Shown: piece by piece, positions 1 to 64,000 of the stretch
Position numbering within the stretch: position 1 is the stretch's first letter
Layout of the letters: each line of letters opens with the position of its first letter
From: Sphingobium sp.
GTDB taxonomy: Bacteria > Pseudomonadota > Alphaproteobacteria > Sphingomonadales > Sphingomonadaceae
NCBI GenBank assembly: GCA_020446425.1
Contig: JAGRES010000013.1
Location: forward strand, 1 to 64,000
DNA: 64,000 bases
Direction of reading: 5' to 3'
The notes under the pieces: model-generated
The model's database searches: none
Seen by the model: only the letters and a program-made list of their open reading frames with translations
What the model was told of the DNA's origin: nothing
Translations under genes and position numbers: made by a program

Positions 1-971
<971 letters not shown>

Positions 972-985
972 TCCACTGAATAACG

Positions 986-1017
986 CCCCTCCCCCTCGGT
1001 CTGCCGGGCGGGAGGGG
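986..1017 (+). other. Hairpin between atpD and atpC
   Basis: CCCCTCCC at 986-993 can pair perfectly with GGGAGGGG at 1010-1017 across a 16-nt loop. No U-tract follows, so it is not a classical intrinsic terminator. It lies wholly in the 63-bp atpD-atpC gap. It may shield the atpD mRNA end or tune epsilon expression relative to beta; that role is inferred. Confidence 0.5.
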
Positions 1018-1034
1018 TTACAGGACACCAAGAC

Positions 1035-1289
1035 ATGGCGCTGCATTTCGAACTCGTAACCCCTGAAAAGCTGGTCCGCTCGGCGGAAGTGTATCAGGTT
1101 GTCGTTCCCGGCACCGAAGGCGATTTCGGCGTGCTGGAAGGCCATGCGCCGTTCATGTCGACCATCCGCGACGGTGAAATCCTGCTTTTCGAAAGCGCGT
1201 CCTCCACACCGGAGACCATTCCGGTCGTCGGTGGCTTCGCCGAAGTCAATGAGAAGGGCCTGACGGTACTCGCTGAAAAGGCGGGTTGA
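1035..1289 (+). CDS. atpC: F1Fo ATP synthase subunit epsilon (short form)
   Basis: Central-stalk subunit that couples gamma rotation to catalysis. The 84 residues cover only the N-terminal beta-sandwich domain ([14 protein letters not shown], then [19 protein letters not shown]). The C-terminal helical hairpin that makes many bacterial epsilon subunits about 130-140 residues long, and which acts as an ATPase brake, is absent. There is no frameshift or cut at the end, and similarly short forms are known in sphingomonads, so this is probably the native length. It closes the atp operon; the next gene converges on it after only 14 bp. Confidence 0.93.
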
Positions 1290-1303
1290 GGTTAGATCTC
1301 AGC

Positions 1304-2257
1304 TCAGTTAGCAACGGACTTTGTATGTCCGATAGCACATTGATTTTCTTGGGCCTTGATATTGCTGTAGCGCAATAGGCCTAGTCCAACACCGAAAGAT
1401 ACCAGGTCAGCGATTGTAGCGGCGATACGCAGTAACAATGCCACTATTGTTCCGGCTTCTAAGCCTATAATGGGCTCCAGGCCCTGACTTAAAATCACCT
1501 CTCTAATGCCCAACCCAGCCGGTGCGCCCGGCGTTACAAACCCTGCCAGCCAGGCCACACAGAAAATCGAAACCACCTGAAGGCACACCGAAGGCGTGGC
1601 GGTAAATGCAGGGTCAAGCAATAGCAAACCCGCTCCGCTCAACAGAGTAGATAGTAGAGACAAAGCTATTGGAATGGCCCATTTCTGTATTTTGAGGCCT
1701 TGGCCGCCCAACCGCTCTTTAAGAACATTCAACGCTTTATGCTTTAGTACAGGTCGAGATGAATTCAGAAGGCAAGCTGCAAATATCATCAATATAAGGC
1801 CGCTTAGCCATATAAGAACATCCGAATGAGTCGCTATTGTTGGCATACTCAATAAAAACATCACTGCTATGCCAAACAGGGCTTCTAACGCCATAGAGGC
1901 AAAAACCGGAACAATGGGCACATTATACTGCTTCGCGAGCGCGACCCGCCCGATATGCTGCGCTATGTTGCCCGGAATATATTTAGCGAACTGAGCCGTA
2001 AAAAATATTCCAGCCGCTAACGAGAAACGAACGGACGCACCACATCTCAATAACATCACTTGCCATGCCCAAGCAGAGGCCAAACCAGCCATTATAAAAG
2101 GCACAACAGCAAATAATGGTCTGGCAAGCTTCGCATTTGACAGGTCCACCAGCTTGTCATCCAGTTGAATAGCCCGCTGGCCAAAATAAAAAAGACATAC
2201 ACAAGACAGTAGAGCTCCAGCTACGTACATCCATTTCCGGGATATTAAGACCGTCAT
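1304..2257 (-). CDS. Flippase-like integral membrane protein (LPG synthase TM / UPF0104 family)
   Basis: Polytopic membrane protein of about 317 residues with many hydrophobic segments; the features FTAQFAKYIPGNIAQHIGRV and TPGAPAGLGIREVIL are typical of the PF03706-type 'lysylphosphatidylglycerol synthase transmembrane' family. The catalytic LPG synthase domain is absent. Relatives beside glycosyltransferases are thought to handle lipid-linked substrates. I start at ATG 2257 (MTVLISRKW), 16 bp after the upstream glycosyltransferase stops; a GTG at 2320 would overlap that gene. Base composition is markedly AT-richer than the atp genes, suggesting transfer. Exact function is unknown. Confidence 0.75.
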   Translation of the reverse strand: MTVLISRKWMYVAGALLSCVCLFYFGQRAIQLDDKLVDLSNAKLARPLFAVVPFIMAGLASAWAWQVMLLRCGASVRFSLAAGIFFTAQFAKYIPGNIAQHIGRVALAKQYNVPIVPVFASMALEALFGIAVMFLLSMPTIATHSDVLIWLSGLILMIFAACLLNSSRPVLKHKALNVLKERLGGQGLKIQKWAIPIALSLLSTLLSGAGLLLLDPAFTATPSVCLQVVSIFCVAWLAGFVTPGAPAGLGIREVILSQGLEPIIGLEAGTIVALLLRIAATIADLVSFGVGLGLLRYSNIKAQENQCAIGHTKSVAN

Positions 2258-2273
2258 GATGCGTGCATAACGA

Positions 2274-3464
2274 TCAAGCAAAATCACTGGCTCGCCTTTC
2301 GCTAACGTCGCCGACCACACGCAATTGTTTCAACCGCCTCAAAAGCTTAGACACACCCTTATCCGGTGACAGTGCTTCTCTCGTCACGGATGAAAATGGC
2401 ATGGAAGCAGGGTTATATTGACTACAGGCACTTATCATCGCGTTCGCCAAAGCATCAGCATCAGCTGGAGCCACCAGCAATATATTATCCGGACATTGCC
2501 GCGCCAACCCGGTCACTGCGGGGCTATCCCGTGTGATAATTGTGCCGCCTGCAGCTAAAATCTGGAACATCTTGTTAGGAATGACCCGGCTAGCCTTGTC
2601 GCTATCTCCAAATATACCCAAGCATACTGCAGCATTGCGGATCAGGCCGGGAATCTCCCTATAATCGACCCATGGCAGCCACGTCATATTGCGAGGTGCG
2701 TTCCTGGAGACAAACTCCCGTACGAGATCTTCCTCTTGTCCACTGCCGACGATCAGCCAGTGAATATTCTGCGACGCGGTCAACTCAACCGCGTGTAATA
2801 TGGTTTCAATGCCATGCAGGGGAATGAATTGGCCATAGAACAACACATATGGCGAAGGCACATCGGCCGGCGCTTCATTCGGCGCAATCTGATCGCGGAC
2901 CTCCCAGAACAAATCTTCAGCCCCAACCAGGACAGTGACAAATTTTTCTGGCGCAATATCAAAACTTGCGGCGAAATAGCGGCCATGCTCATCGGTATCA
3001 ACGATGACAATGTCCGCCATTCTCAGTGCGAAACGTTCGAAATGCCATAACAAGCGTGCGCGCCAGTCACCGCACCGAAGAAGCTTCCTGTCGTTTATGA
3101 TCGTATCGTAGAGGGAAATGAAAGCATCGAAGATGATTTTCTGCCCACGCAGACGAGTCAGCGGCCAGATGATGAAGATATCGAAAATCGCGGGATAAGG
3201 CAGCAGAATGACGTCAACCCGCGACGTTCCGAAGAACCGAAACAGCGCATAAGGATACCCTATGATAAGGCGGATCAATGCACTGGCGATGCGCATCAAT
3301 CCAGCTACTGATTTATCTTCGATACCCCGCCAGACATCAATATTGATCTCTGACGCCAACATGTTCCTTTTCCTCAGCGCATCAAGCAGCAAGCGTACAC
3401 GGGGCTTGCCCATGTCGTAACTGCCCCACACAGTAAATTTCGAAAAGGAGAGCGGAACAGCCAT
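2274..3464 (-). CDS. Glycosyltransferase, GT4-like (GT-B fold)
   Basis: 396 residues with a GT-B layout: an N-terminal acceptor half containing a hydrophobic stretch (about residues 60-110), and a C-terminal donor half with PYVLFYGQFIPLHGIETIL, WLIVGSGQEE, and the segment VIPNKMFQILAAGGTIITRDSPAV, which resembles the nucleotide-sugar-binding E/K-x7-E region of GT4 enzymes. It lies 3 bp downstream of the GT-C gene and 16 bp upstream of the flippase-like gene, so the block is probably one transcript. The sugar and acceptor cannot be told from sequence; a role in surface glycan or glycolipid synthesis is inferred from neighbours. Confidence 0.8.
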   Translation of the reverse strand: MAVPLSFSKFTVWGSYDMGKPRVRLLLDALRKRNMLASEINIDVWRGIEDKSVAGLMRIASALIRLIIGYPYALFRFFGTSRVDVILLPYPAIFDIFIIWPLTRLRGQKIIFDAFISLYDTIINDRKLLRCGDWRARLLWHFERFALRMADIVIVDTDEHGRYFAASFDIAPEKFVTVLVGAEDLFWEVRDQIAPNEAPADVPSPYVLFYGQFIPLHGIETILHAVELTASQNIHWLIVGSGQEEDLVREFVSRNAPRNMTWLPWVDYREIPGLIRNAAVCLGIFGDSDKASRVIPNKMFQILAAGGTIITRDSPAVTGLARQCPDNILLVAPADADALANAMISACSQYNPASMPFSSVTREALSPDKGVSKLLRRLKQLRVVGDVSERRASDFA

Positions 3465-3467
3465 CGG

Positions 3468-5144
3468 TCAAAAAAACGTCCAATAGGGCCGCTCAGGCGG
3501 GTCTCGGTCCGGCTTGTACAGGTGGTCGCCCCAGACCAGCCGCGCGCCTCCCTCACTAGCCATCATCTCATACCGTCCCCTGTCGAGCTGTATAGCATCG
3601 CCTTTATGCAGCACCCTGCCGCTGACACGTATCTCGCCATATTCGAGCGTGTAGGGACCGGGCACATATATCTCCACTCGCCGTGCCTCACTGGGTTGGA
3701 GAATTTCGCCAGGAACCCAGAATGGCCCCCAGTGCTGAACATAGGTGTCGTGCAACGCGGCAACATCCTCCGGCAACAGGTCCCTCTGCTCGCCCGTGCT
3801 GTTCAGAACCGGGCTGAACATATCGTCCATTTCAACGACCAGCGGCACGGCCTTTTCCTGCATCACTTCGCGCATGGGTGGCACATTACCGGCACGATAT
3901 AGCTCCATCCCCCACAGGGTCATGAAGGCATTAGCCTTGTCCTGCCAAGGCAGAAAGCCTGCAAAGTCGAAATAGGAAATGGGCTGCGGGAACATGGCCT
4001 TGGCAACTGTCTGAAGCTTGCGCTGCCGGTCGATGACGCTTTTGTCCTCGTGCATCCAGGTGCTCAGCGCCATCATCAGGAAAGCGACAGCAGGCAAGCC
4101 CGCACCATAGCGACGGCCTAGCATCGACAGCGGAACGGCACACGCCACGGCGACAGGCGGCAGAAGAAACGCGTAAAAATAGGGAAGAGCGTTGAAATAA
4201 AAGCCCAACACACTAATCGGCAGAAAGAGGCCAATTAGCGCAATCTTTTTATGCCTCCCCAACCCGCTCATATAAATGGCGACAGGAAAACACAGGATCG
4301 TCAGCACCAATATTTCCGACATGCTGACGAATTTCAGCATCAGCGCCCAATAAGGGGGAATGCCGAGGAAAAACATCTTCTGCGCCGAATTCTGCAAAAC
4401 GCTTTTCGCGGATCCATCCACCGTCATACCTGCGGAATGGAGCATATAGAGCACTGCGAAGAACAGAGCTGCGGCCGTCAATGCCACAGCCAACCGCAGC
4501 GCGAGAGAAAAGCCGTACCCCTCTCGATGCCAGCGCCACCATGCCAGTCCGGCAAACGCTGGCGCCCACAAGATGATTTTGATGCTAAACATGGCTGCCG
4601 TGCCAATGAACGCTCCAAATAGCAGGAGCCACCCCCCCCTGAAACGCGTGCATCCCAATATACACAGGGCGCTCATCGTCAATGCTGTTATGATCGGGTC
4701 CGTGCGGAAAGAAAACCCATGCTGCATCACGAAGCCGGACGATAGATAGGCCAATACGCATACGGCCCCGGTTTTCCAGTCGGTGAAACGCGCCGCGAGC
4801 AATATGATACCGCTTGCAGTGACCATCTCGCACGCAAACATGAACATGCGCGCGATGACGATATGATCCACGCCTGTACCGGCAAGTCCAGGCAGCCACT
4901 GAAATATCCTTACATGCAACGTCTGAAGCGGAAGCTCCAATACGCCTTGGGTGAACAGCTCGACCTGGCGATAAAAGTGAAACTCATCCCAATTGATGGC
5001 CCGTCCGAATACCATCGTCCCCTGCATGATGAGGACCAGAGCGATGCAAATAACAGGTAGTAGCGGCGAATCCGCATAGGCGCGCACCCTGTCCATCAGG
5101 GTCAGGCCCGGCGTATCGGCCATCGCCGCCTGCTGAGTGGTCAC
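3468..5144 (-). CDS. GT-C membrane glycosyltransferase (ArnT/PMT-like)
   Basis: 558-residue polytopic protein. After the first membrane helix comes INWDEFHFYR (D53, E54), matching the acidic catalytic pair in the first periplasmic loop of GT-C enzymes such as ArnT and protein mannosyltransferases. A run of hydrophobic helices is followed by a soluble C-terminal part of about 200 residues. Such enzymes take a sugar from a polyprenyl-phosphate carrier on the periplasmic side. The GTG start at 5144 overlaps the GT2 stop as GTGA, so the two are translationally coupled; GT2 would supply the polyprenyl-phosphate sugar. Acceptor unknown. Confidence 0.75.
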   Translation of the reverse strand: MTTQQAAMADTPGLTLMDRVRAYADSPLLPVICIALVLIMQGTMVFGRAINWDEFHFYRQVELFTQGVLELPLQTLHVRIFQWLPGLAGTGVDHIVIARMFMFACEMVTASGIILLAARFTDWKTGAVCVLAYLSSGFVMQHGFSFRTDPIITALTMSALCILGCTRFRGGWLLLFGAFIGTAAMFSIKIILWAPAFAGLAWWRWHREGYGFSLALRLAVALTAAALFFAVLYMLHSAGMTVDGSAKSVLQNSAQKMFFLGIPPYWALMLKFVSMSEILVLTILCFPVAIYMSGLGRHKKIALIGLFLPISVLGFYFNALPYFYAFLLPPVAVACAVPLSMLGRRYGAGLPAVAFLMMALSTWMHEDKSVIDRQRKLQTVAKAMFPQPISYFDFAGFLPWQDKANAFMTLWGMELYRAGNVPPMREVMQEKAVPLVVEMDDMFSPVLNSTGEQRDLLPEDVAALHDTYVQHWGPFWVPGEILQPSEARRVEIYVPGPYTLEYGEIRVSGRVLHKGDAIQLDRGRYEMMASEGGARLVWGDHLYKPDRDPPERPYWTFF

Positions 5145-6160
5145 GCGCTCTTCCTTACCGGCCGCACCTGATCGGTGGCGTCAGGCCTAACGGGCTGTTC
5201 CTCAGGAATCTGAGCGCGGTTCACCTTGTCCTCAATCTTGCGGACATGCTCCAGCGTCGCTTCCATAAGCTTCCGGTTGCCGGCGATGAGGTCCGCCAAG
5301 ATGCCGAGCATTGCCGTGACGAGACCAAGCACCACCAATGCACCGCCCAGCACCAGCGATTGCACATGACCAGCGCCCTCGCCTGATAGATAATACCAAA
5401 GGAACCGCACAATAGGGGCCAGACCAAGCAGCGCGCACAAGGCACCCGCCCAGACAAAGACGCGCAGCGGATTGTACATGGTATAGGCGCGAGCCATGGT
5501 CACGCCCGTGTTCAAAATGAACTGTGGAATACTCTTGAACAGGCGCGAGGGGCGCGGCGTCGCATTTGTGGGAACCGGCACACTCTTGATCGCAAGGCGC
5601 TTGCGACCGGCCTGAATCAACATATCCGTAGTATATGAAAATTCCGTAGTAATCGTCAGCCGCTGCGCCGCCTCACGGCTGATTGCGCGAAAGCCGCTGA
5701 CTGCGTCCGGCACATCCGTGCGCGCAAGCCGTTGCACCACAGCACTGCCGAGTTTCTGAAGCTGCTGCTTTACCGGCCCGAAATGCGCGCTGTTGGCTAC
5801 ACCCCTGTCACCAATCACGATATCCGCCTCCCCGCGGATGATCGGGCCCACAAGGTCGGCAATGGCACGGCCAGCATATTGGCCGTCGGCATCGGTATTG
5901 ACGATGATGTCTGCCCCGGCAGCCAGAGCCGCATTGACTCCGCTCTGGAAAGCGGCGGCAAGCCCCCTGTTCCGTCGATGGCGCACAATATGACGCACAC
6001 CAAAACGGCGGGCGGCCTCGCTGGTGCCATCATGGCTGCCATCATCCACAACCAGTATCTCGATTTCATCGATTCCGTCGATGCGGCGAGGAATGTCCAC
6101 CAGCGTGTCCGGCAGGCTGTCGGCCTCATTATAGCAAGGTATCTGGATGATCAGTTTCAT
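5141..6160 (-). CDS. Polyprenyl-phosphate glycosyltransferase (GT2, DPM1/GtrB-like)
   Basis: 339 residues. The GT-A domain starts at once with IIQIPCYNEADSLPDTL and carries the acidic motifs VVDDGSHDGT and NTDADGQY that bind the nucleotide-sugar and metal. Two C-terminal hydrophobic segments (about 225-247 and 265-292) and a charged tail match GtrB-type enzymes that transfer a hexose to a polyprenyl phosphate. It is the first gene of the leftward block and shares a GTGA overlap with the GT-C gene, a common donor-synthase/transferase pairing. Divergent from cpaF across about 200 bp, which probably holds promoters for both. Confidence 0.85.
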   Translation of the reverse strand: MKLIIQIPCYNEADSLPDTLVDIPRRIDGIDEIEILVVDDGSHDGTSEAARRFGVRHIVRHRRNRGLAAAFQSGVNAALAAGADIIVNTDADGQYAGRAIADLVGPIIRGEADIVIGDRGVANSAHFGPVKQQLQKLGSAVVQRLARTDVPDAVSGFRAISREAAQRLTITTEFSYTTDMLIQAGRKRLAIKSVPVPTNATPRPSRLFKSIPQFILNTGVTMARAYTMYNPLRVFVWAGALCALLGLAPIVRFLWYYLSGEGAGHVQSLVLGGALVVLGLVTAMLGILADLIAGNRKLMEATLEHVRKIEDKVNRAQIPEEQPVRPDATDQVRPVRKSA

Positions 6161-6363
6161 CTATATGCAGTCCCGCCGCGGCAAATGGGGATACGGAAAC
6201 CGTCTTTCCGCCTCCTGATATCGCGCTTTCTTCTATGGGATGCTGGTTAACAGTTTGTTATTCCGGCGGCGGATCGGGCCAGAAATTAGCATTTTATAAA
6301 AGTTTCCCCATTATCCCCTGTCCCAATAGTTTTTGGGCAAAGGACGAAAGGTCCGCGGGGAAC

Positions 6364-7941
6364 ATGAGCGCATTTGGACGAAAAAACGGCCCTGGAGGCA
6401 TGCGGCCAGCTTTCGGTGTGGCCAAGCCCATGCATGTCGTCACGCCTAACACTTCCAACGCACCGGAAGGTGCCGCTTCGACCGCGCCCATTCCGCAGGA
6501 ACCTGCGGGCGGCGACCAGTTTCCGCCAATCAACCCGTCCGAGCTTCCGCCGCTTGATGATGCCGCAGGCGCGGTTCAACAGGACGAACTCTCACCGCAG
6601 CAGGTGAAAAACGCGGAGGCCATGGCCAAGCTGCAGGACCGCATGAACGCGGACCACAGCGATGTGAAGGCCGAGGGCTTCGACGCTTCCGTACACAAGA
6701 TCAAGGAACAGGTGCTGCCGCGCCTGCTGGAACGTGTCGACCCGGAAGCCGCCGCGACGCTGACCAAGGAAGAACTCGCCGAGGAATTCCGCCCCATCAT
6801 CATGGAGGTGCTCGCCGAGCTTAAACTGACGCTCAACCGGCGTGAACAGTTTGCGCTGGAAAAGGTGCTGGTGGATGAGCTGCTCGGCCTGGGCCCACTC
6901 GAAGAACTGATCAGCGATCCCGACATCAGCGACATCATGGTCAACGGCCCTGAGCAGACCTATGTCGAAAAAAAGGGCAAGCTGCAGATCGCGCCGATCC
7001 AGTTCCGCGACGAAGAGCATCTGTTCCAGATTGCGCAGCGCATCGTGAACAAGGTCGGCCGCCGCGTCGACCAGACCACGCCGCTGGCCGACGCCCGTCT
7101 GCCTGACGGTTCGCGTGTGAACGTCATCGTGCCGCCGCTTTCCCTGCGTGGCACCGCTATCTCGATCCGTAAATTCTCGGCCAAGCCGATCACACTCGAC
7201 AATCTGCGCGACTGGGGCGCGATGAGCCCACAAATGTGCACCGCGCTCAAAATCGCGGGCGCCTGCCGGATGAATATCGTTATTTCGGGCGGTACGGGTT
7301 CCGGTAAAACGACGATGCTCAATGCCCTGTCGAAGATGATCGACCCGGGCGAACGCGTGCTGACCATCGAAGACGCGGCCGAACTCCGGCTGCAACAGCC
7401 GCACTGGCTGCCGCTCGAAACCCGTCCGGCTAACCTGGAAGGTCAAGGCGCGATCACCATCGGCGATCTCGTCAAAAACGCCCTGCGTATGCGCCCGGAC
7501 CGCATCATCCTGGGCGAAATTCGTGGCGCCGAATGTTTCGACCTTCTCGCCGCGATGAACACGGGCCATGACGGCTCCATGTGTACGCTCCACTCCAACA
7601 GCCCGCGCGAATGCCTGGGCCGTATGGAAAACATGATCCTGATGGGCGACATCAAGATCCCGAAAGAAGCGATTTCGAAGCAGATTGCCGACTCGGTCGA
7701 CCTGATCGTTCAGGTGAAGCGCCTGCGCGACGGTTCGCGTCGCGTGACCAACGTCACGGAAGTGATCGGCATGGAAGGCGAGGTCATTGTGACGCAGGAG
7801 TTGTTCAAATTCGAGTATCTTTCAGAAGATACCGACGGGAAAATCGTGGGCGAATATCGTTCCATGGGCCTGCGCCCCTATACGCTTGAAAAAGCACGCG
7901 GCTTCGGCTTCGATCAGGCACTGCTGGAAGCCTGCCTGTAA
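6364..7941 (+). CDS. cpaF: CpaF/TadA-family secretion ATPase
   Basis: 525-residue hexameric ATPase of the type IV pilus/type II secretion superfamily that powers Flp (Tad) pilus assembly. A disordered Pro/Ala-rich N-terminus of about 80 residues precedes the CpaF core with LLGLGPLEELISDPDISDIMVNG, a Walker A motif SGGTGSGKTT (K314), and a Walker B-like segment PDRIILGEIRGAE. ATG 6364 is preferred over an upstream in-frame ATG at 6235 because GCGGGGA lies just before it and the core begins soon after. No other tad/cpa gene is in the window, so it is an orphan locally; the rest of the machinery may be elsewhere. Confidence 0.9.
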   Translation: MSAFGRKNGPGGMRPAFGVAKPMHVVTPNTSNAPEGAASTAPIPQEPAGGDQFPPINPSELPPLDDAAGAVQQDELSPQQVKNAEAMAKLQDRMNADHSDVKAEGFDASVHKIKEQVLPRLLERVDPEAAATLTKEELAEEFRPIIMEVLAELKLTLNRREQFALEKVLVDELLGLGPLEELISDPDISDIMVNGPEQTYVEKKGKLQIAPIQFRDEEHLFQIAQRIVNKVGRRVDQTTPLADARLPDGSRVNVIVPPLSLRGTAISIRKFSAKPITLDNLRDWGAMSPQMCTALKIAGACRMNIVISGGTGSGKTTMLNALSKMIDPGERVLTIEDAAELRLQQPHWLPLETRPANLEGQGAITIGDLVKNALRMRPDRIILGEIRGAECFDLLAAMNTGHDGSMCTLHSNSPRECLGRMENMILMGDIKIPKEAISKQIADSVDLIVQVKRLRDGSRRVTNVTEVIGMEGEVIVTQELFKFEYLSEDTDGKIVGEYRSMGLRPYTLEKARGFGFDQALLEACL

Positions 7942-8038
7942 GGGCGATAGCCCGCAAACTCTTCCTTATATCGCATTAGGGGTTGCCGCTTGAGACGCGA
8001 ACGGCCACGTTGGCGCGCGTCAACAAGGAGAGACCCCC

Positions 8039-8839
8039 ATGCGCCCTGCCCTGATCGCCAGCCTTATCGCCTTTTCCGCCATCGTACCGGCTGGCTATGT
8101 GCTGGCAAACCATCATGAAGCGGCAGATGACGCTATCTCCACAGCGGTTTCCGCCGACAGCCGGACACCCGCCTATACGGAGCGCGACGTCTATCGCCAT
8201 CCTGCAGAAACGCTTGCATTTTTCGGCGTTCAACCGGGGCAGACAGTATTTGAATATGCGCCGGGAGGCGGCTGGTACAGCGAGATCCTGGGCCCTCTGC
8301 TTTCGGCGAAAGGAACATTTTACGCCGCCGCGCCAGCCGGCAAATATTACGACATGATCGCTAAAAAGGTCTCTGACGAGCCATCGAAATATGGACAGGT
8401 CAAATTGATGAGCTGGCCGCTGGCAGAAGGCGCGGTCGCGCCGGGCAGCGTTGATACCGTCCTGACTTTCCGCAATGTGCACAATCTGGTGATGAACGGC
8501 AGCGCCCCTGCTGCGTTTTCCACATTTTACGAAATGCTGAAACCCGGCGGCACTCTGGGTGTCGTCGATCACCGGCTGCCGGAGGACCGTGACAGCGCGC
8601 AGGAAAAAGCTAGCGGCTATGTCAAGACATCGACCGTTCGGAAGCTTGCGGAAGACGCAGGTTTCGTGCTTGAAGCCCAATCCGAAATCAACGCCAACCC
8701 GAAAGATAGCGCAAATTGGGAAAAAGGCGTGTGGACCCTGCCGCCCGTACTCAGAAATGGTGAAACGGATCGCGAAAAATATCTCGCAATCGGTGAAAGC
8801 GACCGGATGACACTGCGTTTCCGGAAGCCTGCTTCCTAG
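8039..8839 (+). CDS. Exported class I methyltransferase-fold protein
   Basis: 266 residues with a clear N-terminal signal peptide (MRPALIASLIAFSAIVPAGYVLANH, cleavage probably near residue 24), then a Rossmann-like methyltransferase domain: VFEYAPGGGWYSEILGPLL in the position of the SAM-binding motif, and LKPGGTLGVVDHRL typical of the fold. It resembles the 'predicted methyltransferase' COG4798 group. AAGGAG lies 9 nt before the ATG. SAM is not known to be available in the periplasm, so either the domain has another role or the signal is a membrane anchor. Substrate unknown. Confidence 0.75.
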   Translation: MRPALIASLIAFSAIVPAGYVLANHHEAADDAISTAVSADSRTPAYTERDVYRHPAETLAFFGVQPGQTVFEYAPGGGWYSEILGPLLSAKGTFYAAAPAGKYYDMIAKKVSDEPSKYGQVKLMSWPLAEGAVAPGSVDTVLTFRNVHNLVMNGSAPAAFSTFYEMLKPGGTLGVVDHRLPEDRDSAQEKASGYVKTSTVRKLAEDAGFVLEAQSEINANPKDSANWEKGVWTLPPVLRNGETDREKYLAIGESDRMTLRFRKPAS

Positions 8840-8901
8840 GATCAGGCACTATAAGGTGAGCAGGCCGTTGCTCTGACTGCAAAAGCAGCTAAAGCACGAT
8901 T

Positions 8902-9834
8902 GTGCCTGCTCCCGAACCACGCTCCGATCTTCACGACAAACCGTTCTTCGCTCTTGTACTGCGTGCTGGCGCGATGCTCATGCTGTCATGCATGTTCGCG
9001 GCTGTGAAATATCTGGACGAGAACAGCGTACATCTGGTCGAAAGCCTGTTTTTCCGGCAATTGGGCGCATTACCAGTCGTCCTGCTGCTCCTGATGCAAG
9101 GGCCGGGCCTGAAAGGCGTCTACACAAGTCATTTCAGCAAGCATCTCAGCCGAAGCGCATTGGGCATTTTCGGCATGGTCTGCTTTTTCACCTCATATAT
9201 CATGCTGCCACTTGCCGAAGCGACCACCATCGGGTTCGCCACACCTATATTCGCGACTATTTTGTCCGCACTGTTCCTGAAGGAAGATGTCGGCATTCAT
9301 CGCTGGACAGCCGTTTTCGCCGGTTTTGCCGGTGTGCTCGTGATCACCCAATATGGGGCTGCGCCTGACACGGACTTCAACATGCTCGGTGTTTCCATTG
9401 CGCTTCTGGCCGCCCTGATCGCCTCAATCATAACTTTGCTGCTGCGCGATCTGGGCCGTACCGAAGCCCCAACAACAATATTGTTCTGGTTTTCCAGCCT
9501 GACACTGGTTCCGCTCACCATTCTACTGCCATTCTTCATTCAGCCGCATTCACCGCGAATATGGGCGGTTTTGGCTATGATGGGCATTATCGGCGGGCTC
9601 GGCCAGTGGTTACTCACCTCGGCCTTGCGCTGGGGCCCGGTCTCACTGGTGATTTCCATGGACTATACCAGCCTGATATGGTCGACCTTGCTCGGCTGGC
9701 TTATATGGTCCACCCTGCCCGGCACCTATACCTGGATAGGCGCCGCACTGATCTGCAGCAGCGGCATCTATATCAGCTGGCGCGAGCATCTGCGGTTGAA
9801 GGAAATCCGCTCGGCCCGCACCATGGTCGATTAG
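8902..9834 (+). CDS. EamA/DMT-family transporter
   Basis: 310 residues with about ten hydrophobic helices in two homologous halves, typical of drug/metabolite transporters (EamA; RhaT/YdcZ superfamily). Landmarks are the first-half segment LAEATTIGFATPIFATILSALFLKE and the second-half segment GPVSLVISMDYTSLIWSTLLGWLIW. The proposed start is GTG 8902; no strong ribosome-binding site is visible, so the N-terminus is uncertain by about 20 residues. It converges on the DUF938 gene with a 4-base overlap of ends. Substrate cannot be inferred. Confidence 0.8.
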   Translation: MPAPEPRSDLHDKPFFALVLRAGAMLMLSCMFAAVKYLDENSVHLVESLFFRQLGALPVVLLLLMQGPGLKGVYTSHFSKHLSRSALGIFGMVCFFTSYIMLPLAEATTIGFATPIFATILSALFLKEDVGIHRWTAVFAGFAGVLVITQYGAAPDTDFNMLGVSIALLAALIASIITLLLRDLGRTEAPTTILFWFSSLTLVPLTILLPFFIQPHSPRIWAVLAMMGIIGGLGQWLLTSALRWGPVSLVISMDYTSLIWSTLLGWLIWSTLPGTYTWIGAALICSSGIYISWREHLRLKEIRSARTMVD

Positions 9835-10481
9835 GGTCGGCGATACACCAGCATCATATTATTGGCGGGCATTGGGTATAGCGCCATCCGTGCAAGATCG
9901 CGTTCGCGCGCTGCAACGTCAATATCCTCGACCGACCTTATGCCAAAGGCCGCATCTCGCGACCGCAATTGCTGATCGAAAGCAAGATTACTGGGCGCGG
10001 TCTCGATATCCGACTTCAGGAACGGCCCATAGAGAATAAGCGGCGCATCTTTATCCAGCAGGCGTGTTGCCTCTTCCAGTAATCCCAGTGTCGCCGCCCA
10101 GGGACTGATATGGATCATGTTGATGCATAATATGGCCTCCGCCTGTTCGACCGGCCAGTGCGGAAACGACGCATCCAGTTCAATCGGAGGCAGAACGTTG
10201 GGAAGCGCAGCCTCCGCTATCCAGGCCGATATGGAAGCCAAGGCTACAGGGTCGGGGTCCGAGGGCTGCCATATATGGCGCGGAAATTGTTCGGCGAAGT
10301 AGATTGCATGCTCGCCCGATCCGCTGGCGATTTCCAGAACCAGCCCGTCTTCAGGCAGTTCGCGCCGCAGCACTTCGGCAATCGCATCCCGGTTGCGCTG
10401 CGTGGCGGGTGCATGACGTTTCGCCGCGCCATCCGCCTCACCCGCGAACCAGGGTTGTGCGCCCTTCATAGCCCCGGTCAC
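9831..10481 (-). CDS. DUF938 family protein (methyltransferase-like)
   Basis: 216-residue protein of the DUF938 family. The N-terminal RHAPATQRNRDAIAEVL and the motif LVLEIASGSGEHAIYFAEQFP are characteristic and resemble a SAM-binding glycine loop; NMIHISPWAA and a C-terminal MPANNMMLVYRR are also conserved family features. Function is not established. The ATG overlaps the stop of the ICMT-like gene by 4 bases, so the two are co-transcribed and translationally coupled. Confidence 0.85.
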   Translation of the reverse strand: MTGAMKGAQPWFAGEADGAAKRHAPATQRNRDAIAEVLRRELPEDGLVLEIASGSGEHAIYFAEQFPRHIWQPSDPDPVALASISAWIAEAALPNVLPPIELDASFPHWPVEQAEAILCINMIHISPWAATLGLLEEATRLLDKDAPLILYGPFLKSDIETAPSNLAFDQQLRSRDAAFGIRSVEDIDVAARERDLARMALYPMPANNMMLVYRRP

Positions 10482-10948
10482 AACCAGCGCCGCACGCGCC
10501 CCTTGTACGCGCGATAGGGGTCACCGAATTTCTCCTCCATATAGCGCTCTTCGCGGGCGATAACCTGTGTCTGGATTATCAGAATGACCGCCGGCAGCAG
10601 AAGCAATGCCCCGATACTGCGGAACGCGATCGCAAGCCCCGTGTAGAGTAGCGCCATACCGAGATACATGGGGTTGCGGGTCATACTGTAAACGCCATCA
10701 TCGACCAATGCCGACACAGTTTTCCAGGGCTTGACCTCCGTCCCTGCACGCCGGAAATGACCGCCAGCCGCCATCAGTAGGAAAATGCCGAGTGCGATCA
10801 GCGGTGTTGCAATGACGCTGCGCGTCAGCAAGCTGAACGGCAAAGCACCGCCCATCAGCCGGTCGATCACCATCCCGATCAGCAGAAAGCCGAGATAGAC
10901 GAACGGCGGCGGGAAAGTGACTTTCGCGCTGTCTTCATCAACTTGCAT
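10478..10948 (-). CDS. Isoprenylcysteine carboxyl methyltransferase-like membrane protein
   Basis: 156 residues with four or five hydrophobic helices and the ICMT/PEMT-type C-terminal core: DGVYSMTRNPMYLGMALLYTG, then REERYMEEKFGDPYRAYKGRVRRWL. In this superfamily the RNPMY and E-E-x-x-L/F-G-x-x-Y motifs bind SAM and the methyl acceptor. Bacterial members have mostly unknown acceptors. I choose ATG 10948 because GGGGAG lies 6 nt upstream; an ATG at 10954 sits inside that spacing. Downstream DUF938 overlaps it by 4 bases. Confidence 0.8.
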   Translation of the reverse strand: MQVDEDSAKVTFPPPFVYLGFLLIGMVIDRLMGGALPFSLLTRSVIATPLIALGIFLLMAAGGHFRRAGTEVKPWKTVSALVDDGVYSMTRNPMYLGMALLYTGLAIAFRSIGALLLLPAVILIIQTQVIAREERYMEEKFGDPYRAYKGRVRRWL

Positions 10949-10971
10949 GAGCATCTCCCCTCACGGGCAAG

Positions 10972-12549
10972 CTACTCTGCCGCCTGCACCTCCGCAAGGG
11001 CCGGATCTTCCCAGTTCAATACCGGCTTGCGCGCTGCTAGCGTTTCGTCAAGGCGGCGTCGCGGCGCGAACCATGGTGCACCTTTCAGCGCATCGTCGCC
11101 CGCCTTCGCCCGCTCCGCAACAGAGCGCAACGCCATGATGAACTGGTCAAGCGCCGCCTTGCTTTCCGTCTCGGTGGGTTCGATGAGCATCGCGCCATGC
11201 ACGACCAGCGGGAAATACATGGTCATCGGGTGATAACCCTCGTCGATCAGGCCCTTGGCGACATCGAGCGTCGAGAAGCCTTCGGCCATGCCTTTGTCGC
11301 TGAACAGCGCCTCATGCATGCATGGGCCACTAGAACCGAAGGGCGCGTCGAGCACGTCCTCCAGGCTGCGCAGGATATAATTGGCATTGAGCACCGCATC
11401 CTCGGCCACCTGACGAAGGCCATCCGCGCCATGGCTGAGAATATAGGTGAGCGCCCGGGTGAACATGCCCATCTGCCCATGAAAAGCAACCATGCGGCCA
11501 AAATTGGCGGCATGATGCTCGCCCGCCGTTTCTTCCTCGATCAGATGGAACAGGCCATCTTCGTCCTTCTCAACGAACGGCAGCGGCGCAAAAGGCGCTA
11601 GTGCCTCGGACAGTACCACCGGTCCGCTGCCCGGACCGCCCCCGCCATGCGGCGTGGAGAAGGTCTTGTGCAGGTTGATGTGCATCGCATCCACGCCCAG
11701 ATCACCCGGACGCACGCGCCCGACGATGGCGTTGAAATTGGCGCCGTCGCAATAGACGAATGCACCCGCCGCATGCACCGCGTCAGAGATCGCCTTCATG
11801 TCGCGCTCGAACAGGCCACAGGTATTGGGGTTGGTGATCATCACCGCCGCCACATCGGAGCCGAGGCGGGCTTTCAGCGCCGCGAGATCCACGCGGCCTT
11901 CCGGCGTGGCGGGAATGTCCTCTACCTTGTAGCCGCAAAACGCCGCAGTCGCCGGATTGGTGCCATGCGCGCTTTCCGGTACGAGTACGACCTGCCGCGC
12001 ATCGCCACGCGCTACCAATGCTGCACGGATGGCCAGCAGGCCGCATAGCTCCCCATGCGCGCCAGCCTTGGGCGACATGGCGACAGCAGGCATGCCGGTC
12101 AGCGTTTTCAGCCACTCGCCCAGCTGATGAATGACCGCCAGTGCACCTTGCACCGTTGCGGTGGGCGCTAGCGGATGGACATCCGCGAAACCGGGCATAC
12201 GCGCCACCTTCTCGTTGAGGCGCGGGTTGTGCTTCATCGTGCAGGACCCAAGCGGAAAGAGGCCAAGGTCGATCGCGTAATTCTGGCGCGACAGGCGCGT
12301 ATAATGCCGCACGGTCTCCTGCTCGGACAGGCCGGGCAGACCGATAGGCTCGCTGCGCTCCATCCCGCCCAGGCGGCTGGTGAAATCCGGCGCTTCGGAA
12401 AAATCGACGCCGGTGCGATCCGTACCGCCAATCTCAAAGATCAGCGGCTCTTCCAACATCAGCGCGCGATTGCCGGTGGCGGTAGGTGCAGCGCTGGTTC
12501 CGTCGGCGGCATTCATTTCCGGGCGCCATCCGCTCTGGTTCATGCTCAT
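10972..12549 (-). CDS. gcvPB: Glycine dehydrogenase (decarboxylating) subunit 2, P-protein
   Basis: 525-residue C-terminal half of the split P-protein of the glycine cleavage system, which decarboxylates glycine and loads aminomethyl onto GcvH lipoamide. It carries the PLP lysine in MHINLHKTFSTPHGGGGPG and the typical SPKAGAHGELCGLLAIRAA and SAHGTNPATAAFCGY motifs. It works as a heterodimer with GcvPA encoded upstream. Unlike most alphaproteobacterial operons it is separated from gcvPA by 151 bp containing a palindromic element. It is the last gene of the riboswitch-controlled operon. Confidence 0.97.
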   Translation of the reverse strand: MSMNQSGWRPEMNAADGTSAAPTATGNRALMLEEPLIFEIGGTDRTGVDFSEAPDFTSRLGGMERSEPIGLPGLSEQETVRHYTRLSRQNYAIDLGLFPLGSCTMKHNPRLNEKVARMPGFADVHPLAPTATVQGALAVIHQLGEWLKTLTGMPAVAMSPKAGAHGELCGLLAIRAALVARGDARQVVLVPESAHGTNPATAAFCGYKVEDIPATPEGRVDLAALKARLGSDVAAVMITNPNTCGLFERDMKAISDAVHAAGAFVYCDGANFNAIVGRVRPGDLGVDAMHINLHKTFSTPHGGGGPGSGPVVLSEALAPFAPLPFVEKDEDGLFHLIEEETAGEHHAANFGRMVAFHGQMGMFTRALTYILSHGADGLRQVAEDAVLNANYILRSLEDVLDAPFGSSGPCMHEALFSDKGMAEGFSTLDVAKGLIDEGYHPMTMYFPLVVHGAMLIEPTETESKAALDQFIMALRSVAERAKAGDDALKGAPWFAPRRRLDETLAARKPVLNWEDPALAEVQAAE

Positions 12550-12576
12550 GGCCGGTCTCCCGCAGTCAATATATTT

Positions 12577-12681
12577 CCGTTCGTTTCGAGCGAAGGATCG
12601 AGCCCGTCGAGATCCGAAGTCGAGAAAGATGTTCTCGACCGACCTTCTCGGCTTCGCTCGAAGGCCGCTCGAACCGAACGG
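12577..12681. repeat. Palindromic intergenic element, copy 1 (105 bp)
   Basis: Terminal inverted repeats: the left end CCGTTCGTTTCGAGCG matches the complement of the right end (CCGTTCGGTTCGAGCG) at 15 of 16 bases. Inside, GTCGAGAA and TTCTCGAC form a perfect 8-bp stem with a 5-nt loop. A related copy lies at 24439-24578. No ORF or transposase inside. It resembles REP/MITE-like sequences scattered through sphingomonad genomes and separates gcvPA from gcvPB. Confidence 0.8.
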
Positions 12682-12700
12682 AGATGAGAGCGGGCAGTGC

Positions 12701-14059
12701 TCATGCCAGCACCTCCTTCAACCCTGTACACAGCGCGTCGATATCCTCGTCGCTCGTGGTTTCCGTGACAGCGACTATCAAACCGCCAGAGAGTTTATCC
12801 TCGCCGGGGTACAGCCGCCCGAGCGACACACCGCCCAGGATGTTGCGGTCGGCCAGCGCGCGCGCGACCTCCCGCGCATCCTTCTCAAGCAGAAGCGTGA
12901 ACTCATTGAAAAAGCTCTCGTTGAGCAGCTTCACGCCCGGCACTGCTGAGAGCTTGTCCGCAGCCTTCACCGCTTGCGCATGGTTGAGCATGGCAAGCTC
13001 GCGCAGCCCCTTCTCGCCCAGCAAGGTCATGTGAATGCTGAAGGCCAGCGCGCAGAGCCCGGAATTGGTGCAGATATTCGACGTCGCCTTTTCCCGGCGG
13101 ATATGCTGCTCGCGGGTCGAAAGGGTCAGCACAAAGCCACGCTTACCCTCCGCATCGACCGTCTCGCCACACAGACGTCCGGGCATCTGGCGCACATATT
13201 TCTGTTTGCAGGCGAACAGGCCCAGATAAGGCCCGCCGAACTGTAGCCCGACACCAATCGACTGCCCCTCGCCCACAACAATGTCCGCGCCGCATTCCCC
13301 CGGCGCCTTGATCGCGCCCAGCGCGACCGGCTCGGTATTGACCACTACTAGCAAGGCACCTTTGGCATGCGCCGCCTCGGCAACCTCGGAAAGGTTGGAT
13401 AAACGCCCGAGGATATCGGGATATTGCACGACAACGCAGCTTGTTTCGTCATCAATGCGCGAGATCAGGCCCCGATTATCGGGACTGGACTGGATCGCGG
13501 GCAATGCGCCTGCGATGCTGTAATCCGTCACCTTCGCCATGGTCCGCACGACCTCAGCATAGTGCGGGTGGAGCGCGCCAGAGAGGACCACATGCTTGCG
13601 CTTGGTGATGCGCGCCGCCATGGCGACCGCTTCCCAGCAGGCGGTCGAGCCATCATACATGCTGGCATTCGCCACATCGCAGCCGAGCAAGCGTGCGACC
13701 TGCGTCTGGAATTCAAACAGCATCTGCAACGTGCCCTGCGCGATTTCCGGCTGATAGGGCGTATAGGCTGTCAAAAACTCACCGCGCTGGATCAGGTGAT
13801 CGACGCTGGCGGGAACATGGTGGCGATAGGCACCCGCGCCCAGGAAGAACGGCACATCACCCGCCGCCATATTCTGCCTGGCAAGTGCGCCCATATGCCG
13901 CTCGACCGCCATTTCGCTCATATGATCGGTCAAGCCCGCGATCTTGCCATCAAGCCGCGCTTCGGCGGGCACATCGGCGAACAGATCGTCGATGGAGGCA
14001 GCGCCAACCGTATCGAGCATCTCACTCCGGTCATCATCGGTCAGGGGAAGGTAACGCAT
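12701..14059 (-). CDS. gcvPA: Glycine dehydrogenase (decarboxylating) subunit 1, P-protein
   Basis: 452-residue N-terminal half of the split glycine cleavage P-protein. It begins [15 protein letters not shown] and contains [40 protein letters not shown] and [13 protein letters not shown], all family landmarks. It lacks the PLP lysine, which is in GcvPB, as expected for the split form. Its ATG shares one base with the stop of the methyltransferase gene upstream (TGATG), indicating coupling. Confidence 0.97.
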
Positions 14060-14829
14060 CAGTCCGGTTTCCTCATTGAAAATCTCAGGCGCACATAATC
14101 AGCGCGCCAAATGCCATCATCGCCGCGCAATGCGGCAGGAACACGCTCTGCCGCAGCCTCGAATATCGGTTCCCACTGGTCAGCAGGAACACCCACTACC
14201 GCCATGAAGCCGCTGCGGAATGTACGAAACCAGCCGGCGGGACCAGCGGGCAGCGGCGTCGGCCGGTCGATCAGGCGCGCCTCGATATCAGCAAAGCCTG
14301 CTGTGGCATAAATCCCGCTGAACTCTTCGACGGAAGGGTACCATTGCTGGTCACTTTCCGGCAGCACATAGCCGCGCGCTTCCAGTTCCCGATACAACGC
14401 ATGGCGCATGGCCCGCACATTGCCCGCACCGCCCATTTCGCCGACAAAGCGGCCACCGGGTTTCAACGCCTTGAACACGCCCGCTGCGACCGCAGTGCCA
14501 TCCAGCATCCAGTGCAAGGCGGCGTTGGAAAACACAGCGTCGAAACGGGCGTTGAAGTCCAGCTTCTCGCCATCTTTTACCTGCGCCTCAATGCCTCGCT
14601 CCCGCGCGGACGCAACCATGTCTTCGGATGCATCGACAGCAGTGACGACGGCGCCCGCGTCGATCAATCCTTGCGTCAGCACGCCATCGCCACAGCCCAG
14701 ATCGAGGATTTTCTCGCCCGGCTGCGGCGCGAGCAGTTCGGCCACTGGCGCCCCCAAAGCAGGCACGAACGCGCCATTGCGGCCATAATCAGCCGCATCC
14801 CATGTGCTGGATGTGTTGGGCGCGCTCAT
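14059..14829 (-). CDS. Class I SAM methyltransferase (trans-aconitate methyltransferase-like)
   Basis: 256 residues. Motif I is [20 protein letters not shown], followed by [28 protein letters not shown] and [13 protein letters not shown]. The 'SNAALHWM' motif and overall layout match the Tam/COG4106 group, which methylates trans-aconitate or related acids in characterised members. It sits inside the gcv operon: 10 bp after gcvH and with a 1-base stop/start overlap to gcvPA. It therefore responds to the glycine riboswitch. Its acceptor is unknown; the Tam label is a family resemblance only. Confidence 0.75.
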
Positions 14830-14839
14830 CGCCGCGGCG

Positions 14840-15211
14840 TCAGAGGTTCTCGACGAACTTGGCGTAAGCGCTTTCGTTCATCAGGCCCTCGAGCTCCGAC
14901 GCATCGGACAGCCGCAGCTTGAAGAACCAGCCTTCATCCTCGGCATCATTATTGACCAGCGCAGGATCTTCCTCCAGATCGCCGTTGACCTCGACCACTT
15001 CGCCGGAAATCGGCGAATAGACGTCTGAAGCCGCCTTCACCGATTCAACAACCGCCGCGTCATCGCCCTTGCTGAAGGTAGCACCCTCGGCGGGCAATTC
15101 GACGAACACGATGTCGCCAAGCTGACCCTGTGCATAATCGGTAATGCCGACGGTGGCGATCTCGCCCTCTACATCGACCCATTCATGATCTTCACTGAAA
15201 TAACGGCTCAT
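14840..15211 (-). CDS. gcvH: Glycine cleavage system H protein
   Basis: 123-residue lipoyl carrier that shuttles the aminomethyl group between P, T and L proteins. The lipoylated lysine lies in [21 protein letters not shown]; the N-terminal [25 protein letters not shown] and C-terminal [11 protein letters not shown] are standard. Full family length. It follows gcvT by 17 bp and has a good GGAGGGA ribosome-binding site. Confidence 0.97.
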
Positions 15212-15228
15212 TGGACAGCTCCCTCCTG

Positions 15229-16371
15229 TCAGGACGTTTTGCGATAATAGCGATGCGGTACAAACGGCATGGGCGCGACCCGCGCCGCGATGCGCTTGCC
15301 GCGCACCTCGATTTCCAGCGCGGTGCCCTCTCCGGCATGCGCGGCGTCAACCCAGCCCATGGCGATGGGCGCGCCGACGCTGGGCGCGAAACCGCCGGAG
15401 GTGACGGTGCCAACCTTCGTTTTCCCCGCGAAAATTTCCGCACCCTCGCGCGCGGGCATACGTCCTTCAATGGACAGGCCCACACGGCGCACCGGTGCGC
15501 CTTCAGCCAGTTCCTTCGCAACACGCGTATGGCCGATATAACCGCCTGCCTCGCGCCTCTTCTTGAGGATTGCAAAGCCGAGATCTGCGCCGATTGGTCC
15601 GATCTCCGGCGTCAGGTCATGGCCGTAGAGTGGCAGGCCGGCCTCCAGCCGCAGGGAGTCGCGCGCACCAAGGCCGATGGGTTTGACTTCGGGCTGCCCC
15701 GCCAGCGCATCGGCGAAATCGGATGCTGCATCGGTCGGGATACTGATCTCGAAGCCGTCCTCGCCGGTATAGCCGGAGCGGCTGACCCACAGCGCATGGC
15801 CGTTCCATATGAAGGCCGCGCAATCCATGAAGAACAGCTTCTCCACACCTGGTACGACCCGCGCCAAGGCATCGACCGCCTTCGGCCCCTGCAACGCGAG
15901 CAGCGCATGCTCGTCCATCAGGTTCATCGTTACATCTTCAGGCAGATGTTCGAGCAACCAGGCAATGTCGTCATATTTGGTCGCGCCGTTGACGACCATG
16001 TACATGTCGTCCGGGCGGCAGGACACCATCAGGTCATCCAATATGCCGCCTTCTTCGTCCAGCAGCAGCGAATAGCGCTGCCGACCGATGGCGAGCGTCG
16101 CGATACTCGCCGGGATGACTTCCTCAAGCGCGGCATCGAGTCCCTCTCCGGTAAAAGAGAGCTGACCCATATGGCTGACGTCGAACAGACCTGCACTCTC
16201 GCGCGTCCACAGATGCTCGGCCATGATGCCCTCATACTGGATGGGCATCTCATAACCGGCAAAACCAACCATGCGCGCGCCCTGCGCACGGTGCCAGCCA
16301 TCCAGCGGTAACGCCTGCAACGGCAGTTCTTCGGTTTCGGTATCGTGTGCGGATGTTTCCGATGCGCTCAT
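15229..16371 (-). CDS. gcvT: Glycine cleavage system T protein (aminomethyltransferase)
   Basis: 380 residues. Transfers the methylene carbon from GcvH-aminomethyl to tetrahydrofolate, releasing ammonia. Signatures include [40 protein letters not shown], and [15 protein letters not shown]; the C-terminal barrel ends at [10 protein letters not shown]. The ATG at 16371 has GGAG 7 nt upstream. It is the first gene after the tandem glycine riboswitch, so the whole gcv operon is expected to respond to glycine. Confidence 0.97.
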
Positions 16372-16429
16372 ATTCTTGCTCCGTAACGTGGTCGGGGCGG
16401 AATCGAACGCACAGCGTCTTCATCCAGCC

Positions 16430-16632
16430 ACCCCCTCTGTCACGGAACCTGAGAGCTTTGACCATCTGGCCCTAAGACCAGCCGGTTTACCCCTTCGGTG
16501 GAGCGGAACCCCGCTCACTTTCCAGAGTGTCTACAACAGAATACGGTCCTTTGGCCTGAGAGATTCCGGGGCGGTTGCTCCTTCGGCGGCTGTTACCGGA
16601 AACCGGCTTCAGCGCTCTCCCGCATTCTGACC
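16430..16632 (-). promoter_or_regulatory. Tandem glycine riboswitch
   Basis: Read on the minus strand, two aptamers follow one another. Aptamer 1 (about 16630-16543) has GCGGGAGAGCGC, the core GCCGAAGGAGCAA and CTCTCAGGCCAAAGGACCG. Aptamer 2 (about 16531-16433) has GTGAGCGG, ACCGAAGGGGTAAACCGGC and GCTCTCAGG, closed by complementary ACTCTG and CAGAGG. These are the conserved glycine aptamer elements (gcvT motif). It ends about 60 nt before the gcvT start, where an expression platform would lie. In most proteobacteria it turns gcv expression on when glycine is abundant. Confidence 0.95.
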
Positions 16633-16654
16633 ATGGCGAATCCTCACCATGGAG

Positions 16655-16691
16655 ACAGACTAGATTTCGCCCAAAGCCCGTCGCCTGTCAA
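16655..16691 (-). promoter_or_regulatory. Putative promoter of the gcv operon
   Basis: On the minus strand a perfect TTGACA (-35) occupies 16691-16686, just after the dgt stop codon. A weak -10 (AAATCT) follows at 18-bp spacing, which puts the start of transcription near 16655, about 20 nt before aptamer 1. The position fits well; the -10 match is poor. Confidence 0.45.
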
Positions 16692-17849
16692 TTATATCTT
16701 CGGCAGTGCACCATAAATCGCCTCATATTGGCGTTCGGCAAAGCGGTCCGTCATTCCGGCAATATAATCGGCTATGTGGCGGCTACGCAGCGGTTCGGCC
16801 ATTGCGTCAGCATTGCTCCACACGCCACCCATTTTCTCGGGGCCATCGCGATAGGCTGAGAATAGACCGGTAATAATGGCCCGCGCCCTTTGCGCTTCGG
16901 CAAGCTGCGATTCATGCAGATAGAGGTTGGCATACATGAAGCGGGTAAGTTCCTGTTCCTGTGCCTCTATCTCGGGTGAAAAGCCGATCAGCGCCCGGCC
17001 CGCAGCACGCACATCGCTAACGCTCTCCACGCCGGATTCAGCGATATTGGCGCGGCTCGTTTCGATTACATCGTTGACCATCACGCCAATCTGGTCGCGC
17101 ACCAGCTCGCGATGTAACCGGCCTTCCTCAATATCAGGATAGCGGGCGCGCACCTTGTCCCATCCATGGCGAACAATGGGAACCTCGCATATCTGATCCA
17201 GACTGAGCATGCCCGCGCGCAGACCATCGTCGATATCGTGATTGTCATAGGCGATATCGTCAGCAATCGCCGCCACCTGTGCTTCAAGAGAGGGCCAGCT
17301 CTCTAACTCCAGCGGAAATAACACATCGAGTTCCTGCATCGCCCAGTTGGGCCGGGTCACCGGGCCATTATGCTTGGCCAGCCCCTCCAGCATATCCCAG
17401 CTAAGGTTGAGGCCTGGAAAGCGCGGATAAGGGCTTTCGAGCAGCATCAATATACGCAGGCAATGGGCATTATGGTCAAAGCCACCCGCATCGGCGAGCG
17501 TCACTTCCAGAGCATCTTCGCCCGCATGACCGAAGGGCGGATGACCGATATCGTGCGCCAGACACAGCGCCTCGGTCAGGTCTTCGTTCAGGCCCAGCGC
17601 GCGAGCGATGGTGCGTCCGATTTGCGCGACCTCAAGGCTGTGCGTCAGGCGTACACGGTAATGATCGCCATCGGGCGCGATGAATACCTGCGTCTTGTGG
17701 CGCAAGCGGCGGAAGGCGATCGAGTGGATGATGCGATCCCGGTCGCGCTGAAATATATCGCGCGGACCGCGTGTCTCGCCGCCCGGCTCCGGGTGTAATC
17801 GGCCCCGACTGTCATCGGGGCGACAGGCATAGGAAGCATGGGCCATCAT
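16692..17849 (-). CDS. Deoxyguanosinetriphosphate triphosphohydrolase-like protein
   Basis: 385-residue HD-domain hydrolase of the dGTPase-like (Dgt type 2) family, which splits dNTPs into nucleoside and triphosphate and so helps control nucleotide pools. Metal-binding HD motif: RLTHSLEVAQIGR, then CLAHDIGHPPFGHAGE, with FDHNAHCLRIL further on and DDIAYDNHDIDDGLRAG as the third metal-ligand region. N-terminal RDIFQRDRDRIIHSIAFRRLRHKTQVF is diagnostic. Five bp downstream of the TPR-SPOR gene's stop it is divergently placed with respect to nothing: both read leftward in the order SPOR gene after dgt. Exact dNTP preference unknown. Confidence 0.92.
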   Translation of the reverse strand: MMAHASYACRPDDSRGRLHPEPGGETRGPRDIFQRDRDRIIHSIAFRRLRHKTQVFIAPDGDHYRVRLTHSLEVAQIGRTIARALGLNEDLTEALCLAHDIGHPPFGHAGEDALEVTLADAGGFDHNAHCLRILMLLESPYPRFPGLNLSWDMLEGLAKHNGPVTRPNWAMQELDVLFPLELESWPSLEAQVAAIADDIAYDNHDIDDGLRAGMLSLDQICEVPIVRHGWDKVRARYPDIEEGRLHRELVRDQIGVMVNDVIETSRANIAESGVESVSDVRAAGRALIGFSPEIEAQEQELTRFMYANLYLHESQLAEAQRARAIITGLFSAYRDGPEKMGGVWSNADAMAEPLRSRHIADYIAGMTDRFAERQYEAIYGALPKI

Positions 17850-17854
17850 GCCGT

Positions 17855-19519
17855 TTATTTCCCGATTTTGGTGACGATCTCGCCCGCGTCCGATCGCCAG
17901 ACATAGCCGTCGCTGCCCTGCTTGCGGATGGCGGCTTCAGCCTGTTTGGCCTTATCGAGATTGGAGAAGGGGCCGACAACGATGCGCTTCGTCTGACCCA
18001 TTTGTGCCCACCAGCCATCATAATTGGAAATGGAGTCATATTGTTTCTTGAGTTGACGCATAGTGAAAGCGTGTGCGGACGTATTACGGCCCACGCCAAC
18101 CTGCAGCCAATAGCGCGCCGGATTGTCAGCAAGCAGCTTTTTGCGCGCGGCCTCTTCCGCTCTTGCCTTGGCTCTGGCTTCTTCCTCGGCTTTTTTGCGC
18201 GCTGCCTCCCTAGCGGCGGCTTCTTCGGCCTTGCGCTGCTTTTCCTGCATCGCCGCGACCTCGGCCAGATTGACAGGAGTCACGTCATTCTGCCGCTCCG
18301 CCTCCGGTATTTTGATCTCGGACATGATGTCGGCCAGCGTACGTGTCGATTCACCCGGCTCTTGCGGGGCGGGCTCCGCCTGTTGCGCCTGTGCCGCAGC
18401 GCGGGCCGCCGCAACGGATTGACCACTCGCGGTTGGCCCCTGCACCTGCCGCGAAGTGGCCGGAGCAGCTGCAGTCACAGCCGGCTTGGGTTCCACCGTG
18501 GCTGGCTGCGTAGCCGGAGTCGCTGGCTGAGGCTTTGGGCTTTGACGCGCCGGAGCGGGCCGTGGCGGCTCTGCGGCAGCGATCTTTGGTCGGGGCGCAG
18601 GCTGGGCTTTGACAGGTACGGGCTTCGCTGCTGCGACCTTTTCAGCCTTCTTCCGCTTTTTCTCCACTTTGGCAGCGGGCGATACAGCGGTGGGCGCAGC
18701 GGGAGCTGGCACCGCCGTCGATGCGATACGCATGTTCACCAGGCCCGGAGGGAACTGACCCAAATGCACCGCCGCCGCCTGCTGGCCGGGCTTGAGCATC
18801 GTCATCCGGTCCATATAGGGTTTGATCGCGTCGGCCAGTGGCTTGGGCATCACCCGCGAGGTGATCTCTGTCGCTTCCTCTCGCCGTCCATTTATCGCAA
18901 GGATGAACGCGCGGTCCCGCCACGCAGCGCGATTGCTGGCATAGAGCAGCGGCTGGATGACCATCTCGGCATCGTTGACATTGCCCGATATGCCCAGCGA
19001 GACCGCATAGCGGCGGATATAGGTTTCGTTTTTGGGGTCGAGCTTGAGCGCTGCAACATAATCCTGTTGCGCGCCGGACTGGTTACCGCTCAGGTCGCGC
19101 GCAAGGCCCCGATCCGCGAGCAATGCTGCATCGCTATACCCCAGCCGTCCCGCTTCCTCCATCAGCCGTAAGCCGTCAACGACCTGCTCAAGCTGCAGCA
19201 TCGAACGGCCCAGCCCGGCCTTCACCCGGCCATTATTGGGCGAGATATCGTCGGCTCTGCCAAAAAAGCCCAAAGCGGAGCGCGGATCTTCCAGCTGCAA
19301 CGCAGCTTCGCCTGCGATTAGCAATGCGCCGAGATTGCGCGGATTTGAGGCAAGGTCGGACATCGCCTTGGCCAAGGCTCCGCCAGCATCGCTGCGTGTC
19401 AGTTGCAGCTGTGACGTCGGAGCCTGAGCCTGCGCAATGCCGCACAGGCTGAGTGACAGCGCCGCCACCGCGCCGCACGCCACCGATCCCATTAAACGCT
19501 CAAAGGCCGTCATGCCCAT
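17855..19519 (-). CDS. TPR and SPOR domain envelope protein
   Basis: About 554 residues. A signal peptide (SVACGAVAALSLSLCGIAQAQA) is followed by TPR-like helical repeats over roughly residues 30-220, a long Ala/Pro/Lys linker, a charged Ala/Glu/Lys/Arg helix, and a C-terminal SPOR domain (RYWLQVGVGR through DGYVWRSDAGEIVTKIGK). SPOR domains bind denuded septal peptidoglycan. It lies directly downstream of ftsZ, which supports a division or cell-wall role. I chose ATG 19519; 19513 is equally possible and a TTG at 19549 less so. Confidence 0.82.
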   Translation of the reverse strand: MGMTAFERLMGSVACGAVAALSLSLCGIAQAQAPTSQLQLTRSDAGGALAKAMSDLASNPRNLGALLIAGEAALQLEDPRSALGFFGRADDISPNNGRVKAGLGRSMLQLEQVVDGLRLMEEAGRLGYSDAALLADRGLARDLSGNQSGAQQDYVAALKLDPKNETYIRRYAVSLGISGNVNDAEMVIQPLLYASNRAAWRDRAFILAINGRREEATEITSRVMPKPLADAIKPYMDRMTMLKPGQQAAAVHLGQFPPGLVNMRIASTAVPAPAAPTAVSPAAKVEKKRKKAEKVAAAKPVPVKAQPAPRPKIAAAEPPRPAPARQSPKPQPATPATQPATVEPKPAVTAAAPATSRQVQGPTASGQSVAAARAAAQAQQAEPAPQEPGESTRTLADIMSEIKIPEAERQNDVTPVNLAEVAAMQEKQRKAEEAAAREAARKKAEEEARAKARAEEAARKKLLADNPARYWLQVGVGRNTSAHAFTMRQLKKQYDSISNYDGWWAQMGQTKRIVVGPFSNLDKAKQAEAAIRKQGSDGYVWRSDAGEIVTKIGK

Positions 19520-19576
19520 TCCGAATGATCGCTTGCACCAAAACGGCAAGGCTGGAAGCCGCCGGAGCAGCCTCGA

Positions 19577-21094
19577 TTACTGATTGCCCTGCCGGTTCAG
19601 GAACTGTGGAAAGCTTGTGACGCTGGACGAGCCATCTTCATCGTCCTCGTCATCGGCGTCCTGATTCTTGCCCAATCCGCGTGACAGGCCGGACATGCGC
19701 TCAAACAGCGTGCCTCCCAACGGTTTGGCCGCTGCGGGCGCAGGCGCCGGCTCTTCTTTTGCGGGCTCAACCGCAGCATCCTCACCAAGAACCAGTTCGT
19801 CTTTGCCGTCGATATCGTCGAAGCGCGCAACCGGAGCCTTGGGCTCTTCGCTCTGCGGCGTATCGGGGAAGCTGATTGTGTCCGTACCGCTGGAAGCATC
19901 GGTTTCCACCGGTGTATCCGTCGGCGCTTCGGACCCGGCCAGATCCATCGGCTCCTCTTCAGCAGAGTCGGCGCTCGCCGGAGCCGAGAAAGGCAGCGGC
20001 GATGCCGGTGCTTCTTCCTCCGACGTGACCTCTGCCTCTGCTTCCGGTTCCTCGCTCACTGGCGCGGGAGATGCTACTGGCGTGGCGAAGCTGAACGGCT
20101 GCGTCTGCGGCGTAGGCCGCGCGACCGCATCGCTGTCGATACCCGTGGCAACGACTGAGACGCGGATCTTGCCCTCTAGCTCGGGATTGAACGCCGAGCC
20201 CCAGATGATGTTCGCGTCGGGATCGACCAGCTCGCGGATGTGATTGGCCGCTTCGTCGACTTCCATCAGACGCATATCCTCGCCGCCGGTGATCGACACG
20301 ATCACGCCCTTGGCGCCCTGCATCGACACACCGTCGAGCAGCGGATTGGCGATCGCCTTTTCAGCAGCTGCCAGCGCGCGGCCATCGCCATCGGCTTCGC
20401 CGGTGCCCATCATCGCCTTGCCCATTTCACCCATGACCGAGCGCACGTCGGCAAAGTCGAGGTTGATCAGGCCGGGCATGACCATCAGGTCGGTGATGCC
20501 GCGTACACCCTGCTGCAGCACCTCGTCCGCCATCAGGAAAGCTTCCTTGAAGGTTGTGTTCGGGTTGGCGACCAGGAACAGGTTCTGGTTGGGAATGACG
20601 ATCAGCGTATCGACATGCTTTTGCAGTTCTTCGATGCCCGCATCCGCCGACTTGGAGCGCCGTGTACCCTCAAACGTGAAGGGCTTGGTCACCACGCCGA
20701 CGGTCAGGATACCACGATCACGTGCCGCCTTGGCGATGACGGGCGCCGCGCCGGTTCCGGTACCACCGCCCATACCGGCCGCAATGAACACCATATGTGC
20801 GCCATCGAGCGCTTCTTCGACCGACGTGATCGTTTCTTCCGCCGCCGCGCGACCGATTTCGGGGCGAGAACCAGCGCCCAGCCCTTCGGTGATGCGCGGA
20901 CCAAGCTGAATGCGGCGTTCGGCAGGCGATGCGTTGAGCGACTGCGCGTCCGTATTGGCCACGATGAAATCAACGCCCTCGACCTGGGCGGCGATCATGT
21001 TCGCAATCGCGTTTCCGCCCGCCCCGCCGATGCCTATGACGGTGATGCGCGGCTTCAGTTCGTCAACCAATGGCGGTCCGATTTCGATGCTCAT
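19577..21094 (-). CDS. ftsZ: Cell division protein FtsZ
   Basis: 505-residue tubulin-like GTPase that forms the Z ring. GTP-binding [10 protein letters not shown] near residues 21-30 and the tubulin signature GMGGGTGTG at 107-115 are intact, as is the T7-loop region [13 protein letters not shown]. The GTPase core ends near residue 320; a long acidic Glu/Pro/Ala linker follows, and the C-terminal peptide is FPQFLNRQ, the FtsA-binding tail. ATG 21094 is selected because GGGAGCAGG lies 5 nt before it; an upstream ATG at 21169 would add 25 unrelated residues. A 148-bp gap separates it from ftsA and probably contains a dedicated promoter. Confidence 0.97.
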
Positions 21095-21242
21095 ATACCT
21101 GCTCCCTGGGGCCAGCCCCCAACTGATCTCCAGCCTCCGACGCACAAGCGGCGCAGAGGAATGTTTCAACTATCCTTAATGCACGAGATGGAATCGCAAT
21201 TCACCCCTTTTTTAACCAAAAAAAGGAACCATTCGCATCTTT

Positions 21243-22505
21243 TCAGTAATTCGCCTTCACTGCGGTGACGAGCTTGTGCCACCAGCCGAGCGACGTACCT
21301 CCCTTATTCTCACGCGGGCCCACATTCATTGTCCGCAAATCCAACGGGTTGGCATGGCCATAGAGAGCCAAACCGACCAAAGTCGCGAAGGCTGGACCAG
21401 CATGCGCCTCCGGCAAGGCAAGCAATCCGCGCGGCCGCCCGATGCGCACCGTGCGCCCCAGCGCCCCCTGCGCATAGTCGGCAATGCCTTTCATTTCAGC
21501 GCCACCGCCCGTCAGCACGATCTGGCGGCCAGCCGGTGTATTGAAGCCCATCTGCTTGAGCGCGTCGTTCACCTTGCCCAGAATCTGGTCCAGCCGCTCG
21601 CAAATGACGGATACCAATGCGGCGCGCGTGATCTTGCCGCCGTCGCTGCGCTCACCTTCGCTGATATTGGGCGCGATCTCGATCATCTCACGGAAATCGC
21701 GCGGGTTCTGCATCGCCGAACCATAAAAGCATTTGATGCGTTCCGCCTGGCTGCGGCGGATACCAAAGGCCGACGCGATATCGTCGGTAATATCCGACGC
21801 CCCCATCGGGATGCTATGCAGCCCCAGTAGCATGCCGCCCGCATAGACCGAGATATTGGTTACACCTGCCCCCATCTCGACCAGCGCAACACCCAGGTCG
21901 CGTTCTTCCTCGGTCAGGCAGGCCATGCTCGTAGCGACAGGCGCGGCAACAATAGCGTTCACGTCCAGATAGGCCCCGCGCACGCACATCTCCATATTGG
22001 AAAGCGGCGCGCCGTCGGCCAGCACGACATGGATATCGACGCCCAGCCGGTCGGCATGCATGCCCTCCGGACGCTTCACCCCTTCATTGCCATTGATCGT
22101 GTAGCATGCGGGCTGTGCATGCATGACCACCTTGCCCGCCGGGTCGATGCTGTCGCGGCCATCGGCCAGCAGCGCGTCGATATCTTCCTTTTCGACGCGG
22201 TACCCCTTCAGATTATGCTCGACCGACACGGTGTCGCTGATCAGGTTACCGCCGGAAAAGCCGACCCAGACCTTCTCGATATTGGTTTCCGCGACCCGCT
22301 CCGCCTGTTCCATCGTCTCGCGAATGGCCAGTTCAGTGCGCTCCATATCGGCGACGAAGCCGCGACGGACACCCCGGCTTTCCCGTTGGCCGGTGCCCAG
22401 CACCTCAAGCTCGCCGGTATCGCCGATGGCGGCGATGAGCGCCGATATCTTCCACGAGCCGACATCAATAGCCGTGATAAGCGAGCGGTTCTTCGATGCA
22501 GCCAT
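21243..22505 (-). CDS. ftsA: Cell division protein FtsA
   Basis: 420-residue actin-like protein that anchors FtsZ to the membrane. The ATPase phosphate loops are visible as TAIDVGSWKISALI and VALVEMGAGVTNISVY; VLTGGGAEMKGIADYAQ forms the adenosine motif. The C-terminal end, GWWHKLVTAVKANY, is an amphipathic helix suited to membrane binding. It starts 2 bp after ftsQ, as in other alphaproteobacterial dcw clusters. Confidence 0.96.
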   Translation of the reverse strand: MAASKNRSLITAIDVGSWKISALIAAIGDTGELEVLGTGQRESRGVRRGFVADMERTELAIRETMEQAERVAETNIEKVWVGFSGGNLISDTVSVEHNLKGYRVEKEDIDALLADGRDSIDPAGKVVMHAQPACYTINGNEGVKRPEGMHADRLGVDIHVVLADGAPLSNMEMCVRGAYLDVNAIVAAPVATSMACLTEEERDLGVALVEMGAGVTNISVYAGGMLLGLHSIPMGASDITDDIASAFGIRRSQAERIKCFYGSAMQNPRDFREMIEIAPNISEGERSDGGKITRAALVSVICERLDQILGKVNDALKQMGFNTPAGRQIVLTGGGAEMKGIADYAQGALGRTVRIGRPRGLLALPEAHAGPAFATLVGLALYGHANPLDLRTMNVGPRENKGGTSLGWWHKLVTAVKANY

Positions 22506-22507
22506 AG

Positions 22508-23500
22508 TTACCCCTGGTCCCTGCTGGCCAACGCTTGCGGCGCGGAGGCGGGCGTTTCCGGTTCGGGCGGCTGCTGTGTCACGTCACGATGCTCATCGAC
22601 AATCGCAGGGGGTGTCTTGCCCTTGGGCATGCGCATCACGAACTTGTCCGGATCGCGCATGTCGAACCGCTGTATGCCGCGTCCCAGCAACCGATGCGTG
22701 CCATCCAGCCGCGCGAAATCGACCAGAGCCGCCGCCGCGAGCTCATCCCCCTCCGGCAGGGCGAGCGTTTCACCGGACTGGAATTGCACATCCCAGCGGC
22801 GATTGCCGACCCATGTCGCGCCCAGAAGTGTGGGCTTAAGGGCGGGTGCAGCCTCCATCAGCTGCGCAAAACGCGGCGCCTGACGGTTGGCATTTTCCCC
22901 GATCAGCAACGGCAGGGCAGGCTGCTTGCCCGGTACGACCGGCTCCAGCACTACGCCGCTTTCGTCGATCAGCGTCAAAAGCCCCTTATATTGCCAGACG
23001 GCAGCTGGCGTGCGCTCGATGATGTCGACGACCAGTGTTTCGGGCAGACGGCGGAACACCCGGGCTTCCTTGACCCAGCTGAGCCGTGCAATGTCATGCT
23101 GAACCGCAGACAAATCGACATTCAGCATCGAGCGGTCCACCTGGCCCAGCGCAATGGTGTAAACCGGAGCATCGTCCATTTTGTCGGTGCCGCGCACCTC
23201 CACCTTCTTGACCTCATAGCCCGTGCGCGCAGCCAGTTCCGCCAATTCCATATGCACCATCGAGGGCAGGCCGAAAAAGCTGGCGACGCCCCATAGGGCA
23301 ACCGCGACAATGGCAATGATGCCACCTGTCATCGCCCGGTGCATGAAGCGCTCACTGATAGGCAAGCGGGCGCGCAATAGCTGAGCGAAGGATCCGTTCT
23401 TTTTGCGGTTACCTTTGCCCGCGCCTCTGCCCTGCCGCGTTTGTGCTTTCCCTGTCGTCAGCTTGCTGCTGCCGCCCCTGCGGATACGCGTTCCTGTCAT
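22508..23500 (-). CDS. ftsQ: Cell division protein FtsQ
   Basis: 330-residue bitopic divisome protein. A basic cytoplasmic N-terminus (residues 1-55) is followed by one membrane helix (GIIAIVAVALWGVASFFG), then a POTRA domain beginning VKKVEVRGTDKMDDAPVY and the FtsQ/DivIB beta domain (RVFRRLPETLVVDIIERTPAAVWQYKG). A proline-rich tail ends the protein. Its ATG overlaps the ddl stop by 4 bases. Confidence 0.94.
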   Translation of the reverse strand: MTGTRIRRGGSSKLTTGKAQTRQGRGAGKGNRKKNGSFAQLLRARLPISERFMHRAMTGGIIAIVAVALWGVASFFGLPSMVHMELAELAARTGYEVKKVEVRGTDKMDDAPVYTIALGQVDRSMLNVDLSAVQHDIARLSWVKEARVFRRLPETLVVDIIERTPAAVWQYKGLLTLIDESGVVLEPVVPGKQPALPLLIGENANRQAPRFAQLMEAAPALKPTLLGATWVGNRRWDVQFQSGETLALPEGDELAAAALVDFARLDGTHRLLGRGIQRFDMRDPDKFVMRMPKGKTPPAIVDEHRDVTQQPPEPETPASAPQALASRDQG

Positions 23501-24420
23501 AACGCCTCCTCGACCATTCGCTCGACCAGTTCCGCATAATCAATGCCCAGCTTGGCCGCCTGCTCCGGCACCAGGCTGAGCGGTGTCATACCCGGCTGGG
23601 TATTGACCTCAAGCAAGAACAAGCCAGCCACGCCTTTCTCATCATCCCAGCGGAAATCGGAGCGCGATGCTCCCTTGCAGCCCAGCAGCCGGTGCGCGCG
23701 CAACGCGATATCGCGGCAAGCCTCAGCGATCTCTTCAGGGATATCCGCTGGGCAGATATGATCGGTCATGCCATCGGTATATTTGGCATCGAAATCATAG
23801 AAGCCGGATTTGGGTTTCAATTCCGTCACCAGCAGCGCTTCATCGGCCAGCACCGCCGTCGTCAGTTCGCGACCGCGAATATAGGGCTCGGCCAGCAGTT
23901 CATCGAATTCCTGCCACGGCCCCTTGGAAGTGCGCGCGATGGGGTTGCCGAAATTGCTCTCTTCCGTGACGATGGCGACACCGACCGAGCTGCCCTCGTT
24001 CACGGGCTTGAGAACATAAGGGCGTGGCAGAGGGTCGGCTCTGTAGAGACTCTCGCTCTCGACCATATGCCCGCCGGGCATCGGTATGCCATGGGGCATC
24101 AGCGCCTGTTTCGTAAGCTGCTTGTCGATGGCGATCACTGACGTCGCAAGGCCACTGTGGGTATATTTGAGGCCTATCAGGTCGAGCATGCCCTGCACCG
24201 TGCCATCTTCGCCGGGCACGCCGTGCAGCGCGTTGAACACAACATCGGGCTTCACCTCGGCAAGGCGCAGTGCAACGTCGCGATCCATGTCGATGCGTGT
24301 TACCTTGTGCCCGCGCGACTCCAGCGCCTTGGACACACCTTCGCCGCTGCTGAGCGATACGGAGCGCTCCGCCGACCAGCCGCCCATCAGGACAGCGACA
24401 TGCCAGGGGCCGCGGGTCAT
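23497..24420 (-). CDS. ddl: D-alanine--D-alanine ligase
   Basis: 307-residue ATP-grasp enzyme that makes the D-Ala-D-Ala dipeptide for peptidoglycan precursors. Seen: VLMGGWSAERSVSLSSG, NALHGVPGEDGTVQGMLDL, YVLKPVNEGSSVGVAIV and LFLLEVNTQPGMTPLSLVPEQA, the family signatures including the metal-binding E-V-N. ATG 24420 has GGAGAGG 6 nt upstream, better than the GTG at 24435 which lies in that site. It is separated from murB by 178 bp holding a palindromic element. Confidence 0.96.
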   Translation of the reverse strand: MTRGPWHVAVLMGGWSAERSVSLSSGEGVSKALESRGHKVTRIDMDRDVALRLAEVKPDVVFNALHGVPGEDGTVQGMLDLIGLKYTHSGLATSVIAIDKQLTKQALMPHGIPMPGGHMVESESLYRADPLPRPYVLKPVNEGSSVGVAIVTEESNFGNPIARTSKGPWQEFDELLAEPYIRGRELTTAVLADEALLVTELKPKSGFYDFDAKYTDGMTDHICPADIPEEIAEACRDIALRAHRLLGCKGASRSDFRWDDEKGVAGLFLLEVNTQPGMTPLSLVPEQAAKLGIDYAELVERMVEEAL

Positions 24421-24438
24421 GCCAAACCTCTCCACTCA

Positions 24439-24578
24439 CCGTTCGGTTCGAACGAAGGTCGAGCTTGTCGAGGCAGAAGTCGAGAACGCTTCTCGACTAA
24501 CACTTCTCGGCCTTGGCCTGTCCTGAGCGCCTGCCTTGGCAGGCAGTCGAAGGGCTCGAAGCTGCTCGAAGCGAACGG
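24439..24578. repeat. Palindromic intergenic element, copy 2 (140 bp)
   Basis: Related to the element at 12577-12681. The left end begins CCGTTCGGTTCGAACG and the right end reads CTCGAAGCGAACGG, giving near-perfect terminal inversion. The internal stem GTCGAGAA / TTCTCGAC (3-nt loop) is shared exactly with copy 1. About 35 extra bases near the right side contain GGCCTGTCCTGAGC and CAGTCGAAGGG, parts of another common proteobacterial palindromic repeat. It splits the otherwise overlapping dcw chain between murB and ddl. Confidence 0.8.
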
Positions 24579-24598
24579 CTGGAAGAAAGGCCTGGAGC

Positions 24599-25501
24599 TC
24601 ATCTCTTCATCCCCACCCGCTGAATTTCCCATTGCAGCTCGATACCGCTCTTGTCCTTGACGCGGCGGCGGACTTCCTCACCCAGCGCCTCGATGTCCGC
24701 GCTGGTGGCGTCACCCAGATTGAGCAGGAAATTGGTGTGTTTCTCGCTCACCTGCGCGCCGCCGATTTTCAGGCCACGGCATCCGGCTTCATCAACCAGC
24801 TGCCATGCCTTGTGCCCCGGCGGGTTTTTGAAGGTCGAGCCGCCCGTCTTGGACCGCAGCGGCTGGCTTTCCTCCCGGGCAGCGGCGATGCGGTCCATCT
24901 CCGTCTGGATCGCCTCCGGCTCGCCAGATTCCCCGCGAAAGGTCGCGGAAACGACGATAGCGCCTTCGGGCAGTTCGCTATGGCGGTAGGTATAGTTCAG
25001 CGCCTCAACCGGCAGGGTCACCAGCTCGCCAGAGCGCAGCACCACATCGCATTCAGCCAATATATCCTTGGTCTCGCGGCCATAGGCGCCGCCGTTCATG
25101 CGTACGAAACCGCCGACCGTGCCCGGTATCGAGCGCAGGAATTCGAGCCCCGCTATACCCGCATCGCGCGCTGCCGAGGATACAGCGATGCCGCTGGCCC
25201 CGCCGCCACATTTCAGCATCAGCGGGCCCACGCTCTGCACCTTGCCGCACGCCTTACCGAGCCGCACGACCACGCCCGGCACGCCACCGTCACGAATGAT
25301 GAGGTTGGATCCCAGCCCCAGCGCCATGACAGGCACCGCGGGGTCGAGAGAACGCAAAAAACTCTGCAAATCTTCAATATCGGCAGGCTCGAACAGCCAT
25401 TGCGCAGCGCCGCCGGTCTTGAACCAGACCAGCGGGCCGAGCGGCGCATCCGCCGTCAGCTTGCCTTTTGTGGCGTCAGGGACGGTAGCCGGTGCATTCA
25501 C
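24599..25501 (-). CDS. murB: UDP-N-acetylenolpyruvoylglucosamine reductase
   Basis: 300-residue FAD enzyme that reduces UDP-GlcNAc-enolpyruvate to UDP-MurNAc in the cytoplasm. FAD-binding features are LVWFKTGGAAQWLFEP, MALGLGSNLIIRDGGVPGVVV, and SIPGTVGGFVRMNGGAYG; the active-site segment GGSTFKNPPGHKAWQLVDEAG contains the serine/Phe-Lys region of type I MurB. I place the start at GTG 25501, whose GTGA overlaps the stop of the small ORF upstream; an ATG at 25537 would overlap that ORF by 40 bases and has no ribosome-binding site. Confidence 0.93.
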   Translation of the reverse strand: MNAPATVPDATKGKLTADAPLGPLVWFKTGGAAQWLFEPADIEDLQSFLRSLDPAVPVMALGLGSNLIIRDGGVPGVVVRLGKACGKVQSVGPLMLKCGGGASGIAVSSAARDAGIAGLEFLRSIPGTVGGFVRMNGGAYGRETKDILAECDVVLRSGELVTLPVEALNYTYRHSELPEGAIVVSATFRGESGEPEAIQTEMDRIAAAREESQPLRSKTGGSTFKNPPGHKAWQLVDEAGCRGLKIGGAQVSEKHTNFLLNLGDATSADIEALGEEVRRRVKDKSGIELQWEIQRVGMKR

Positions 25502-25695
25502 TTGCGCCAGCCCCACAGGGAAAGCCAGTTCTGCCATGCACTGATATTGGCCTTGGTGGCATCCTGCATGGCTTCTTGCATCTTTACGGCTGCATTGGCC
25601 GACCCCAGCGTCTTGCGTGCAGCCTCCAGGCTTTTCTCATGCGCCTCGATCACCCGCTTTTGTGCGTCGATGCACAGGTCGATCATCTCGATCAT
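25498..25695 (-). CDS. Small conserved-position protein between murC and murB (65 aa)
   Basis: 65 residues starting [29 protein letters not shown] and ending [12 protein letters not shown]. It is predicted to be almost entirely helical, with an amphipathic middle and a Trp-rich C-terminus. The ATG overlaps the murC stop as ATGA and its TGA overlaps the murB GTG, so it is wedged between the two with coupled translation. GGAGGCGGC lies 5 nt before the ATG. This packing argues strongly that it is a real gene. I recognise no family; a regulatory or scaffolding role in peptidoglycan precursor synthesis is only a guess. Confidence 0.75.
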
Positions 25696-27125
25696 GCCGC
25701 CGCCTCCGAAAGTTGCGCGCTGACGGCATCGGCCAGCCCTGCTGCCCATTTGGTGATATCGCCCGCGCCCAGACACACGATCATGTCATCGGCCTTCAGG
25801 TCGGCGGCAAGCGTCGACGCGAGATCGTCTGCACCGCCAACTTCCGCGGCTGCGCGATGCCCGCGCCGCTTCAGTCCGCCGATCAGGGCGGCAGTATCGA
25901 CCCCGTCTATCGGTTGCTCGCCCGCCGGATAAACCGGTGTGCCATAAACGACATCGGCATCATTAAACGCCTGCTGAAACTCATCCATCAGGTCGCGCAA
26001 CCGTGTGAAACGATGCGGCTGCACCACGGCGATGACGCGCCCTGCCGCACCTTCGCGCGCAGCGGCCAGTACAGCCTTGATCTCGACCGGGTGGTGGCCG
26101 TAATCGTCGATCACGGTCGCCACCCCGCCACCGGGCACGGCAATTTCACCGACCTTGGTGAAGCGCCGCTTCACACCACCAAACTGGGCAAAGCCGGTCT
26201 GTATCGTCGCGTCGTCAATGCCCATATGCAGTGCGACACCGATGGCCGCCATTGCATTGGACACATTGTGCCGCCCCGGCATCGGCAGGTCGACACCTTC
26301 GATCCGCCGCACCGATCCATCACGCTCCCGCACCTGCACGTCGAAGCGGTTGCCGCCGGGATAGGGTTGCACATTCTCGCCGCGAATATCGGCCTGAGCG
26401 CTGAAACCGTATGTGACAATGCGCCTATCCTGCACACGCGGCAGGATAGCCTGCACTTCCGGGTGATCGAGACACACCATGGCTGCGCCATAAAAGGGCA
26501 CATTTTCGACGAATTCGACAAAGGCGTCCTTCACCTTGTCGAAGCTGCCATAATGATCGAGATGCTCCGGGTCGATGTTGGTGACGACCGCAATCGTGCC
26601 ATCGAGGCGCAGGAAGCTGCCGTCGCTTTCATCGGCTTCCACCACCATCCAGTCGCTGGTGCCGAGGCGCGCATTGGAGCCATAGGCATTGATGATGCCG
26701 CCATTGATGACGGTCGGGTCCACCCCGCCTGCATCGAGCAGCGCCGCAATCATGCTGGTCGTCGTTGTCTTGCCATGGGTTCCGGCAACGGCGACGGTCG
26801 ATTTCAGCCGCATCAGCTCGGCCAGCATTTCGGCGCGGCGGATGACGGGAACGCGCTTTTCCAGCGCCAGCTCCACCTCGGGATTGCCGCGCTTGATCGC
26901 GGTCGAGGTCACGACCACCGCCGCATCGCCGAGATTTTCGGCGGCATGGCCGATCATCACCTTGATGCCCTTCTTGCGCAGACCTTCTACCACATAGCCA
27001 TCGGCCACGTCCGTGCCTTGCACGCTGTAGCCCAGATTATGCATCACCTCGGCAATGCCGGACATGCCAATGCCGCCGATGCCGATGAAGTGGATCGTGC
27101 CAATGTCGGTTGCGACACCCCTCAT
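25692..27125 (-). CDS. murC: UDP-N-acetylmuramate--L-alanine ligase
   Basis: 477 residues. First Mur ligase, adding L-Ala to UDP-MurNAc. The N-terminal Rossmann motif is [23 protein letters not shown]; the ATP loop is [19 protein letters not shown]; the C-terminal domain has [21 protein letters not shown] and [13 protein letters not shown]. All typical of MurC rather than MurD/E/F. Overlaps murG by 4 bases and the following small ORF by 4 bases. Confidence 0.97.
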
Positions 27126-28294
27126 GCCGGCGCCCCCGTCATGCTGATCTTGGGAGAAGCGGCAACGGGCTTGGTCACGAGGGTATCATTCATCAATGGC
27201 GCTGTTCCAAAGGATTCGAGAAGGTCCGCCACATCGCTTGCTGCATTGGGGCGACCACAATTCCAGGCGCGTTTCGCGGCATTTTGCAAGGCACCGGGCT
27301 CCATCGCCATCTTCTGCATCTGCTTGGCGAGTTCGACCGGCGTGAAGGCGGACTGACGGATGGAGCGCGCGCCGCCCGCATCCACCATTTCGCGCACATT
27401 GGCGGTCTGGTGATCGTCCATGGCGCTGGGCAGCGGAACAAGGATGGCCGGGCGTCCCGCGACTGTCAGTTCGGCGAGCGTTGACGCGCCCGCGCGCGCG
27501 ATTACGAGATGCGCCCAGCTCAGCTTTTCGGGCATGTCGGAAATATAGGTCGCCAGATCGGCCGGTATCTCCAGCTCGGCATAGGTGGCGCGCACTTTCT
27601 CGATATCCTCGGCGCGGCATTGCTGCGTCACCTGCAGGCGGCGGCGCAACGAGATCGGCAGCAGCGATAGTCCCTCCGGCACCACAGATGACAATATCGA
27701 AGCGCCCTGGCTGCCGCCCGTCACCAGAAGACGAAACACGCTCTCGTCGGTCAGCGGCGGAAACTCCTCGCCACGCAGCGCCAATATCTCTTCACGCACC
27801 GGATTACCGAGCAGATGCACCTTATGCTCATGCTTGTCGGCCAGTTTCCTGACCATCGGATAAGCGGTGACGATGGCATCGACCCGGCGCGCCAGCAGGC
27901 GATTGACCCGCCCCAGCACGGCGTTTTGTTCGTGCACGACCGTAGGGATGCCCTCTTTCAGCGCGCCAAGCAATGCGGGCAGCGCTGGGTAGCCGCCAAA
28001 CCCGCACACCACGGTGGGTTGGAATGTCGAGTACATGCGCTGGGCCATGTCGCGCCCCGCCATGATGCCGCGAACGCCCTTGATCCATCCCAGCGGTCCG
28101 CCCTGCATCCGCCCGGCAGGCAGGACGTGCACGGCTGCATCCTTGAAAATACCCGGTATCTTGGCACCGCGCTCATCGGTGACCAGCGCAACATGATGGC
28201 CGCGCGCCATCAACTCCTGCGCGACCGCATGTGCGGGTATCATATGCCCCCCGGTCCCGCCTGCGGCGAGAACGAAGTGACGGGAAATGCTCAT
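27122..28294 (-). CDS. murG: UDP-GlcNAc--lipid I N-acetylglucosaminyltransferase
   Basis: 390-residue GT28 enzyme forming lipid II at the inner face of the cytoplasmic membrane. N-terminal [22 protein letters not shown] is the G-loop; [19 protein letters not shown] and [30 protein letters not shown] are the remaining signatures, followed by [17 protein letters not shown]. The ATG at 28294 has GGAG 6 nt before it and overlaps the ftsW stop (ATGA); an in-frame upstream start at 28381 is not credible. Confidence 0.97.
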
Positions 28295-29526
28295 CGACCA
28301 CTCCATTTCGCGGTATGGGGCCGGGAATCCAGATAGGGATTGCGCCGTGTGAATGCGAGAAGCAGCCCCACTCCGATACACAGTGCCAGCATAGAGGAGC
28401 CGCCGTAACTGATAAAGGGGAGTGTCATGCCCTTTGATGGAAAAATCTGTGCATTAACTCCCATATTGATGATCGCCTGCATGCCGAACTGGATCGCAAG
28501 GCCGGCGGACGCCAATATGATGAAGCTGTTTTCCTCATCCAGCAGGCGCAGCAGCACCCGCATCACCAGCGCGAGATAGACGAGCGCGATGCCGATACAG
28601 GCGATAAGCCCGAATTCCTCGCCGATCACGGAAAAGATATAGTCGGTATGCGCTTCGGGCAGCCTGAACTTCTGCTGACCACCGCCCGGACCCACGCCCG
28701 TGAAGCCGCCATTGGTGATGGTGCGATAGGCAAGGTCCGTCTGGTTTGGGCCGGTATCGGGATTGACGCCGATGCCGAGGAAATCGTTGATGCGCTGGCG
28801 CCCGTTCTCGTAAAACAGGTATACCGCAACAAAGAGGCCTACCGCGCCACCTGCCAAGAGGCCGATGATGCGCACCGACGCCCCGGCGATCACCAACATC
28901 GCACCCCAGCAGGCGCAGAAAATAACGGTCTGCCCGAAATCGGGCTGACGCATCAGCAGCAATGCGATGGCGGCGGTGAGCGCGCCGGTCGCCGGTATCA
29001 CAGGCAGGGTGGCGTCACGCTCCCGCAAGGAGAGCAGCCACGCGACCGCGACGACAAAGGTCGGTTTCAAAAACTCGGCAGGCTGGAACCGCATGCCGGG
29101 CAGGTCGATCCAGCGCTTCGCACCGTTGACGCTGTTACCCAAGAGCGGCACCAGCAGCAGCGTACAGAAAAAGATGATTGCCATCATGATCGCGCCGCGC
29201 CGCGCCTGTTCCTTGGGCAGCATGGATATGATCAGCATCACCGGGACGCCCAGCGCCACCCACAAAAGCTGACGGTAGAAATAAACCAGCGGATCGACGC
29301 TGACATGCGCGGTGGAGCGGTCAATCGCCGCAACGGGCGAAGCCGCCGCCACCGCAACCAGCCCGATGGCGATCAGGATGAAGATCAGCGCCAGCAGCAG
29401 CCGGTCAATCTCCCAGAACCAGATACTGAGCGCGGTACGCTCACGCGGTACCGTCTTGCTGCGGAAATCCCGCACCATCTTCCCTGGCTGAAAACCGGGG
29501 CGCAGCGGATCATGCTGTTTAGCCAT
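28291..29526 (-). CDS. ftsW: SEDS-family peptidoglycan glycosyltransferase FtsW
   Basis: 411-residue polytopic protein with about ten membrane helices. It polymerises lipid II at the septum together with FtsI. SEDS landmarks seen: PLLGNSVNGAKRWIDLPGMRFQPAEFLKP (loop with the conserved R-W and Q-P-x-E), GVGPGGGQQKFRLPEAHTDYIFSVIGEEFG, and FPSKGMTLPFISYGGSSML near the C-terminus. Overlaps murD by 8 bases and murG by 4. Confidence 0.96.
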   Translation of the reverse strand: MAKQHDPLRPGFQPGKMVRDFRSKTVPRERTALSIWFWEIDRLLLALIFILIAIGLVAVAAASPVAAIDRSTAHVSVDPLVYFYRQLLWVALGVPVMLIISMLPKEQARRGAIMMAIIFFCTLLLVPLLGNSVNGAKRWIDLPGMRFQPAEFLKPTFVVAVAWLLSLRERDATLPVIPATGALTAAIALLLMRQPDFGQTVIFCACWGAMLVIAGASVRIIGLLAGGAVGLFVAVYLFYENGRQRINDFLGIGVNPDTGPNQTDLAYRTITNGGFTGVGPGGGQQKFRLPEAHTDYIFSVIGEEFGLIACIGIALVYLALVMRVLLRLLDEENSFIILASAGLAIQFGMQAIINMGVNAQIFPSKGMTLPFISYGGSSMLALCIGVGLLLAFTRRNPYLDSRPHTAKWSGR

Positions 29527-30844
29527 CCACGCCCTCCCTCAACGCATCCACAGAAGCTGCGAAGGCGTCGCCGCGCGCCTCGAAATCGCGAAACTGGTCG
29601 AAACTGGCGCAGGCAGGCGACAACAGCACGACATCGCCGGGCTGCGCCACGCGGGCGGCGCGGCGCACGGCTGCGCTCAACATTTCGCTGTCATTGACGG
29701 GCATGTGGGGACTCAGCAACTCGGCAAATCTATGCCCTGCTTCACCAATGGTATAGGCCGCCTTGATATTGCCGAGATAGGGCGTGCATTCATCGAGACT
29801 ATCGCTCTTCGCAAGGCCGCCGACGATCCAGTGAATACGCGGCTGGCCGTCGACCGGTGGATAGGCGGCCAGCGCCGGTGCGGTCGACGCCGCATTGGTC
29901 GCCTTGCTGTCATTCACATAGAGAACGCCGCCGATCTCGGCGACGCGCTGCATCCGGTGCGGCAAGGCGGCATAGGTTGCCAGGCCACGATCGGTCACTT
30001 CGTCAGGAATACCGAGCGCGCGCGCCACAGCAATGGCGACAATGGCGTTCTGGGCATTATGCGGCCCCTGCAATGCGGGCCAACGGGCCTGATCCGACGG
30101 GGCGATATCGGCTGCGTGCACCTGTGTCGCCCGTGGCACCTGAGCCGCAATCGCTCTGCTATTGTCATCATCCGCCGCGATGACAGCCCTATTGCTCGCT
30201 GACTGCATCGCAAACAGACGCGCTTTCGACGCGCAATAGCCCCCGAACCCGTCATAGCGGTCGAGATGATCGGGTGAGATATTGAGCAGCACCGCCACAT
30301 CGCAATCAAGGCTGTAGGTCAGGTCGATCTGGTAGCTGGACAGCTCCAGCACGTAGATCCCACCTTCTGGCAACGGGTCCTGTCCCAATATCGGCAAGCC
30401 GATATTGCCGCCCATGCGCGCGGGGATGCCCGCCGTCTCAATAATATGATGGATCAGCGCAGTCGTGGTCGACTTGCCGTTGGTCCCGGTGATGCCGACA
30501 ACCTTGTGCGCGGGCAAGGTCGGGCGGGCCAGCGCGAACAATTCTATGTCGCCAATGATCGGAACGCCCGCCGCCTTTGCATGGTCGGCTATCGGGTGCC
30601 GGTTGAGCGGCACGCCGGGCGACACCACCACGCCGTCGAAACCATTGAGGTCGATGAGCAGAGGATCGGCAATCTCCGCCTTGTCCGCCACTGCGTCGCG
30701 CGCTTCGTCGCGCGTGTCCCAGGCCACGACACGCGCACCGCTGGCTGCAAGGCACTCGACCGTCGCCAGTCCCGACCGGGCAAGGCCCAATACCGCATAG
30801 CGCTTGTCCGTGAAGGCGGGCGAGACGATCCCCATACCGCTCAC
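29519..30844 (-). CDS. murD: UDP-N-acetylmuramoyl-L-alanine--D-glutamate ligase
   Basis: 441 residues. Adds D-Glu to UDP-MurNAc-L-Ala. ATP loop [18 protein letters not shown]; domain 2 contains [24 protein letters not shown] with the carbamylated-lysine region; domain 3 begins [12 protein letters not shown]-like [19 protein letters not shown], diagnostic for MurD. ATG 30844 overlaps the mraY stop by 4 bases; ATG 30835 is possible. Confidence 0.96.
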
Positions 30845-31911
30845 CTTAGCTTCAAGGTGGCCAGGCCCGCCAGTGCCAATGCGAAGGAAATGATCCAGAA
30901 GCGGACGACCACGGTCGTCTCCGGCCAGCCCAGTTGCTCGAAATGATGATGGATCGGCGCCATCTTGAACACCCGCTTGCCAGTGCGCTTGTAGAAAAAC
31001 ACCTGAATGATGACCGACAGCGCCTCGACCACGAACAGTCCGCCGATAATTGCCAGCACGATTTCGTGATGCGACACGACGGCGATCACGCCAATGGTGC
31101 CGCCCAGCGCCAGACTACCGGTGTCGCCCATGAACACAGCAGCGGGCGGCGCATTATACCAGAGAAACGCCAGCCCCGCACCAATGATCGCACCAGTCAG
31201 GATAACGAGATCGCCCGCCCGCGGCACATGCGGAATGCCAAGATATTCGGCGAAGTCGGCACGTCCAGCCAGATAGACGATGGCGGTAAAGGCCATGCAG
31301 GCAATCACCACCGGCATGGTCGCAAGGCCGTCCAGACCGTCTGTGAGGTTGACCGCATTGCCGAAGGATACGATCACGAAGGCAGCGAAGAAATAATAGA
31401 AAATACCCAAATCAATGGCGGGCCCGTTCCAGAACGGGACATAGAGCGCCGTGCCGTTGTGCTGCACGATCAGCATGGCCGCGACACCGGCGATCAGGAA
31501 TTCGACAGCCAGACGAAACTTGCCCGAAAGACCCTTGTGGCTGGCCTTGGTCACCTTGTCATAATCGTCGAGAAAACCGATAGCCCCAAAGCCCATGGTG
31601 ACGCACAGGCAGGCCCAGATATAGGCCGACGACAGGTCCATCCACAGCAGCACCGAGATGGTGAGGCTGGTCAGGATCATCAGACCGCCCATGGTCGGCG
31701 TGCCCTTTTTCGCGAGGTGGGTCTGCGGCCCGTCATCACGAATCGGCTGCCCCTTGCCCTGGCGCACCCGCAGCCAGCCGATGAAGCGCGGACCGATCAG
31801 CAACCCGATCACCAGCGCCGTCACAATGGACGCACCCGCGCGAAAGCTCAGATAGCGAATGAGGTTCAATACCCCAGGGAAATCAAGCTGTTGCGCCAGC
31901 CAATATAACAT
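30841..31911 (-). CDS. mraY: Phospho-N-acetylmuramoyl-pentapeptide transferase
   Basis: 356-residue polytopic enzyme that makes lipid I from UDP-MurNAc-pentapeptide and undecaprenyl phosphate. Conserved motifs: [13 protein letters not shown], the Asp pair in [38 protein letters not shown] and [25 protein letters not shown] (MraY histidine cluster). It follows murF without any spacer. Confidence 0.97.
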
Positions 31912-33309
31912 TTATGCGTCTCCGCCGACCATCGCCTCCACAAGATGCGACAGGCCGACACTGTTGGAACCCTTGACCAGAATAGCGTCATCCGGCCGGA
32001 TGCGCTCTTTGAGAAGTTGCGTTGCCACTGCTGCATTCGCGACATGCTCTAAAGCCAGCTTTCCTGCAAGCCTGTCGGCCAGCGGCTTCATTTCATCGCC
32101 GACCAATATGGCATAGTCCACGCCCGCCTGAAGAATGGGATCGGCCAGCCCGGCATGCAGCTCCGCACTGGCATTGCCCAGTTCCTTCATCGCGCCCAGC
32201 ACGGCAAGGCGTCGCCCGGCCTGTTCCCGGCCCAGTTGCTTCAATGTCGCGGAAATGGAAAGCGGGTTGGCGTTGTAGCTCTCGTCGATCAGCAAAGCTT
32301 CGCCCTGGCCGAGCCGCACCTTGTTGCGTGCGCCGCGGCCCGCCAGACCCGGCATTTCGGCAAGGGCCAGACCGGCGGCGGCCAGATCCCCGCCGACAGC
32401 TTCCACCGCCGCCAATATTGCGAGGGAATTGAGCACATTATGGTCGCCGGGACTGGCGACCGTATAGCATAGCTCCGCATGAGGCAGCTTGGCCGCAACC
32501 ATTGTACCGCCTTCACGCGCCGGGACGGCTTCGGTTGCGCGCACATCCGCGCCTTCGCCAAGGCCGAATGTGACGACCTGCGCACCATGCCGCCGCGCCA
32601 CTTCACTCAGCAAGGCGCAATAGGGGCTGTCATAAGGCACGATGGCGATGCCGCCGGGTTCCAAACCTTCGAAAATCTCCGCCTTGGCGCGTGCTATCGC
32701 CTCTTCGCTCTCGAAAAACTCGATATGTGCTGGCGCTATGGCCGTTACGATGGCGACGTGCGGACGAACCAGCCGGGTGAGCGCGGAAAGCTCGCCCGCA
32801 TGGTTCATGCCCATCTCGAAGATGCCGAACAGGCTATCGCGCGGCATACGCGCGAGGCTGAGCGGGACGCCGACATGATTGTTATAGCTTTTGACCGAAC
32901 GATGCGCCTGCCCCGGACGAAAACGGTCAAGCGCCCTATAGAGCGCTTCCTTGGTGCTTGTCTTGCCAACGGAGCCGGTGACGCCGATCACCTTGCCCTG
33001 CATGCGCGCGCGCGCGGCAACGCCAAGGGCATTGAGCGCAGCGGTCGTATCCTTCACCAATATATGCGACTGATCGAGCGTGCGGTTGCTGACGAGGGCA
33101 CCTGCCGCGCCCGCCGCAAAAGCCTTTTCCAGAAATTTGTGCCCGTCGGTCGCTTCACCCTTGAGCGCTATGAATAGGTCGCCTTCGCCCACTTCGCGGC
33201 TGTCGAAGGCAACGCCACCAATGGCAAAATCCGAGGAGGCTACGCCGCCCACGGCGCGCGCTACTTCCTGCCCCGTCCATAATGGCCGTGTCAGCACATC
33301 CACCGTCAT
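31912..33309 (-). CDS. murF: UDP-MurNAc-tripeptide--D-alanyl-D-alanine ligase
   Basis: 465 residues. Adds the D-Ala-D-Ala made by Ddl. ATP loop GVTGSVGKTSTKEALYRAL; the central segment IFEMGMNHAGELSALTRLVRPHVAIVT and the C-terminal LIDESYNANPLSISATL are MurF-specific. ATG 33309 overlaps the murE stop (ATGA); an alternative ATG at 33318 would overlap by 13 bases. The stop abuts the mraY start. Confidence 0.96.
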   Translation of the reverse strand: MTVDVLTRPLWTGQEVARAVGGVASSDFAIGGVAFDSREVGEGDLFIALKGEATDGHKFLEKAFAAGAAGALVSNRTLDQSHILVKDTTAALNALGVAARARMQGKVIGVTGSVGKTSTKEALYRALDRFRPGQAHRSVKSYNNHVGVPLSLARMPRDSLFGIFEMGMNHAGELSALTRLVRPHVAIVTAIAPAHIEFFESEEAIARAKAEIFEGLEPGGIAIVPYDSPYCALLSEVARRHGAQVVTFGLGEGADVRATEAVPAREGGTMVAAKLPHAELCYTVASPGDHNVLNSLAILAAVEAVGGDLAAAGLALAEMPGLAGRGARNKVRLGQGEALLIDESYNANPLSISATLKQLGREQAGRRLAVLGAMKELGNASAELHAGLADPILQAGVDYAILVGDEMKPLADRLAGKLALEHVANAAVATQLLKERIRPDDAILVKGSNSVGLSHLVEAMVGGDA

Positions 33310-34736
33310 TGCGCGCATTCCCGCGCAACGGTGACATCGTCAAAAGGCAATACCCGCTCACCGATGATCTGGCCCTGCTCATGCCCTTTTCCAGCGAGCA
33401 ACACGATATCGTCCGCCCCTGCTTGGGCAACCGCAGCGGCGATGGCGGCGCGGCGGCCGGCAATTTCCTCGGCCTTGGGCGCTCCCGCCATTATGGCAGC
33501 CCGGATCACGTCAGGGTCTTCCGAGCGTGGATTATCGTCCGTCACGATCACATGATCACCCAGTTCCGCCGCCACCTTGCCCATCAGCGGGCGCTTGCCG
33601 GGATCGCGGTCACCGCCTGCACCGAACAGCACGATCAGCCGCCCCTTGGTGTGCGGACGCAGCGCGTCTATCGCAGCGCGCAGGCCATCGGGCGTATGGG
33701 CATAATCGACATAGACAGGCGCACCCGCTCTGGTCAGCACAGCCCGCTCCAGACGTCCACGCACAGGCTGCAACCGCGAGAGAAGTGGCGCAATCTGCGC
33801 AAAAGGGGTTCCCGTCGCCATTACCAGCCCAGCGGCAACCAGCATATTCGCGACCTGATAGGCCCCGATCAATGGCAGGTCGATCTTATGCTCCGTGTCG
33901 TCCACGGCGATCACAAGCTTCTGCCCCAGCGGCGTAGGCTGGCGCGATACCAAGCGCAGCGCATCCCCTTTTTCACCGACGGTGATAATGGCAAGGCCAC
34001 GCTTTTCCGACCTGGCGATGACGTCCGCCGATTTTGCATCGTCCGCCCAAATGACCGCTGCGCCGCCATCACCGACCACTTCATCGAACAGGCGCATCTT
34101 GGCCTCAAAATAGGAGTCCATGTCGCCATGATAATCGAGATGATCGCGCGACAGGTTGGTGAAAGCCACCGCCTTAACCGGCAGCCCCTCGGTGCGATAT
34201 TGCGAAAGGCCGTGGCTCGACGCCTCGAACGCGGCATGGGTGATGCCTTCCTTGCGCAGGCCAGCCATGTTGGAGAGGAAGGTGACGATGTCCGGTGTGG
34301 TGAGGCCCGTCGATACCTGATCGACGGAAGTTGTGACGCCCAGCGTACCGATGGACGCCGACTTGTGCCCCAGCATGCGCCATAGCTGGCGGGTCAGCTC
34401 GACCGTCGAGGTCTTGCCATTGGTGCCCGTAACCGCGACACAGGTTTCGGGAAAAGGCGCGAAGAAGCGCGCGGCCATTTGCGCGAACAACTGCCGCGGC
34501 TCATCGTCTGCGATGTGGGGCGCGCCCTCGACCCGTGCTTCGGGGCGCGCCACCACTGCGACCGCCCCCGCGGCAACCGCTTGTGGGATAAAATCCTCGC
34601 CATTGACCCGGGCGCCCTGAAAAGCGCCGAATATCGTGCCGGGCGCTATCTTGCGATGGTCGATCGCAAAGCCCGTAACCCGTGCCTGCGCGGCATCACC
34701 CGTCACCTTGCCGGTGATATCGCCCAGCTGCATCAT
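33306..34736 (-). CDS. murE: UDP-MurNAc-L-alanyl-D-glutamate--meso-diaminopimelate ligase
   Basis: 476 residues. ATP loop VAVTGTNGKTSTVELTRQL, then FTNLSRDHLDYHGDMDSYFEAK and a third domain with YVDYAHTPDGLRAAIDALRPH. The substrate-choosing DNPR motif is present (VTDDNPRSEDPD), which marks meso-diaminopimelate rather than lysine enzymes, as expected in a Gram-negative. Overlaps ftsI and murF by 4 bases each. Confidence 0.96.
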   Translation of the reverse strand: MMQLGDITGKVTGDAAQARVTGFAIDHRKIAPGTIFGAFQGARVNGEDFIPQAVAAGAVAVVARPEARVEGAPHIADDEPRQLFAQMAARFFAPFPETCVAVTGTNGKTSTVELTRQLWRMLGHKSASIGTLGVTTSVDQVSTGLTTPDIVTFLSNMAGLRKEGITHAAFEASSHGLSQYRTEGLPVKAVAFTNLSRDHLDYHGDMDSYFEAKMRLFDEVVGDGGAAVIWADDAKSADVIARSEKRGLAIITVGEKGDALRLVSRQPTPLGQKLVIAVDDTEHKIDLPLIGAYQVANMLVAAGLVMATGTPFAQIAPLLSRLQPVRGRLERAVLTRAGAPVYVDYAHTPDGLRAAIDALRPHTKGRLIVLFGAGGDRDPGKRPLMGKVAAELGDHVIVTDDNPRSEDPDVIRAAIMAGAPKAEEIAGRRAAIAAAVAQAGADDIVLLAGKGHEQGQIIGERVLPFDDVTVARECAQ

Positions 34737-36439
34737 TCCCCTCCTTCAGGATGCCACAGGAGAGGCGTCAGCTCCGAAATGTCAACATCGCGCCGCTGGT
34801 CGGGAATGATGCCCAGCATCGGGCCAACGCGCATGACCACCTTCTTCACCACGGGCGCAGCAGTATAGGCTGCGGTGCGCACGCCGGGATATTCGCTGCT
34901 GCCCTTGGGTTCGTCCATCATCGCGATGACGACATATTTGGGGTTGTCCATCGGGAAGGCCGATGCAAAGGTCGTCACCAGCGAGTGTCTCGCATAACCG
35001 CCATCCCTGGGTTTTTCCGCCGTGCCCGTCTTGCCGCCGACGCGATAGCCCGGCGCATCGGCGAACCGCCCGGTACCGTCCATCACGATCATGCGGAGCA
35101 ACTGGCGCATACGCGCACTGGTGGCCGCTGAGAAAACACGGCGACCTTTGGGCACATCTTCCTCGCGCAGTTTCCGAAGCGTCGCGGGGCGCCATACACC
35201 GCCGTTCACCAGCGCCGCATAAGCGCTGGCGAGATGCAGCGGGGTTACCGCAATGCCATGGCCATAGGCGACGGTCATGTTGGTGACGCGGCCCCAATCG
35301 GCGGGCCAGAGCGGGCGGCCCCGCTCTTTAAGCTCAACGCTCGGCCGCTCGTCGAATTGCAACGCGCGATAGAGCTTCTGCATCGGCTCAGGCCCCATTT
35401 CGTCGGCGATGCGCGCGGTAACGATGTTGGAGCTGTGGATCAGCGTTTCCGGAACATTGAGCCAGCGGCCCAGCGGGTGATCGTCCTTGATGCTGAAACG
35501 CCCAACCTTGAGCGGCGTGGTCGCGTCATAACGGCGCGCCATGGAGGTCACGACTCCGGCATCCATAGCGGCGGCTATCGACAGCGGCTTGAACGTCGAG
35601 CCCAGCTCATAGCGCGATTGCACGACGTCGTTGCGCCGGGCGCGCTCATTGCCGCGCACCAGCTTGTTCGGATCGAAGACCGGAAAGGACGTCATGGCGA
35701 TGACTTCGCCAGTGTTGGCGTCCAGCACGATGCCGGTTGCGCCGACGGCCTTCTGGTCCGTCATCGCGGCATACAGTTCGCTCTCCAGAACGCCCTGCAC
35801 CCGGCTGTCGATGGACAGCACCAGCGGCGCGCCCCTATTCGCCGGATCGACGAGACGATCATTGAACGCAGCCTCCACGCCCATCCCGCCACTATAGGTC
35901 TTGCCGTCCAGCACCGGAACGAAACCCAGCACATGCGCTGCGAGGCTGCGCTGCGGATAGAGCCGTTCGTCCTCGCGCGGAAATTCGATGCCGACCTCGC
36001 CCAGCGCATTGACCGACGACACCTCTTCAGGCAGCGCGCGCTGACGCAGATAGGCCCAGCCTTTGCCGGTCAGCTTGGTACGAAACGTCGCAACCGATGT
36101 ATCGGGAAATATCGCGTGCAGCTTACCCGCCAGCTCGTCCGGGTCGCCCAGAACGCGGTCGGGACGCACGGCGATGGAATAGCCTTCTATCGTCCGCGCC
36201 AGCGGTACACCGTTGCGGTCAACGATGTCCGCGCGCGACGGCACACCCGCCAAGGCATAGTTGAAATGCCCGCGATCGTCGGAAAACAACCCCATCCAGA
36301 CGAGCCGCACAAGCAATAGCGCCGATATCGCCATCACCAGCAGCAGGACAATCATCAGCCGCTGGTGCGCAATGGCCGTCAGGTTCAGCCGTTCCCGGCT
36401 GACAGGCAAGCGTTCATGCCGGACGACCACCGTAGCCAT
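34733..36439 (-). CDS. ftsI: Septal peptidoglycan transpeptidase FtsI (PBP3)
   Basis: 568 residues. One N-terminal membrane helix (MIVLLLVMAISALLLVRLVWM, near residue 30-50), a pedestal domain, then the class B transpeptidase domain with SxxK as GSTFKPL, SxN as HSSNIV and KTG as GGKTGTAEKP. Partner of FtsW in septal wall synthesis. ATG shares a base with the ftsL stop (TAATG). Confidence 0.96.
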   Translation of the reverse strand: MATVVVRHERLPVSRERLNLTAIAHQRLMIVLLLVMAISALLLVRLVWMGLFSDDRGHFNYALAGVPSRADIVDRNGVPLARTIEGYSIAVRPDRVLGDPDELAGKLHAIFPDTSVATFRTKLTGKGWAYLRQRALPEEVSSVNALGEVGIEFPREDERLYPQRSLAAHVLGFVPVLDGKTYSGGMGVEAAFNDRLVDPANRGAPLVLSIDSRVQGVLESELYAAMTDQKAVGATGIVLDANTGEVIAMTSFPVFDPNKLVRGNERARRNDVVQSRYELGSTFKPLSIAAAMDAGVVTSMARRYDATTPLKVGRFSIKDDHPLGRWLNVPETLIHSSNIVTARIADEMGPEPMQKLYRALQFDERPSVELKERGRPLWPADWGRVTNMTVAYGHGIAVTPLHLASAYAALVNGGVWRPATLRKLREEDVPKGRRVFSAATSARMRQLLRMIVMDGTGRFADAPGYRVGGKTGTAEKPRDGGYARHSLVTTFASAFPMDNPKYVVIAMMDEPKGSSEYPGVRTAAYTAAPVVKKVVMRVGPMLGIIPDQRRDVDISELTPLLWHPEGGE

Positions 36440-37143
36440 TAGCGGATATCGCTCCCCTTTTCGGCAGCGGCGCGGCGGCCAATGTCACCCAGAGTGCGAT
36501 CATCGAGCAGGCGCGCATCAAGCATCGCGACCCGCTCTGCCTGACGTGCAATCGCATTGGAGTGAACCGGCTTTTCCGCTTTCGCCATCTGCGCAGGCTT
36601 GACTGATTGCACTGAGGGCTTGTTGCCATCGGCATTCTCAATGCCCTTGTGCAGGGTAGCCTTGGGCGCTGTCATATCCGCCACCATTTGCGAACGCCCG
36701 TCTTCGGCCTGAGCCGCACGGATGGTCGACACATCGGAACGGATCTGCAGCACAGCGGGGCTAGACGTCGGCACGCTCTGGCTCTCATCGCCCGCTTCCA
36801 CCATAGCGACCATGACTGGCGGCGCTACAAAAGTGGGACCGTTAGGCTCTATACCGTCCAGGCTGGCGAGCGCGCGTTCGCCGTTCAGATAATGCTCGGC
36901 ACTAACGGCGGAATAGCGGAAGTCCTCAGCATTCCACTGCTCAAGCTGGCGCATATTGGCGCGGGCGCGGAATTCGGTTTCAAGATAGCGGATATCGCTG
37001 CGTGCATGAGCGATCTGCCTCTGGACACTGTTCAGTTCATTGCGTTCCGTCGCCACCCTGAGCGAGACGAAATAGGCCCCCAGCGCGCCCAGCGCGACCA
37101 GCAATACCAGTAGCAGACTCTGCAGGCGTTTGACGGCGATCAT
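36439..37143 (-). CDS. ftsL: FtsL-like divisome protein with a long C-terminal extension
   Basis: 234 residues. The first 75 fit FtsL: a short basic start, one membrane helix ([19 protein letters not shown]) and a leucine-zipper-like coiled coil ([37 protein letters not shown]). The position between rsmH and ftsI is the standard ftsL slot. Known FtsL proteins are mostly 90-130 residues; here about 120 further residues of low-complexity, probably disordered periplasmic sequence follow, ending in a charged helix. The extension may be lineage-specific. Overlaps rsmH by 4 bases. Confidence 0.8.
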
Positions 37144-38102
37144 CGTCCATCCTCTCGTTCATTACCGGATTGGCCCAGCCGGACCGCACTTCGCAGCGTG
37201 GCCGACCGGGCGCGGGGGTTAAGGCGTATTTCTTCTTCGGACGGACGCACCGCCCGTGCGGGCTTGGCGAAGGCGGGGCGTTCCATGGGCGTGACCTGAG
37301 GGCGGTGGCGCGAGCCGCCCGCATCGCCGCCGCTGCGGCGGCGCAGGAAATTCTTGACGATCCGGTCCTCCAGGCTGTGGAAAGTGACCACCGCCAGCCT
37401 GCCGCCCGGCGCAAGCACCGACTCCGCTGCCTCAAGCCCTCGCTCCAGTTCGTCCAGCTCGCCGTTCAGGTGAATGCGGATCGCCTGAAATGCGCGCGTG
37501 GCCGGGTCCTTCTTGTCATGCGGCTTATGCCCCAGGGCACGGCGCACCACATTGGCCAGCTCGGACGTGCGGGAGAGCGGACGCGCCGCCACGATAGCGC
37601 GGGCAACACGGCGTGAGCGCGGTTCTTCACCGTAGCGATAGAGCACATCAGCGATTTCCTCTTCGGACGCCGTGTTGACAAAATCGGCGGCGGTCATGCC
37701 GGACTGGCTCATACGCATGTCGAGCGGACCATCAGCCTGAAAGGAGAAGCCCCGCTCCGCGCGGTCGAGCTGCATGGAGGAGACGCCAATATCAAGCGCC
37801 ACCCCGTCGACCTGCGGCACGTCCACCTGTTCCAGCAGGGATTGCATGGCGGAGAATGGCCCTTCGACCAGAATGATGTCATCGCCATCACGGGTGATGC
37901 GTGCGCGGCCTTCCGCTATGGCGTCGGGGTCGCGGTCGATGGCGATGACATGCGCGCCACGCGCCGCCATGGCGCGGCTGTATCCGCCCGCGCCATAAGT
38001 TCCATCGGCATGTTTCTCACCGGGGCGTATCGCAAGCGCATGCATCACTTCGTTGAGCAGCACCGGCACATGAGGCGCCACCGTCTGCGGAGCTGCGCTC
38101 AT
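37140..38102 (-). CDS. rsmH: 16S rRNA (cytosine(1402)-N(4))-methyltransferase
   Basis: 320 residues. Methylates C1402 of 16S rRNA. Motifs: [34 protein letters not shown] at the N-terminus, [18 protein letters not shown], and the C-terminal [22 protein letters not shown] with [12 protein letters not shown] 38102 overlaps the mraZ stop (ATGA). Usual second gene of the dcw cluster. Confidence 0.97.
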
Positions 38103-38593
38103 TTGCGTTTCCCTGCCTTGCGCTCGGCAAGGAATTTCTCGACCGTATGGCGCGCACGCGGCGTGCGCCCGTCGCTGGCAAGGAAGGTCTCCGGGCTCCA
38201 CATCTGGATATGGCGGCTGGCCCCTACGAACACGACCGCATCGTCAATATTCATCATGTCCCGGATATCGGCGGGCATGAAGAAGCGCCCGCCGCTATCG
38301 AAGTTCAGATCTTCCAGATCGGCGAAGCGGGTTTCGCGCTCAGCTTCCGCGTTGAAGGCGACGCCTTTTTCAAGCGCGGCACGCTCCATCTCGACCACCT
38401 GATCTTCCAGCCATTGCTTGTGGGAAAGTCCGAAACCGACAGCGCAGGGAAGTTGCGGATGGATGGTCAGGCACAGCTTGTTATCGGCGCTGCTGGTGAC
38501 GAGTGTCTTGCGCATTTCCAGCGGCAGGGCGAAGCGCCCCTTGCTGTCCGCCACGCAGACCCCGTTGCCAGAAAAGATGATGCCCTCAGACAC
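38099..38593 (-). CDS. mraZ: Transcriptional regulator MraZ
   Basis: 164 residues with two SpoVT/AbrB-like half-domains: [20 protein letters not shown] near residues 12-31 and [22 protein letters not shown] in the second half. MraZ rings bind repeated TGGG-type boxes and control the dcw operon. The start is GTG 38593, with GGTGAGG about 10 nt upstream. First gene of the cluster; the putative boxes are about 145 bp upstream. Confidence 0.95.
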
Positions 38594-38736
38594 CTAGTGC
38601 GCCTCACCCCAATATGCCGGATGCTTGAGGCCGCACGAACCCCGCCGGAAAAGCGCATTGGGGAGCGCCGATCCTTCACGGGAATCACACGACTATAAGC
38701 AACCCCTAGTTTGGGGATGCCTATCAAGTGATGAGG

Positions 38737-38771
38737 TGGGAGAAAAGGGGAAATGTTGGGAAAAGATGGGA
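38737..38771. promoter_or_regulatory. Putative MraZ operator: four 5-bp motifs with a 10-bp period
   Basis: On the plus strand TGGGA, GGGGA, TGGGA and TGGGA start at 38737, 38747, 38757 and 38767, each separated by 5 bp. This is the TGGGN-N5 direct-repeat layout described for MraZ boxes. The array lies in the 254-bp gap upstream of mraZ, 144-178 bp from its start codon. The motifs read opposite to mraZ transcription. Confidence 0.65.
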
Positions 38772-38847
38772 ATCCATGCAGATTTTACGGGCCGGAGAGG
38801 TTTTGGCGCTTTTTCTTAACCATTCGTTCCCCCCATGTTCTTATTTC

Positions 38848-40020
38848 TTAACACTTTTCGCCGCGGCGAGACTGGAAAATCAGGCGATACCCAAATGCTC
38901 CCAGCCCTGCCCAGAGAATCGCAGCGAGAATCGCGTGACGCATGGCGGTGACCAGCGCAGCGTCGCTGACCACTCTGCGCGGTGGCACAAGCAGCGTCTG
39001 ACCGGATGGATCCGCCAGCCAGCCATCGACCAGCATCACTACGTCGGATGCCATCGCCTCGCTACGGCCCGGCCAACGCGCATCGGCCAGCCATAGCCGG
39101 TCATCAATCATATCGGCGTCCGCAACCAGCTGCACATGGCCGCTTCCGACCTGGCAAGTCGCGACAAATCCGCCTTCGGACAACATGCATTTCACCGCCT
39201 CTGCTGTTGCCGGCAACAGCGAAAAGCGGGAAGCCGCCGCCGTCATCAGCACATGCCCGCTTTTCAGCATGCGCCGCGACACGGACTCCTGCCCCACACG
39301 AACCGGTTCCAGCCGCAAGCCCCAATGCGTCAGTAACGGGTCGAGCAGGCTGGTCGCCGGAGCGCGCCGCGCATCACCCAGCGGCAGTGCAGTTGGCCAC
39401 ACCAGCATCGGATCGGCCAGCACCACGGCCTTTCCGCCTGCCCGCACCCATGTATCGAGCGCCACCAGCTCATCAGGTTGCAGCAGGCGCGGCTGGGCAA
39501 GGAGCAAAGCCGACAGGGACTGCAAAGCCTGTGCATCGACATGGTCGACAGGTTTCCACTCATGCCGCGAGGCCGCAGGCAAGGGCATACCGCTTCCATC
39601 AGGTCCGGCCTGCAAATGCCCCGCTATAGTTTTGTTCTCGCTCCAGAATATCGGTAGCGCGCTTACCACGCCGACTTTTTGGCGCGCGATCCCGCCTATG
39701 TAACCGGACCTGTTCTGACCCGAAGAGGCCTGACAGCAAAAAATGAGGATAGTCCCGGCCAACCCCAGCAGCAGAACCGATAGCCAATAGAGCCAGCGGC
39801 TGCCCCCCATGCGCCATGACAGGGCTGTGTACACGCAAATGGCCGCTGCTGCTGCCAGCCACCAGCGCTGCGGTTCCAGTTGGCCGGTGTCGATTATACC
39901 GCCTGTGGCTATCCCCAGCGGCATGGACAAGGGCAGCAAACCGCCCATCAGAACGGCCGTCGTCAGAAAGACGCTCCATGCGGCCATGCCCCAGTCGCGC
40001 AACATAGGCCAAGGCCCCAT
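38848..40020 (-). CDS. GldG/DUF4350-like membrane protein
   Basis: 390 residues. N-terminal hydrophobic segments (about residues 12-38, 52-70, 77-95), then a soluble part resembling the DUF4350/GldG-like domain found in auxiliary components of ABC-type systems (LDTWVRAGGKAVVLADPMLVWPT, GSGHVQLVADADMIDD), and a C-terminal membrane helix (ALVTAMRHAILAAILWAGLGAFGY). No ABC ATPase or permease is adjacent. It lies just upstream of the mraZ promoter region and downstream of a small membrane protein by 5 bp. Function is unknown; family assignment is tentative. Confidence 0.6.
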   Translation of the reverse strand: MGPWPMLRDWGMAAWSVFLTTAVLMGGLLPLSMPLGIATGGIIDTGQLEPQRWWLAAAAAICVYTALSWRMGGSRWLYWLSVLLLGLAGTILIFCCQASSGQNRSGYIGGIARQKVGVVSALPIFWSENKTIAGHLQAGPDGSGMPLPAASRHEWKPVDHVDAQALQSLSALLLAQPRLLQPDELVALDTWVRAGGKAVVLADPMLVWPTALPLGDARRAPATSLLDPLLTHWGLRLEPVRVGQESVSRRMLKSGHVLMTAAASRFSLLPATAEAVKCMLSEGGFVATCQVGSGHVQLVADADMIDDRLWLADARWPGRSEAMASDVVMLVDGWLADPSGQTLLVPPRRVVSDAALVTAMRHAILAAILWAGLGAFGYRLIFQSRRGEKC

Positions 40021-40025
40021 AAGTG

Positions 40026-40385
40026 TTATTGACCTTGCGGTGCAGGCGGCGTGGTTTGGGGCGGATTAGGCGATGGCTGGTCGAGCGGCTCGCGCAAATT
40101 GGGGTCGGGCTGAAGGTCCTGCACCACGGATGGCGCACTCGCCTCGGGAGCGGGAGTTACCCCCAGTTCCGCCAGCGGCTCGGTAGGTTTTTCAGGCGGC
40201 ATGATGGTTTCGGCCATGTTGGCCGCGCTCCCGTCATTGGCCGCATCGGCAACGGCCGCCTCGTCGCGCCGCACATTATCGACAACGATATTGGCGAGCC
40301 CCACCAGCAGTACGACACCAGCCAGCCCCGACAGGCCGATCTGGATACGCCGGATTCCTTCCTTGCGCCGCAATAGGTCGAGCAT
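40026..40385 (-). CDS. Small single-span membrane protein, unknown function
   Basis: 119 residues. A basic start (MLDLLRRKEGIRRIQIG) precedes one membrane helix (LSGLAGVVLLVGLANIVV, residues 18-35). The rest is an acidic then Pro/Gln-rich periplasmic tail ending PNPPQTTPPAPQGQ. No enzymatic motif. It starts 35 bp after cysK stops and is followed after 5 bp by the GldG-like gene, so the pair is probably co-transcribed and may work together in the envelope. Confidence 0.65.
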   Translation of the reverse strand: MLDLLRRKEGIRRIQIGLSGLAGVVLLVGLANIVVDNVRRDEAAVADAANDGSAANMAETIMPPEKPTEPLAELGVTPAPEASAPSVVQDLQPDPNLREPLDQPSPNPPQTTPPAPQGQ

Positions 40386-40420
40386 ATGCGCTCCTTACAG
40401 CATGAACGGCGAAAATGCCG

Positions 40421-41422
40421 TTAGGCCGGTTCTTTCTGCATGAGCCATGGGAAAACCGTCAAGCCCTTGGCTTCCAGCCATTCGCGATTGTACAGGCTGG
40501 AAAGGTAACGGAAGCCAGTGTCGCACAATATCGTTGCGACGCGCTTGCCCGGGCCGAGCTGTTTCGCCAGCGCAACCGCACCCGCGACATTAATGCCGCT
40601 CGACAGGCCAAGGCACAGCCCCTCCTCGGACAGCAGCCGCCGGACCCAGAGCAACCCTTCCTCATCGGAAATACGGAACTGCGTATCAATCGGCGCGCCG
40701 TCCAGATTGCCGGTAATGCGCCCCTGGCCGATTCCTTCGGCAACCGAGCTGCCCTCGGCCTTCAGTTCGCCATGCGCGTAATAATTATAGAGCGCCGCGC
40801 CATGTGGGTCAGAGAGCGCAATAGTAACATTCTCGTTCTTGGCCTTGAGGCCCATGCCGACGCCAGCAATAGTGCCACCGGTACCGGCAGCGCAGGTAAA
40901 ACCGTCCACGCGCCCATCCATCTGATCCCAGATTTCTTCGGCGGTTCCCATAATATGCGCCTTGCGGTTGGCGATATTATCGAACTGGTTGGCCCAGATC
41001 GCGCCCTCTGTTTCCTCGGCAATGCGGCGGGATGTGTGCACGAAATGACCGGGGTTGGAATAGGGCGCGGCCGGAACCAGGACGAGTTCAGCCCCCAAGG
41101 CGCGCAGCGTGTCCATCTTCTCTCGGCTCTGCGTTTCCGGCATGACGATGACGGTCTTGTACCCGCACGCATTGGCGACCAGCGCCAGGCCGATTCCGGT
41201 GTTCCCTGCCGTGCCCTCGACAATGGTTCCCCCCGCCTTGAGCACTCCCCTCTCTTCCGCATCGCGGACGATATAGAGCGCGGCCCTGTCCTTCACGCTG
41301 GCACCCGGATTGGCGAATTCGCATTTGCCGTAAATCTCACAGCCGGTTTCATCGGATGGCCCTTTCAGGCGGACCAGGGGCGTGTTGCCGATCAGGGACA
41401 ATGTATCTTTGGCCAATATCAT
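40421..41422 (-). CDS. cysK: Cysteine synthase A (O-acetylserine sulfhydrylase)
   Basis: 333-residue PLP fold-type II enzyme. The PLP lysine is in CEFANPGASVKDRAALYIV; VEGTAGNTGIGLALVANACGY corresponds to the substrate-binding 'TSGNTG' loop, here TAGNTG; AAGTGGTIAGVGMGLK is the phosphate-binding loop. It makes cysteine from O-acetylserine and sulfide. Length and motifs match an alphaproteobacterial CysK subgroup slightly longer than the enterobacterial enzyme; a related cystathionine beta-synthase activity cannot be ruled out. Confidence 0.88.
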   Translation of the reverse strand: MILAKDTLSLIGNTPLVRLKGPSDETGCEIYGKCEFANPGASVKDRAALYIVRDAEERGVLKAGGTIVEGTAGNTGIGLALVANACGYKTVIVMPETQSREKMDTLRALGAELVLVPAAPYSNPGHFVHTSRRIAEETEGAIWANQFDNIANRKAHIMGTAEEIWDQMDGRVDGFTCAAGTGGTIAGVGMGLKAKNENVTIALSDPHGAALYNYYAHGELKAEGSSVAEGIGQGRITGNLDGAPIDTQFRISDEEGLLWVRRLLSEEGLCLGLSSGINVAGAVALAKQLGPGKRVATILCDTGFRYLSSLYNREWLEAKGLTVFPWLMQKEPA

Positions 41423-41861
41423 AGCCGGTCCTTAGCGCAGCGCCCGCTTACTGCCAAGCCGACGAATTTTTCATCCGTGTAAAAGCTGTGTTTGTCGGCG
41501 CGAAATTTTCCGCAGCCCTTCCTCTCAGAGACGAGGCGTGCAAATATCGCGTCCATTCAATCCACTATGGATCAACACGTATAAGCCATTGTAACTTATA
41601 AAGAAAAAAATTCATTTTTTTCGCATTTCGATGGAACTGTCGGGGCCACCCTTCGTTCTACTATTCGGATGGCGACCCTTTGCCCCCCGCTAACGCTATC
41701 CACATACAGGAGCCCGGAACGCCTTCCCCCCACCCGCGTTCCGGGCTCGTCCCTTTCCGGCTTATGGCTTGCCCACTTCATGGAAAACGGCGGAACGAAG
41801 GCGTAAATCCAGCGTTTCTCTCTGCAGCCCAATGAGGCTTAGAACAGAAGAGAGGTACGAC
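41423..41861. other. Intergenic region between cysK and the entericidin gene
   Basis: 439 bp with no credible gene. It is AT-rich around 41580-41625 (TTATAAAGAAAAAAATTCA), a likely promoter zone for the two divergent genes, and contains one strong hairpin (separate entry). An ORF on the minus strand at 41596-41832 has no ribosome-binding site and cuts through the hairpin, so I do not call it. Confidence 0.5.
41711..41747 (+). other. Perfect 12-bp stem-loop upstream of the entericidin gene
   Basis: AGCCCGGAACGC at 41711-41722 pairs perfectly with GCGTTCCGGGCT at 41736-41747 around a 13-nt C-rich loop. No U-tract follows on either strand within 10 bases. It lies 114 bp before the entericidin ATG, so it could be a 5'-leader structure, a factor-dependent stop, or part of a small RNA. 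Confidence 0.55.
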
Positions 41862-41990
41862 ATGATCCGCACAGTATTTGCAACATTGCTTTTGGGTTCA
41901 TCGCTGCTGGTAGCGGCCTGCAACACGGTCGAAGGCGCTGGCCGCGATGTCGAAAGCGTCGGCGAGGCCGTTCAGGATGCCGCCGATTAA
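41862..41990 (+). CDS. Entericidin A/B family lipoprotein
   Basis: 42 residues: MIRTVFATLLLGSSLLVAAC forms a lipoprotein signal with lipobox LVAAC (Cys20), and the mature part NTVEGAGRDVESVGEAVQDAAD is the entericidin signature. Entericidins are small outer-membrane-associated lipoproteins linked to stress-phase membrane disturbance; here function is inferred from family only. AGAGAGG lies 8 nt before ATG 41862. Its TAA overlaps the tatC stop from the other strand. Confidence 0.85.
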   Translation: MIRTVFATLLLGSSLLVAACNTVEGAGRDVESVGEAVQDAAD

Positions 41991-42772
41991 GAAGCCTGAT
42001 CCTGCGGGGCGAGGGATTGCTCCTCGCTCCGTGCTTTCCGGTCGGTGAACCAGATCGCCAGCAGGGTAATCTCATAGAGAAGCACCAGCGGCAGCGCGAG
42101 CATCAGCTGGGAAACGACATCAGGCGGCGTGAATATGGCGGCGATAATGAAGGAAATAACGATCATATAACGGCGCATTCCGACGAGCTGCGCGCGCGAG
42201 ACGATGCCCGCCCGGTTGAGCAGCATCAGCAGCACCGGCATTAGGAAGCTGATCCCGAAGGCCAGAATGAACTGCATGACAAGGCCGAGATAGGCGTCAG
42301 CGCTGGGCAAGGCCTCCATCTCTATGCCGCTGCTGTCCCCCTGAAATTGCAGGAAGAAATGAAAGGCCGTCGGCATGACGATGAAATAAGCCAGTGACGC
42401 GCCCAGCATGAACAAAATGGGCGTCGCCAGAATGAAAGGCAGCAATGCCTTCTTTTCCTTTGCATATAGTCCCGGCGCGACAAACGCCCAGAGCTGGTTC
42501 GCGATGATGGGAAAGCTGAGGAAGAATGCGCCGAAGAACGCCACCTTCACCTGCACGAAAAAGGCCTCGTACAGCTTGGTATAGACCAGCTTGCCCTGCC
42601 CCGCTCCAAAGGCCTCACGCAGCGGATGCACGAGGATCGCGAAAAGCTGCTCGGAGAAGGTGAAGCAGAGAACGAAACCGAGAAACAGCGCCACGACACA
42701 TTTCAGCAAACGCGAGCGCAGCTCGATCAGGTGATCGAGCAACGGCGCCTTGCTGTCGTCAATGTCCTTCAT
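41987..42772 (-). CDS. tatC: Sec-independent protein translocase TatC
   Basis: 261 residues with six membrane helices. Binds twin-arginine signal peptides and forms the translocation core. N-terminal PLLDHLIELRSRLLKCVVALFLGF is the TatC hallmark; FAFVAPGLYAKEKKALLPF is present as LWAFVAPGLYAKEKKALLPF, and FGISFLMPVLLMLL lies in helix 4. ATG overlaps the tatB stop by 4 bases. Confidence 0.96.
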   Translation of the reverse strand: MKDIDDSKAPLLDHLIELRSRLLKCVVALFLGFVLCFTFSEQLFAILVHPLREAFGAGQGKLVYTKLYEAFFVQVKVAFFGAFFLSFPIIANQLWAFVAPGLYAKEKKALLPFILATPILFMLGASLAYFIVMPTAFHFFLQFQGDSSGIEMEALPSADAYLGLVMQFILAFGISFLMPVLLMLLNRAGIVSRAQLVGMRRYMIVISFIIAAIFTPPDVVSQLMLALPLVLLYEITLLAIWFTDRKARSEEQSLAPQDQAS

Positions 42773-43152
42773 GCGCTCTTGCCGCCGGTTGGCTCGTCAC
42801 CAAATGGCAGGCCCGGCTGGGTGTTGGTTTCCACCGCTTTTGCTTCTTTAGGGCCTTCCTGCTGAGCAGGTGGGGGCAGTGCTTCCATGGGCGCGGTATC
42901 CGGCTCAGCTTCCGCGCCGGGATATTGCTCCATGATCCGCTTGTTCTCGGCGGCCCACTTTTTCTCCATTTCCTCCATCTCGACCTCGCGCATCATCGCG
43001 TCGACGCCTGAGCGGAAATGGCGCGACATGGCCCGCGCCTTGCCGATGACCTGCCCCACCTTGTACATGGCGCGGGGCAAATCCTTCGGCCCGATCACGA
43101 CAACCGCGACGATCGCGACAAGCAGCAATTCTGTCGGTGCTATGTCGAACAT
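42769..43152 (-). CDS. tatB: Sec-independent protein translocase TatB
   Basis: 127 residues: MFDIAPTELLLVAIVAVVVIGPKDLP holds the short membrane helix and the Gly-Pro hinge, followed by an amphipathic helix (RAMYKVGQVIGKARAMSRHFRSGVDAMMREVEMEE) and an acidic Pro-rich tail. The helix length and the 'FDIAPTE' start mark TatB rather than TatA. 32 bp downstream of tatA. Confidence 0.94.
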   Translation of the reverse strand: MFDIAPTELLLVAIVAVVVIGPKDLPRAMYKVGQVIGKARAMSRHFRSGVDAMMREVEMEEMEKKWAAENKRIMEQYPGAEAEPDTAPMEALPPPAQQEGPKEAKAVETNTQPGLPFGDEPTGGKSA

Positions 43153-43184
43153 GGCTTAACCGGTGCGCACGGCGAGAGCGCCGC

Positions 43185-43418
43185 CTAGCCCTGCTTCTGC
43201 TCTTCCTTGGTGGCGGACGTGGAGGAATTGGACGCAGCCTGCCCCTCGATATGCTTTACCGGGCGCGACGCATCATCCTCATCGTCGGACATACCCTTCT
43301 TGAAGGCCTTGATGCCCTTGGCGACATCGCCCATCAGTGAAGAAATCCGGCCACCGCCGAACAACAGCACGATGACGAGCACAACCAGCACCCAGTGCAT
43401 CAGCGAAAACGAACCCAT
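43185..43418 (-). CDS. tatA: Sec-independent protein translocase TatA
   Basis: 77 residues with one membrane helix ([35 protein letters not shown]). The FG motif and following amphipathic helix with F-K-K-G are typical TatA. ATG 43418 has GGAG 7 nt upstream; an in-frame TTG at 43424 is not needed. First gene of tatABC, 28 bp after scpB. Confidence 0.94.
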
Positions 43419-43446
43419 TACCAATCTCCTTGGAATATGGCCCTAT

Positions 43447-44061
43447 CTAGGCCTCTTCCTCATCCATTTCCAGCGGCGATTCCGCATCGTCCTGTTCGCT
43501 GAGACCTTCCATCGCCAAATCGACGGGGTCCAGCAGGCCAGCAGCGCGCAAATCGTCTATACCGGGCAGGTCCTTGCGGCTGGACAGGCCAAAATGCGTC
43601 AGGAATTCCGGAGTCGTCGCATAAATCAGCGGCCGTCCCGGCACTTCCCGCCTGCCTGCGGGGCGAATCCAGCCCGCCTCCATCAGCACATCAAGCGTGC
43701 CCTTCGCGACTTGAACGCCGCGAATCGCCTCAATCTCGGCGCGGCTGACCGGCTCATGATAGGCGATAATCGCCAGAGTTTCCATGCCCGCGCGGCTCAG
43801 CTTGCGCGGCTCGTCCTTTTCCCGGCGCAGCAGATGCGCCATGTCGGGCGCGGTCTGGAAATGCCAGCGCCCGCCGCGCTCGACCAGATTGACACCGCGT
43901 CCCGCATAATCCTCCGCAAGCTGCCCGAGCATCGCGGCCAAATCGGGGACATCGCCCAATGTCTGGCGCAGCTGCGCGACCGAGAGCGGCTCTTCGCTGG
44001 CGAACAGCGCGGCCTCAATCGCCCGCACGACATCGTCGGCTTCTTCGTCAAACCGGCTCAT
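43447..44061 (-). CDS. scpB: Segregation and condensation protein B
   Basis: 204 residues. Two winged-helix domains; VRAIEAALFASEEPLSVAQL at the N-terminus and LSRAGMETLAIIAYHEPVSRAEIEAIRGV in the second domain are ScpB signatures. With ScpA it forms the regulatory subcomplex of SMC condensin. Overlaps scpA by 4 bases. An acidic tail (EQDDAESPLEMDEEEA) follows the last domain. Confidence 0.95.
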   Translation of the reverse strand: MSRFDEEADDVVRAIEAALFASEEPLSVAQLRQTLGDVPDLAAMLGQLAEDYAGRGVNLVERGGRWHFQTAPDMAHLLRREKDEPRKLSRAGMETLAIIAYHEPVSRAEIEAIRGVQVAKGTLDVLMEAGWIRPAGRREVPGRPLIYATTPEFLTHFGLSSRKDLPGIDDLRAAGLLDPVDLAMEGLSEQDDAESPLEMDEEEA

Positions 44062-44870
44062 GCGTCCGCTTCCTCCCGCTGTTCCATCTCAGGCTCCGCT
44101 GCGGCAGGCCGCAGAAAAATCGGCGCAAAAATCTCTTCCTGCTTGATATCCACCCGGCCCTGACGCGCCAGCTCCAATATGGCGACAAAGCTGGACGCAA
44201 GCGCCGATCTGCCGAGCGCGCCGGACAGTCCGTCGGGCAAGAACGCCTCCAGCCGGGTCCAGTCGAGCCGCGCACCGACCAGCGCACCGACCCGCTCCAG
44301 CGCCTCGTCCAGCGTCATCACCGGGCGGCGTGACACGATATGCATCGCTGGCTGGGTCCGCGCCTTCACCTGACCATAAGCGGTCATCAGGTCATAAAGG
44401 CTGGCCTGCCAGATCGCGACTTTCTCGACCTTCAGCCCTTCCGGCGCGCCGCGCGCGAATACATCGCGCCCCAGCCTGTCCCGCGCCATCAGCCGCGCAC
44501 CGGCATCGCGCATTGCCGACAGGCGCTGCAAGCGCAATTGCAAACGCAGCGCCAGCTCTTCAGGCGATGGGTCTTCCTGCTGCGCCTTGGGCAACAACAG
44601 CGCCGATTTGAGATAGGCCAGCCACGCCGCCATCACCAGATAATCGGCCGCCAGCTCCAGCTTCATCGCGCGCGCGCTTGCGATGAATTCGAGATATTGC
44701 TCGACCAGCGCGAGGATCGAGATTTCCCGCAGATCGACCTTCTGCGAACGCGCCAGCGTCAGCAGCAGATCGAGCGGCCCTTCCCAGCTGTCGAAACTGA
44801 CAGTCAGCACATCCTCGCCGGCGCGCGGCGCCTCAAACAGGTCAATGGCGTCGTCCATCGTCGCCATCAC
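44058..44870 (-). CDS. scpA: Segregation and condensation protein A
   Basis: 270-residue kleisin of SMC condensin. SWEGPLDLLLTLARSQKVDLREISILALVEQYLEFI is the N-terminal helical domain that contacts the SMC neck; the C-terminal winged helix includes LEAFLPDGLSGALGRSALASSFVAILELARQGRVDIKQEE. ATG overlaps the nagZ stop (ATGA), ATG 44861 is an alternative. Confidence 0.95.
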   Translation of the reverse strand: MMATMDDAIDLFEAPRAGEDVLTVSFDSWEGPLDLLLTLARSQKVDLREISILALVEQYLEFIASARAMKLELAADYLVMAAWLAYLKSALLLPKAQQEDPSPEELALRLQLRLQRLSAMRDAGARLMARDRLGRDVFARGAPEGLKVEKVAIWQASLYDLMTAYGQVKARTQPAMHIVSRRPVMTLDEALERVGALVGARLDWTRLEAFLPDGLSGALGRSALASSFVAILELARQGRVDIKQEEIFAPIFLRPAAAEPEMEQREEADA

Positions 44871-45877
44871 GCCATCACCTCCAGCAGCGCATCCCGACGC
44901 GCCAGCAGACTTTCCAGTGGTTCATCGGACATCGCCCCGGCGGCCCATGCCATCGCGCGGTCCAGCCGCACGCGCGATGCGGTGCTGATATCGGGCAGGC
45001 GCTGCGCTATCCCCACCATGTCCTCCATTTTCGCCCAGCAGTTGAGCGCCAGATCGCATCCGGCCTCAACCACCCCCGCGGCCAAAGCGGGAATATCCCC
45101 CTTCAATGCCTTCATGTCGAGGTCATCGGACATCAAAAGGCCGTCATAACCGATGCGATCGCGAATTATCTTGTGGATAACCTCCGGCGACAGGCTCGCG
45201 GGGCGCTCGGCATCCCATGCGGTATAGACGATATGCGCGGTCATGCCCATCGGAGCCTGATTGAGGGTGATGAAGGGTTCCAGGTCTGTCGCCAGCGCTG
45301 CTTCATCGGCGATGACGGTGGGCAGCTCATGATGGCTGTCCACCAGCGCACGGCCATGGCCCGGTATATGCTTGACGATGCCGACCACGCCGCCCGCCTT
45401 CAGGCCATCGAGCACCGCCCGGCCCAGCGCCGCTACGCGCATCGGGTCCGTGCCCAGCGTGCGGTCACCCATGATATCGCTCGCGCCGTCTTGCCGCACA
45501 TCGAGCAGCGGCAGCGCATCGACGGTGATGCCGCATTCGCGCAAGGTCGCGGCAATCGCCTGCGCATTGGCGCGCGCCGCCTCAATCGCTGTTGATGGCG
45601 CGACCTCATACAGGGCATCGAAGCGCTGCATCGGCGGAAATTCCGGCCAGACCGGCGGCTTCATGCGCGCCACGCGCCCGCCTTCCTGGTCGATCATGAT
45701 CAGCAGGTCATCGCGACCGTGCAGGGCGCGCAGATCGTCCGTCAGCGCGCGTAGCTGGTCCCTGTCGCGGCAATTGCGCTGAAACAATATATATCCCGCC
45801 GGATCGCTTTCGCGGAAAAAGGCGCGCTCGTCCCCGCTAAGCTGTTCCCCGGCCAGACCGAAAATCACTGGCTTCAT
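44867..45877 (-). CDS. nagZ: Beta-N-acetylhexosaminidase NagZ
   Basis: 336-residue GH3 enzyme that removes GlcNAc from muropeptides during peptidoglycan recycling. Signatures: KHIPGHGRALVDSHHELP, carrying the catalytic His/Asp loop, and GLLMSDDLDMKAL with the nucleophile aspartate; LIMIDQEGGRVARMKPP is also typical. Cytoplasmic. In related genomes it usually follows the SPOR gene directly; here 160 bp and a two-gene cassette separate them, so it probably needs its own promoter. Confidence 0.95.
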   Translation of the reverse strand: MKPVIFGLAGEQLSGDERAFFRESDPAGYILFQRNCRDRDQLRALTDDLRALHGRDDLLIMIDQEGGRVARMKPPVWPEFPPMQRFDALYEVAPSTAIEAARANAQAIAATLRECGITVDALPLLDVRQDGASDIMGDRTLGTDPMRVAALGRAVLDGLKAGGVVGIVKHIPGHGRALVDSHHELPTVIADEAALATDLEPFITLNQAPMGMTAHIVYTAWDAERPASLSPEVIHKIIRDRIGYDGLLMSDDLDMKALKGDIPALAAGVVEAGCDLALNCWAKMEDMVGIAQRLPDISTASRVRLDRAMAWAAGAMSDEPLESLLARRDALLEVMA

Positions 45878-45985
45878 GAGCAGAGATTAGCGGCCATCGC
45901 CCTCGTCGCAAAGCGCGAATGCGTTTGTTGGCGAAAATGGCGAGCTCTACCAAGCGTTCTATTCATTAGATAATGGCCACTAACA

Positions 45986-45997
45986 ATAGCCAGCCAT
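45986..45997 (+). repeat. Left copy of a 12-bp inverted repeat flanking the accessory cassette
   Basis: ATAGCCAGCCAT, 40 bp after the stop of the VWA-like gene. Its exact complement is at 48493-48504, 24 bp upstream of the first cassette gene. Neighbouring bases do not extend the match. Confidence 0.55.
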
Positions 45998-46037
45998 TTA
46001 ACCCAAACATCATTGAAGCACTAGGAATTTGGCCTAA

Positions 46038-46892
46038 CTACATCTTATCGTCATGCCAAACGGAGCGATCGGATGGTTCACCAAGGGCTAGGGCGTGACC
46101 AAGGGCAACATCGGCTCCTTGGTCGCGAAAGTAGGACTCCCAAAATTCGCGATGTCTCTCGCCTTGAAACCTTATACTGGGGCGGCGGACATATTGAATG
46201 CGAATTTCCGCGCCCTTCATGTCCGAACCATATTGTTCAATCAACGCCTTAGGTATTTGATACCGGCGCCTGTCCGAACGTCCATATTGCGAAAAAACTC
46301 GGCTATATTGAGCCATATCGGAGAGAATAACTACCCGGCGCTTCTTCACATCGGGCCCAAAGTCGGTGCGTCTAAACAGTGTACCAACCGATTCAGCAAT
46401 CGGAGATGCAGGCTGCACCGGTGTCTTTTCAAGATCTGCAAGGAATTTATCAAGGCGCTTACCAACCATAGCGCGAAACTGCTTATCAAGGGCGACTGGG
46501 TTGTTAGTAATGCCATTCCCTTCCGATCCAACCTTGACTCTACACACGGTGATTGTGTCAACATCGGTATCGACCGAAGCTGAAATCGTTCGGATGGTGA
46601 GTACGCCGTTGATTGGAAGCCAAAAATATTCGTTTCGAATCAAATCTCGAGCAAAATCAAGTTCTGATTTTGGCAGAGCGTCGGTCTGATCAACAAGAAC
46701 GAAAGTACGCGCCTGCGGTGCTGTGTGGCGACCGATCGGACAGCCATTCTCTTTGTTACGTGCTGGTTCACGGGTCGCATAGACTGTGTATGCACCAAGC
46801 ACCGCAGCAAGCAGTGCAAGAGCCATCAGGATAATGCCTGTTCGATCGTCCCGCTTACGTCGATCATATGCACGCCCATAATGCTGGGCCAT
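46038..46892 (-). CDS. Membrane-anchored VWA-like protein of unknown function
   Basis: 284 residues. A basic N-terminus, then one membrane helix (IILMALALLAAVLGAYTVY, 20-38), leaving about 240 residues outside. The soluble part looks like a von Willebrand A-type fold: a hydrophobic strand ending in a D-x-T motif (TFVLVDQTDALP, 63-74), a Ser-containing loop PASPIAESVG (161-170), and VVILSDMAQYS (187-197) in the place of the third metal-site motif. Fold and metal binding are my inference. It begins inside the stop of the coiled-coil gene (TGATG), so the two are coupled. GC content is visibly lower than in nagZ or argS. Confidence 0.6.
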   Translation of the reverse strand: MAQHYGRAYDRRKRDDRTGIILMALALLAAVLGAYTVYATREPARNKENGCPIGRHTAPQARTFVLVDQTDALPKSELDFARDLIRNEYFWLPINGVLTIRTISASVDTDVDTITVCRVKVGSEGNGITNNPVALDKQFRAMVGKRLDKFLADLEKTPVQPASPIAESVGTLFRRTDFGPDVKKRRVVILSDMAQYSRVFSQYGRSDRRRYQIPKALIEQYGSDMKGAEIRIQYVRRPSIRFQGERHREFWESYFRDQGADVALGHALALGEPSDRSVWHDDKM

Positions 46893-48469
46893 CAGCTATT
46901 CTCTATCTCCGCATCACGCATTGCGGCTTTTGCCTCTTTTGTGGCTTCGGCTTTCACCGAACTTACGCGTTTATCGAGTGCGGCTAAAGCTACGTTAATT
47001 TCGGCATTGAGCTCCCTAATCGTGTCGGCGTTAGTTTCCACCAACTCATCGGCCGCGATTTTCAATGCGGAAATCTCCTTTAACGAGGCGTCGGTTTCTG
47101 CAAGGTAGCGATCAACAGTTGTGCTTTTCTCACCCGCTAGACCATAATGACGATTTCGATAATCGGCGCTATTGGGAAATGTCTCAAAATAGGCTGGCGG
47201 TTCGCTGTCGTCGCCACGCACCTCGACATTGATGTCGCGATAAATCTTTAATAGCTGCGTACCGCCAGCAACCCATTCGTCTTCGCTATCACGAACTTCC
47301 TTTTCGCGTTGGCGTGCGAGACCGATAAGATTTGCGATAGTAAGCGCCTGACCTTTTGATCTCAGTTCCTCGCGCTCGGCCTCGGCAACGACCTCCTTTG
47401 CCTTGTCTCGCGCCGCGGCGCGCAAATCGACAAGAGCGGTTTCGAAATCCTGTCGCGCAGTGCGGGCACGCTTGTCGAATTTTTTATAGTCTGGATAACG
47501 GTCGGCGAAATCGTCCCAACCTTCTTTGGCGGCGATAAAATGGATGAACAGACCAAGGCATAGGAGCGCCCAGGCAAGAATGGAGTCGAAGTTATACAGA
47601 CCGTTTTCCTTAATATGGCTCACGGTCTGAGCGGTGAGCCCCGCAAAGTTAAAGTCATAATTGGGATCAGCCGCAGCCTTTTCCGCAACATCGCGAAACT
47701 GCGCAATTGCAAGGTTCCAAACAATGGCCCCGCCATGGCAGACAATCATAACAAAACCGCCAAGAACTCTCCGGCGCCATTCAATATGGCCTAGATTTCG
47801 CCAACCATACATTCCGGCTGATACACCCAGCGCAATATTGAGCATGCTAATCGTCAGCGCAATCAAAGCCCCCGCAGCTGGTCCGCCACTCAGCACATCG
47901 CCAAGTAGAAAGCCATTTGCCATAGATTCAAGCACTAACATTGCGGAGATGACACCCAAGACAAGGATAATAGAATCCTTGTAATGGGCCTGCCGCTCTA
48001 GTTTATTCTTATTGCGGAAGTATCGAAGGTCCTTATGCAATGTCAGGTCGCTCTGCCGTAATTGCTGAATATAGCCGGATCGTTCAGCGAAGACTTCGTT
48101 CATAGCGATCCCGATACGCGCCTTATAATTCTTCTCATCGATCAGGGATGGTAGCGATTGCCGCCCTCCAGCTAAGGCCGTACCAAGCTGCTCCGCCAGA
48201 AACTGGTTGAGCATAAGGATTCCACTGAATATGCGGTTGCAAATTTCGAGCTGCGGCTCGTTCAACGACTGATCACTACTCGCGGGCTGGTCCATACGGC
48301 CATGCGTACGGGCCTGCTCATCCAGATCGAGCTCTTCGCGTATCTTTTCAATCTCGATTCGGCGTTCTTTGCCTAGATCAGGAATCCAGAGTGTATGGTC
48401 CTTATTCCAGCGCTGTCCAGAAACATCCATTTCGCCGATAGGGCTAGGTCCCCTCACCGCCACATCCAC
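46892..48469 (-). CDS. Polytopic membrane protein with coiled-coil tail, unknown function
   Basis: 525 residues. Residues 1-160 are soluble and charged; four hydrophobic helices lie at about 166-186, 198-220, 234-256 and 295-313; residues 325-525 are a long charged region with two coiled-coil stretches (about 335-395 and 455-520). No ATPase, nuclease or transporter motif is seen. The start is probably GTG 48469, preceded by a G-rich run; ATG 48430 is possible. First gene of a two-gene operon with the VWA-like gene. Low GC and the break in a conserved operon suggest horizontal arrival. Confidence 0.6.
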   Translation of the reverse strand: MDVAVRGPSPIGEMDVSGQRWNKDHTLWIPDLGKERRIEIEKIREELDLDEQARTHGRMDQPASSDQSLNEPQLEICNRIFSGILMLNQFLAEQLGTALAGGRQSLPSLIDEKNYKARIGIAMNEVFAERSGYIQQLRQSDLTLHKDLRYFRNKNKLERQAHYKDSIILVLGVISAMLVLESMANGFLLGDVLSGGPAAGALIALTISMLNIALGVSAGMYGWRNLGHIEWRRRVLGGFVMIVCHGGAIVWNLAIAQFRDVAEKAAADPNYDFNFAGLTAQTVSHIKENGLYNFDSILAWALLCLGLFIHFIAAKEGWDDFADRYPDYKKFDKRARTARQDFETALVDLRAAARDKAKEVVAEAEREELRSKGQALTIANLIGLARQREKEVRDSEDEWVAGGTQLLKIYRDINVEVRGDDSEPPAYFETFPNSADYRNRHYGLAGEKSTTVDRYLAETDASLKEISALKIAADELVETNADTIRELNAEINVALAALDKRVSSVKAEATKEAKAAMRDAEIENS

Positions 48470-48492
48470 CCCCCATGGTCAATTGGAGCAGT

Positions 48493-48504
48493 ATGGCTGG
48501 CTAT
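48493..48504 (-). repeat. Right copy of the 12-bp inverted repeat
   Basis: ATGGCTGGCTAT on the plus strand, the exact complement of 45986-45997. It lies between the cassette's first start codon and the SPOR gene. Confidence 0.55.
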
Positions 48505-48649
48505 CTTCACTGCCGCAAGACTATGAACCAAAACGGGTATAATTTTCTTACGGCAGCATGGCTGATACCATTGCTGAAGCATCAATGTGTCTGCTCAGTG
48601 CAAATGCGATTGGTCAGTATAATGCCGGAATTAAGCCATAAGCCGCCGC

Positions 48650-49381
48650 TCAATTCACGACGATGCAGTTTTCGCCCGCGACTTTCAGCTTGCCGCACAG
48701 GGTTGAGGCGTCCTTGCCCGCGCTTGCGCGCAGCCGATAGAATTTGCTGCCGCCCACGGTGACGGGCTGCACGCTGTGCGTCAGGCCAGCCAGATAATCG
48801 AAGCGCTTCGAGAAACGCTTCCACGCGTCCTGCGCGATGGCCTCGCTGCCATAGGCGCCGAGCTGGATCATCGGGCCGGTCAGCTTCGGCGCAGCTTCCG
48901 GAACCGGCGCGGGCGTAGCCGCAGGAGATGTGTTATCCGCCACCTTGGTCTTTACTTCCGAAGATGCCGCGGGCGCATTCGCCTTGTCGGCGGCATCCTT
49001 GCTGGCGCTGCCCGATATCACTGGCTTTTCCGGCAGACGGGACGGATCGATCTTGCCGTTGCGGTCTATGCCTTCACTTGCCGCATAGACGGCATCGCCC
49101 TCGCCATCGAACTTCTTGGCGTCGGCGTCTTCCGCAGGCACTTTATAGTCGCCTTCCGGCGCGGCGATCAGGGTGGCGTCTTCAGCAGGCGTCAGATAAT
49201 TGCGCACCATATAAACGGCGCCGACGATCAATCCCAGCAGCGCAAGCCCGCCGACAATGAAGCCCAGCAGACGGCCGAGAGATACGGAATCGTCATAATC
49301 ATCGTCGCCGGCAGGCTCCAGCCAGGGCAGGCGGTCTTCGTCGTCCAGATCGAGACTGCCGCTGCTGTAGTCGCTCATCAC
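48650..49381 (-). CDS. SPOR domain-containing envelope protein
   Basis: 243 residues. Acidic cytoplasmic start, one membrane helix (LLGFIVGGLALLGLIVGAVYMV, about 34-55), a low-complexity periplasmic linker, and a C-terminal SPOR domain (GPMIQLGAYGSEAIAQDAWKRF to GKLKVAGENCIVVN). SPOR domains recognise glycan strands lacking stem peptides at the septum. ATG overlaps the argS stop. In this lineage the gene usually leads into nagZ; that link is broken here by the accessory cassette. Confidence 0.88.
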   Translation of the reverse strand: MMSDYSSGSLDLDDEDRLPWLEPAGDDDYDDSVSLGRLLGFIVGGLALLGLIVGAVYMVRNYLTPAEDATLIAAPEGDYKVPAEDADAKKFDGEGDAVYAASEGIDRNGKIDPSRLPEKPVISGSASKDAADKANAPAASSEVKTKVADNTSPAATPAPVPEAAPKLTGPMIQLGAYGSEAIAQDAWKRFSKRFDYLAGLTHSVQPVTVGGSKFYRLRASAGKDASTLCGKLKVAGENCIVVN

Positions 49382-51105
49382 TGCATCTCCGAAAGGGCCT
49401 CTACCCCCATCAACATAAGTCCATTTCGGATTATCTGCCCTATTTGCCGCGCCAAGGAAAGCCTGACGGACGTGGTCTCAACATCATTAACCACGATTAT
49501 CCGTTTGGACGGATCGTCGTTACCCATGTTCCACCAGCTGTGGAACGCAGATGCCAAGTCATTCAAATAAAAGGAAATTCTATGCGGCTCACGGTTGTGC
49601 GCTGCACCATCGACAATACGGGGGAACTGGGCCGCCAATTTAATGAGATTCAGCTCTTCTGTGCCAAGCCGGGACAGGTCCGGTTCCGGCAGGTCGATTC
49701 CCGCCTCTGCAACCCGCCTGCCGAGCGAGGAAATGCGCGCATGGGCATAGTTCACATAGAAAACCGGGTTGTCTTTCGACGCCTCCACCACCTTGGCGAA
49801 ATCGAAGTCCATCTGCGCATCGGCCTTGCGGGTGAGCATCGTGAAGCGCACGACATCCTTGCCGACTTCGCGCACGACATCGGCGAGTGTGACGAAATTG
49901 CCCGCGCGTTTGGACATCTTTACCGGCTCGCCATCACGCAGCAGCCGCACCATCTGCACCAGCTTGACATCGAAGCGCGCCTTGCCTTCGGTCAGCGCCG
50001 CAACAGCCGCCTGAATGCGCTTCACCGTACCCGCATGGTCGGCGCCCCAGATGTCGATGAGCTGGTCGGCCGCCTGCGCCTTCTGGTAATGATAGGCCAT
50101 GTCCGCGCCGAAATAGGTCCAGCTGCCGTTCGACTTCTTGATCGGGCGGTCCTGATCGTCGCCATAGTTGGTGGAACGGAACAGCGGCAACTCGACCGGC
50201 TCCCAATCCTCCGGCATTTCGCCCTTGGGCGCTTCGAGCATGCCATCATAGACGAGGTCGTGTTCGCGCAGCCATTTCTCGGCGGCATCGGGCTTTCCCG
50301 CCGCCTGCAACTCGGCCTCGGACGCGAACACATCATGATGGATACCAAGCAGCGCGAGGTCATCGCGGATCATGTCCATCATGTCGGCCACGGCGGTCTT
50401 GCGGAACAGAACCAGCCATTCGCTTTCCGGCGCGTCTACGAATTTGCTGCCATAATGGGTGGCGAGCTTGTGCCCGACCGGCACCAGATATGCGCCGGGA
50501 TACAGGCCTTCGGGTATTTCGCCGATATCCTCGCCCAGCGCCTCGCGGTAGCGCAGATGCACCGAACGCGCGAGCACATCGACCTGCCCGCCCGCATCGT
50601 TGATATAATATTCGCGGATCACCTTGTGCCCGGCATATTCGAGCAGGGTCGCCAGTGCATCGCCGACCACCGCACCCCGGCAATGGCCCATATGCATCGG
50701 CCCCGTTGGATTGGCCGAGACATATTCGACATTGACGGTAACGCCCTTGCCTGCGTCAGACCGGCCATAGTCAGAGCCCAGTCGCTCTATCTCGCGCAAT
50801 TCCTCAGCCCATGTCTCGGGCGTGAGCGTCATATTGATGAAGCCCGGCCCCGCGATGGAAACCGAAGCGACCTCATCAAGGGCTTCCAGCCGCGCCGCGA
50901 TCTTTTCCGCCAGCGCGCGCGGGTTGGTTCCCGCCGGCTTTGCCAGCACCATCGCCGCGTTGGTGGCAAGGTCGCCATGCGAGAGGTCGCGCGGCGGCTC
51001 GACCGTTACCGGCTTGCGATTGAGGCCAGCGGGCAATTCCCCCGCTTCTTCCATTGCATCCAATATGTCCGCCATATGTGCGGCGAAACGAACAAATAGT
51101 GTCAC
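49378..51105 (-). CDS. argS: Arginyl-tRNA synthetase
   Basis: 575-residue class Ia synthetase. The HIGH motif appears as [19 protein letters not shown] and the KMSKS motif as [12 protein letters not shown]; the additional Arg-specific N-terminal domain (Add1) covers residues 1-110 and the anticodon-binding C-terminus ends [16 protein letters not shown]-like [18 protein letters not shown]. The start is GTG 51105; an ATG at residue 11 is possible. Leads the argS-SPOR operon. Confidence 0.96.
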
Positions 51106-51163
51106 TGGGTCATCCCGTTATCTGCCCTCGGCGCGCCGTAAGAGCAGATCGCCGAGGAATATA

Positions 51164-51820
51164 TTACCGTGTCGCGTTATATTTGAACTGGTCCGGCGTC
51201 AGGTTGAAGCCAACCAGCAGCTCAAAGCTGGTTCGTTGCAGGGCCGCTTTCACCTCGGGCAAGGCGAAGGGGTCGATCGCCGCATCGGCGTCGCCCGATT
51301 TGCGCTTTTGCGTAATCTTCGCCTGAACGTCGGCCGGCAGGGTGGCCGCTCCGCGATCGACATAGGAGGCCGCCTTTGCGGATGCGCTGGCGCGATATTC
51401 ACCCGGAGCGAAAGAAAGCTGCACCTGCCCGACGCGCTTGGCGATGACGGCGTTACCGCCACGCACGACTGTCGAGAAATAAGGCAGCGTCACTTCGCGC
51501 GGCCCGCTGGCGTCGCGCCGGGTCGCGTGTACGTCGAACGTCGCTTCGGTATAGAACTGGTCGGCGCTTTCCGAGCAGGTGGAGCGCATATCGGTGATTT
51601 CGGCCACCACGTCGATAGCGGCCGCCGCTGTGCTGCCTGCCGGATTGAACAGGGTGATATCGCCAGTTTGCGCCGGGATCGCCGCCACGGGGCAGGCGCT
51701 GCGCACAGCAACGATTCCGCCCGTCGCATCAATCTCGCCCTTGCGGGAACATCCGGCCAGCGCCAGCACCGCCAGCGCGGCTATGGAAAGTTTCATGGTC
51801 GAAGAACGGGCTATGGTCAC
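51164..51820 (-). CDS. Putative lipoprotein, unknown function
   Basis: 218 residues. [18 protein letters not shown] forms a lipoprotein signal with lipobox LAGC. The mature part has alternating hydrophobic strands and no enzymatic motif; [18 protein letters not shown] near the C-terminus is charged. I place the start at GTG 51820, 7 nt after AAAGG; ATG 51796 would begin directly at the signal peptide. Transcribed away from ispH across 135 bp. Probably a conserved sphingomonad envelope lipoprotein, but I recognise no family. Confidence 0.7.
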
Positions 51821-51955
51821 GGGCTTACCTTTGAGATGTGGTCGGGCCTCATTATCCATCCCGGCAGGCGGGTGCAACATAAAGAGCAGAAACAGGCTCT
51901 GCACCGCTACTCCACCCCTAGCAATGCGCCACAATCCTGCCTAAAGGCCAGAGTC

Positions 51956-52915
51956 ATGAGCGAACAGGAAACCGCCCTGCCCCGGCTTGAGCTGCTGATT
52001 GCCGCGCCACGCGGCTTTTGCGCGGGCGTGGACCGCGCCATCGTCATCGTCGAGCGCGCGCTGCGCAAATATGGTGCGCCGGTCTATGTGCGCCATGAAA
52101 TCGTCCATAACAAATATGTAGTCGACGACCTCCGCGCCAAGGGTGCGATCTTCGTCGAGGAACTGGACGCCGTACCCGATGGTGTGCCTGTCGTGTTTTC
52201 CGCCCATGGTGTGCCGAAGGCCGTGCCCGCCAAGGCCGAAGCGCGCGGACTGGACTATGTCGACGCTACCTGCCCGCTGGTTTCCAAGGTCCACAGGCAG
52301 GCCGAGCGTCAGGTCGAGGCAGGCCGGCATATCCTCTTCATCGGCCACAAGGGTCACCCCGAAGTCGTTGGCACTTTCGGACAGGTACCCGAAGGCGAGA
52401 TGAGCCTTATCGAAACCGAGGAAGATGCGCGGACCATCACTCCTGCAGACCCGGGCAATCTCGCCTATCTAACGCAGACCACTCTCTCCGTTGACGACAC
52501 GGCAGCCATTATCGCGATTCTGGAGGAACGCTTTCCCGCAATCGTCGCGCCAAAGGGCGAGGATATCTGCTACGCAACCTCCAACCGTCAGGCGGCGGTG
52601 AAGGCCATGGCCAAGGATTGCGACGCCGTGATCGTCATAGGCGCGCCCAACAGCTCCAACTCCATGCGGCTCGTCGAGTGTGCGGAGCGCGAAGGCACAA
52701 AGGCGATGCTGATACAGCGCGGCGGCGATATCGACTTCGGCTGGCTCGAAGAGGTGAAGACACTTGGACTGACCGCTGGCGCTTCCGCCCCCGAAGTGCT
52801 GGTACGCGAGGTTGTAGACGCGCTATCCGAACGCTTTACCGTGCAAGAGCGCGAGGTCGAAACCGCGCGGGAGAATATATCGTTCAAGCTGCCGCGCGGG
52901 CTGGAGGCCGCCTGA
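51956..52915 (+). CDS. ispH: 4-hydroxy-3-methylbut-2-enyl diphosphate reductase
   Basis: 319 residues. Last step of the MEP pathway, making IPP and DMAPP with a [4Fe-4S] cluster. The three cluster cysteines lie in [24 protein letters not shown] and [22 protein letters not shown] and [14 protein letters not shown] are further signatures. ATG 51956 matches the family start; the same frame stays open far upstream over argS antisense, but that is not coding. Followed by thrB after 3 bp. Confidence 0.97.
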
Positions 52916-52918
52916 ACA

Positions 52919-53896
52919 ATGGCGGTGTACACACATGTCCCCGCCGAAGAAATGGCGGAGTTTCTGAAGCGCTATGACACCGGCCATCTCGTCTCCGCCA
53001 AGGGCATTGCCGAGGGCGTGGAGAACAGCAATTATCTTGTCGAGACGCAGCGTGAGGATGGAACAAGCGAGCGCTTCATCCTGACCCTTTATGAGAAACG
53101 CGTCGATGAGGCCGACCTACCCTTCTTCATGGATTTTCTCGATCATCTGCATGCGCGCGGATGCAAGGTGCCGCGCTTCATATCGGACCTGGAGGGCCGC
53201 AAGTTGCAGCAGCTCTCCGGCCGGCCTGCTTGCCTCATCGAGTTTCTCTCCGGCATATCGGTGACGGAACCCACCCCTGCCCAGTCCGAAGCGGCTGGCC
53301 GCGCGCTGGGCGAATTGCACATGGCGGCACAAGGTTTCACCCAAGTGCGGCGTAATGCGCTGGACAAGGCGGGGTGGCACGACCTGGCCGATAAATGCGG
53401 CGATCATCTGGATGATATCGCTCCCGGCCTGTCACAGCGCATAGAAGCAGAGTTATCGTTTCTTGATGCCAACTGGCCAGCCGACCCTCCAAGCGGCGTC
53501 ATCCATGCCGACCTGTTCCCGGACAATGTGCTGATGAACGGCGACGAGGTCACCGGCCTCATCGACTTTTATTTCAGCTGCACCGACATCACCGCCTATG
53601 ACCTTGCGATAACGCACGGCGCCTGGTGCTTTTCGTCTGACGGCGCGACCTATCATGCCGACCGTGGCACGGCGATGATCCGCGGTTACGAGGCCGCGCA
53701 CGGCATGAGCGATGCCGAACATGCCGCTTTCCCCATATTATGCCGGGGCGCGGCGCTGCGTTTTCTGCTCACTCGTGCTTATGACTGGATCTATACGCCC
53801 GCCGATGCGCTCGTGACGCGCAAGGACCCGCTCGCCTATCTGCGCCGTCTCGATTTCTATGCCAGCGCCTCACCCCAGGACTTGCTTGGCGCATGA
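52919..53896 (+). CDS. thrB: Homoserine kinase (ThrB2, APH-fold)
   Basis: 325 residues. The protein is of the aminoglycoside-phosphotransferase-like homoserine kinase type, not the GHMP type. [22 protein letters not shown], then [16 protein letters not shown], the catalytic loop [13 protein letters not shown] and the metal-binding [11 protein letters not shown] are diagnostic. It phosphorylates homoserine in threonine synthesis. ispH, thrB and rnhA are tightly packed (3 bp, then a 4-base overlap), a common arrangement in sphingomonads. Confidence 0.95.
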
Positions 53897-54339
53897 GCAC
53901 CCTGACCCGCGTGGAAATTTTCACCGATGGCGCCTGCAAGGGCAATCCCGGCCCGGGCGGCTGGGGCGCGGTAATCCGTTCCGGCAAACATGAGAAGGAA
54001 TTATCCGGCGGCGAGGCGGAGACCACCAACAACCGCATGGAAATGATGGCCGCGATAGAGGCGCTCAATACGCTCAAGCGCCCCTGCCATGTGATTTTGA
54101 CCACCGACAGCAGCTATGTGCGCGACGGCATTACAAAATGGGTGCATGGCTGGCAGAAAAATGGCTGGAAGACGGCGGACAAGAAACCGGTCAAGAATGT
54201 CGAGTTGTGGCAATCGCTGCTCGAAGCGGCAAGCCGCCACAGCGTCGAATGGCATTGGGTGAAGGGGCATGCGGGCCACCCGGAAAATGAGCGCGCCGAT
54301 GCTCTGGCTTCAGCTGCAGCGCTGACCCAAACCGGCTGA
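53893..54339 (+). CDS. rnhA: Ribonuclease HI
   Basis: 148 residues. Degrades RNA in RNA-DNA hybrids. The catalytic D-E-D-D set is present: [42 protein letters not shown], and [14 protein letters not shown] with the final aspartate. [19 protein letters not shown] is the basic handle region of type 1 RNase H. ATG overlaps the thrB stop. Confidence 0.97.
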
Positions 54340-54457
54340 TCGGCCACTCTCTACAAGCCGTTCATCACAGCTTCATCCTGCCATGCCAATTGCGGTTGCA
54401 GTCGGATGGCGCATTGCTATGCTCGCCCTCAAATCACAATATCGCAGGATGGGACTC

Positions 54458-57367
54458 ATGCCCCAATATTCGCTCCGCTCCTTATTTACACGTACCGCAC
54501 TAGCTATCGCTCTGGCGACTGTTCCGGTGGTCGCGGCGCCATCGTTCATTCCCACAGCCCAGGCACAGGTTGCCGCCTCCACGCTGATCGACAAGGTCGA
54601 TATTCCCTATTCCGAATTCACGCTGAAAAACGGCCTGCGCGTCATTGTCCACACCGACCGCAAGGCCCCCATTGTCGCGGTATCGGTATGGTATAATGTC
54701 GGCTCCAAGCACGAACCCGAGGGCAAGACAGGTTTCGCTCATCTGTTCGAGCACCTGATGTTCAACGGCTCGGAGAACGCACCAAACGATTATTTCGGGC
54801 CGCTGCAACAGGTTGGCGCGACCGATTTCAATGGAACCACCTGGTTCGACCGCACCAACTATTTCCAGACAGTGCCGACCAGCGCACTGGAAACCGTCCT
54901 GTTTCTCGAAAGCGACCGCATGGGTCACCTGCTCGGTGCAGTGACGCAGGAGAAGCTCGATAACCAGCGCAGCGTCGTGCAGAACGAAAAGCGGCAGGGC
55001 GACAACCAGCCCTATGGCCTGGTCGATTACAAGCAGTTGGAAGCTCTGCTGCCCGCCGATCACCCCTATGGCCATCCGACCATCGGCTCCATGGCCGATC
55101 TCGACAGCGCCACGCTGGATGACGTGAAAGGCTGGTTCACCGATCATTACGGTCCGAACAATGCGATCCTTGTGCTGGCTGGCGACATCGACACCAAGGC
55201 AGCCAAGAAGCTCGTTACCAAATATTTCGGCGACATCCCTCGTGGCAAGGCCGTGGAACCCGTGCAGGCAGATATCCCGACGCTCGATGCGCGCAAGGAT
55301 ATCGTGATGAAGGACAATGTGGCCACCACGCGCCTGTACCGCTGGTGGACCGCACCGGGCCTCAATGACGCCGACACCGCGCCGCTCATCGTCGGTGCTC
55401 ATGTGCTGGGTGGCCTTGCATCGTCACGCCTAGACAATATGCTGGTCAAGGACGAGCAACTGGCCGTGCGGGTGACCGCCAGCCTTCAGGATTTCGCGCA
55501 GCTCAGCTTTTTCGAGGTCACGGCGGACGTGAAACCGGGTGTCGATCCCGCCACAGTGTCAAAGCGCCTCGATGAAATACTGGAGAACTATATCGCCAAG
55601 GGCCCGACTGCCGACGAGGTCCAGCGTGTCGCCATGTCGGACGTTTCCGGCCGCATCGGCGGCATGGAGCAGGTCGGCGGATTTTCCGGCAAGGCTAAGG
55701 TTCTGGCGGAAAGCGCGCTCTATTCCGGCACGCCTGACGCGTACAAGAAGCAGATGGCCGCTCTCGCCAACACTACGCCCGACAGCGTGCGTGCCGCCAT
55801 GCAGAAATGGTTGAACCGCCCGGTGGTCGCACTTTCCGTCATGCCCGGAGAGCGGGACGCCTATCAGGAAGCAGGAAGCAAGACAGGCGCAGCCATGGAA
55901 CCTTCAGGCATCCTATCCAGTCCGGCCCGCTATCTCGACGATGGCGAGCAACCCGCCCTTGCGCCCGAAGCCGCAGTCGATCGCAGCAAGCTGCCCGACG
56001 TCGGCACGATACCCAATGTCGACTTTCCCGCCGTCGAAACGACAAGCTTGTCGAACGGCATCAAGCTACATTTCGCGCGGCGCGGCACTGTGCCGACATT
56101 GCGCATGACGATGACCTTCGATGCGGGCGCCGCAGCCGACCCCAAGGATGCGCAAGGCACGCAGGCGCTGATGCTCGCAATGCTGAAAGAGGGCACCAAG
56201 ACACGCAGTAGCATCGAGATTGCAGAGGAGCAGGAACGTCTGGGCGCCGCCATAAGTGTTGGCGCGACGCTCGACCGCACAGCGGTATCGCTTTATGCGC
56301 TGACGCCCAATCTAGGGCCGTCGCTAGATCTGCTGGCAGACATTGTCCTGCACCCGTCCTTCGACGCCAAGGAGCTGGAGCGAGTGCGCGCAGGACAGCT
56401 AGCGCAGATCGCACAGGAGCAGACGGTACCCAAGGCGATGGCGCGTGCCGCCTTTTTCCCGGCCATTTACGGCAAGGGTCATCCCTATGCCAATTTCGGT
56501 AGCGGCACGGGCGATCCCGATGTGGTGAGCAAGCTCAACAGTCAGGATCTGGCATCCTTTCACCGCAAGTGGATACGGGCCGACACTGCAGAAATCTTTG
56601 CAGTCGGCGACACCACGATCGAAGAACTGAAAAAGGAGCTGGAAGCCCGCTTCGCTGCATGGCCGATGACCCGCGACATGCCGGGCAAGAAGAATTTTGC
56701 CGTAACGATACCCGCGCCGTCGCCGCGCATCATCCTTGTCGACAGGCCGCAATCGCCGCAGTCCTATATCTATGCTGGCGAGGTACTGAACGGCAAAGGT
56801 GGTGACGACATGGTCGACCTGATATCCGCCAACGATATATTGGGCGGTAACTTCCTGTCCCGCATCAACATGGACCTGCGCGAAACCAAGGGCTGGTCCT
56901 ATGGTGTCGGTTCTGTCGTCGACCGCAACGAGGAAAATGTCGCCTATATCGTCGTCGCGCCGGTTCAAGCCGACAAGACGGGCGAGAGCATCAAGGCGTT
57001 GCAGGAACAGATGGCCGCTTTCCTTACCGACAAGGGCGTAACGCCGGAAGAGCTGGAGCGCATGAGGAATGGTAGCATCCGCGAACTGCCGGGCAGTTTC
57101 GAGACATCGGCGGCTGTCCTTGCAGAGATGCAGCGCGATGCGCTGTTTGGCCGGCCTTTCGACTATGTCGAAGGCCTCGCCGATAAATATCGGGCGCAAA
57201 CCGGTGAAGCGCTGGATTCTGCCGCGCGTCAAATGATTGACCCGGCAAAATTCACCTGGGTCGTGGTTGGCGACAAGTCTGCGGTACTGCCGCAATTGGA
57301 AGGGCTCGGCCTGCCGGTCGAAACCGTGGAAAACAAGGATGCTGCGGCATCGGATAAGGGAGAATGA
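54458..57367 (+). CDS. M16-family zinc metallopeptidase, two-domain, exported
   Basis: 969 residues. A signal peptide (RTALAIALATVPVVAAPSFIPTAQAQ) is followed by two M16 halves. The first has the inverted zinc motif HLFEH (95-99) and downstream glutamates in the EKRQGDNQPYG region; the second half, from about residue 540, has the fold but no HxxEH, the usual arrangement in two-domain M16 proteases. Probably periplasmic, degrading peptides or unfolded proteins. ATG 54458 is chosen for its fit to the signal peptide and the AGGATGGG upstream; earlier in-frame ATGs at 54383, 54422 and 54449 would add residues before the signal. Confidence 0.88.
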   Translation: MPQYSLRSLFTRTALAIALATVPVVAAPSFIPTAQAQVAASTLIDKVDIPYSEFTLKNGLRVIVHTDRKAPIVAVSVWYNVGSKHEPEGKTGFAHLFEHLMFNGSENAPNDYFGPLQQVGATDFNGTTWFDRTNYFQTVPTSALETVLFLESDRMGHLLGAVTQEKLDNQRSVVQNEKRQGDNQPYGLVDYKQLEALLPADHPYGHPTIGSMADLDSATLDDVKGWFTDHYGPNNAILVLAGDIDTKAAKKLVTKYFGDIPRGKAVEPVQADIPTLDARKDIVMKDNVATTRLYRWWTAPGLNDADTAPLIVGAHVLGGLASSRLDNMLVKDEQLAVRVTASLQDFAQLSFFEVTADVKPGVDPATVSKRLDEILENYIAKGPTADEVQRVAMSDVSGRIGGMEQVGGFSGKAKVLAESALYSGTPDAYKKQMAALANTTPDSVRAAMQKWLNRPVVALSVMPGERDAYQEAGSKTGAAMEPSGILSSPARYLDDGEQPALAPEAAVDRSKLPDVGTIPNVDFPAVETTSLSNGIKLHFARRGTVPTLRMTMTFDAGAAADPKDAQGTQALMLAMLKEGTKTRSSIEIAEEQERLGAAISVGATLDRTAVSLYALTPNLGPSLDLLADIVLHPSFDAKELERVRAGQLAQIAQEQTVPKAMARAAFFPAIYGKGHPYANFGSGTGDPDVVSKLNSQDLASFHRKWIRADTAEIFAVGDTTIEELKKELEARFAAWPMTRDMPGKKNFAVTIPAPSPRIILVDRPQSPQSYIYAGEVLNGKGGDDMVDLISANDILGGNFLSRINMDLRETKGWSYGVGSVVDRNEENVAYIVVAPVQADKTGESIKALQEQMAAFLTDKGVTPEELERMRNGSIRELPGSFETSAAVLAEMQRDALFGRPFDYVEGLADKYRAQTGEALDSAARQMIDPAKFTWVVVGDKSAVLPQLEGLGLPVETVENKDAAASDKGE

Positions 57368-57370
57368 AAT

Positions 57371-57673
57371 ATGGCTAAGGTCGACGGCGCGTATGATTGC
57401 ATCACCAAAACCCCGATGGGAGATCAGGCCAGCGTCTTTACGGTGGTGAGCAATGGCGACACCTTCCACGGCACCAACGCAGGCCCGCTGGGATCGCTGG
57501 ACGTCAAGGAGGGCAAGGTTGACGGCGACATGCTGACCTGGCGGATGGATATGGTCATTCCCATGCCGATGACGCTGGAATGTGAGGCCATCATCAACGG
57601 CGATACGCTTACCGGAACGATACAGGCCGGCGCATTCGGGGCCATGGCGATGAGCGGCACGCGCCGCAAATAA
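57371..57673 (+). CDS. Small beta-rich protein, unknown function
   Basis: 100 residues, no signal peptide. Short alternating strands (VFTVVSNGDTFHGTNAGPLGSLDVKEGKVDGDMLTWRM, then LECEAIINGDTLTGTIQAG) suggest a small beta barrel or sandwich. GGAG precedes the ATG by 8 nt and the gene begins 3 bp after the M16 gene, so the two are likely co-expressed. I recall similar small proteins near oxidoreductase genes in sphingomonads, but function is not known. Confidence 0.7.
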   Translation: MAKVDGAYDCITKTPMGDQASVFTVVSNGDTFHGTNAGPLGSLDVKEGKVDGDMLTWRMDMVIPMPMTLECEAIINGDTLTGTIQAGAFGAMAMSGTRRK

Positions 57674-57704
57674 CGGCACGCTGCCAGGCGAAGGAGAGCA
57701 GACC

Positions 57705-58232
57705 ATGGATTATGGCCGGAACGAGAAATATAATGGAGTCGCGCGCCTGCTGCATTGGGTGATCGCCTTGGCGATTATCGCGGAAGTCGCCATGGGTCTC
57801 GGCCATGAGGCATGGAAGGACAGCTTTGCGGTCATGCCTATTCACAAGGCGACCGGCATCACTATCCTCGCGCTCAGCCTGTTCCGCCTATATTGGCGGC
57901 TAAGCCATAAGCCTCCGCCATTGCCCTCTACCGTACCGGGATGGCAGGCGGCATCGGCGGCGGCGGTTCACTGGCTGTTCTATTTCCTGATGATCGCCGT
58001 GCCAGTGACGGGATGGCTCCTGGCGTCGTCAGGTAAATCGCCGATCCAATGGTTCGGATTGTTCGATATTCCCAAATGGCCGGTAGAAAAAGGCAGCGCC
58101 TTGGCTGAAACCGCGCATGAGGGCCATGAAATCATGGGTAAATTATTCATCCCCCTGATCATGCTTCATATTGGCGCCGCTCTATATCATGGTTTGTCAC
58201 GAAAGGACGGTGTCTTGCGGCGGATGCTTTGA
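57705..58232 (+). CDS. Cytochrome b561
   Basis: 175-residue di-heme membrane protein with four helices. Heme-ligand histidines are placed as expected: VARLLHWVIALAI in helix 1, MPIHKATGI, AAVHWLFYFLMIAVPVTGW, and LIMLHIGAALYHG near the end. It likely passes electrons between quinol and a periplasmic acceptor. A strong AAGGAG lies about 10 nt before the ATG. Confidence 0.92.
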   Translation: MDYGRNEKYNGVARLLHWVIALAIIAEVAMGLGHEAWKDSFAVMPIHKATGITILALSLFRLYWRLSHKPPPLPSTVPGWQAASAAAVHWLFYFLMIAVPVTGWLLASSGKSPIQWFGLFDIPKWPVEKGSALAETAHEGHEIMGKLFIPLIMLHIGAALYHGLSRKDGVLRRML

Positions 58233-58290
58233 CGCATTTTACAATTTGAACCGCTCAAGACAGAGATTGACGAGTATTAGTCCAAAGTGG

Positions 58291-58306
58291 TGTAAATATA
58301 TGTAAA
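58291..58306 (+). promoter_or_regulatory. TGTAAA direct repeat upstream of the response regulator
   Basis: TGTAAA occurs at 58291 and 58301, exactly one helical turn apart, in an AT-rich stretch about 90 bp before the regulator's ATG. An inverted copy (TTTACA) is at 58238-58243. OmpR-family regulators usually bind direct repeats with 10-11 bp spacing, so this may be an autoregulatory site. Confidence 0.4.
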
Positions 58307-58392
58307 ATCCAGATGAACGCGCATGACATGGATAGAATAGCCGCATACACCCGTGCACATGGGCTATGTGGGTATTTTCCGGAAAGAGGGAC

Positions 58393-59094
58393 ATGCGGAT
58401 CGCCGTTGCCGATGACGAAGAAACGATTCGTGACTTCCTGTCATCCTTGCTGACGAAAGCAGGGCACCGGTGCACGTTATTTCGCGATGGCAAGGATCTG
58501 ATGCACGCGCTTCAGCGCGACACATTCGATCTGGTCGTCGTAGACTGGATGATGCCGAGCATGAGCGGACTCGATCTGGTGCGCTGGGCACGCGGCGTTG
58601 TGGACCCATGCCCCCCGGTCATCATGCTGACCAGCCGGTCCGACAAGACCGACGTTGTCGAAGCGCTGAACGCCGGAGCCGACGACTATATCATCAAGCC
58701 GGAAACCGAGCATGTCATATTGGCGCGGGTCGATGCCGTCATGCGGCGTTCTGCCAACGGTGCACAGGAAAAACCGTCGCGGATCGAGGAATTCGGTCCA
58801 TACAGCTTTGACCGCATGACCAGCACGGTAACGCTCAACGGTGAGGAAATCAGCCTTACGTCGCGTGAGTTCCAGTTGGCCCGGCTTTTCTTTCTGAGCC
58901 CCAATCGCGCTTTCTCACGCGCGTATATTCTCGAAACCTTGTGGAACAGTGTGCCAGACCTGCCTACCCGCACGCTCGACATGCATATTTCGCGCATCCG
59001 CTCGAAGCTTCGTCTCGGCCCCGAAAACGGCTATAGGTTGCAGACCATCTTCGGTCATGGCTATAGGCTGGAGGCATTTGACGGGGAAGGTTGA
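58393..59094 (+). CDS. OmpR/PhoB-family response regulator
   Basis: 233 residues. The receiver domain has acidic VADDEET, phospho-acceptor D51 (VVVDWMMPSMSG), the threonine in MLTSRSD and lysine in YIIKPE. A winged-helix domain follows (SLTSREFQLARLFFLSPNRAFSRAYILETLW ... TRTLDMHISRIRSKL). ATG 58393 has GAAAGAGGG just before it. It is followed by the LysM-FecR gene and the CHASE2 kinase, its probable cognate sensor. Confidence 0.93.
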   Translation: MRIAVADDEETIRDFLSSLLTKAGHRCTLFRDGKDLMHALQRDTFDLVVVDWMMPSMSGLDLVRWARGVVDPCPPVIMLTSRSDKTDVVEALNAGADDYIIKPETEHVILARVDAVMRRSANGAQEKPSRIEEFGPYSFDRMTSTVTLNGEEISLTSREFQLARLFFLSPNRAFSRAYILETLWNSVPDLPTRTLDMHISRIRSKLRLGPENGYRLQTIFGHGYRLEAFDGEG

Positions 59095-59095
59095 T

Positions 59096-60502
59096 ATGGG
59101 CGAATCCCTGCTCGGTCGCCAAAACGGAATGAAGACATGGCTATTGGCCGCCGCTGGGGCGCTCTCGTTCGCGCATCCCTTGGTGCTGCCCGCGACCGCG
59201 CACGCCAATGTCATATCCGACCGCGCCGGAGAAAATATCGCCTATACCATGCGTGCAGGCGATTCTCTCTATGTGCTGGCTTCGCGCTATTTCATGCGCC
59301 AACAGGATTGGCGCATAGTCCAGCAAGTCAACCGCATCGGCAATGCGCGCGCCATTCCCGTCGGCGCCATCATCCAGATCCCTGCCCGTATATTGCGGGC
59401 CGAACCGCTCGACGCGAAGGTGATTGGTTTCAAGGGTGTCGGTCAGGTTGAAACGCAGGGCACATCGGAAGCGCTCTCTCTCGATATGGCCGTTCGGCAA
59501 GGGTCGGTTATCGAGACCGGTCCAGGCAGTTTCGCAACGATGGAATTATCGAACGGTTCGCGAATTACGCTTCCCTCACAAACCCGGCTTCGCATTACGG
59601 CAATGCGCCGTTTCCTTTTGACCGGCTCGCTCGATTTCGATTTCACCGTTGAAAAAGGCCGGATCGAAACCAGCGCCGCACCGCTGGGCAAGGACGGCAG
59701 CCGCTATCGTATCCGCACGCCCATTGCGGTGTCAGCGGTTCGCGGCACAACATTCCGCATCGGCTATAACGGCGAAGCTGAGCCTTCGCTGACCGAAGTG
59801 GTGGAAGGAACGGTGGCCGTCAAGCCCGGCGAAGCGCGCGCCGAAACCCCGATACCGCAAGGCTATGGCGCCAGCGTGGCGACCGGCGGCGCGCTGACCA
59901 AGGAAGAACTGTTGCCTTCCCCTGCCCTTGTCGATCCGGGGAAAGTACAGGTCGATCCCGTGGTCGCATTCCAACTCACGCCATTGCCGGATGCGCGCGC
60001 TTACCATCTCCAGCTTGCGAGCGATGCAGGCTTTGTAGAGCTGCTCACCGAGACCTATTCCGACACGCCGGAAGCGCGTTTCGCCGACGTGCCCAATGGC
60101 CGGTGGTTCGTGCGCGCTACCGCCATTGCGCAAAGCGGGCTGGAAGGCATGCCGCGGACATACAGCATGAAACGGCTGCTCACCGGACTGGATGCTTCGG
60201 CCGAACAGGGCGCGGATGGCGGCTATCGTTTCCGCTGGTCGGGTAAGGGTTCAGGAAAGCGCGTCTATCATTTCCGCCTGCGCCCCGATACGCCGCAGGC
60301 CGTGCCTCTGGTCGATGAGCCCGGTCTCACCGGGGACTCTCTCACTCTCTCGGACCTGCATCCCGGGGAATATGTATGGCAGGTCGGCGTGCGCCAATAT
60401 GAGGACGGCGAAGAAGGCGTGAACTGGCTCCCGGAGCAAAAACTCACTGTGGCTGAAGAACAAGTGACTGCGCCCGGCGGCGGATCGCAGGGCACCCCCT
60501 AG
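59096..60502 (+). CDS. LysM-FecR domain envelope protein
   Basis: 468 residues. A signal peptide ends near residue 37 (PATAHA). A LysM-like peptidoglycan-binding segment (YTMRAGDSLYVLASRYF to IPVGAIIQIP, 50-96) is followed by a FecR-type domain (VRQGSVIETGPGSFATMELSNGSRITLPS, then RTPIAVSAVRGTTFRI) and two fibronectin-like beta repeats with W/F-V-R-A-T motifs. GGGGAAGG precedes ATG 59096. It has no neighbouring ECF sigma factor, unlike iron-type FecR. Between the regulator and the CHASE2 kinase, it may act as an envelope sensor or partner; that is inference. Confidence 0.85.
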   Translation: MGESLLGRQNGMKTWLLAAAGALSFAHPLVLPATAHANVISDRAGENIAYTMRAGDSLYVLASRYFMRQQDWRIVQQVNRIGNARAIPVGAIIQIPARILRAEPLDAKVIGFKGVGQVETQGTSEALSLDMAVRQGSVIETGPGSFATMELSNGSRITLPSQTRLRITAMRRFLLTGSLDFDFTVEKGRIETSAAPLGKDGSRYRIRTPIAVSAVRGTTFRIGYNGEAEPSLTEVVEGTVAVKPGEARAETPIPQGYGASVATGGALTKEELLPSPALVDPGKVQVDPVVAFQLTPLPDARAYHLQLASDAGFVELLTETYSDTPEARFADVPNGRWFVRATAIAQSGLEGMPRTYSMKRLLTGLDASAEQGADGGYRFRWSGKGSGKRVYHFRLRPDTPQAVPLVDEPGLTGDSLTLSDLHPGEYVWQVGVRQYEDGEEGVNWLPEQKLTVAEEQVTAPGGGSQGTP

Positions 60503-60510
60503 GGCCAAGC

Positions 60511-62409
60511 GTGCAGCGCGGACGCCTTCTCATCGAATGGCTGCTGATCGGTATCGGCGCCAGCCTTATCGTAATGCTGGCGGTTCGCACCTCCTTTCTG
60601 GATCGCGCGGATCGGCTGATATATGATCTCGCCGCGCCGCTATACGCGCCCGATGCCGATGACCGTATATTGATAGCGGCGATCGACAATGAATCCATTG
60701 CGGCCCTCGGCCATTGGCCATGGCCGCGCAATATACATGCGGACGCCATTGCCGCTATCGGCCAGCACCAGCCCGCAGCCATCATCTACGACGTATTGTT
60801 CCTTGAACCCGCGCCGGAAGACCCCGCGTTGGCACAAAGCATGGAAACAACGGGCAAGACCTTCCTGCCCCTGCTGTTTGAAACACCCGGTCCCAATGGC
60901 GCGCCCTATTATGTTCGGGAACCAGCACAACCGCTCAGCATAGCGGCAAAAGGATTGGGAACCGTCAACCTGCTGCTCGACAGCGACGGGCAGGCACGCC
61001 GCATCGCCATCGCCACACCGGCGGAACCCCAACCGCTTCCCCATATAGCCGAGCTGGCCTACCGCGAGTTGCACAAGCAGCCATCCCCCGCCTTTATGCG
61101 ATCGGAAGCATCGGGCGATCCGCTATGGATAGCGTTTCACGCTCCGGGCAGCTTCCGCACGGTGAGCCTGATATCCCTGATACAAGGCGAAGTCCCCGCC
61201 CGGTTGATCCGGGATAAACTTATAATAGTCGGCGCGACCGCCGAAGGATTGGGCGACCTGCATCCCGTTTCCGCATCCGGCGGCGCATTGATGGCAGGCG
61301 CGGAAGTTCAGGCCAATTTGCTCAGCGGCCTGCTCGCCGACAGGTTCATATCGCCGCTGCCGACGAAATGGCTGTATCTGATGGCACTTGCGCCTGTCTG
61401 GCTGTTGCTGGTCGCTTTCCTGCGCCTTGCGCCCTCGCGCGGTCTTGCATTGTCACTGACAACCACCGGCCTCCTGCTTTTGCTCTCAGTCCTGCTGCTC
61501 GCAACCGCCGGTATCTGGGCGCCGCCTATGGCCGCCCTGCTTGGCATCGCCATCGTCTATCCGCTCTGGGGCTGGCGCCGCCTGGCCGCCGTCACGCACT
61601 TCATGGAGCGCGAGGTTCACACGCTGCTGAAGGAGACAGGTATAGGCGAACCGGAACAGGATGCGCGGTGGCGCGACGACCGGGTGGGCAGCGACGCGTC
61701 CCGCCTGCACAGGGTGATCGCCGTCATGCGCCGTAACGCCGAAGAGCGTGAAGAGATGCTCCAGTTCCTATCGCACGACATGCGCTCGCCTCAGGCATCC
61801 ATCATCGCGCTGATTGATGGTGCAGCCGACAGGGCCGACCCCAAACTGCTTGCACGCGTGCGCGGCAATGCGGAACGCACCCTGCAACTGGCCGACGATT
61901 TCGTTCAGCTGACACGTATGGAATCGCGGCGCAGCGACATGCACCCTGTCGATCTGGCCGATACCATGGCGCAGGCGCGGGATATCATATGGCCCAAGGC
62001 TCAGGCCAGAAAGCAGCATATTGTGTTTGAACCTTCGGATGATGAACTATGGGTTCATGGCGACGACGCCGCACTGGTGCGCGCCTTTTCCAACCTGCTG
62101 AACAATTCTGTGGAAGCCGCGCCGGAGGGCGGAACCATCCTTTGCGGCGTCAAAAGAGAAAATGGCCTTGCCGTCGCCTATGTCGAAGATAACGGTCCCG
62201 GCCTGCCGCCGGAACGCAGGGACGACCCCTTCGCCCGCTTCGGATACAGCACCCGCCACCGGCAGGATGGAACGGCGGGCGCAGGTCTGGGCCTCGCCTT
62301 CGTGCGTGCCGTTGCCCTCCAGCATGGAGGCGAAGCCCAGTATAGCGACGGAAACGACGGCGGCGCGCGGTTCTCGCTGCGCCTGCCGATTGCACCGGAC
62401 GAGGAATAA
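60511..62409 (+). CDS. CHASE2-domain sensor histidine kinase
   Basis: 632 residues. A first membrane helix (residues 9-26) leads into a periplasmic CHASE2 domain (about 30-280; LIYDLAAPLYAPDADDRILIAAIDNESIAALGHWPWPR is typical), then three membrane helices (about 286-350). The cytoplasmic part holds the phospho-acceptor His422 in FLSHDMRSPQ, the N-box NLLNNSVEAAPEGG, G1 EDNGPGLPPE and G2 AGAGLGLAF, so the kinase looks intact. Start is GTG 60511. It closes the regulator/FecR/kinase operon and converges with the DUF4136-like gene 2 bp away. Confidence 0.92.
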   Translation: MQRGRLLIEWLLIGIGASLIVMLAVRTSFLDRADRLIYDLAAPLYAPDADDRILIAAIDNESIAALGHWPWPRNIHADAIAAIGQHQPAAIIYDVLFLEPAPEDPALAQSMETTGKTFLPLLFETPGPNGAPYYVREPAQPLSIAAKGLGTVNLLLDSDGQARRIAIATPAEPQPLPHIAELAYRELHKQPSPAFMRSEASGDPLWIAFHAPGSFRTVSLISLIQGEVPARLIRDKLIIVGATAEGLGDLHPVSASGGALMAGAEVQANLLSGLLADRFISPLPTKWLYLMALAPVWLLLVAFLRLAPSRGLALSLTTTGLLLLLSVLLLATAGIWAPPMAALLGIAIVYPLWGWRRLAAVTHFMEREVHTLLKETGIGEPEQDARWRDDRVGSDASRLHRVIAVMRRNAEEREEMLQFLSHDMRSPQASIIALIDGAADRADPKLLARVRGNAERTLQLADDFVQLTRMESRRSDMHPVDLADTMAQARDIIWPKAQARKQHIVFEPSDDELWVHGDDAALVRAFSNLLNNSVEAAPEGGTILCGVKRENGLAVAYVEDNGPGLPPERRDDPFARFGYSTRHRQDGTAGAGLGLAFVRAVALQHGGEAQYSDGNDGGARFSLRLPIAPDEE

Positions 62410-62411
62410 AC

Positions 62412-62957
62412 TCAGTCCTGCGCCAGCACTGTATTCGTACGGTCCTTGCCCGGCGCATGAATATCGCTGACCGCATCCTTCGCCAGCCGGTCGAGCACGT
62501 CGATGGCCTGCGCATGGCAATGGCTTTCCTGCGCATTGCCTGTGTAGAGATTTTCGCCGCTCGCGCGGTCGATGACGGCGATCCGCACGCGCATCATCCG
62601 ATCCTGACAATTTTGCAGCAGCCGCTGTTTCTTGCCGTCAGACAGCATGCGCCCAGCCGTCCCTTCCAAAGATATGCTGGCGGGCCGCTCCGCAAAACCG
62701 GCGGAAATGATCGCGGGCGCATCATCGGAAAAACGGAACCCCCGGTCCTGCAACGCCTTTTCCACTGCGGCGCGCAAGGCCCCATAAACAGCAGGCGGTT
62801 CGCCTTTCCCTGCGGGTCCACTCGCCCAGGCCAAGGTCATCGGCTCCGCAGCTCCGTTACCGCTTGAAGTGATATGTGTCGAAACCGGCCCGGCACATGC
62901 CGTGACAAGCGCGCATAAAACGACCGATGCCGTTCGTGTCGTATATTTCCAGCCCAT
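62412..62957 (-). CDS. DUF4136-like lipoprotein
   Basis: 181 residues. Lipobox LVTAC (Cys21) after a short signal. The body resembles the DUF4136 fold of outer-membrane lipoproteins: tandem helices (AVYGALRAAVEKALQDRGFRFSDDAPAIISAGF) and a beta end (VRIAVIDRASGENLYTGNAQESHC). Function unknown. It shares an intergenic region with the protease gene, reading away from it. Confidence 0.7.
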   Translation of the reverse strand: MGWKYTTRTASVVLCALVTACAGPVSTHITSSGNGAAEPMTLAWASGPAGKGEPPAVYGALRAAVEKALQDRGFRFSDDAPAIISAGFAERPASISLEGTAGRMLSDGKKQRLLQNCQDRMMRVRIAVIDRASGENLYTGNAQESHCHAQAIDVLDRLAKDAVSDIHAPGKDRTNTVLAQD

Positions 62958-63013
62958 GGGCGGACGTTAGCGTCATTCGCCCGGCCATACCAGCCCCAGC
63001 GCCACACGCATTC

Positions 63014-63043
63014 GTTAAGCCGCTATGCTGTCCGGTTAAGCCG
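63014..63043. promoter_or_regulatory. Direct repeat GTTAAGCCG x2, 21-bp spacing
   Basis: GTTAAGCCG lies at 63014-63022 and again at 63035-63043, two helical turns apart, in the 183-bp gap between the divergent DUF4136-like and subtilase genes. The geometry suits a regulator dimer binding one face of DNA. The protein that might bind it is not known. Confidence 0.4.
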
Positions 63044-63140
63044 GGATAAAGGAATAATTAAGCATGCTGGGCCTAGAAAAAGCGAGACTTATGGTGCCGC
63101 AGCACACCGCCATGCTGCACATCTGGCGAGGGACGACAGG

Positions 63141-64000
63141 ATGGTGAAGGCATATCGCGCGGCGGCGTCCGTGCTTTCGGTTTCAATGATGGTCATGCTG
63201 AGCGCTTGCGGCGGCGGTGGAGGAGGCGTGTCATCGACGCCAGCACCTTCTCCGACACCGAGCCCATCACCTTCCCCAAGCCCGACTCCGACGCCGACCC
63301 CAACCAATTACGACACCACCGAATATGCCAACTCTACAGGCCCCAACTATCACGGTGCCATTACCGCCTATCAGAACGACGCGAGCGGCGCGGGCGTCAC
63401 GGTCGGGGTGATCGACACCGGTATTGACGTCGACAGCCCGGAATTTACCGGGCGGATCAGTTCCGCTTCAACGGCATTCAACTCAACCGGCTCCATTCAG
63501 GATACCGATGGGCATGGTACTGCTGTCACCAGCGTCATTGCCGCTGCCCGCAACAATCAGAACACGCTTGGCATGGCGTGGGAAGCCACGGTCATGGCGC
63601 TGCGTACCGATGACCCGACGGATTGCGACACCGATGGTTGTTCACACCCAACGACCTACATCCGTCAGGCAATCGACCATGCCGTCGCCAATGGCGCACA
63701 GGTCATCAATATCTCCCTAGGCGGCGATGCTCCGCCTTCCTCCCTGATCGCTGCCGTGGACCGCGCGACAGCTGCAGGTGTGATCATCGTGATATCGTCG
63801 GGGAACGACAGCGCGGCATCGCCCGATGCGTTCGCGCGCGCTTTTACCGACGCCAGCATCTCTCGCGGGCTGGTGCTGATCGCGACATCGAACAACTCCG
63901 GCGGTGTGCACAGCGATTTCGCCAATGGTGCACTAGGCTATGAGACCGTCACGCTGTCCACGATCGGAGAGAGAGTCCGCGCGCCAGACCATGAAGGGAC
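63141..64000 (+). CDS. S8 subtilisin-like serine protease, lipoprotein (runs off window end)
   Basis: 286 residues visible and open at the edge. The start MVKAYRAAASVLSVSMMVMLSAC is a lipoprotein signal with lipobox LSAC (Cys23), followed by six glycines and a Ser/Thr-Pro linker to about residue 55. The peptidase domain has catalytic Asp92 in GVIDTGID and His125 in DTDGHGTAV; GAQVINISLGG and VIISSGN-like IIVISSGNDS are conserved subtilase strands with the oxyanion Asn. The catalytic serine should lie just beyond the window. Layout suggests a surface-anchored or autotransporter-type secreted protease. GAGGGACGACAGG precedes the ATG. Confidence 0.9.
   Translation, partial: MVKAYRAAASVLSVSMMVMLSACGGGGGGVSSTPAPSPTPSPSPSPSPTPTPTPTNYDTTEYANSTGPNYHGAITAYQNDASGAGVTVGVIDTGIDVDSPEFTGRISSASTAFNSTGSIQDTDGHGTAVTSVIAAARNNQNTLGMAWEATVMALRTDDPTDCDTDGCSHPTTYIRQAIDHAVANGAQVINISLGGDAPPSSLIAAVDRATAAGVIIVISSGNDSAASPDAFARAFTDASISRGLVLIATSNNSGGVHSDFANGALGYETVTLSTIGERVRAPDHEG

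Follow-up and report, generated by a model that had tools for sequence, protein, structure and literature searches.

A transferred two-gene module of a coiled-coil membrane protein and a membrane-anchored VWA protein, with relatives in motor-like operons

What are two overlapping genes of low GC content doing between a SPOR-domain gene and nagZ in a Sphingobium genome? The original prediction, made on the 64,000-nt stretch analyzed here (the window), held that they form a transferred module that no known system fits, perhaps acting in envelope stress or conflict. We call the genes A and B and examined their insertion site, their proteins and their relatives. The best explanation is that the two proteins form a self-contained, mobile module in the inner membrane and periplasm.

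The insertion site

The open reading frames and base composition agree with the predicted coupled pair of low GC content between the SPOR gene and nagZ. A and B lie on the minus strand and overlap as TGATG at 46892 (ORF list and sequence). The GC content of 46038-48469 is 51.2%, compared to a mean of 60.2% (s.d. 2.9) for 616 sliding 2.4-kb windows, of which nine have the same or lower GC (starts 1001-1301 and 45801-46201). GC at third codon positions (GC3) is 0.53 in A and 0.45 in B versus 0.74, 0.76, 0.73 and 0.78 in the SPOR gene, nagZ, argS and scpA, respectively. The pair is flanked by a perfect 12-nt inverted repeat, whose outer ends, 45986 and 48504, are also those of the unit originally predicted. 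A perfect inverted pair of at least 12 nt between the two intergenic stretches arose in 5/3000 dinucleotide shuffles, and the repeat occurs only twice in the whole 64 kb, even with one mismatch allowed. We saw no target-site duplication by eye beside the repeat arms, no transposase inside 45986-48504 and no tRNA in the window. At 11 other loci carrying A-B only, repeats of this type were not found, the longest perfect inverted pair within 200 nt being 7-10 nt. Scans for promoters and terminators were uninformative (5 and 5 found versus 2.7 and 3.4 in shuffles).

Comparison of close relatives, found through nagZ, revealed that the site is empty in 12 of the 15 same-genus genomes, with 55-178 nt separating the SPOR gene and nagZ. 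The other three contain a 529-nt gap with a different ORF (one genome) or other inserts (two genomes). None of the relatives examined had the same pair here, and ~45 nt adjoining nagZ are common to the window and the empty sites. Together, the empty sites, inverted repeats and GC content support the proposal that the A-B pair is a transferred insert. The inserted unit is probably 45986-48504, bounded by the inverted repeats. As 253 nt lie outside the arms, compared to 55-178 nt in empty sites, the insert may extend further.

Table 1. Coordinates of the A-B pair, its conserved residues and its surroundings in the window
Feature	Position	Strand	Basis or remark
nagZ, downstream flank	44867..45877	-	Pfam Glyco_hydro_3, 6.7e-45
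Probable inserted unit between inverted repeats	45986..48504		Empty sites, repeats, GC
Inverted repeat arm, nagZ side, 12 nt	45986..45997		~40 nt from B end
Gene B, 284 aa: one membrane helix (17-39) and VWA domain (about 57-284)	46038..46892	-	ORF, fold match
B Ser191-Asp192, third MIDAS-like loop	46317..46322	-	S and D in 23/23
B Ser163, second MIDAS-like loop (SPI)	46404..46406	-	S 22/23, T 1/23
B D68-x-T70-D71, first MIDAS-like loop	46680..46691	-	Family alignment
Gene A, 525 aa: N-terminal helices, four membrane helices, long C-terminal coiled coil	46892..48469	-	ORF, AF2, family alignment
A Glu181 codon, inside membrane helix 1	47927..47929	-	Family alignment
Inverted repeat arm, SPOR side, 12 nt	48493..48504		~23 nt from A start
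SPOR-domain gene, upstream flank	48650..49381	-	Pfam SPOR, 3.8e-9

Folds and conserved residues of A and B

The AF2 model of A (mean pLDDT 81, pTM 0.52) is all-helical, with membrane helices at 167-190, 197-226, 231-266 and 297-321 that we judged hydrophobic by eye; it bears out the polytopic protein with a long coiled-coil tail envisaged from the sequence. Residue 181 is Glu in 19/19 aligned A proteins, including five from A-B-only loci. We conclude that A is a helical protein of the membrane with long coiled coils and that its buried Glu is invariant. A matched no PDB structure in Foldseek at E up to 0.001 and no family in a Pfam scan. The best match of the A profile among PDB sequences, SRP receptor beta (0.0013 over 82 residues), was taken as chance. 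A relationship of A to MotA/TolQ was likewise unsupported, given the absence of a Pfam family or Foldseek match and an hhalign value of 1.3% with the motor-like protein C described below. Other weak family matches of A or B (DUF4231, 0.063; CARF, 0.038; ESAT-6, 0.099; VpaChn25, 0.13; a PHROG, 0.3) were attributed to chance or coiled coil.

In the structural comparison suggested in the original prediction, B matched the VWA fold of BatB (Foldseek E 8e-5), which places a domain of the VWA/integrin-I type on one membrane helix, as anticipated, and it contains MIDAS residues in three loops. In the first loop, D68 is conserved in 23/23 family members, Thr or Ser at position 70 in 23/23 and D71 in 22/23. 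B thus combines a membrane helix with a VWA fold that retains MIDAS-like residues. The final residue of the classical DxSxS motif is not retained, so that metal binding by B is a prediction. The VWA domain would sit in the periplasm. In the window, both genes are open and retain the invariant residues of their families.

A-B-only loci and four-gene operons

A single A query detected 1/298 genomes of the family, the window's own. The more sensitive B profile matched 9/296 genomes of the order, and the A profile 14/385 of the class, the window included in both. Among the family genomes, B-profile matches were found in three others, one with a four-gene operon (G781), one with A-B (G827) and one weak (G092); the 10 other same-genus genomes listed had none.

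A search for co-occurrence, also proposed originally, revealed that the pair is not isolated. In 83/83 loci fetched with a profile of C alone, A, B and a fourth gene, D, were present with C, in the order A-B then C-D. In the species collection, 228 stretches with C-profile relatives were confirmed; of these, 80 were kept, mostly from rhizobia, so that laboratory hosts are available. Three further loci were in viral contigs. An A-B-C-D locus (L112) lies on plasmid pRL11 of Rhizobium johnstonii 3841. One A-B-C-D locus (L175) is in the window's own family. A-B without C-D was found at 12 loci in 11 genomes, including the window, and C was absent genome-wide from 11/11 of these genomes, while 3/3 controls were positive. 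The window genome lacks C and any SNase match, contains only a chance-level match to D (E 0.05) and has five MotA/TolQ/ExbB matches.

C is probably MotA/ZorA-like. Among C membrane cores, MotA_ExbB was the most frequently matched family (9/35, best E 0.0027), and T84, S87 and T115 are invariant in 35/35. PADLOC ZorA matches to C fall largely in the coiled coil. Solved structures were uninformative for C, yielding coiled-coil proteins (spikes and apolipoproteins, for example). D is MotB/ZorB-like, with the ZorB combination of a transmembrane helix and an OmpA domain (22/33 D proteins at E 0.001) for which peptidoglycan binding is predicted only. PADLOC ZorB matched one D protein at 2.9e-25 (L003) and the other three scanned at 3.5e-7, 9e-5 and 0.0026. 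A first D profile matched MotS best among PDB sequences (7.8e-5), followed by an 8vvi chain (9e-4), while a larger profile matched only PomB (0.0035). As the larger profile loses 8vvi, the evidence linking D to ZorB comes from PADLOC and the first profile, and a general MotB-like origin would also fit.

An SNase-type nuclease is linked to 22/36 C clusters: 19 have such a gene within 6 kb, in 17 of these within 500 nt, and in three further clusters an SNase domain is fused to D. The background was 27 SNase matches in 10 genomes (about 53 Mb). Judging from N-termini inspected by eye and the D fusions, the linked SNase looks exported. No ZorC/ZorD or ZorE was found among the first 25 of 89 neighbor families (78 of 218 listed neighbors scanned).

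Could the window pair be what is left of such an operon after loss of the motor genes? C and D are missing although an A-B-C-D locus exists in the same family, and the branches of a concatenated A+B tree are long. However, in this tree the A-B-C-D loci form one clade (ultrafast bootstrap 96), 11/11 A-B-only rows fall outside it and the window pair and L033/L185 share one side of a split with a support of 94. The open reading frames with their invariant residues and the absence of C from all A-B-only genomes also argue against a remnant, which we consider very improbable. Since the A-B-only rows lie outside the A-B-C-D clade, the window pair is unlikely to be a broken operon.

Conjugation genes lie beside three A-B-only loci. 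In L176, relaxase and coupling-protein genes adjoin A-B. In L178 and L180, A-B is followed by a coupling-protein gene, small genes and a serine recombinase; B ends a few nucleotides before the coupling-protein gene in L178 and overlaps it as TAATG in L180. No DNA-transfer genes were recognized near A-B in the window or in 8/11 fetched A-B-only loci (L032, L033, L035, L036, L177, L179, L185 and L188). Strong matches to defense genes occur ~3-7 kb from L116, L176 and L178, counted without a background control, and 6/10 proteins traced for such matches gave nothing. Outside the class but in the same phylum, seven outer loci encode a B relative, an A-like protein and an OmpA lipoprotein, which precedes the other two in 7/7 (L189 by Pfam, six by similarity to L189); no mobile or defense context was recognized there. 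The A-like protein of these loci matched A weakly in hhalign (41%, E 2.8e-4, 61 columns only).

Function and relation to known systems

The operon relatives suggest DNA handling or blocking at the cell envelope. We tentatively propose that A-B may act in the envelope as a metal-dependent sensor or gate, probably in connection with DNA entry. The VWA domain of B would bind a periplasmic ligand in a metal-dependent manner, the signal would travel through the B helix to the polar membrane helices of A, and A might then shift conformation or conduct ions, signaling through its cytosolic coiled coils. Because relatives join A-B to a MotAB/ZorAB-like motor and an SNase, the most likely job would be recognizing DNA entry, by phage injection or conjugation, at the envelope. 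Since the window genome has neither C nor an SNase match, the motor and nuclease of the relatives cannot be its output, which must come from A itself or a host partner. Counting in favor are the VWA fold and invariants of B, the 83/83 linkage, the likeness of D to ZorB, the MotA_ExbB matches of C, the SNase link and the coupling-protein, relaxase and defense-gene neighbors. Counting against are the lack of a PDB match for A, the outer loci without mobile or defense context and the 8/11 fetched loci without DNA-transfer genes. The role in stress or conflict suggested originally may apply, and the context of the outer loci means that a housekeeping role fits as well.

Such a role would make A-B the cell's own module for envelope mechanics, coupling to peptidoglycan or the outer membrane rather than serving in conflict: a 5:2 ion motor, supplied by C-D in the operons and by host TolQ, ExbB or MotA in the window, would move or tension the VWA domain of B. 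The OmpA domains of D, the OmpA lipoproteins of the outer loci and the five MotA/TolQ/ExbB matches of the window genome are consistent with this idea, and TolQ-like motors have been proposed to drive VWA proteins (PMC12204202, available portion). However, the patchy spread of A and B, their plasmid and mobile-element neighborhoods and the SNase link are ill-suited to housekeeping, and we consider this reading somewhat unlikely. Another idea, that A-B serves DNA transfer by giving a mobilizable element access to a conjugation channel or by excluding competitors, draws on the relaxase, coupling-protein and recombinase neighbors described above and on the eight plasmid loci fetched, all A-B-C-D. 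Yet such genes adjoin only 3/11 fetched A-B-only loci, and the 80 C-profile genome loci are mostly on genome contigs whose replicon is not stated; this function is quite unlikely.

Returning to A-B as a sensor of DNA entry, a broader form, which we hold to be rather doubtful, would make the pair the ancestral core of a class of envelope systems, so far undescribed, for recognizing crossing DNA. One lineage would have added a Zorya-like motor and an exported, sometimes motor-fused SNase for periplasmic cutting, while the window pair would act without both, for example by ion gating through the Glu of A. If true, operons that pair a motor-like subunit with an apparently exported nuclease, even as fusions, would move the cut to the periplasm, where incoming DNA is apart from the host's own. 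A-B would be the part that determines when the system acts. The stand-alone pair, as one grade of a family that also includes larger, four-gene motor-like operons, would be a two-gene system for studying that part alone.

How does the pair compare with known systems? That none fits held for the families scanned, and no clear homology to a characterized complex was found; the pair nevertheless has larger relatives, four-gene operons with a Zorya-like motor pair and often an SNase gene. Among the matches listed in the open PMC literature, no paper dealt with A-B or with A-B-C-D. The available portion of PMC7159879 contained no A-B-type pair, and no link to A-B was seen for RcgA/RcgR of rhizobial plasmids in the source portion at hand.

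With Zorya, the larger relatives share the MotB/ZorB-like D with its OmpA domain and C, probably MotA/ZorA-like with a coiled-coil tail. Zorya nucleases act in the cytosol, the envelope motor being coupled to nucleases inside the cell, whereas the nuclease linked to A-B-C-D looks exported. A and B match no Zorya model in PADLOC, and the window lacks C, D and SNase. By the PADLOC result, the absence of C from the genome and the chance-level match to D, the window pair does not qualify as a Zorya system. The invariant acidic transmembrane residue of D is Glu28 (33/33), in apparent contrast to the conserved Asp reported for ZorB (D21/D24; PMC11890865, available portion). The membrane-bound nuclease SNIPE, which cleaves phage DNA as it is injected (PMC13190303, as far as the accessible text goes), shares the idea of attacking DNA during envelope crossing but is itself a DUF4041-family protein. 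One DUF4041 gene, the only one among the neighbors tested, lies ~1.3 kb from an A-B-C-D locus (L007). B resembles the BatA/BatB-type VWA membrane proteins in matching the BatB fold, but A is not a Bat protein in a Pfam scan. Compared to the membrane-anchored vWA force transducers in the available portion of PMC12204202, the B helix (17-39) lacks an Asp, A has no MotA/TolQ match in the tests run and A-B-only genomes lack C. As in those systems, B carries its VWA domain on a membrane helix, a membrane partner is encoded alongside it, and the larger A-B operons include a motor pair.

An inserted gene pair between the SPOR gene and nagZ

Genes A (coiled-coil membrane protein) and B (membrane-anchored VWA protein) lie between a SPOR gene and nagZ and overlap at TGATG. 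Together their GC content is 51.2%, versus 60.2% (s.d. 2.9) across 616 sliding 2.4-kb windows, and GC3 is 0.53 in A and 0.45 in B, versus 0.73-0.78 in four neighbour genes. Thus, the ORFs, overlap and composition confirm the coupled low-GC pair described in the original prediction. Another low-GC stretch (~51%), at window positions 800-5144, adjoins an ORF that by eye resembles ATP synthase beta; on its minus strand, again by eye, are glycosyltransferase-like genes and one for a polytopic membrane protein.

Features of the pair, its flanks and fused relatives (window positions unless a relative's locus, L, is named; D, MotB/ZorB-like gene of larger relatives; SNase, SNase-type nuclease)
Feature	Position	Strand	Description
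Gene A	46892-48469	-	525 aa ORF
Gene B	46038-46892	-	284 aa ORF
Inverted repeat	45986-45997 and 48493-48504		both arms; perfect, 12 nt; outer ends are the originally predicted end points
D-SNase fusion	L025:11350-12804		C-terminal SNase domain
D-SNase fusion	L034:2786-4723		C-terminal SNase domain
D-SNase fusion	L031:6298-7932		C-terminal SNase domain

The pair is an insertion in the SPOR-nagZ gap, as had been proposed. Among 15 same-genus genomes retrieved via nagZ, none with this pair at the site, the gap is empty in 12 (SPOR-nagZ distance 55-178 nt) and occupied by other sequence in three. Read from the sequence, the L064 insert is a short ORF resembling an endonuclease, L062 has a transposase-like piece plus one further gene, and L063 carries a TetR-type regulator and a Rieske-type oxygenase. 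Since the inserts differ, the gap takes inserts repeatedly and looks like a recurrent integration site in the genus.

An inverted pair of at least 12 nt between the two intergenic stretches arose in 5 of 3000 shuffles, and no further copy of the repeat (≤1 mismatch) was found elsewhere in the window. The interval between the arms holds no transposase, and no target-site duplication was seen beside them. About 45 nt next to nagZ are common to the window and the empty sites. Because the 253 nt outside the arms exceed the empty-site gaps, the insert may extend past the arms. Comparable arms were not found at 11 other loci with A and B but without the C or D genes of larger relatives (A-B-only loci), where the longest pair was 7-10 nt.

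Searches of Pfam, NCBIfam, PHROG and PADLOC gave no family for either protein at a useful E-value. The model of B (pLDDT 83) has a single membrane helix and a VWA fold with a MIDAS-like set (D68, T/S70, S/T163, D192); C51 and C117, conserved in 23/23 aligned B proteins, would be compatible with a periplasmic disulfide. The model of A (pLDDT 81, pTM 0.52) is all-helical with four membrane helices, and nothing in the PDB matched it at E 0.001. E181 and N185, in its first membrane helix, are conserved in all 19 aligned A proteins, including five from A-B-only loci.

As a single query, A hit 1/298 family genomes, the window's own. Counting the window, an A profile hit 14/385 class genomes, and a B profile 9/296 order and 18/398 phylum genomes; the latter was positive in three other family genomes (G781, G827 and, weakly, G092) and in 0/10 other same-genus genomes among those listed.

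Four-gene relatives and a linked nuclease

A tblastn search of plasmids recovered ten records with A and nine with B, and at 8/8 fetched plasmid loci C and D come after the pair. The predicted two-gene cassette holds for the window, but larger relatives carry A-B within an A-B-C-D operon. By sequence, D is MotB/ZorB-like: it matches PADLOC ZorB at 2.9e-25 (L003), 3.5e-7 (L002), 9e-5 (L004) and 0.0026 (L005), and 22/33 D proteins have an OmpA domain. C combines a membrane core with a coiled coil. As the core's commonest match, MotA_ExbB, is weak (9/35, best E 0.0027), C is no more than probably MotA/ZorA-like.

The C profile, scanned against species genomes, recovered 228 relatives, of which 80 were kept; viral contigs added three. 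A, B and D surround C at all 83 loci, one having B in two pieces. Among all 103 loci of this comparison, 97 are A-B-C-D, one has a split B, one meets a contig end after C and four are A-B-only. Six further A-B-C-D loci were found later, including L175 from the window's family. The three viral-contig loci with A-B-C-D are L146, L147 and L148, on IMG/VR contigs that may be phages; a metagenome bin labelled Flavobacteriaceae also has the operon (L143; transfer or mis-binning). A Sinorhizobium fredii plasmid (L007) has one complete operon with a second hypothetical-OmpA gene pair upstream, and a CHAT protein, thermonuclease and DUF4041 gene clustered nearby.

The survey for SNase covered 99 loci with C, which form 36 clusters at 75% identity. 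At 34 loci (19/36 clusters) a protein with the SNase motif is encoded within 6 kb, and at 22 (17/36) within 500 nt; blastp clustering of neighbours placed SNase at 35 loci in 20 clusters. By eye, most linked proteins start with a signal-peptide- or anchor-like stretch. In three further clusters the domain is fused to D (table), one fusion found by Pfam among 33 D proteins scanned and two called by eye. Motif or fusion thus links 22/36 clusters to SNase, with no link in 14. Ten operon-bearing genomes (~53 Mb) gave 27 SNase hits, or 0.5 per Mb, so that a chance neighbour is expected in ~1% of such stretches. SNase adjoins or sits in the operon in 6/10 (G333, G391, G781, G1169, G982 and G1118), the last two being near-duplicates and G1118 showing just B and SNase at matching positions.

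The pair without C and D

A-B without C or D occurs at twelve loci in 11 genomes, window included, with L035 and L177 on short contigs. None of the 11 genomes has C (controls positive 3/3). The window genome and G373 gave no SNase hit; the other nine have 1-2 each, with no SNase motif in their fetched stretches. A relaxase and coupling protein adjoin A-B in L176. The order in L178 and L180 is A-B, coupling protein, small genes and serine recombinase, with B and the coupling protein joined by TAATG in L180 and separated by a few nucleotides in L178. In L033 and L185 (same genus), A-B lies, by eye, upstream of tat genes. Two genes convergent with A-B at L032:8960-11505 look by eye like a caspase-like protein with a formylglycine-enzyme-type domain and a second protein with such a domain.

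At seven same-phylum loci outside the class (L189-L195), probably Gammaproteobacteria, the gene order is OmpA lipoprotein (7/7), A-like membrane protein and then the B relative, a VWA protein. The two A-like proteins scanned (L189, L192) matched no Pfam family. One locus in the window's own family, L181, pairs this kind of A-like protein with B but has no OmpA lipoprotein. For homology between A and the A-like protein the evidence is suggestive only.

A and B were concatenated for a maximum-likelihood tree of 42 rows, 11 of which are A-B-only; it is effectively unrooted. A-B-C-D forms one clade (support 96), and the window shares one side of a split (support 94) with L033/L185. The tree's long branches leave a little room for the window pair being a remnant of an A-B-C-D operon, but every A-B-only row, window included, falls outside that clade, and the window pair is therefore probably not a decayed four-gene operon.

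Possible function and known systems

Of ten neighbours traced individually, PADLOC gave no match for six and strong matches for four: L176 has a type II methyltransferase and PDC-M26A nearby, L178 a type III methyltransferase and L116 GajA. Pooled scans gave further matches. As 78/218 A-B-C-D neighbours were scanned, with no background control, the defence-gene context of the A-B family is a hint only.

The relationships of the A-B family are well supported; for the pair's function, we infer a role at the envelope in DNA entry. B would bind a ligand in a metal-dependent manner and relay the signal via membrane helices to A, which in the window pair may gate through E181. DNA crossing the envelope would unite the richer contexts: an apparently exported nuclease, a coupling protein and a relaxase.

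The nearest machine is Zorya, described in PMC11890865 as a ZorA5B2 motor with a conserved Asp, in which ZorB binds peptidoglycan and ZorE is a type II effector. Its defining feature, the ZorA and ZorB motor genes, is missing in the window pair. A ZorB-like part is what the four-gene relatives have in common with Zorya; their invariant TM acidic residue is Glu, and A and B are extra. Motor-driven vWA proteins have been proposed (PMC12204202); B lacks the helix Asp of one such family. SNIPE (PMC13190303) offers a precedent for DNA cutting at injection.
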